Source: a virus. Taken from it: 23,230 bases of DNA. Below, piece by piece: positions 1 through 23,230 of the stretch. The stretch is taken from IMG/VR virus record IMGVR_UViG_3300025626_000138, positions 1-23,230 of that record. One strand, 5' to 3'. How positions within the stretch are numbered: position 1 is the stretch's first letter; each line of letters opens with the position of its first letter. The position numbers and the translations under genes were made by a program. A model generated the notes under the pieces. The model saw only the letters and a list, made by a program, of their open reading frames with translations. It was not told the DNA's origin and did no database searches.

Positions 1-3000
1 CAAAAGCTATAGGATTACCATCTTTATCTTTTTTATTAGGATCAAATTCTCTAGCTATTTCTTGAAGCTCTGTTTTTGCACTTTCTAAATATGTTTTTCT
101 ATCTAAGCCTGCTTTTTCTCTAACGTTTACCGGTATGCCTTTATAAAACTTAGTAAAAGCTCTATTAGCAACCTTGTTAACCATTGTTTCAACTTTTTCT
201 TTTTCTACACCTTCAACCTCTTTAGTTAAGTCTTTAGAAGCCATTACTTCAGCTTTTTTAGCTTTAGCATCAATATTTGCTGGGTAGTATTCAACATCTG
301 ATAAGTCTATCTTACCTAAAGCGGCAAATTGACTAGCGCTAACATCAGATACGTAGCCTTTTTGAAATTCTCTACCTAAGTCGCCTAATGTTCTGACTAA
401 ATCTGCAGCTGTTCTTGGTGGAGCAAAATCACCTAATCCATATTGTTTTTGAATTAATCTAATTTCAGATTTAATTCCATTAACAAAAGTACCGGATGTA
501 TATTTATTTTGATAATAAACCTTAGGATCTGTTAAAAATTCAGTTAAAAAAGCTATGTATTCTTCTCCTTGTACGTTTTTATCTTTATAATTTTCTTGTA
601 TTGCTCTTCTTAATTCAGTATCTTTAAATGTTCCAAAATCAACACCTTTAAACATTTCACGCATTTTGTTTGTGAAATTTATTTTAGCTTGTGGATTTTT
701 CTTGAAATAAGCATTGAAAATAACATGTGATAATTCGTGTAAAGGTTTTCCAGGAGTATACTTGCTTAAGTCTACTAACACCTTGTTTTGCTCTGGTAAA
801 AATTCAGCAGTATTACCTTCTTGCATTTGCATTTTAGCATCTTCAGCTTTTAAAAATAAAACCTCTGGATTAACAAAAGTTGATTCACCGTTTTTACCTT
901 TAGGAGCAGATTCACTTAAAGATTTAAAAATAGGTTTAGTTATTTGATTATTAAAGTTCTTTTCAAAACTAGGATTTAATTCAAATTCTCCAGTTTCTTT
1001 ATTTACTATTTTTTCACCTGTGTTAGGGTCAGTAGCAAAGGGGTTTAATGATTGATGTTGAGTTCTTATGCTTAGCATTTGATCAACAGTACCCATTGTC
1101 TCACTTACTTTTGATAATTTATTTAAAATTTCTAAAGCTTTTTTACCTTCTGCTGTTTTTTGTTTTGATAACTTACTTAGTTGCTCTTGTATTTTAAAGT
1201 TTTTATCTGAAGAAGTTGTAGGTATTCTTTTACCATCAGGAGTTAATCTATTATCTGGAATTATATTAATTCCGTTTTCCACTAATAATCTCTGACCTTG
1301 TTTAGAAAGATCTCTAGATCTACTATTAAGCTTATTCATTTCTCTACCTAAACCGTGGTTAGATAAAAAATCTCTACCTTTAAAATGCTGAGCTCCAGTA
1401 AGCTTAAACATCATAACGTTGGATAAAAATCTTTTAGTAGCTTCGTCAGTATCTCCGTACAGCTCGTCCATACCTGCATTAAAGTCGCTATTATCCAACA
1501 TATCATCAACAATGTTATGTATGATTTCACTACCTTCTATTGATAATGCTCCTGCTGGACCAGCTTTAGCGTATTTATTCATTAAAGTGTTTAAACCAAC
1601 CTTATGCTTATTAAAAAACCTTATAGGTTCAAAAACTTTACCTAAACCAAAAAATAAAGCACCAGTACCTAAGCCGAAGTCAGCTGTAGTTGATTGCATT
1701 TTAACCTCTTCTTTAAAAGCTCCAGCTAAAAATTTTCCTAATTTAGGCAATCTAGCTATTGCAGCACCAGTTCCCATACCACCAGTAGCTAATTCAAAAG
1801 CTGCAAACTCAAGAAGCGTAGGAACAAAACCACCGGTAGCTGTAGCAGTCATTTCTGACAAGCCCATTTCAAAGTTTTCTTCTTGTGCTTTTGTAAGTTT
1901 TATAGGTTCTGCTTTACCAGATTTAACGCTTTCAGAATTATTAACTATAGATACTGTTTGTTTTATTTGATCTAATAAGTTTCTAGGACTTTGACCTAAT
2001 GTTTTTTCAATCTCCTCTTGATTATAACCACCCCACTGCATTAAAGCAGCCTCTGGTAAAGCTTGGAATAAAGCAGTTTGCCCAAAACCAAAAATATCAG
2101 ACGCAACACCATTTAAAGGTATGCCATCTCTATATTTATCTTTACTGTAAGCGTCTGTGGGTTTTTCAATTAAAGCAGGGTTTTCTCCTAACTCAACTAA
2201 TCTGTATAAGCCTCTAATCTCAGCTTCAGTTTCTAGCTTTTCCTCTTCCCATATTCTATAATTTAAAATATCTTCACCTTTTTTTCTAGCTAAAACATTA
2301 TCTAATCCACCCTTATATCCACCAGCTTCTTCAGTCCTAACCCCTAAGTTGTATAGATCATTATAAGTTAAATCAATTTCTTCTATGTCTTTTAAAGTCT
2401 CTGTGTCAACTAGTCTAACTCCTCCAATAGCAAATTGATCAGTAACTGTAGATATGTTAAAACCTTTTGCGTTTAAATAATTTTTAACTTTAACTATTTC
2501 TGAAGCTTCTTCAATTAATAAATCTTTTAAATTAACTTTAATTTTATCTTTTCTACCTCTAGCGTCTAAAAACTCTGTTTCTAATATTCTATTATCTAAT
2601 AAGTTTTTACTTAAATCTCTAGCTGAAAGTTTTTCAACATCAGTTCCTTGACCTGCGAAAGCTTCTAGGATAGATCCAGTATTATAAGCGTTTTTCTCTA
2701 TTTGCTTAAGTTCTTCTTTTTTCTTTTTAGTAACGTTTAAAGTGTTAACCCAGTTGCCAGATTCATCCCAAGCTCCACCACCTAAATCTTTTTGTTTTAA
2801 AATAAGTTCTTCTTTTTCTTTTTTAAAATTTATTATTCTTTGATTATCATCTGCACTTCTATCTTTTTTTAATTCTAATAATTCTACTTGTTCATTAACT
2901 TTTGATATCTTACTATTTAATTCCTTTAGATTTAACTGCTTGTCTGTTAAATTGTTTTTTAACTCTTTTGTTTTAAGATTTGTATATTCTTGGCTTGCTT

Positions 3001-4018
3001 CGGCTCTACCTAAGTATTTAACAGCGTCTGAGTATATTCTTTCGTCAGCTATAGACCCAGATCTATTATCTATAAAACCCTGCATTTTACCACTATCATA
3101 TATAGCTAAAAAACTATCTTTAGTTATATTTAAACCTGTCTGCTCCTTTACACTATCGTAAACATAATCTCTAAGAATATCTTTTTCACTACTATTTAAT
3201 TTATTAAAACTAGCTGACAAAGATTCGTTTTCTGTTCTTATACCTGGAAAAACTTTTTTAAGGTTTGTAGCAGCATCTATAGCAATTCCTTCAACACTAT
3301 TAACTATATTTAACATTTCGCTAGCCTCAGGATTTCGAGTTTTTTCACCATAGGTAACACCTAGTTCTTCTGGCAAAAATGGAGCTGATCTACCCTCTTG
3401 TTCTACTATTTCTATTTCACTATATAGGTTGTTTGTTGAAGTATTACCATAATCATCGTAATCAACGGTTAAACCTGTTTTATCATACACTTCTTGCTTT
3501 ACAGGATCTAGTTTAGGTTTTTTACCAACAAAATCTTTAAATTCATTAAAATCACTAAATCCAGCATAATTAGTATTTAAATCAAAACTTTCTTCTTCTC
3601 CTGTGATTTTATTTTTAACAGTAATACCATTAAAATCAAAAGTTGATTCATCAAATTCAAAATCAGGATATAATCTAGCTAGTTTTTCACTATTGTTTTT
3701 AATAAAATCTTCTTCTGTTGACTTCCAGTCTTCTTCGGTTATTTCTTCAGTTTTTGGTTTAACAGGTTCTTTTTCTTCAACTTCAGTTTCTTGTATAGTA
3801 GTTTCTTCAACAACAGGTTCTTTTATTTCATCTGTTCCTATAGTTATATCTTTAAAGCTGTTTAAATCTCCGCTATAACCGTCTTTTTCAAATAAGTTAA
3901 AAGAATAATTTAAAGCCTCATCATTTGTAGATATTAAACTTTTGTAATCTTCTATAGATCCGCTATAACCATCTTTTGAAAACAAATCAAAACTATATTG
4001 TAAAGCTTCTGGATTCAT
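1..4018 (-). CDS. Giant putative ejected virion protein with zincin-like metallopeptidase site (3' end cut off)
   Basis: This is an open frame of at least 1339 codons with no stop before the left edge, so the C-terminus is missing. The ATG at 4018 lies 2 bp after the stop of the upstream gene. Residues 2-31 and 32-61 form two tandem repeats (16 of 30 positions identical, core LF.KDGYSG). An acidic linker follows, then a predicted coiled coil at about 340-407. Gly/Ala-rich hydrophobic stretches at about 640-660, 730-755 and 777-793 could insert into membrane. HELSH at 1094-1098 fits the HExxH zinc-binding motif, and GEEYIAFLTEF supplies Glu1152, Glu1153 and Glu1160 as candidate third ligands, so a gluzincin-like peptidase is inferred. 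As the last gene after the tail proteins it resembles giant internal or ejected proteins of podoviruses. Some crAss-like phages carry a virion RNA polymerase in such proteins, but no polymerase motif is visible in the part present. Substrate unknown. Confidence 0.8.
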   Translation of the reverse strand, partial: MNPEALQYSFDLFSKDGYSGSIEDYKSLISTNDEALNYSFNLFEKDGYSGDLNSFKDITIGTDEIKEPVVEETTIQETEVEEKEPVKPKTEEITEEDWKSTEEDFIKNNSEKLARLYPDFEFDESTFDFNGITVKNKITGEEESFDLNTNYAGFSDFNEFKDFVGKKPKLDPVKQEVYDKTGLTVDYDDYGNTSTNNLYSEIEIVEQEGRSAPFLPEELGVTYGEKTRNPEASEMLNIVNSVEGIAIDAATNLKKVFPGIRTENESLSASFNKLNSSEKDILRDYVYDSVKEQTGLNITKDSFLAIYDSGKMQGFIDNRSGSIADERIYSDAVKYLGRAEASQEYTNLKTKELKNNLTDKQLNLKELNSKISKVNEQVELLELKKDRSADDNQRIINFKKEKEELILKQKDLGGGAWDESGNWVNTLNVTKKKKEELKQIEKNAYNTGSILEAFAGQGTDVEKLSARDLSKNLLDNRILETEFLDARGRKDKIKVNLKDLLIEEASEIVKVKNYLNAKGFNISTVTDQFAIGGVRLVDTETLKDIEEIDLTYNDLYNLGVRTEEAGGYKGGLDNVLARKKGEDILNYRIWEEEKLETEAEIRGLYRLVELGENPALIEKPTDAYSKDKYRDGIPLNGVASDIFGFGQTALFQALPEAALMQWGGYNQEEIEKTLGQSPRNLLDQIKQTVSIVNNSESVKSGKAEPIKLTKAQEENFEMGLSEMTATATGGFVPTLLEFAAFELATGGMGTGAAIARLPKLGKFLAGAFKEEVKMQSTTADFGLGTGALFFGLGKVFEPIRFFNKHKVGLNTLMNKYAKAGPAGALSIEGSEIIHNIVDDMLDNSDFNAGMDELYGDTDEATKRFLSNVMMFKLTGAQHFKGRDFLSNHGLGREMNKLNSRSRDLSKQGQRLLVENGINIIPDNRLTPDGKRIPTTSSDKNFKIQEQLSKLSKQKTAEGKKALEILNKLSKVSETMGTVDQMLSIRTQHQSLNPFATDPNTGEKIVNKETGEFELNPSFEKNFNNQITKPIFKSLSESAPKGKNGESTFVNPEVLFLKAEDAKMQMQEGNTAEFLPEQNKVLVDLSKYTPGKPLHELSHVIFNAYFKKNPQAKINFTNKMREMFKGVDFGTFKDTELRRAIQENYKDKNVQGEEYIAFLTEFLTDPKVYYQNKYTSGTFVNGIKSEIRLIQKQYGLGDFAPPRTAADLVRTLGDLGREFQKGYVSDVSASQFAALGKIDLSDVEYYPANIDAKAKKAEVMASKDLTKEVEGVEKEKVETMVNKVANRAFTKFYKGIPVNVREKAGLDRKTYLESAKTELQEIAREFDPNKKDKDGNPIAF
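3836..4015 (-). repeat. Two tandem 90-bp (30-residue) coding repeats at the start of the giant protein
   Basis: Residues 2-31 (3926-4015) and 32-61 (3836-3925) align without gaps. Sixteen of 30 residues match, including EAL, YSF, LF and KDGYSG. The DNA copies are diverged, so this is an old duplication kept at protein level. I recall similar EAL...LF..DGY.G units at the start of other giant marine phage proteins. A role in binding other virion proteins is only a guess. Confidence 0.8.
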
Positions 4019-4020
4019 AT

Positions 4021-5496
4021 TTATTTTTTAGGATTAAATTTAGCTGCACCACTGCTAGGCCCTTGGTATGATTGTAATGTTGTTATCATAAAATCATTTA
4101 TTTTATCAACATCTATAAAGTTATTTCTGTCACCTATTCCAATGTATCTATCTAGTATGTCTAAAGATAATGGTTGATAAGGTGGTTGATTTTTTGAACC
4201 ACTTGGGGTAACTTTAATATACAAGTCGTTTTCATTATAACCTGGTAATGATCTATCAATTTCATCATTAAGAGCACTATTGCTAGCTTTAACAACAACG
4301 CCAGGATTAGCATCTATTAATATTGATTTAATTTTTTCAACTGTAGCTTCTTTATCTATATTACCATCTTTGTCAAATTCATTAACTTGATCTAATTCAT
4401 CATAAAAGTTAAACTTTTTTGTTTCTTCACTTGAAGAACCTTTTTTATCTTTTACAGTTTTACTAGTTTTAGTTTTAGTTTTTTGTTCGGCTAATTGAGT
4501 TCTTATATCTCTAACTTTCTCTCCTTTTCCTTTGCTATATTGATCCATTGTGTAGTTAGCAATAGCTTCCATTAATTCATCTTCTTGATCTCCATTCTCT
4601 GGATCATAAGTAACATCTATTCCTTTATCATAATAACCAGAACCAGATAAAAATTGCATAGTATCACCGTTTATACCGTTTCTTATTATCTTATCATTTA
4701 AAATACCATTTCTAATATTATCATAAGCTTTTTCAGAGTCTAACGATGTTGTAGTTATAAGCTCACCATTAGCTCCTCTTGATTCTGTAACTTTATTTAT
4801 ATTAGGAAAATTTTTAGCTAATTGATCATAAGAAGCTTTAAACGTAGGGCTAGGGTCTTGTACTTCATTCCATAACCCAGGTAATCCTTGCTCTCTTCCA
4901 GCATAGTAATTTGTAGGGTTTATTTTAAATTCTTTACCAGTGCTAGGATCTTTATAGCTTAAGTTAAAACCTAGACCATCCCACTCTGTTTTAATTTCTT
5001 TACCATTATTAACACCTAAGGCATTTAAAAAAGGTATTGCTTCTGGATTTGAATTAGTATTAGAAACTGTTTTAGTACTTGTTCCATTTACTACTCTTTT
5101 GTTATAATCTTCAGCTTCTGCTAGAAGTTTCATAAAATTACCAGTAGCACCTTCAATACCATTAAGTAAGTTAGATCTCATTTTAGTTACCTCAGTTTGA
5201 TCTCTACCTATTGAATTGTATTCTAAAAGATCTAAAGCATCGATTTGATCTATAATAGTTTGTTTAAAGCTATCAGCTAGTTCAGAGTTATCACTGCTTT
5301 GAATTTTATTAGCTTCCTGCATTAATTCAGCTGTCTGCTTAGCTAATGCATTTTTGCTAGTTTCAATCATGGCCATTTGATTGTCCATAGATGTTCTAGC
5401 AGTTTTTAAAGTCTTAGAAAGACCTGAAGCATAATCGGCTTGTTCAGCCATAGCAACTTGACCTTGTGTTATTCCTGGTTGTGCGTATGTTCCCAT
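4021..5496 (-). CDS. Putative internal/ejected virion protein (491 aa)
   Basis: I do not recognise a defined family. The N-terminal third (about residues 15-140) is rich in Ala, Gln, Lys, Glu and Met in helix-forming order (NQMAMIETSKNALAKQ, LMQEANKIQSS), consistent with a long helical or coiled-coil segment. The middle is mixed and polar. A Lys/Thr/Ser-rich low-complexity linker lies at about 338-360, followed by a compact acidic domain ending in a basic tail. No signal peptide, membrane segment or catalytic motif is visible. It sits between a 326-aa Ala/Gln-rich protein and the giant protein, the place where T7-like phages keep their internal core proteins and crAss-like phages their cargo proteins. 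An internal virion protein is therefore inferred from position and composition. The start at 5496 is 15 bp after the preceding stop and has an AT-rich leader. Confidence 0.72.
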   Translation of the reverse strand: MGTYAQPGITQGQVAMAEQADYASGLSKTLKTARTSMDNQMAMIETSKNALAKQTAELMQEANKIQSSDNSELADSFKQTIIDQIDALDLLEYNSIGRDQTEVTKMRSNLLNGIEGATGNFMKLLAEAEDYNKRVVNGTSTKTVSNTNSNPEAIPFLNALGVNNGKEIKTEWDGLGFNLSYKDPSTGKEFKINPTNYYAGREQGLPGLWNEVQDPSPTFKASYDQLAKNFPNINKVTESRGANGELITTTSLDSEKAYDNIRNGILNDKIIRNGINGDTMQFLSGSGYYDKGIDVTYDPENGDQEDELMEAIANYTMDQYSKGKGEKVRDIRTQLAEQKTKTKTSKTVKDKKGSSSEETKKFNFYDELDQVNEFDKDGNIDKEATVEKIKSILIDANPGVVVKASNSALNDEIDRSLPGYNENDLYIKVTPSGSKNQPPYQPLSLDILDRYIGIGDRNNFIDVDKINDFMITTLQSYQGPSSGAAKFNPKK

Positions 5497-5511
5497 AGTT
5501 TTTTTATTGTT

Positions 5512-6492
5512 TTAATAAATTTTTCTTTTCATAATCTTTCCTACTCCTCCAGGTCCATCTTGCAAGTCTTCATAAGAAACTTTTTCTCCATCTATAGTCA
5601 CATAACCCATTGAAGCCACTTGACCTGACGCCGCTTGGTTAACATCTGAAGCTGACACCGCTTGGTCAACCTCTAAAACACCTTTACCAGGAAAAGCAGA
5701 CATAGCTTGATTACCAGTAATAGCTGGCGCACTAACTTGATCAACAATTTCGTCTGCTAGCTTTAAATCATCACCAAAACTGTTATCAATTAAACTGTTT
5801 TGCATTCTTTCTTGAAAATCTCTTTCTGATTCGTTTTGTGCTGCGTTATTTCTTTCATCAGCGTTGTTCATAAAAGTTTTTACTCTTTTTTCAGGAACTA
5901 TACCAGCATTTCTAACAGCTGCAGCATCACCTAATGCACTTAGACCTGTTTGTATAGACATGTCTCTTCTGTATTGAGCCATATCAGCTTGAGCTTGTAA
6001 TCTATTTAATTCATTAATGTCTCTATTTTCTTGCATCTGCATTCTAACAGTTTCACCTTTACCTTTAGCAATGTCAACTTGTAATTGGCCTTGAGCTTGT
6101 AGTTTTTGGTTATTAACTTCTTGCTGTTCAATACTAGCAGCAACACCTTGTTTAGATTTTAATGCAGCATTTGCTATAGCAGTTGCTCCACCTGCAGCAG
6201 CCCCAGTTTCTCTTAACGTGTCTAAAGTATTAGCTAAAGCTTGATCTGTTTGTTCCATTTTTATTTCAGCAGCTTGAGTAGCTACAGCTAAGTTTTCATA
6301 AGGATTAGATAAATTAGCAAAAGGATTTTCTATATCTTGCCTTCTGTAATTATCAATATCAGTTCTTACTTTTCCTAATTGTCTTTGAGCTGAAATAGCT
6401 TGAAACCCAGCTAAAGCAGCTGGCGCAGCGGCCCAAGCTGTTTCCCAACCTGTTCCAGGCTTTAATTCAAATCCTAATTTTTTTAATCCCAT
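5512..6492 (-). CDS. Putative internal/ejected virion protein, helical Ala/Gln-rich (326 aa)
   Basis: The N-terminus has an amphipathic to hydrophobic Ala-rich stretch (WETAWAAAPAALAGFQAISA, residues 16-35) that could touch membrane. Residues 64-180 are almost entirely helix-forming, with NLAVATQAAEIKMEQTDQ, a Gly/Ala hinge (ETGAAAGGATAIA, 95-107) and a Gln-rich coiled-coil run (SKQGVAASIEQQEVNNQKLQ). The C-terminal part is polar and acidic. I recall this NLxVxTQAAE...SKQGVAASIE pattern in structural modules of flavobacterial and crAss-like phages, where such proteins sit just after the tail nozzle genes. By size, composition and order it is comparable to T7 gp14-type internal proteins ejected first to form a channel, but no homology is claimed. 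The gene starts 6 bp after the 625-aa gene and belongs to the same transcript. Confidence 0.75.
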   Translation of the reverse strand: MGLKKLGFELKPGTGWETAWAAAPAALAGFQAISAQRQLGKVRTDIDNYRRQDIENPFANLSNPYENLAVATQAAEIKMEQTDQALANTLDTLRETGAAAGGATAIANAALKSKQGVAASIEQQEVNNQKLQAQGQLQVDIAKGKGETVRMQMQENRDINELNRLQAQADMAQYRRDMSIQTGLSALGDAAAVRNAGIVPEKRVKTFMNNADERNNAAQNESERDFQERMQNSLIDNSFGDDLKLADEIVDQVSAPAITGNQAMSAFPGKGVLEVDQAVSASDVNQAASGQVASMGYVTIDGEKVSYEDLQDGPGGVGKIMKRKIY

Positions 6493-6498
6493 AATTTT

Positions 6499-8376
6499 TT
6501 ATCTTGATGATACTACAAATTCCGATGATACAGCAAACATTTCTTTAGTTCCACCAGCGTTAGTTGTTAAATCTGTTGACATTTTTACTGTAGCAAAATA
6601 TCCTTTTACGCCCGTCATAGAGTCTCCAAATACAACTTCTCCATCTGTAGCTGTAGAACTGTTTACTAAGTTAGCGTAATATTTATTTTCTTTTTCTACA
6701 AATCCAGCTCTATAAGGTATACCATTTTCAGTATATAAACCTTCGTTATAACTTTTGACGTTAACGGTTTGATCTAAAACTTCATTAACTCCAGGTCTTA
6801 TATTAGCAGCGTCTGTTACAAAACTATCAACTTGCCAACCATTACTACCTTCGTAATTAATAGTTTTAAAGTTTTTATTAACTGAAGGACTAGGGTTAAA
6901 TATAAAAGTTATAGAAGATTGGTTAGAAACTCCATAAAATTCATTAGCATTAGTTAAACTATCATAATGAATATATAAAGAACCTTCTTTAGTTGTAAAA
7001 TAGTTATTTTTTAAACTAAATATAAGATCAGGTCTATATGTATAAAAAGTATTCCATCCTTGTACTCTTTCACTGAATGTGAGCGTATTATAGTAATCAC
7101 TTGTTTCATCTAGTGTTTTACTACCTGAATGCTGCTGTATAGATATAGTATAATTATCTTTGTAATTATCAAAACCACCTTCTATTTTATCTTTTTCATA
7201 ATAAACAAATCTTATTTGCGGATCAGCAGCTACTCCTGGAGAGTATACTTGTAGAGGGCCATTATCTAAAAACACAACATTTGAAGAAGTGCCTGAAATA
7301 TCTACTGTACCAATACCTGTAACAAAAGAATTTACAGACTCCCATATACCACCACCACTTACGTTTGTATTTATTTGAACTTGTGAACCTGATATTAACT
7401 CCTGTAGATCATTTATGCCTTTAGCTATAACTCTAACCCAAGGGCCTAAAGGTGCAACAACCTGAGGTCCTGGTCCTGGTAATGGAACTTGAGGACCTTG
7501 AACTATAACCCCGCTTGTTTGATCATATTGTAAATCAAAAGCTACTGTAGTTATAACTTTTCTATCAGAAAGCTTAGCTAATTCATCTCTAAAAAAATCT
7601 CTCATGCCATACTGTGATATTTCAGTTATACCGTCTCTAGACAGCCTTAAAACAGCATTTCGATCTTTATCTGCAAAATATCTTCTAAATCCAAAATGAG
7701 CAAAACTTTCTGGATTTCTACTTATACCATATTCACCCGAGTAAGGAGTAACTTGACCTATTACCACGTTTGAAACAGTATTTACCGGTGTTCCTTCAGC
7801 TGAGTATATAGCATCTTTATCTATTAGTGCTTGGCTAACTTTATTTTCTTGAAATATTGTTAAGTTATTATCCATAGCATAGATAAGTTGTATTGAACCA
7901 TTATGAGGGTCAACAGATTTAGTTATGTCTTCACCTACAGAAAAAACATTAGTTCTATTTATATTTGTTTTAGAATTAAAAATCCCTGAATACACTAAAG
8001 CATTTGATCTATATCTAACATTGCTAGAGTCTTCCATTAGATAAGCTCTAACACCTAAATCTACTTGAGTGTTATTATATCCACCTCTAATTCTAGACTC
8101 TTCTATAACCCAGTTAGACCCATCATTTGGCAAATAACTATTGTTGTTAGTTGTATAAACATTTGAATAAGGAATTGTTGGAGTAACACCAGAAGGTATA
8201 GAAGAGGTAGGCTGAGGCCAATTTGGATAATTATCATTAGTTTTATTTAAAAAAGGTATACCTGGAAATAATTTAACGTAACTAGGTCTTAAAGTAGAAT
8301 TAGTTGTTAAAAAAGGAGTTGTATTCTGTTTTAACCAAAACGTATTGTAATATTTTACTTCTAAATCAAATGCCAT
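6499..8376 (-). CDS. Tail nozzle/tubular-like structural protein (625 aa)
   Basis: This is a beta-rich protein with many Tyr, Asn, Ser and Thr residues and few long helices. Residues 89-104 (WVIEESRIRGGYNNTQ), the segment FSVGEDITKS at 145-154 and LTIFQENKVSQALIDKDAI at 172-190 recall the beta-propeller repeats of P22 gp10/T7 gp12-like tail proteins and the crAss-like muzzle protein. There the unit is typically a read-out of the kind 'N.L.IF.E..V.....D'. A Pro/Gly-rich linker (VPLPGPGPQVVAPLGP, about 297-312) separates the propeller-like half from a second beta-rich half that may face outward. The gene is 11 bp downstream of the 1354-aa gene. Together they probably build the short tail. The split between two genes is notable because related proteins, as I remember them, can be one chain. 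No enzymatic motif is seen. Confidence 0.78.
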   Translation of the reverse strand: MAFDLEVKYYNTFWLKQNTTPFLTTNSTLRPSYVKLFPGIPFLNKTNDNYPNWPQPTSSIPSGVTPTIPYSNVYTTNNNSYLPNDGSNWVIEESRIRGGYNNTQVDLGVRAYLMEDSSNVRYRSNALVYSGIFNSKTNINRTNVFSVGEDITKSVDPHNGSIQLIYAMDNNLTIFQENKVSQALIDKDAIYSAEGTPVNTVSNVVIGQVTPYSGEYGISRNPESFAHFGFRRYFADKDRNAVLRLSRDGITEISQYGMRDFFRDELAKLSDRKVITTVAFDLQYDQTSGVIVQGPQVPLPGPGPQVVAPLGPWVRVIAKGINDLQELISGSQVQINTNVSGGGIWESVNSFVTGIGTVDISGTSSNVVFLDNGPLQVYSPGVAADPQIRFVYYEKDKIEGGFDNYKDNYTISIQQHSGSKTLDETSDYYNTLTFSERVQGWNTFYTYRPDLIFSLKNNYFTTKEGSLYIHYDSLTNANEFYGVSNQSSITFIFNPSPSVNKNFKTINYEGSNGWQVDSFVTDAANIRPGVNEVLDQTVNVKSYNEGLYTENGIPYRAGFVEKENKYYANLVNSSTATDGEVVFGDSMTGVKGYFATVKMSTDLTTNAGGTKEMFAVSSEFVVSSR

Positions 8377-8387
8377 TTTAAATTTTT

Positions 8388-11300
8388 TTAAATTTGAACA
8401 ATACTTACGTAATTGTTTTTAGTTATTATAAAATTAAAAGAATAATTATTTGAAGGCAAGCTTGCAGTGCCATTAGAAGCATCTCTTACTAAAATTTCAA
8501 TATTATATATTTGACAAGCTCTAAATCCTTGTTCTCTACGTCCAAAATTTGTTGCAAGATTTGTATTTTCTCTCCAGTAAAGTTGAGGCCAACTAAATTG
8601 CCCAGAAGTGTATGTTTCTATACTAAATTCTGATTTAAAAGGTTGATCTAAACCGCCTATAGAACCCGTGCTATAAAAATTAGCAAAATTTAAGCTACTG
8701 TTAGAATTTGGATTTACTTCTTCTTTAATGTATCCCAAAAATTTAATAACATTTTTTATTTCATAAGTAAGACCTTGAATTCTTTGACTAGATAAATTGT
8801 TAGTTGTGTCTGAAGCGCTGTTAAATGTTGTAATTGGATTAAATCCATTTGTAATAAAAGAAAATCTTGCAACGGGAAAACCTGCTCCAACAACTCCATT
8901 ATTTTTAAATCTTTCTAATTCGTCTTTTATGTAATCTTGAGAGTAAAAAACAGCATTAATTTTTTGATCATAATTAGTTCCAGCGTTATTTAAAACAGTA
9001 CTTGGTATTAAACTTGATGAACTTGAGGCTAAAAGTTCAGTTAAAGTTAAGCTTTTAACTTCAGCTCTTTGAAAGTCTTGATAACCACCTGTATTTAAAG
9101 ACCAAGGAGGACTCATTCTATATAAAATAGGTGTTACGTTGTTTAATTGAACAGCTCTAATATTTACATTTATAGATGGATAAGTATCAGTTGATATTTC
9201 TAAAGTAACATCGTATCTTCTTGAAATGTCTGATCCATTTAAAAAAGGATACCTTCTTGCTGCTGTAAATCTAAATGTTGGCCCAGTATTTGGCGAAACA
9301 GGAGCAGTTACTTGCTCTATGCCTATAGGCCAATCAGATGGTGAAACTACTGTTGGCCTGCTAGTAGCAGATCCAGTTCCAGAGTTTGTTATTTCTTTTA
9401 TTACAACAGTTGTTGATAAAGCAGTTGTTCCACCTTGTGAAGCGCCTGATGAATTTACTACTTCAAAAGTATTACTTATTGATTGACCAACAGCTGTACT
9501 TTCAAACCAGTTGCTAATATTAACGCTAGACAAACCAAAAGGAGCATCTGTAGTTCCTGATCCATCACTTAGTATAGAATTGTTTAGTTCACTAATAATA
9601 CCAGTAGTAGAAGTTTCATAATATATGTCTATGTTAGATTTAAAAGGCTCTGTTTCAAATACCATTAATTTATCTGCAAATTTGTAACCAGTTACTGCAG
9701 TTTGATCTTCTTGATTAGTAGAAGTAAAACCCATTCGTTTTTGAGTATTTATAGTGGCTATTAAAGGATTTTTATTGTTTCTTAAAAAGAAAGGATCTAC
9801 TTCGCCTTCAGCTCCTGGGTATATAAAAGTTCCTAATAAATATTGAGAATCTGAAGAAGCAGCAGGGTCTGGATTCATATTTGCGTAATGCAAATCTATA
9901 TTTTTTTTAGTAGTCCAATCACCAAGTTCGCTAAAAGGTCTAACTGTAGTTACTTCTTGTTTTAATGGAGACAAATTTTGTTGACCTATAGTTATATTAA
10001 AACTGGTAGGTGTTCCAACATTTTGTATTTGAGTTTGTTTAACTCTATTATATAAAACAACACTAGATCCATATATATTATCTGTAGGACCTACTTCTTT
10101 TAAATCTCTTGGTATTTTATTTATATTATCATTAAATAAAGCTATACTTGCAACAGAAGAAGTATTTGAATAAGTTAATTTTACGTTATTTTTAGTATAA
10201 ACAATATTACCGCTTAAAGCTCCTGGCACATAAATATTATAATAATCTTGTTCTTGTTGTTGAACTACTATTTTATAAGTATACCAACCTAAGGGATTTT
10301 CACCTTCTTTCCATAATCCATTATAAGGTAAGGAAGATGGAAGTTCTGATGGTATTTGACTGTTAAAAATAACTTTTAAAGATTCACCTGGCCAGCCAAG
10401 TGGATTTATACCACCATTAGTGTATGAATTAAAAATTGTAGAATTTTTTGTAATTAAATCTAATTGATTTATTATAACATTTGAAGCTCTACCATATCTA
10501 TCCTGAAGAACAATACCAACTTGATAAGATCTATTTTGTTTTAAAGTGTTATTTAAAAACTCTTTATTAGTAGTGCTACTAGTTAATGACCCTTTAGTTA
10601 CAGTTTCTAACTTATAATCTAAAGTTAGTGGAGTGGCGTTGTTTTGAAGAAAGTTTCCATAAACAACTCTATTTCCAACAACTTCTTGAGTTTGAGCTCT
10701 CATAGGAACTATATCACTAACTCTTGTAACTTCTTCATCAGTTAAAACTTTTATAGGTTTTTCAGAACTATAGTTATATATAAACGTAGAGCTTAAAGAA
10801 GAAACAACGTACTCAGCTGCTGTACCTCCGCCTTGTACAGGTATTTGTATAACATCCCCTACTTTATAACCTTCACCAGTTTTATTAACAGTAGCAGAGG
10901 TTGACCTACCAGCTCCATTTATAACAAGGTCTACTGTTAGTCCTGATCCACTACCTCCAGTGGTTGCTTTATTTGTTATAGTGCCAGGCGCCGGAGCAAA
11001 CCCATCACCTGCAGTTTGTAATGTTAAAGTTGAAGGTAAACCTGTAAAATCACTAACTTTTACATCTGCTATTACTTTTACATTTAAATCATCTGAAGCT
11101 TTATAAAGTAGTTGTATTTCATCTACTTTTAGCTTGTCAGATATTTCGTTACTTTTATAAGGTAAATTAATAACTAATCCAGCTGTAGTTATTTGGTTTT
11201 CCATAAATTCAACTATACTAGAAGCTTTAGTTTTTTCATCATCACCTTCTAAAAAGTAACCATATTGTTTAGGTACAAAAGCATGTTGAGTAAAAGGAGC

Positions 11301-12452
11301 GGTTAAAGAATACTCGTTATCTTCGTATTTAAATCTATAACTAAATCTTACAAATTTATCTTCTAATAGCTTTTTATCTCCAGCAAAGTTAGAATTATAA
11401 TCAGGATTTTCTAATGAAAACAAAAACACGACATTATTATCCCAACCTAAGTCTCCAGGTATGTCATTTATTGGTACAGCAGTACCAGTTTTATTAGATT
11501 TTAAAAAAACTTTAGCTGGAACTGTAGAGGTATCTATGTTTTGAACGTAGGCAAAGCTGCCATTAGGATCATTAGAGCTTATGACTTTTATAGGATTAGA
11601 ATATAGCGTCCCAGCAGTACCACTGCCTAAATAGGTAGCTATAGTGCTATATGACTGATTTGGTGGTGTAGAAGCCGTTTCATCAAATATTAAAAAATCT
11701 TGAGGCCCTACATTTGTTGTGTAAGCGCCAGGTGCACCCCAAAAAGAAGGTAGCCATTCATCAGATTCGTTTAATAATGTAGACTCTAAAGTTCCTGTTG
11801 TATTTTTTAAGAAAGATATAGGCTCAAATGGAGCGTATTTAGCAACAGAAACATGATCTTCATTAGTATAATAAGTTAAAGGATTTGTTATTGCTTTTTC
11901 TACATTTATTTTTCTAGGCTGATTTCTGTTATCAGTAAAAAACAATAAATCTTCAATCATGTTCACTCCAGATATTGGATGTGTTTTAGAGAAGTTTAAG
12001 AAAGTTCCAGATACTAATATATCAAAACTAATATTTGATTGCTCTATAGCAGAAGAATCAGCTACATTAGGTAATTGACAATAAGCTATATAGTTGTTAG
12101 CTCCAGTTCTTACAAAGTTTGTGTAATCACCTGAGCCAACAGCAGTATCACTTTGCCTAGAAAGATTACCTAAACTATCTGCAGAAGCATCTGTGTAGTT
12201 AGTTAAAAAGAAAAATATTCTATTATTAACTACATCTGCATATTGACCTATTATTTCAATGTTAAAGTCTGTTAAACCAAAACTAGTTAATAGCTTATTA
12301 CCTCTAATATTTTCTAAAGAACCAACACTAGCATCTTCAGAAGCACTAACACTAGCGTTTTGAGCATCTCTATATTCGCCTTGTGGTAGTATTCTAGCCT
12401 CTGTATCTTTATTCATACGAGACTTTAGAAAAGTATTTTTAATTTCTGGCAT
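8388..12452 (-). CDS. Large tail nozzle/tubular-like structural protein (1354 aa)
   Basis: The N-terminus carries a signature I associate with large structural proteins of marine phages and crAss-like tails: MNKDTEARILPQGEYRDAQN at residues 13-32, then SVGSLENIRGNK. The rest is a long beta-rich, Asn/Ser/Thr/Tyr-rich chain with few charged helices, as in multi-domain tail proteins. Residues about 475-555 hold a Gly-rich beta module containing GEGYKVGDVI (526-535). The same pattern occurs in the 345-aa connector-like protein (GSGYSVGDTI), so an accessory domain seems shared. The protein is much longer than P22 gp10 or T7 gp12, and inserted domains may explain this. It follows the 387-aa gene by 2 bp and precedes the 625-aa gene by 11 bp. 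A tail nozzle or muzzle role is inferred from signature, composition and order. Long plus-strand ORFs inside it are shadows. Confidence 0.8.
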   Translation of the reverse strand: MPEIKNTFLKSRMNKDTEARILPQGEYRDAQNASVSASEDASVGSLENIRGNKLLTSFGLTDFNIEIIGQYADVVNNRIFFFLTNYTDASADSLGNLSRQSDTAVGSGDYTNFVRTGANNYIAYCQLPNVADSSAIEQSNISFDILVSGTFLNFSKTHPISGVNMIEDLLFFTDNRNQPRKINVEKAITNPLTYYTNEDHVSVAKYAPFEPISFLKNTTGTLESTLLNESDEWLPSFWGAPGAYTTNVGPQDFLIFDETASTPPNQSYSTIATYLGSGTAGTLYSNPIKVISSNDPNGSFAYVQNIDTSTVPAKVFLKSNKTGTAVPINDIPGDLGWDNNVVFLFSLENPDYNSNFAGDKKLLEDKFVRFSYRFKYEDNEYSLTAPFTQHAFVPKQYGYFLEGDDEKTKASSIVEFMENQITTAGLVINLPYKSNEISDKLKVDEIQLLYKASDDLNVKVIADVKVSDFTGLPSTLTLQTAGDGFAPAPGTITNKATTGGSGSGLTVDLVINGAGRSTSATVNKTGEGYKVGDVIQIPVQGGGTAAEYVVSSLSSTFIYNYSSEKPIKVLTDEEVTRVSDIVPMRAQTQEVVGNRVVYGNFLQNNATPLTLDYKLETVTKGSLTSSTTNKEFLNNTLKQNRSYQVGIVLQDRYGRASNVIINQLDLITKNSTIFNSYTNGGINPLGWPGESLKVIFNSQIPSELPSSLPYNGLWKEGENPLGWYTYKIVVQQQEQDYYNIYVPGALSGNIVYTKNNVKLTYSNTSSVASIALFNDNINKIPRDLKEVGPTDNIYGSSVVLYNRVKQTQIQNVGTPTSFNITIGQQNLSPLKQEVTTVRPFSELGDWTTKKNIDLHYANMNPDPAASSDSQYLLGTFIYPGAEGEVDPFFLRNNKNPLIATINTQKRMGFTSTNQEDQTAVTGYKFADKLMVFETEPFKSNIDIYYETSTTGIISELNNSILSDGSGTTDAPFGLSSVNISNWFESTAVGQSISNTFEVVNSSGASQGGTTALSTTVVIKEITNSGTGSATSRPTVVSPSDWPIGIEQVTAPVSPNTGPTFRFTAARRYPFLNGSDISRRYDVTLEISTDTYPSINVNIRAVQLNNVTPILYRMSPPWSLNTGGYQDFQRAEVKSLTLTELLASSSSSLIPSTVLNNAGTNYDQKINAVFYSQDYIKDELERFKNNGVVGAGFPVARFSFITNGFNPITTFNSASDTTNNLSSQRIQGLTYEIKNVIKFLGYIKEEVNPNSNSSLNFANFYSTGSIGGLDQPFKSEFSIETYTSGQFSWPQLYWRENTNLATNFGRREQGFRACQIYNIEILVRDASNGTASLPSNNYSFNFIITKNNYVSIVQI

Positions 12453-12454
12453 AA

Positions 12455-13618
12455 TTAATGTTTAATCCATTTAGATTTACCACGCATTATTTGAGTGAAT
12501 TCATTTAATTTTATATTAGATAATCTTATTTTAGCATTTCTAAGTGCACTAGATCTATCTTTTTTAAATCTGTTTATAATATACTCAGGAATATTAGCTC
12601 TACCAGATAGTATTGAATACGCTATATGCATGTACATTGCTTGTTCTGCCATTTTAGGCACTCTAGTATCTGCATCGACTGCTAAGCCATCTGATATGTA
12701 TTCTAGTATTATTAATTTATTTGCTAAATCACTAGAAAAATTAAAAGATCCTGTTCTTTCATTTATAGTAAACCAACCATTTTTTTGTGAAACTTCAGGT
12801 TCTAAACCATATCTTTGTCCATAAGCTAGCTTATCCCAACCCCAGTTGTATACATTAGCTGTTTCAAATATTTCATTAGTTATTTCACCTGTTAAGTTTA
12901 GCGAGTTATTATTAGCCCATTTAGTTTCAGTTTCTGATTGCTCAGCTAAATTGTTGCCTCCATCGCCGTTTTGAGTTGGCACACCAGATCCATCTTGTAT
13001 AAGCAGCTCAGTTGGATTAGAAGTTAATGTAGTTGGATATATTATATGTTTAACACCCGCTGCATCAACCCAAGATAAATTAACATAATTAACATAGTCT
13101 TGAGGTATTATTAAAGAAAGACTAGGTGGTATAGTTAATTCTTGAGATTTCATGCTTCTTAGTGTATCATAACTAAATTCTTGTAAACCTCTTTTAGCGT
13201 GAAACATTATATCAGTTCTTTTTGCATTTGGTATTAATTTACCAACGCCAATGTATGCTACTATAAAATTATTTATAATGTCATTTAAGCTTATATATTC
13301 ATAACTGCCGTGATGGTTGTCTATAGCAAACTGTAATAGTTGTATTGTAATTACGTCTCCAGGAACACTAACTCCTGTATTTACTAAAGTAATGGAGTTT
13401 GCACTTACAACATATTCTGTTGTTAAAAGATTTGTAGTGAAAGTTAATTCATTGTTATTTTTTAATACTTTAAAGTTAGCGTTAGAAACCCCAGCTAAAG
13501 CTACAATTAAGTCAGTGTCTCCAGTCCAATCAAATACTTGGGTTGTTACTGGATTAGGTTGAGTAAACGCCTGTTGACCAGAATAATATTGCGCATTTGT
13601 TTCAGTTAATAGTCCCAT
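12455..13618 (-). CDS. Head-tail ring/stabilisation-like protein (387 aa)
   Basis: Two parts are visible. Residues about 20-97 form a small beta domain with the pattern FKVLKNNNELTFTTN...EYVVSANSITL...GDVITIQLL. This is the common viral 'x-V-N-x-L-T...Y-x-V...I-T-L...GD-x-I' fold, often appended to tail and fibre proteins. The core begins at about 108 with YISLNDIINNFIVAYIG and continues with MFHAKRGLQEFSYDTLRSMK (138-157), then IPPSLSLIIPQDYVNYVNLS (163-182). I recall that core from ring/stabilisation-type proteins (loosely P22 gp4-like) of crAss-like and flavobacterial phages. The C-terminal third is helical and basic (RFKKDRSSALRNAKIRLS). It starts 3 bp after the 345-aa gene and ends 2 bp before the 1354-aa gene, in keeping with a role between adaptor and nozzle. 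The exact position in the ring stack is not determinable here. Confidence 0.8.
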   Translation of the reverse strand: MGLLTETNAQYYSGQQAFTQPNPVTTQVFDWTGDTDLIVALAGVSNANFKVLKNNNELTFTTNLLTTEYVVSANSITLVNTGVSVPGDVITIQLLQFAIDNHHGSYEYISLNDIINNFIVAYIGVGKLIPNAKRTDIMFHAKRGLQEFSYDTLRSMKSQELTIPPSLSLIIPQDYVNYVNLSWVDAAGVKHIIYPTTLTSNPTELLIQDGSGVPTQNGDGGNNLAEQSETETKWANNNSLNLTGEITNEIFETANVYNWGWDKLAYGQRYGLEPEVSQKNGWFTINERTGSFNFSSDLANKLIILEYISDGLAVDADTRVPKMAEQAMYMHIAYSILSGRANIPEYIINRFKKDRSSALRNAKIRLSNIKLNEFTQIMRGKSKWIKH

Positions 13619-13621
13619 GTA

Positions 13622-14659
13622 TTAAGATTTTTCATTAATTTTGTCTTGTTGTAATTCACTTTGAGCTACTTGAATTATTTGAGGATCTCTTATAACTATT
13701 CCAGCGTATAATAATATGTTTAATATAAGTTCTGTTTGTTCAGATGTTTGTAATCCAAAATCTATATAACCTTGTTGTGATCCTGAAAACAAATTAGCTT
13801 CTGTTAAAGTAACAACAGCAGCGCCACCACCACCGCCTGGAAAATCTGTAGCAGTAAAAGTAATTGTATCACCTACTGAATAGCCAGAACCTTGAGATGT
13901 TACATTTATGCTGCTTATAGCGCCTCCAGTAACTGTTACACTAAATACGGCAGTTTGGTTATTTCCAGTGCTAGTATATGTAGCAGCTGGATAAGTAGCA
14001 ATAGTTATGCCAGAAGTATCGTTAGAAGAAGTAGTTAAACTACCTATATTAATAGCTGTAGCTACATAAGGGTAGTTAGTAAAAACATATTGCCCTAAAC
14101 CACCTATACTATATCCCCATCTAATATCTGTAGGTTTTTTAACATATTGCATTTTAATATGATCTACATTAATTATATTATCAGGATAAACTATGCATTT
14201 GTTGTCTTCGTATAAATATACGGGAAAATTCTTTGTTGGAGTTGTTAATGGAGCTTTTCTTATATTGTAAAACTCAGATCTACCTAGTCTTTGCATTTCA
14301 GGGTAGATATTAGAACTTGGTTCATAGGTAACTGAACCTAGCTTATACAGCTCAGAAGGAACTGTAAATATATTGGATGTTGGATTTGTAACGCCTATAG
14401 CTTTTTCAGCTACAGTTTGATCGTTTTCAGTTTTAAATTCTGCAATTTTTTCATCAGTTAAAGCAACTCTATCGGCATAGTCCATATCTGTTTGAGGAGT
14501 ACGAACCTGTTGGTTTAAATCCTCAAAGCATTTCTCAAAGAGCTCTCTTTGAACTTGAGTACCTATTTTATTAAATTCATCAGGTGTCATATAACCCCTT
14601 TGTTCTTTGTTTAAAATAAGTAATACAGTTTTATATACAGTATCTACGCTTATTGCCAT
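13622..14659 (-). CDS. Connector/adaptor-like structural protein with Gly-rich beta insertion (345 aa)
   Basis: The helical N-terminus has NKEQRGYMTPDEFNKIG at residues 18-33 and a run through about 50 (LFEKCFEDLNQQ). I remember this as a conserved start of a connector-region protein in crAss-like and marine flavobacterial phages. The middle is mixed alpha/beta (LYKLGSVTYE, FPVYLYEDNKCIVYPD). Residues about 198-288 look like an inserted beta module ending in GSGYSVGDTI (257-266) and a five-glycine run, and they resemble a segment of the 1354-aa protein. The final helical part (QTELILNILLYAGIVIRDPQ) resumes the core. The gene begins after a clear transcription terminator at 14672-14700 and is followed 3 bp later by the 387-aa gene. 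An adaptor that docks on the portal is inferred from order and family memory. No enzyme motif is seen. Confidence 0.76.
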   Translation of the reverse strand: MAISVDTVYKTVLLILNKEQRGYMTPDEFNKIGTQVQRELFEKCFEDLNQQVRTPQTDMDYADRVALTDEKIAEFKTENDQTVAEKAIGVTNPTSNIFTVPSELYKLGSVTYEPSSNIYPEMQRLGRSEFYNIRKAPLTTPTKNFPVYLYEDNKCIVYPDNIINVDHIKMQYVKKPTDIRWGYSIGGLGQYVFTNYPYVATAINIGSLTTSSNDTSGITIATYPAATYTSTGNNQTAVFSVTVTGGAISSINVTSQGSGYSVGDTITFTATDFPGGGGGAAVVTLTEANLFSGSQQGYIDFGLQTSEQTELILNILLYAGIVIRDPQIIQVAQSELQQDKINEKS

Positions 14660-14671
14660 CTTTAATATTTT

Positions 14672-14700
14672 AAAAAGAGAGGTTACTTGTGTAACCCCTC
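14672..14700 (-). terminator. Rho-independent terminator after the 265-aa gene
   Basis: On the minus strand GAGGGGTTAC and GTAACCTCTC form a 10-bp stem (one G-U pair) around an ACAA loop (14677-14700). It is followed directly by five T at 14676-14672 and an AT-rich run. It lies 17 bp after the 265-aa stop and just before the 345-aa ATG at 14659. No clear promoter is visible between hairpin and start, so it may be a partial terminator that lets some transcripts through. Confidence 0.82.
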
Positions 14701-14717
14701 ATATTTATAGTCACTTG

Positions 14718-15515
14718 TTATTTAAACTTTTTCTCTATTGATTTGTAAACTTCAACACCTTCATCTGTTTTAAACCATGCAGCCATTGCTGAATATGGGT
14801 TTTCATCAAAAGGAACGTTCATTAGCTTACGGCCATTACTAGCCCAAGTAAAAGTTCTTTGATCTTGCGCTAAACTTATAATACCAGCTTCAGTAGCTCG
14901 TATACCAAAGTTTCTAAGTTCAACGTTTTCATCATTAACTAATTCTAAGAATAATTCTGGATTACCCTTAGCAAATAGTAGTAAATCTCTTTTAAGTTCT
15001 TTAGAACTCATTTTAGATACTCCTGAACCTAATTCAACTCTTAGTATAGCTTCAGCTTTGTCTACGTCCATATTTATAGCCATAGCCATTGCTTCAACTT
15101 GTAACTCTAAGTTGTCTAGTTCATTACTTGCTTCAATTACTTCATCTCTTTCAGCATATATCTTGTTTCTATTAGGATGATATAATGATAAAAGCTTTTG
15201 TAAAGCTTGTTTTTCTCTAGGCACCATTAAAACACCGTTTTCAAAAACAATATGACCTAGAGTTGCTGTACCTTTTTGTTCGTCCATAAATGGGCTTTTC
15301 ATATTGGTAGCGTATCTAAGCTCTCTATTGTATTGCTTTTCTTCATCAAACCACATTAAAGGTTTTCTTGAAGAGTGTTTAGAGTTAATTCTAGTTGTTA
15401 AAGGTGATTGACCATTAAGTAAATGGTAGTATCTATCTTTTACTTCCCAAGTATCTTTTTTTACTTCAGGAGTTTTTACAGCTTTAGCTGTAGTTTTCTT
15501 TTCTTTTGTTTCCAT
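14718..15515 (-). CDS. Conserved structural-module protein of unknown function (265 aa)
   Basis: After a Lys/Thr-rich N-terminal tail (residues 1-25) comes a conserved-looking domain with DTWEVKDRYYHLL (21-33), KPLMWFDEEKQYNRELRYAT (51-70) and SPFMDEQKGTATLGHIVF. A helical middle follows (AMAMAINMDVDKAEAILRVE, 142-161; SSKELKRDLLLFAKGNPELF, 170-189), then LRNFGIRATEAGIISL and a C-terminal FTWASNGRKLMNVPFDENPY. I recall relatives in structural modules of marine phages without an assigned role. No membrane segment or catalytic motif is visible. The gene stands alone between two hairpin terminators, so its dose relative to the capsid and tail genes is probably set separately. The ATG at 15515 is fixed by an AT-only leader that repeats the one in front of the scaffold gene. 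Possible roles include a head-completion or chaperone protein, but this is not shown. Confidence 0.74.
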   Translation of the reverse strand: METKEKKTTAKAVKTPEVKKDTWEVKDRYYHLLNGQSPLTTRINSKHSSRKPLMWFDEEKQYNRELRYATNMKSPFMDEQKGTATLGHIVFENGVLMVPREKQALQKLLSLYHPNRNKIYAERDEVIEASNELDNLELQVEAMAMAINMDVDKAEAILRVELGSGVSKMSSKELKRDLLLFAKGNPELFLELVNDENVELRNFGIRATEAGIISLAQDQRTFTWASNGRKLMNVPFDENPYSAMAAWFKTDEGVEVYKSIEKKFK

Positions 15516-15537
15516 AATATAATATAATATAATAATT
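15516..15537 (-). promoter_or_regulatory. AT-only leader (ATTATATTATATT) before the 265-aa gene
   Basis: Directly upstream of the ATG the minus strand consists only of A and T, with three ATATT steps (TTATATTATATTATATT). The same 13-base unit touches the ATG of the scaffold gene. It could be an unstructured ribosome landing site in a host that does not use Shine-Dalgarno pairing. It also contains TATAAT-like hexamers on the complementary strand, so promoter activity cannot be excluded. Confidence 0.45.
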
Positions 15538-15563
15538 AAAAAAGACCCCGCCGAAGCGGGATC
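15538..15563 (-). terminator. Strong rho-independent terminator with UUCG tetraloop
   Basis: On the minus strand GATCCCGC pairs with GCGGGGTC in an 8-bp stem (one G-U pair) closed by C(UUCG)G, an exceptionally stable tetraloop (15544-15563). Six T follow at 15543-15538. It lies 9 bp after the stop of the 108-aa gene and before the 265-aa gene. This is the strongest hairpin in the window and stands out in DNA of about 30% GC. Confidence 0.92.
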
Positions 15564-15572
15564 ATTGTTGTT

Positions 15573-15899
15573 TTAAGCTGGGTTAAAGCTAAAAGATACT
15601 GTCAAATCAGAATCTCCATTTATTTCTAAATAATCAGAAACTTTATTAGGTGTTTTTGATAATTCATCAATAAGTTTGTAAACTTTTTGAAAACCTTCTG
15701 AAGCAGAAGACAAAGTTCCAAAACCTCCAATTTGATAGACTGGAGAAAGTAGTGAAGAAGTGTCATTAGGCGCTGTAGCTATTCTAACAGAAGTAGTAGT
15801 TCCAGAAACCCTAACTATTTGATCTACTGGAATTAAAAAATCTATATCTTTAGTAGCTGTACCTATTGTTTGTGATTCTTTTATTTTTATATAGTTCAT
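15573..15899 (-). CDS. Small putative capsid-associated protein (108 aa)
   Basis: This small protein has a beta-rich first half (YIKIKESQT, IDFLIPVDQIVRVSG, TTTSVRIATAP), a short helix (GFQKVYKLIDELSK, about 69-82) and a final beta segment (DLTVSFSFNP). There is no signal peptide or membrane segment. Its general plan (N-terminal .IK....., a TTT-x-V strand pair, one helix, terminal strand) loosely parallels the 110-aa protein encoded just upstream, so the two may be distant paralogues. Together they form a bicistronic unit bounded by terminators, immediately after the major capsid gene. Decoration, auxiliary capsid or head-fibre base protein is the most likely role by position and size. I do not recognise the family with certainty. 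The start at 15899 is 16 bp after the 110-aa stop, with an A/T-rich leader. Confidence 0.72.
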   Translation of the reverse strand: MNYIKIKESQTIGTATKDIDFLIPVDQIVRVSGTTTSVRIATAPNDTSSLLSPVYQIGGFGTLSSASEGFQKVYKLIDELSKTPNKVSDYLEINGDSDLTVSFSFNPA

Positions 15900-15915
15900 G
15901 ATATTTTTTTAAAAA

Positions 15916-16248
15916 TTAAGTGCCTGCATAAGTCATAGAAGCAACGTATTTTGTTCCAACCAACGCTAATAAAGGAGTTGAATTTGGATTTTCACAAGCT
16001 TCTTGAGCTGCTAAAGAAACATTATTAATCATATCAAGTCTTTCAGAGTCACTCATCGCTGCGTTTATTGTAATAGTAAAAGAAGCTAAAGTGTCTGTGT
16101 CGTATGAGTTAACATTATTTCCGTAGACACTAACTTTTATTGTTGTAGTAGAAGGTGAAGTAATTTCACCGACACCCCATCCAATATTCATTAAGTCAAA
16201 AGAAGATGAATCAGTTGTACTCTTTGGTAATTTTATAAATTGTGCCAT
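15916..16248 (-). CDS. Small putative capsid-associated protein (110 aa)
   Basis: The N-terminus is AQFIKLPKSTTDSSSFDLMN, followed by beta segments (TTTIKVSVYGN at about 34-44, LASFTITINAAM at about 54-65), a helix (DSERLDMINNVSLAAQEACE, about 67-86) and a closing strand (TKYVASMTY). It is acidic to neutral and soluble, with no membrane segment. It is the first gene after the major capsid protein, from which a hairpin terminator at 16270-16297 separates it, and it is paired with the similar-sized 108-aa gene. Small abundant proteins beside an HK97-fold capsid gene are often decoration or auxiliary capsid proteins, and this is the preferred inference. No family assignment is made. The ATG at 16248 has no Shine-Dalgarno sequence. 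Confidence 0.72.
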   Translation of the reverse strand: MAQFIKLPKSTTDSSSFDLMNIGWGVGEITSPSTTTIKVSVYGNNVNSYDTDTLASFTITINAAMSDSERLDMINNVSLAAQEACENPNSTPLLALVGTKYVASMTYAGT

Positions 16249-16269
16249 ATTTTCTTATTTTAAAATGTT

Positions 16270-16297
16270 AATAAAGTGGAGAGCGTTAACCCTCCAC
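16270..16297 (-). terminator. Hairpin terminator (probably partial) after the major capsid gene
   Basis: On the minus strand GTGGAGGG and CTCTCCAC form an 8-bp stem (one G-U pair) with a six-base TTAACG loop (16276-16297), followed by TTTATT. The T-run is interrupted, so termination is probably incomplete. The hairpin begins 14 bp after the capsid gene stop. It could also protect the 3' end of a capsid mRNA from exonucleases. Confidence 0.68.
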
Positions 16298-16310
16298 ATT
16301 TATATAATAA

Positions 16311-17795
16311 TTATATAGTTGACTTGAATAACACGAAGTTATTAGCAGCTTGTGTAACTAAACATCTTTCAGATAAGAAATTAACAGTCATTGCATCTAA
16401 ATCAGAAGTGTAAGCACCTCCAACAGATCCAGTAACCCATGACTTCATTCTACGATCATCAGCTTCAGAAGCTCTATATCTTACGTGTAAGAAAGGTCTT
16501 CTAATGTTAGATCCTAAACTTTGATCATAAACAGTAGATGTTCCAGCTGGAATCATAACTCCGTCAATGTCTCCGATTAATCCTCTAGTTGAAAAGTCAT
16601 TTAGATATTTCCAGTCAGTCTTATAAAAATCATAAGAACCTCTTCTAAATCCTGAAAATCCAAAATTCATTGCCATTTCAGCTTCGTTGTCAAAAAGACC
16701 ATAAGAAGCAGCTTGAGTAGAAGCATAACCTCCACCAGCTTGAGCAGCAATCATATCATCAAAATCAAGAGCAGTAGCTCTAGATAAGAATAACATGTTT
16801 TCTTCAATAGCACCTTGTGTATCTAATTGTTTTAGGATAGTATCAAAATCACCTAATGCACCAGCTCCAGGAGCAGCAGCACCAGCAAAATCGTTATAAA
16901 TGTTTCCTCTTGCTTCAATAGCAGCAAACAAACCTTCAGAACCATTGTTAGCTTGAACACCATTACCTGGGTTAACGAGACCAGCAGCACCGTTAAGTTC
17001 AGCTTCAACCATAGACATTTCTAGGTAATCTTCAAATCTTAATCTTGTTTCAGACTCAGACTTTAAATACCATAAGTATCCACTTGTTCCGTCTTCAGTA
17101 GCAACTTCTACCCAACCAATTTGAGCTGTATCAGAACCTGATACTTGAAACTTATCTCTTAATATAATTGGCTTATTAGAAAACTCTGTCAAAGTTGGCT
17201 CAATACTGTCCATGTTTTGATAATTACTAGTAGCACTATCTGCACCACCAGAACCTTTAGCAAATTCAGAACCGTATACAAACGTCTTAACAAGTGTACC
17301 ATTGCCTCCTAATGCAGCAGCACTAGCAACTTGGTAAGTCTGAAAAGTAACAGTAGCAGTTGTAGCTGTAGCAACAACAACATTACTAACTCTAGCTTTG
17401 ACAGTAGTTAATCCATTAGATATAACTATTGTATTACCTATTTTAATAGCGCAAGTTTTTCCAGTCTCAACTGGAACAGTCATAGAAACAGCCGCAGCGC
17501 CTATTAAAATACAATCTTCATAAGAAACGTGTAATCTATTTTGTTCAGACCAAATTACTTGATCAGATGTCATAGGCATTTCAGCGCCTACCATTCTCAA
17601 GAAACCACCTAAAGTTCGGTTTCCGTATCTTTCTACTTCTGCTTCGTAAAGCTCAGGTAGATATTGTTGTGCAAAAGTTCCACCACCAGTAGCACTGTCA
17701 AAGCTCAAGTAATTAGACGCTAACGTCATTTGAGTTTGATGTGGCAAGAGTGACGGAGGAAAAGCTCCACTAGGAGCGTTGTTTTGAAAACTCAT
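16311..17795 (-). CDS. Major capsid protein (HK97-fold, 494 aa)
   Basis: This protein forms the capsid shell. The strongest marker is residues 59-90, with NRTLGGFLRMVGAEMPMTSD and QVIWSEQNRLHVSY, which I recall from the major capsid proteins of crAss-like and flavobacterial phages. Those proteins are also close to 490 aa. The N-terminal arm is Ser/Gly/Pro/Gln-rich (1-45), and FAQQYLPELYEAEVERYGN is probably the long N-terminal helix region. The centre is Ala/Val/Thr-rich beta sequence (VVVATATTATVTFQTY, about 139-154), then an Ala/Gly-rich helical part (ETRLRFEDYLEMSMVEAELN) typical of the spine. The C-terminal half has DDRRMKSWVTG and ends in NFVLFKSTI. Codon use is slightly richer in C and G than in its neighbours, as expected for a highly expressed gene. 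It lies 11 bp after the scaffold-like gene and is followed by a terminator. No separate protease gene is visible nearby. Confidence 0.88.
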   Translation of the reverse strand: MSFQNNAPSGAFPPSLLPHQTQMTLASNYLSFDSATGGGTFAQQYLPELYEAEVERYGNRTLGGFLRMVGAEMPMTSDQVIWSEQNRLHVSYEDCILIGAAAVSMTVPVETGKTCAIKIGNTIVISNGLTTVKARVSNVVVATATTATVTFQTYQVASAAALGGNGTLVKTFVYGSEFAKGSGGADSATSNYQNMDSIEPTLTEFSNKPIILRDKFQVSGSDTAQIGWVEVATEDGTSGYLWYLKSESETRLRFEDYLEMSMVEAELNGAAGLVNPGNGVQANNGSEGLFAAIEARGNIYNDFAGAAAPGAGALGDFDTILKQLDTQGAIEENMLFLSRATALDFDDMIAAQAGGGYASTQAASYGLFDNEAEMAMNFGFSGFRRGSYDFYKTDWKYLNDFSTRGLIGDIDGVMIPAGTSTVYDQSLGSNIRRPFLHVRYRASEADDRRMKSWVTGSVGGAYTSDLDAMTVNFLSERCLVTQAANNFVLFKSTI

Positions 17796-17806
17796 GTTTA
17801 TCTTTT

Positions 17807-18967
17807 TTATTTATTTTTATTTATTCTTAATTTTAACTTTGAACTATCTACACCACTAATTGCTTTTACTTTCATTCCTCCAATAAAAACATCTCCCGTA
17901 GACGTTGGTCTAAGTTCGTTGTTTAAATTTTTGGATTTAGCCATTACATCTTTAACAGCATCGGCTTTGCCTTGCTCATAAAAATGATTAGCAATAGTAT
18001 CAGCATTTTGTGCTGCAAAAATAGCTTTGTGATAACCTTTATAGTCTTTAACTTCCCCTTTATTATCTAAGAACTTCCCGATTAGGTTCGTAAGATCAGA
18101 TTGATTACTAGCAACTGAGTCTACATCGTTAACACCGTATCTAAATTTCTTATCACTTAAATTGAACTCAAAACCTTTGAACTCTTGATTAAAGAAATTT
18201 TTAGTGGTTGATTTAAACTTATCATGTTGCTGTTTAACCATTTTTTGTTCTTCGTTGTGTCTATTGAAAAAGTCCATAGCTTTTTGTTGTTCCTGAGTAA
18301 CGCCCGGTCTCAACTTGATCTCGTCGTAATATTTACTCTTGGTTTCCTCTAAAAAGTTAGTGGCTTTAGCAATTTCTTCTTTATAAGCGAGTTTTTTCTT
18401 TCTTATATCTCGCTCTTCATCCAAATCTTCATCATAATAAAAGTTATCTTCTAATAAGAAATTAACTTCATCTGTATCAAGATGTGGTTTAGTCTGTTTG
18501 TAATACTCTCTTAATAGAGTATCTTTATCTACACTTGAGTAATCAGCATTTAATCTAACATAATCCTCAACTGTTCCACCTGTATCTTCCATAAAGCTTA
18601 CCAATTTTTCTATGTTTTCTGGTAGTTTTATTTCTGGTTGTTTTTCAACAACATCTTCTACTATAGGTGCTTTTACTTCTTCAACAACTTCTTCTTCTGT
18701 AATTTCAGATATAGGAGATGTAGTTTCTTCTTTTGTTTCTACTACTTCTTCTTTAGCTTCTACTTTTTCTTCTTTAATTACAGGTTCTTCTTTAATAGTT
18801 ACTTTATTTACAGGTTTTTCTTCTTCTTTAACCTCTTCTTTTTTAGATAAATCTATTTTAGCTGTTGTTGATTTTTTATTAGTAAGTTTTTTTACTTTAG
18901 GTTTCTTAACCTTAAACTCACCTTGTTCTAATTCCCCTTTAGGGTTTTCTTTTATTTCTTCTGACAT
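17807..18967 (-). CDS. Scaffold-like capsid assembly protein (386 aa)
   Basis: The gene sits between portal and major capsid protein, the usual place of a scaffold. Residues about 20-115 are low-complexity Lys/Glu/Val/Thr sequence (KKEEVKEEEKPV, EEKVEAKEEVVETKEE), probably disordered. Residues about 116-240 are charged helices (LVSFMEDTGGTVEDYVRL, DEDLDEERDIRKKKLAYKEE). Later comes FFNRHNEEQKMVKQQHDKFK and a folded-looking stretch with FKGFEFNLSDKKFRYGV. The C-terminus is short and basic (SSKLKLRINKNK), as expected if it binds the capsid protein's inner face. High charge, helices and position support a scaffold, which would help shell assembly and then leave or be degraded. No protease motif is seen within it. 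The repetitive Glu/Lys codons create long shadow ORFs on the plus strand at 18612-18974. It starts 26 bp after the portal gene stop in an AT-only leader. Confidence 0.78.
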   Translation of the reverse strand: MSEEIKENPKGELEQGEFKVKKPKVKKLTNKKSTTAKIDLSKKEEVKEEEKPVNKVTIKEEPVIKEEKVEAKEEVVETKEETTSPISEITEEEVVEEVKAPIVEDVVEKQPEIKLPENIEKLVSFMEDTGGTVEDYVRLNADYSSVDKDTLLREYYKQTKPHLDTDEVNFLLEDNFYYDEDLDEERDIRKKKLAYKEEIAKATNFLEETKSKYYDEIKLRPGVTQEQQKAMDFFNRHNEEQKMVKQQHDKFKSTTKNFFNQEFKGFEFNLSDKKFRYGVNDVDSVASNQSDLTNLIGKFLDNKGEVKDYKGYHKAIFAAQNADTIANHFYEQGKADAVKDVMAKSKNLNNELRPTSTGDVFIGGMKVKAISGVDSSKLKLRINKNK

Positions 18968-18985
18968 AATATAATATAATAGTTA
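18968..18985 (-). promoter_or_regulatory. AT-only leader (ATTATATTATATT) before the scaffold-like gene
   Basis: The 13-base unit ATTATATTATATT touches the ATG at 18967 on the minus strand and matches the leader of the 265-aa gene. It lies in the 26-bp gap between portal and scaffold genes, which is otherwise A/T-rich without hairpin. An unstructured ribosome-binding region or a weak promoter are both possible. Confidence 0.42.
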
Positions 18986-18993
18986 ATATAAAA

Positions 18994-21402
18994 TTATTTA
19001 GGGCCAAACTGCTCTAAACCAAAACCGCCCATAGTATCATTACCTGCGGATTCAAAGTTTTTAGGTAATAAATCATTTTTTCTTTGATCTATAAGTTCAG
19101 ACTGTTGCGTAGCTTGCATTTCTGTTCTTTGATCTTTTCTATCTTCTTTATAAGCTTCATCTTGTTGCTTAGCTTTAGACTGCGCTTGAGTTAACTGCAT
19201 ATTGTAATTAAACTCTAACTCCATTAACTGTTGTTTTATTTGAGCTTCTCTTTCCATTTTTTGTATAGAAAATTGAGATTTAGCTTGTTCGTAGTTAATG
19301 TTTTGCTCAGATATAACTTGTTGTTTTTGAGCTTCTGCTAAAGATATTTGTTCAGCTGCTTGAGCATTTGCTTGAGCTTGCGCTTGCATGTTTTGCTGTT
19401 GTATTTGCTGATCCTTAGCTTGTTTTTCTTTTCTTCTTTTCTTAAGCATTTGATTAGCTAACTTTAAATTGTTAACTTGTCTAATATCAATTGCATCTTC
19501 AAGATCTATTTGACCACCTTTTAAAGCTATTTGTATGTTTTGCTCTAACACTTGCTTTTCTTCTTCATCAGGCTCTAGCTCTAAGAAAATACCAAAGTCA
19601 TGCATATTTACTTGAGACAACTCTTGTAAAGTAGCTACATTGTATCTAGATATACTAGAAGCTAATGTCTGCATGGTTAATGGAAACATTAAAGCATCGG
19701 CTATTCTTAATGATATGTTTTCACAAGTTCTAAGAGTTAAGTATAAACTAGCTTGTAATATATGTCTAGTTGCTACGTTTGAATTAGCAGCAGCTAATTT
19801 TTGTAAACCAACTAACGATTGCTTATCTGGTAATGTACCATCTCTAGCTTCATTAAGTCCCGTTACGTCTCTAATCATTTTAAGATAATACTCGTAAGTC
19901 TGTATTAATGATTGCATTTTATTACCACCAGAGCTAGACTGTAATTCCTGTATAGGAACTTTACCTGGGTTCATGCCTCCATCTTGAGTCATTGATCTAC
20001 CAACTACAGAACCTGTTTGAAAATACATATTCAAAGCTTCTGCTGGATTATAATTAGTGCCATTGCCTAAATCTACTTCTGCTAAACCATCCATATCTAA
20101 GTAAACCCCGTCAGGAACTACTCTAGACATCACTTGTTGTAGTTTTAAATGTGTTAGTTGTATCATATCAGCAAAACCAGTTATTCTGCTTACAATTGAT
20201 TCTATGCGACCTTTGTACATTCTAGGAGCTACGATGTTATAGTTCATATTAACCTTAACAGTATCGGCATATGGTCTAGTCATGTTTTCAGCTAGTTCCC
20301 ATTTTAATATTTTATTGTGTCCTAGTATTTTAGCCCCAGAATAAAGAACTTCAATAGCTCTAAATGCTTTTGAAAATGAATCTGTTTCTGGTGGATTAAA
20401 ATTGTCAGTTTTTTCTATAGCTTTTTCAAGACCATTAGCTGTTTCTTTTATTTTAAATACTTGATTAGCATAAGTTTTGTATTCAAAATACATTACTTGA
20501 ACTGTATTGTCGTCATAACGACCACTCCAGTTTCTAGTGTAGTTTTGATTACCTGGATACTTTTGTATTTCTTTTAATTCTTCAGCAGTTAAATAAGGAA
20601 ATTGTTTTTTAAGCTCTGGCAAGCTAATTGATTTAACTTCACCTACATAATATAAATCTTCAAAATTAGGATCTTCACTATATGAATAAACTAAACTAGC
20701 TGGATCAACATAATTTAATGTAACGCCTTCAGATCTATTAAAATCAGTTTTAACAGCTGATATACCTAAAACAGTTAAGTCATAATTTAATCTTCTTCTA
20801 ATTAAATCATATTTATTATTAGCTAGTACATTGTTAATTACTTCTTCTTCAGCTACTTCAATAGATTCTTTATAACTCATTTGCATGTGAAGTTCTATAT
20901 CTTCTTCACTTTCCATTTCTAAACCTCTACCACCTGATTTAGAAACATCCATACCGGTTATTTGGTTTATTTGATTTATAAGATCTTTCTGTCTCATATC
21001 TCTAGCTAAAGCCTCTGCATAAGCAGTTCTTTTAATTAAAGACTCAGGGTCTTGAGCGTAAGCTTTAATCTCATAATTTCTTTGAGACATGCCATTAACA
21101 ACTATATCAACAAATTTAGGAATTACTGGTACAGGTTTCCAGTCTAAGTTTAAATAAGATAAATCACCATTAATAGAAAGTTCGTCTTTATATTTTTGTA
21201 CAGATTGTTCTCCTCTTGCATATAATCTTAAATTATGAAAAGAATTATAATTACTACCAAATCTATCTGTGAAGCCATTATCATTAGTAAACCACTCAGA
21301 CTCTATAGCTCTACCAACCTGTAAACCATACTCATAAGTAGCTTTTTCTGCATCTGGTACTACCTGATCTGGAAAAGAACTATTGTAATTAGTATTTATC
21401 AT
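18994..21402 (-). CDS. Portal protein (802 aa)
   Basis: This protein forms the dodecameric ring at one capsid vertex through which DNA is packaged and released. It is long for a portal but in the range of podovirus and crAss-like portals. N-terminal features include FHNLRLYARGEQSVQKYK (55-72) and VPVIPKFVDIVVNGMSQRNYE, typical of the start of such portals. The central part has VEEEVINNVLANNKYDLIRR and MYKGRIESIVSRITGFADMI, the latter likely in the stem/crown helices. The phrase IRDVTGLNEARDGT followed by the helical LVGLQKLAAANSNVATRHIL is a usual portal pattern. Residues about 660-760 are Gln/Ala/Lys-rich coiled coil (QAKDQQIQQQNMQAQAQANA), fitting a long barrel reaching into the head. The ATG directly follows the terminase stop (TAA|ATG), suggesting translational coupling. 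The next gene is a scaffold-like protein 26 bp on. Confidence 0.88.
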   Translation of the reverse strand: MINTNYNSSFPDQVVPDAEKATYEYGLQVGRAIESEWFTNDNGFTDRFGSNYNSFHNLRLYARGEQSVQKYKDELSINGDLSYLNLDWKPVPVIPKFVDIVVNGMSQRNYEIKAYAQDPESLIKRTAYAEALARDMRQKDLINQINQITGMDVSKSGGRGLEMESEEDIELHMQMSYKESIEVAEEEVINNVLANNKYDLIRRRLNYDLTVLGISAVKTDFNRSEGVTLNYVDPASLVYSYSEDPNFEDLYYVGEVKSISLPELKKQFPYLTAEELKEIQKYPGNQNYTRNWSGRYDDNTVQVMYFEYKTYANQVFKIKETANGLEKAIEKTDNFNPPETDSFSKAFRAIEVLYSGAKILGHNKILKWELAENMTRPYADTVKVNMNYNIVAPRMYKGRIESIVSRITGFADMIQLTHLKLQQVMSRVVPDGVYLDMDGLAEVDLGNGTNYNPAEALNMYFQTGSVVGRSMTQDGGMNPGKVPIQELQSSSGGNKMQSLIQTYEYYLKMIRDVTGLNEARDGTLPDKQSLVGLQKLAAANSNVATRHILQASLYLTLRTCENISLRIADALMFPLTMQTLASSISRYNVATLQELSQVNMHDFGIFLELEPDEEEKQVLEQNIQIALKGGQIDLEDAIDIRQVNNLKLANQMLKKRRKEKQAKDQQIQQQNMQAQAQANAQAAEQISLAEAQKQQVISEQNINYEQAKSQFSIQKMEREAQIKQQLMELEFNYNMQLTQAQSKAKQQDEAYKEDRKDQRTEMQATQQSELIDQRKNDLLPKNFESAGNDTMGGFGLEQFGPK

Positions 21403-23230
21403 TTATTTTATTTTTGAATTATAACCTGTGTTATCATATTTTTTAATACCTAAGTTTATAGATTTTTTTTGTCTAACGGCTACAGGTGTATACCTGTTTT
21501 TATTACAAGCCATTATAGCTAAACCTGAACTTATTGAAGCATCATGCTTTGTTCTATTATTTATATTGAACGCTGCCCAGTCTTCTAATGTTTTTTGATG
21601 GTACATGTCTCCATGCCCTAGTTCACTAGATCCAACATATTCTTCTATGTAAGACTCTATAGCTGCTGCATGTGATTGTTTAATATCTTCACTTGAGTTA
21701 GGTATTCCACCTATTTCTCTTTCTGTTGTAGAAAGTTTGTTCCAAATTTTATCAGGACGATTAATTGAAAAACCTCTATAACCTCTACGTTTAAAATAAT
21801 ACAATAATCTAGGTTTATTGTTTTCAGCAAGTATTGGCATACCGTAAAATATACAAGCCATTAAAACATCTTCAAAGAATATCTCAGCTGTTTGTGGCCT
21901 TGATATATATTCTAAAAAGAAATGATTAGGCGGTGCATCTTCCATTGAAAACTTAGTTAATCCATGTAAAGCTCCATTAGAGCCTTTACCATCAACAGTA
22001 CCGCTAATGTCGTAACTATCACAGCCGAAAGCTCCAATATGTTCGTTACCAGGATATTTGCCTCCATTTTTATTAATTATTCTATTTTGAATATTAACTG
22101 GTGGTACCCAGCTAATTTTAAATCTTCCATCTTTATTAGGTTTAAATAAAACCTTAGAATCTTTAATACCATTTTCCCAAGAAAAACTACCTATTGTAAT
22201 TGCTGCTTTATTATTAGCTTCTTCATTGTAATCTATTTGTTGGTATATCTTAGTTAGATTAAATAAAGATGATTTAGCTTCATCTCTAAAAGCATGTTGT
22301 TCAGTTCTTGGAAACTGACGATAATATTCATTTAAACTGTCTTGATCTGATTTTAAACCATCGACTTCGTTTTCCCAGTGTTCAATAACTCCTGTTGTAA
22401 TTTCATAACCATCAACTCCTTTGACTGTATTTTTACCTCTAATGAAGACAGGTAATCCATAAGTATCGATGAATCCCTCATAGTTCCACTCCATAGGAAT
22501 GAACAAGCTATAGAGTCCAGAAGATGTTTGTCCGTTTCGATTTCTTTTATTAACGTCTGAATTGTAGTATAATTTTTTGAAATTGTCTCCACCTTTATCT
22601 AAAGCATTTGAAGTTGAGCCCATCATACATTTACCTACGATTCTTGATCCTAGACGTAATGTAGTTTTTGTAACTCTCCAGTTGTTTAATATATTATCAG
22701 GTCTTTCCCACTTACCACTTTCATCATGAGCTAATAGTTTTAGCTTTTCACCATCATAAGAGTTATCACCTGTGTTTTTCCAGTCAATAGTTGTATCAAG
22801 ACCATCTAGTTCCCTAAGTTGTTCATTCGACTCAAGCTTTCTTCTAGTAAGCTTTGATGCCGGAACACGATATGCCAGTTCAGTCTTTGGCCGATCCATA
22901 CCATCTTGAATGGGTTTAAAAAAGAACGGGTAGTTGACTGATATTGGGACAACTTTATCTGTGAACATTTTCTTGGCATCTGAACCAGACTTGGAAAGTA
23001 TTCCAAATCTAGCATCAGAAGATATTGTAGCTTGGTTGACAAGCTCTGCTGACGACATAAAAGAAAATCCAGATCTTCTGTTTTTAAGGTAGCACATTCC
23101 GTAACATCTAGTATCTGCTTTACATGCTTCCCAAAATATAAAGAAGAGTCTATTTGCTTCTCTAAAATCTGGCGCTCCAATGTCAATCTTTGACCATTGC
23201 AAGTACATGTAATGAGTGCCAGTAATGTAA
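21403..23230 (-). CDS. terL: Terminase large subunit (5' end cut off at right edge)
   Basis: This is the ATP-driven packaging motor with a C-terminal nuclease. The frame stays open through the right edge (YITGTHY precedes the Met at 23208), so that Met is internal and the true start lies outside. Counting from it, NRRSGFS at 43-49 is a terminase-type deviant Walker A with arginines and no GK. LLAHDES at 158-164 is Walker B (Asp162, catalytic Glu163). GSTSNA at 197-202 fits the coupling motif. The nuclease domain shows CDSYD at 396-400 (candidate metal ligands Asp397 and Asp400) and LAENNKPRLLYYFKRRGY with Glu462, as expected for an RNase H-like fold. Motif order and spacing match terminases, so the call is firm. 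A small terminase would probably lie beyond the right edge. Two other minus-strand ORFs within it (22353-22592, 22806-23186) are shadows. Confidence 0.93.
   Translation of the reverse strand, partial: YITGTHYMYLQWSKIDIGAPDFREANRLFFIFWEACKADTRCYGMCYLKNRRSGFSFMSSAELVNQATISSDARFGILSKSGSDAKKMFTDKVVPISVNYPFFFKPIQDGMDRPKTELAYRVPASKLTRRKLESNEQLRELDGLDTTIDWKNTGDNSYDGEKLKLLAHDESGKWERPDNILNNWRVTKTTLRLGSRIVGKCMMGSTSNALDKGGDNFKKLYYNSDVNKRNRNGQTSSGLYSLFIPMEWNYEGFIDTYGLPVFIRGKNTVKGVDGYEITTGVIEHWENEVDGLKSDQDSLNEYYRQFPRTEQHAFRDEAKSSLFNLTKIYQQIDYNEEANNKAAITIGSFSWENGIKDSKVLFKPNKDGRFKISWVPPVNIQNRIINKNGGKYPGNEHIGAFGCDSYDISGTVDGKGSNGALHGLTKFSMEDAPPNHFFLEYISRPQTAEIFFEDVLMACIFYGMPILAENNKPRLLYYFKRRGYRGFSINRPDKIWNKLSTTEREIGGIPNSSEDIKQSHAAAIESYIEEYVGSSELGHGDMYHQKTLEDWAAFNINNRTKHDASISSGLAIMACNKNRYTPVAVRQKKSINLGIKKYDNTGYNSKIK

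What the first reader, a model, noticed from the sequence alone, without database searches (positions are those of the whole stretch)
1..4018. Giant ejected-type phage protein with an embedded gluzincin-like peptidase site
The frame encodes HELSH at residues 1094-1098 (725-739) and, 54-66 residues later, GEEYIAFLTEF with three glutamates. That arrangement fits zincin peptidases in which the third zinc ligand is a Glu on a following helix. The site lies in a protein of more than 1339 residues that also has N-terminal repeats, a coiled coil and hydrophobic Gly/Ala segments, and it is placed last in the tail module. A peptidase delivered into the cell could cut a host factor or process the protein itself to release domains. 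Large virion proteins of some crAss-like phages combine a zinc peptidase with an RNA polymerase, so the missing C-terminus matters.
Basis: partly seen in the sequence, partly recalled or inferred. Interest (0 to 1): 0.62.

Follow-up and report, generated by a model that had tools for sequence, protein, structure and literature searches.

The report
Swappable zinc-peptidase in giant phage protein
A flavobacterial-type phage makes a roughly 3,000-residue protein, very likely carried in the particle and injected into the host, that contains an intact zinc-peptidase domain; related phages keep only the peptidase's four catalytic residues constant and exchange the rest of the domain like a cartridge, which points to a working enzyme that cuts the protein itself or something in the host.

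Summary
HELSH is residues 1094-1098 (window 739-725, minus strand) and GEEYIAFLTEF starts at residue 1151. The ORF runs off the window; three close relatives give the full length, 2955-3096 aa. Of 68 full-length relatives, 66 carry exactly one HExxH (0.31 expected by composition), although the domain is otherwise only about 10-30% identical. The only invariant columns among 70 aligned domains are H, E, H and one downstream Glu, which is Glu1153 here. The predicted fold is a zincin core with HExxH and Glu1153 on two helices; the nearest solved structures are gluzincins, none individually significant. Zincin-core dN/dS is 0.01-0.11. So it is a gluzincin-type domain, almost certainly catalytic. 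The RNA-polymerase idea is not supported: no DxDxD motif recurs, and the C-terminal 650 aa is an all-helical domain resembling domains of phage polyvalent proteins. A homologue of the region before the zincin is a virion protein by MS/MS (phi18:3 gp123). New here: the zincin is exchanged as a cassette between phages 94-99% identical on both sides, and a second slot exchanges a HAD phosphatase for other domains. It belongs with the polyvalent proteins of Iyer et al. 2017. Self-processing is the most likely role, host cleavage the main rival; neither is shown.

The parts
2..4018 (-). giant ORF, residues 1-1339 of about 3000; runs off the left window edge
   Evidence: full-length relatives L001-L003 of 2955-3096 aa
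3839..4018 (-). two N-terminal repeats (residues 1-60, period 30)
   Evidence: 18 of 30 identical at offset 30
2699..3001 (-). K/E-rich, probable coiled-coil stretch (about residues 340-440)
   Evidence: composition only; no coiled-coil predictor run
1058..2398 (-). conserved core before the zincin (residues 541-987), with Gly/Ala hydrophobic stretches; shared with the giant virion-block proteins of isolates, including ones that lack the zincin
   Evidence: profile hits of 46-80 bits to elemo gp18, phi38:1 gp101, Panino and phi18:3 gp123; dN/dS 0.11-0.18
479..1009 (-). zincin (gluzincin-type) domain, about residues 1004-1180
   Evidence: AF2 model, block pLDDT about 70-92 over most of this span, Foldseek, alignment of 70 relatives, dN/dS 0.012-0.106
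725..739 (-). HELSH, residues 1094-1098: zinc ligands H1094 and H1098, general base E1095
536..568 (-). GEEYIAFLTEF, residues 1151-1161, on the second ligand helix
560..562 (-). Glu1153, predicted third zinc ligand
   Evidence: Glu in 70 of 70 relatives, also when the downstream part is aligned without HExxH; shuffles never give an invariant column
4021..5496 (-). 491 aa protein, probable second ejected cargo protein
   Evidence: synteny with crAss001 gp46 and with phi18:3 gp121, detected by MS/MS; no family hit
5512..6492 (-). 326 aa protein, probable first ejected cargo protein
   Evidence: synteny with crAss001 gp45; no clear family hit
6499..8376 (-). muzzle-like tail protein
   Evidence: crAss_MUZ_C PF25729, E 2.2e-10, above the curated cut-off

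Best explanation
The ORF is the 5' part of a roughly 3,000-residue phage polyvalent protein that is packed in the virion and ejected into a Bacteroidota host ahead of, or with, the DNA. Its order is: N-terminal repeats, a conserved hydrophobic core that serves loading or passage, a catalytic gluzincin-type zincin (zinc on H1094, H1098 and E1153; general base E1095), a variable enzyme region (often a HAD phosphatase) and a constant all-helical C-terminal domain. The zincin most likely cuts the giant chain itself, releasing the enzyme modules after packaging or after entry, as proposed for polyvalent proteins. Shown by sequence: the intact, selected active site, the modular architecture and the cassette exchange. 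Inferred: zinc binding, ejection of this very protein, and self-cleavage.
For: HExxH in 66 of 68 full-length relatives against 0.31 expected, and an HExxxH variant in one more, a form known in polyvalent peptidases. H-E-H plus one Glu are the only invariant columns. AF2 core with HExxH and Glu on two helices; the nearest solved structures are gluzincins (IrrE/PprI, collagenases, M61, minigluzincins). dN/dS 0.012 against L001. The C-terminal fold matches viral proteins named as polyvalent or polyvalent-associated, within 53 hits at E<=1e-3. The core is homologous to phi18:3 gp123, found in virions by MS/MS. Gene order matches the crAss001 muzzle-cargo-cargo-giant order. For processing: the zincin is present whichever enzyme modules surround it, and it is absent from the shorter giant proteins of Panino, phi38:1 and phi18:3, which also lack this C-terminal domain. 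Iyer et al. 2017 argue the same role in general.
Against: No cleavage product or site is known. N4 vRNAP carries an HExxH domain next to a large helical C-terminal domain and shows no degradation, so such a domain can be present without processing. The zincin is swapped between close relatives, which a host-directed enzyme would also explain. Foldseek gave no single hit at E<=1e-3, and no Pfam match of the window protein passes its cut-off. Membership of the virion is by homology and synteny only.
Confidence: 0.5

Rival explanations
1. The zincin is itself the effector: once injected it cuts a host protein, such as a defence or envelope factor, and its cassette is exchanged because hosts differ in the target.
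For: Zincin divergence is largely uncoupled from the rest of the protein (r=0.28). Of 25 pairs with C-termini at least 90% identical, 11 have zincins under 50% identical. L049 and L050 are 94-99% identical on both sides of a replaced N-core plus zincin segment. Within one allele the zincin is under very strong purifying selection.
Against: Near-universal presence fits a housekeeping role better than a target-specific weapon. The N-terminal core is swapped together with the zincin, so the exchange may follow the core and not the peptidase. No target is known.
Confidence: 0.3
2. The domain is kept for structure, packaging or regulation of the giant chain and does little or no proteolysis, as may be the case in N4 vRNAP.
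For: N4 vRNAP has an HExxH domain next to a large helical C-terminal domain, shows no degradation, and the C-terminal part regulates the polymerase; the peptidase region is reported to be needed for encapsidation.
Against: A purely structural domain should not keep H, E, H and Glu as the only invariant residues at about 10-30% identity.
Confidence: 0.14
3. The giant protein is a crAss-type virion RNA polymerase with a fused zincin.
For: Same position after muzzle and cargo genes as the RNA polymerase genes of crAss001.
Against: No DxDxD motif recurs in the family. No Pfam or PHROG polymerase match in full-length relatives. The conserved C-terminus is all helical with no double-psi barrel. In phi14:2 the DFDID and HExxH motifs sit in separate proteins, and none of the phi14:2 proteins tested matches our profiles.
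Confidence: 0.03
4. Chance HExxH in a long coiled protein.
For: None beyond the shortness of the motif.
Against: 66 of 68 against 0.31 expected, invariant Glu, fold, dN/dS.
Confidence: 0.01

Closest known systems
Phage-type polyvalent proteins with a zincin-like MPTase (Iyer et al. 2017, PMC5512222)
   Same: Giant multidomain phage protein in the late structural block; HExxH helix plus Glu on the following helix; three-strand core with a preceding helix; HExxxH variant in one relative; variable enzyme modules; C-terminal fold matching proteins named as polyvalent or polyvalent-associated.
   Different: No curated zincin or LPD profile matches at a significant level here. The paper's main text does not mention crAss phages or Bacteroides. 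Exchange of the zincin between near-identical genomes is documented here, whereas the paper only raises recombinational variability as a possibility for another set of proteins.
N4 virion RNA polymerase gp50 (Schitoviridae)
   Same: About 3,500 aa ejected protein with a presumed membrane-spanning N-terminus and an HExxH domain followed by a large mostly helical C-terminal domain.
   Different: No RNA polymerase module found here. No detectable similarity of the C-terminal domain to solved structures by sequence or fold.
Giant last-gene proteins of Cellulophaga phages phi18:3 gp123 and phi38:1 gp101 and of Flavobacterium phage elemo gp18
   Same: Same genomic position and a homologous core before the zincin (46-80 bits). 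elemo gp18 also has a homologous zincin (43.5 bits; HEIFH at residue 1543). phi18:3 gp123 is recorded as found by MS/MS.
   Different: phi18:3, phi38:1 and Panino proteins lack HExxH; none of these isolate proteins has the C-terminal domain of this family.
Crassvirales cargo and RNA polymerase proteins (crAss001 gp45-gp50, phi14:2 gp076-gp078)
   Same: Gene order after the muzzle, giant size, virion location; phi14:2 gp076 has a single HEIMH.
   Different: Profiles of core, zincin and C-terminal domain do not match phi14:2 proteins. The isolates nearest by portal and capsid are filed outside Crassvirales where a genus or family is given (Elemovirus, Pervagoviridae, Pachyviridae).
M78 / IrrE-PprI and other gluzincin folds
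   Same: Foldseek top hits (PprI E 0.054) and weak Pfam M78 matches in 11 of 70 relatives.
   Different: No match of the window protein passes a curated cut-off; different protein context.

Membership tests
Zincin-like metallopeptidase, gluzincin type | HExxH on a helix | tested here: met
   HELSH 1094-1098 on predicted helix 107-121 of the model; conserved in 66 of 68 full-length relatives
Zincin-like metallopeptidase, gluzincin type | third ligand Glu on a following helix | tested here: met
   Glu1153 on predicted helix 163-177; Glu in 70 of 70. Ligand distances in the model could not be measured
Zincin-like metallopeptidase, gluzincin type | zincin core fold: N-terminal helix, three-stranded sheet, two ligand helices | tested here: met
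   helix 32-53, strands 68-72, 87-90 and 95-99, then ligand helices
Zincin-like metallopeptidase, gluzincin type | significant structural or profile match to a known member | tested here: inconclusive
   best PDB hit E 0.054, prob 0.77 to PprI; top list dominated by gluzincins, none at E<=1e-3; Pfam hits weak
Zincin-like metallopeptidase, gluzincin type | zinc binding and peptidase activity | not testable with these tools
   needs biochemistry
Phage polyvalent protein (Iyer et al. 2017) | several unrelated enzyme domains in one chain | tested here: met
   zincin plus HAD phosphatase related to phrog_415 in relatives; kinase/Zeta-toxin-like domain in two relatives. The window itself ends before the second slot
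Phage polyvalent protein (Iyer et al. 2017) | encoded with virion structural genes | tested here: met
   last gene of the block after muzzle and cargo-like genes
Phage polyvalent protein (Iyer et al. 2017) | recognised LPD or polyvalent-associated domain | tested here: inconclusive
   C-terminal model matches viral proteins named as large polyvalent protein-associated or PolyVal; no Pfam LPD model among the sequence matches shown
Phage polyvalent protein (Iyer et al. 2017) | delivered into the host | not testable with these tools
   a homologue of its core is in virions; delivery not shown
crAss-type virion RNA polymerase | DxDxD catalytic motif | tested here: not met
   no conserved DxDxD in the family; positive control DFDID found at 1361 of phi14:2 gp077
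crAss-type virion RNA polymerase | two double-psi beta barrels | tested here: inconclusive
   C-terminal domain all helical; the middle region was not modelled

The most novel reading that the evidence does not exclude
Marine flavobacterial-type phages carry a polymorphic injected weapon: a roughly 3,000-residue protein with a constant C-terminal chassis, an obligatory but interchangeable zinc-peptidase cartridge and a second interchangeable slot (HAD phosphatase, nuclease-like or unknown domains), reshuffled between otherwise near-identical phages so that each lineage fields a different protease and effector against host defences.
Probability: 0.3. Interest if true: 0.75.

Novelty: new variant of a known kind. 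Interest (0 to 1): 0.5.

Why it matters
Zincin domains are reported as the commonest domains of polyvalent proteins, yet whether they cut the carrier or the host is unresolved, and in N4 the role of the HExxH domain is still unclear. This family gives natural experiments: phage pairs 94-99% identical in flanking DNA that differ in the zincin segment, and others that differ only in the second slot. A homologous zincin occurs in cultured Flavobacterium phages (elemo), so the question can be tested directly. If the cassette matches host range or defence content, it would be an injected counterpart of polymorphic toxins.

Tried and rejected
RNA polymerase fusion: rejected as above. Named Pfam or PHROG family for the giant protein: none; the CIF hit (E 0.094, below cut-off) and DUF3267 hit (E 0.28) are not evidence by themselves. 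Direct tblastn of the giant protein or its C-terminal part against annotated phages: no match; isolates were reached only through portal and capsid. Whole-protein and zincin-only scans of viral contigs returned only three close relatives; the C-terminal alignment gave 80 loci. Profile search of solved structures with the zincin alignment: only weak hits, including small zinc proteases and bacillolysin at E 0.36-0.72. Fold search of the C-terminal domain in the PDB: nothing meaningful. Host assignment from bacterial genomes: 20 loci, all in MAG contigs of mixed assignment (Bacteroidota, but also Aliivibrio and an archaeon), probably stray viral contigs in bins, so not used. Pfam on non-HAD second-slot sequences: no clear family. 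Papers: the Drobysheva et al. paper on the phi14:2 polymerase is not held.
Full report
What is in the window. The window is a 23,230-base virus record, a fragment. On the minus strand it carries terminase, portal, a major-capsid-like protein, further virion proteins, a muzzle-like protein (crAss_MUZ_C, E 2.2e-10), two proteins of 326 and 491 aa without clear family hits, and last the giant ORF 4018-2. Its nearest isolates by portal and capsid are Caudoviricetes sp. MW202828, Maribacter phage Panino, Flavobacterium elemo phages and Cellulophaga phages. The isolates are filed outside Crassvirales where a family or genus is given (Elemovirus, Pervagoviridae, Pachyviridae), but the gene order follows crAss001 (muzzle, cargo 1, cargo 2, giant proteins).

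The observation. The missing C-terminus comes from relatives L001-L003, whose ORFs are 2955, 3088 and 3096 aa. The motif region is 75-97% identical in these, and HELSH and GEEYIAFLTEF are unchanged.

Conservation. The C-terminal part of the relatives found 80 loci in viral contigs. Among 68 full-length giants (2000-3700 aa), 66 have exactly one HExxH against 0.31 expected from shuffles; L021 has HEILGH, an HExxxH form described for polyvalent peptidases; L045 has none. The middle residues and flanks vary freely (HELSH, HEIWH, HEVGH, HEGKH, HEDVH). In an alignment of 70 zincin regions, mostly 9-20% identical to the window, the invariant columns are H1094, E1095, H1098 and E1153. The first three are invariant by the way the sequences were chosen; the Glu is not. 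It remains the only 70/70 column when the downstream 120 residues are aligned without HExxH, and shuffled sequences never give an invariant column. The spacing from HExxH to this Glu is 29-78 residues, median 55.

Fold. The AF2 model from that alignment has block pLDDT of 70-92 over its core and the order helix, strands, HExxH helix, and later a helix holding Glu1153, which is the description of the polyvalent MPTase core. Foldseek against the PDB has no hit at E<=1e-3; the best are PprI/IrrE (E 0.054), with related regulators, lethal factor, collagenases, an M61 peptidase and minigluzincins following. Pfam scans of the 70 members give weak matches most often to M78, then DUF6782 and SprT-like among metallopeptidases. 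Taken together these point one way, though none is significant alone. Metal geometry could not be measured.

Selection. Against L001, dN/dS is 0.012 in the zincin core, 0.11 in the preceding core, and 0.6-0.8 at the N-terminus and after residue 1256; against L003 it is 0.106 in the zincin core, where synonymous sites are near saturation. The active domain is thus maintained.

Virion location. The region before the zincin (residues 541-987) is homologous to the giant last-gene proteins of elemo (79.5 bits), phi38:1 (63.2), Panino (51.2) and phi18:3 (45.9) (the E-values there are for a tiny database, so bits are quoted). phi18:3 gp123 is recorded as detected by MS/MS. Zincin homology reaches elemo gp18 (43.5 bits); the phi38:1, phi18:3 and Panino proteins have no HExxH and are shorter. 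None of the isolate proteins has the C-terminal domain of this family.

Not a polymerase. No DxDxD motif recurs in the family. The constant C-terminal domain is predicted all helical at mean pLDDT 79. It has no PDB match but 53 viral-model matches at E<=1e-3, several named large polyvalent protein-associated or PolyVal ADP-ribosyltransferase. In phi14:2 the polymerase motif DFDID is in gp077 and an HExxH is in the neighbouring gp076. N4 vRNAP offers a parallel: an HExxH domain followed by a large helical domain, without degradation.

Cassette exchange. Across 2142 pairs, zincin identity only weakly follows C-terminal identity (r 0.28). Of 25 pairs with C-termini at least 90% identical, 11 have zincins under 50% and 8 at least 90%; these fall into 10 clusters, so they are not independent. 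In L049/L050 the flanking DNA is 94-99% identical, while the DNA for giant residues about 77-647, holding the HExxH, gives no blastn match; L049/L084 keep that part and instead replace residues about 1104-1426. The second slot carries a HAD phosphatase motif in 49 of 68, related to phage polynucleotide kinase phosphatases. In L001, the closest relative of the window, this domain is eroded. Fast divergence alone does not explain a sharp change between near-identical flanks; recombination does.

Reading. Established: an intact, selected gluzincin-type site in a giant phage late protein that is modular and recombining. Probable: packaging and ejection. Open: what it cuts. Self-processing is put first because the domain is present whichever modules surround it and is absent from shorter relatives without these modules; the exchange of the domain leaves a host target as a serious rival, and N4 shows that a non-processing role is possible.

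Novelty. The general kind, a polyvalent protein with a zincin, is known. The new elements are this lineage, the constant C-terminal domain, the four-residue conservation and the documented exchange of zincin and second-slot cassettes. I found no paper on the latter in the held library, which is incomplete.

Noticed in passing
L002 and L003 giant proteins, about residues 2190-2365: HAD phosphatase domain (DFDDTLA) related to phage polynucleotide kinase (phrog_415), directly before the constant C-terminal domain; in L001 the domain is eroded (VDFDALG).
   Followed up: partly
L049:8419-9708, L050, L070:8741-10030 (second slot): By eye, PD-(D/E)xK nuclease-like strings (DIEFILNGDKVFIEVKK; VDMIM...IPIELK) replace the HAD domain; Pfam found nothing.
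   Followed up: partly
L017 middle region (E816 H817 of its row in alignment A6) and most relatives: A nearly invariant EH, often in an EHxxP context, with an N-Y-x-L-I stretch downstream in some members (L056, L084), looks HNH-like by eye; no family match.
   Followed up: no
two relatives in alignment A6: AAA_33 / Zeta-toxin-like kinase domains (E 4e-17 and 5e-12) in the variable middle region.
   Followed up: no
L091 (MW202828 giant protein, UOF82488): 3859 aa with two HEFGH motifs (residues 1615 and 2500), both only weakly like the zincin profile; annotated only as reticulocyte binding/rhoptry protein.
   Followed up: partly
L098 (phi14:2 gp081) and L097 (gp076): gp081, a virion protein by MS/MS, has two HExxH motifs (HEFTH, HEFIH); gp076 has HEIMH beside the polymerase protein gp077 (DFDID at 1361).
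   Followed up: partly
window 13622-14659 and 8388-12452: Glycine-rich inserts (GGSGSGLTVDLVINGAGRSTSATVNKTGEGYKVGDVI and similar); in the first gene the insert matches phage baseplate wedge families by PHROGs.
   Followed up: no
L001:19175-21037 minus strand: After the giant gene the strand switches; the first large gene looks like a ribonucleotide reductase (620 aa), by eye only.
   Followed up: no
L099-L118: Relatives of the C-terminal domain sit in MAGs assigned to Bacteroidota but also Aliivibrio, Woesearchaeota and others; probably phage contigs misbinned into genomes.
   Followed up: no
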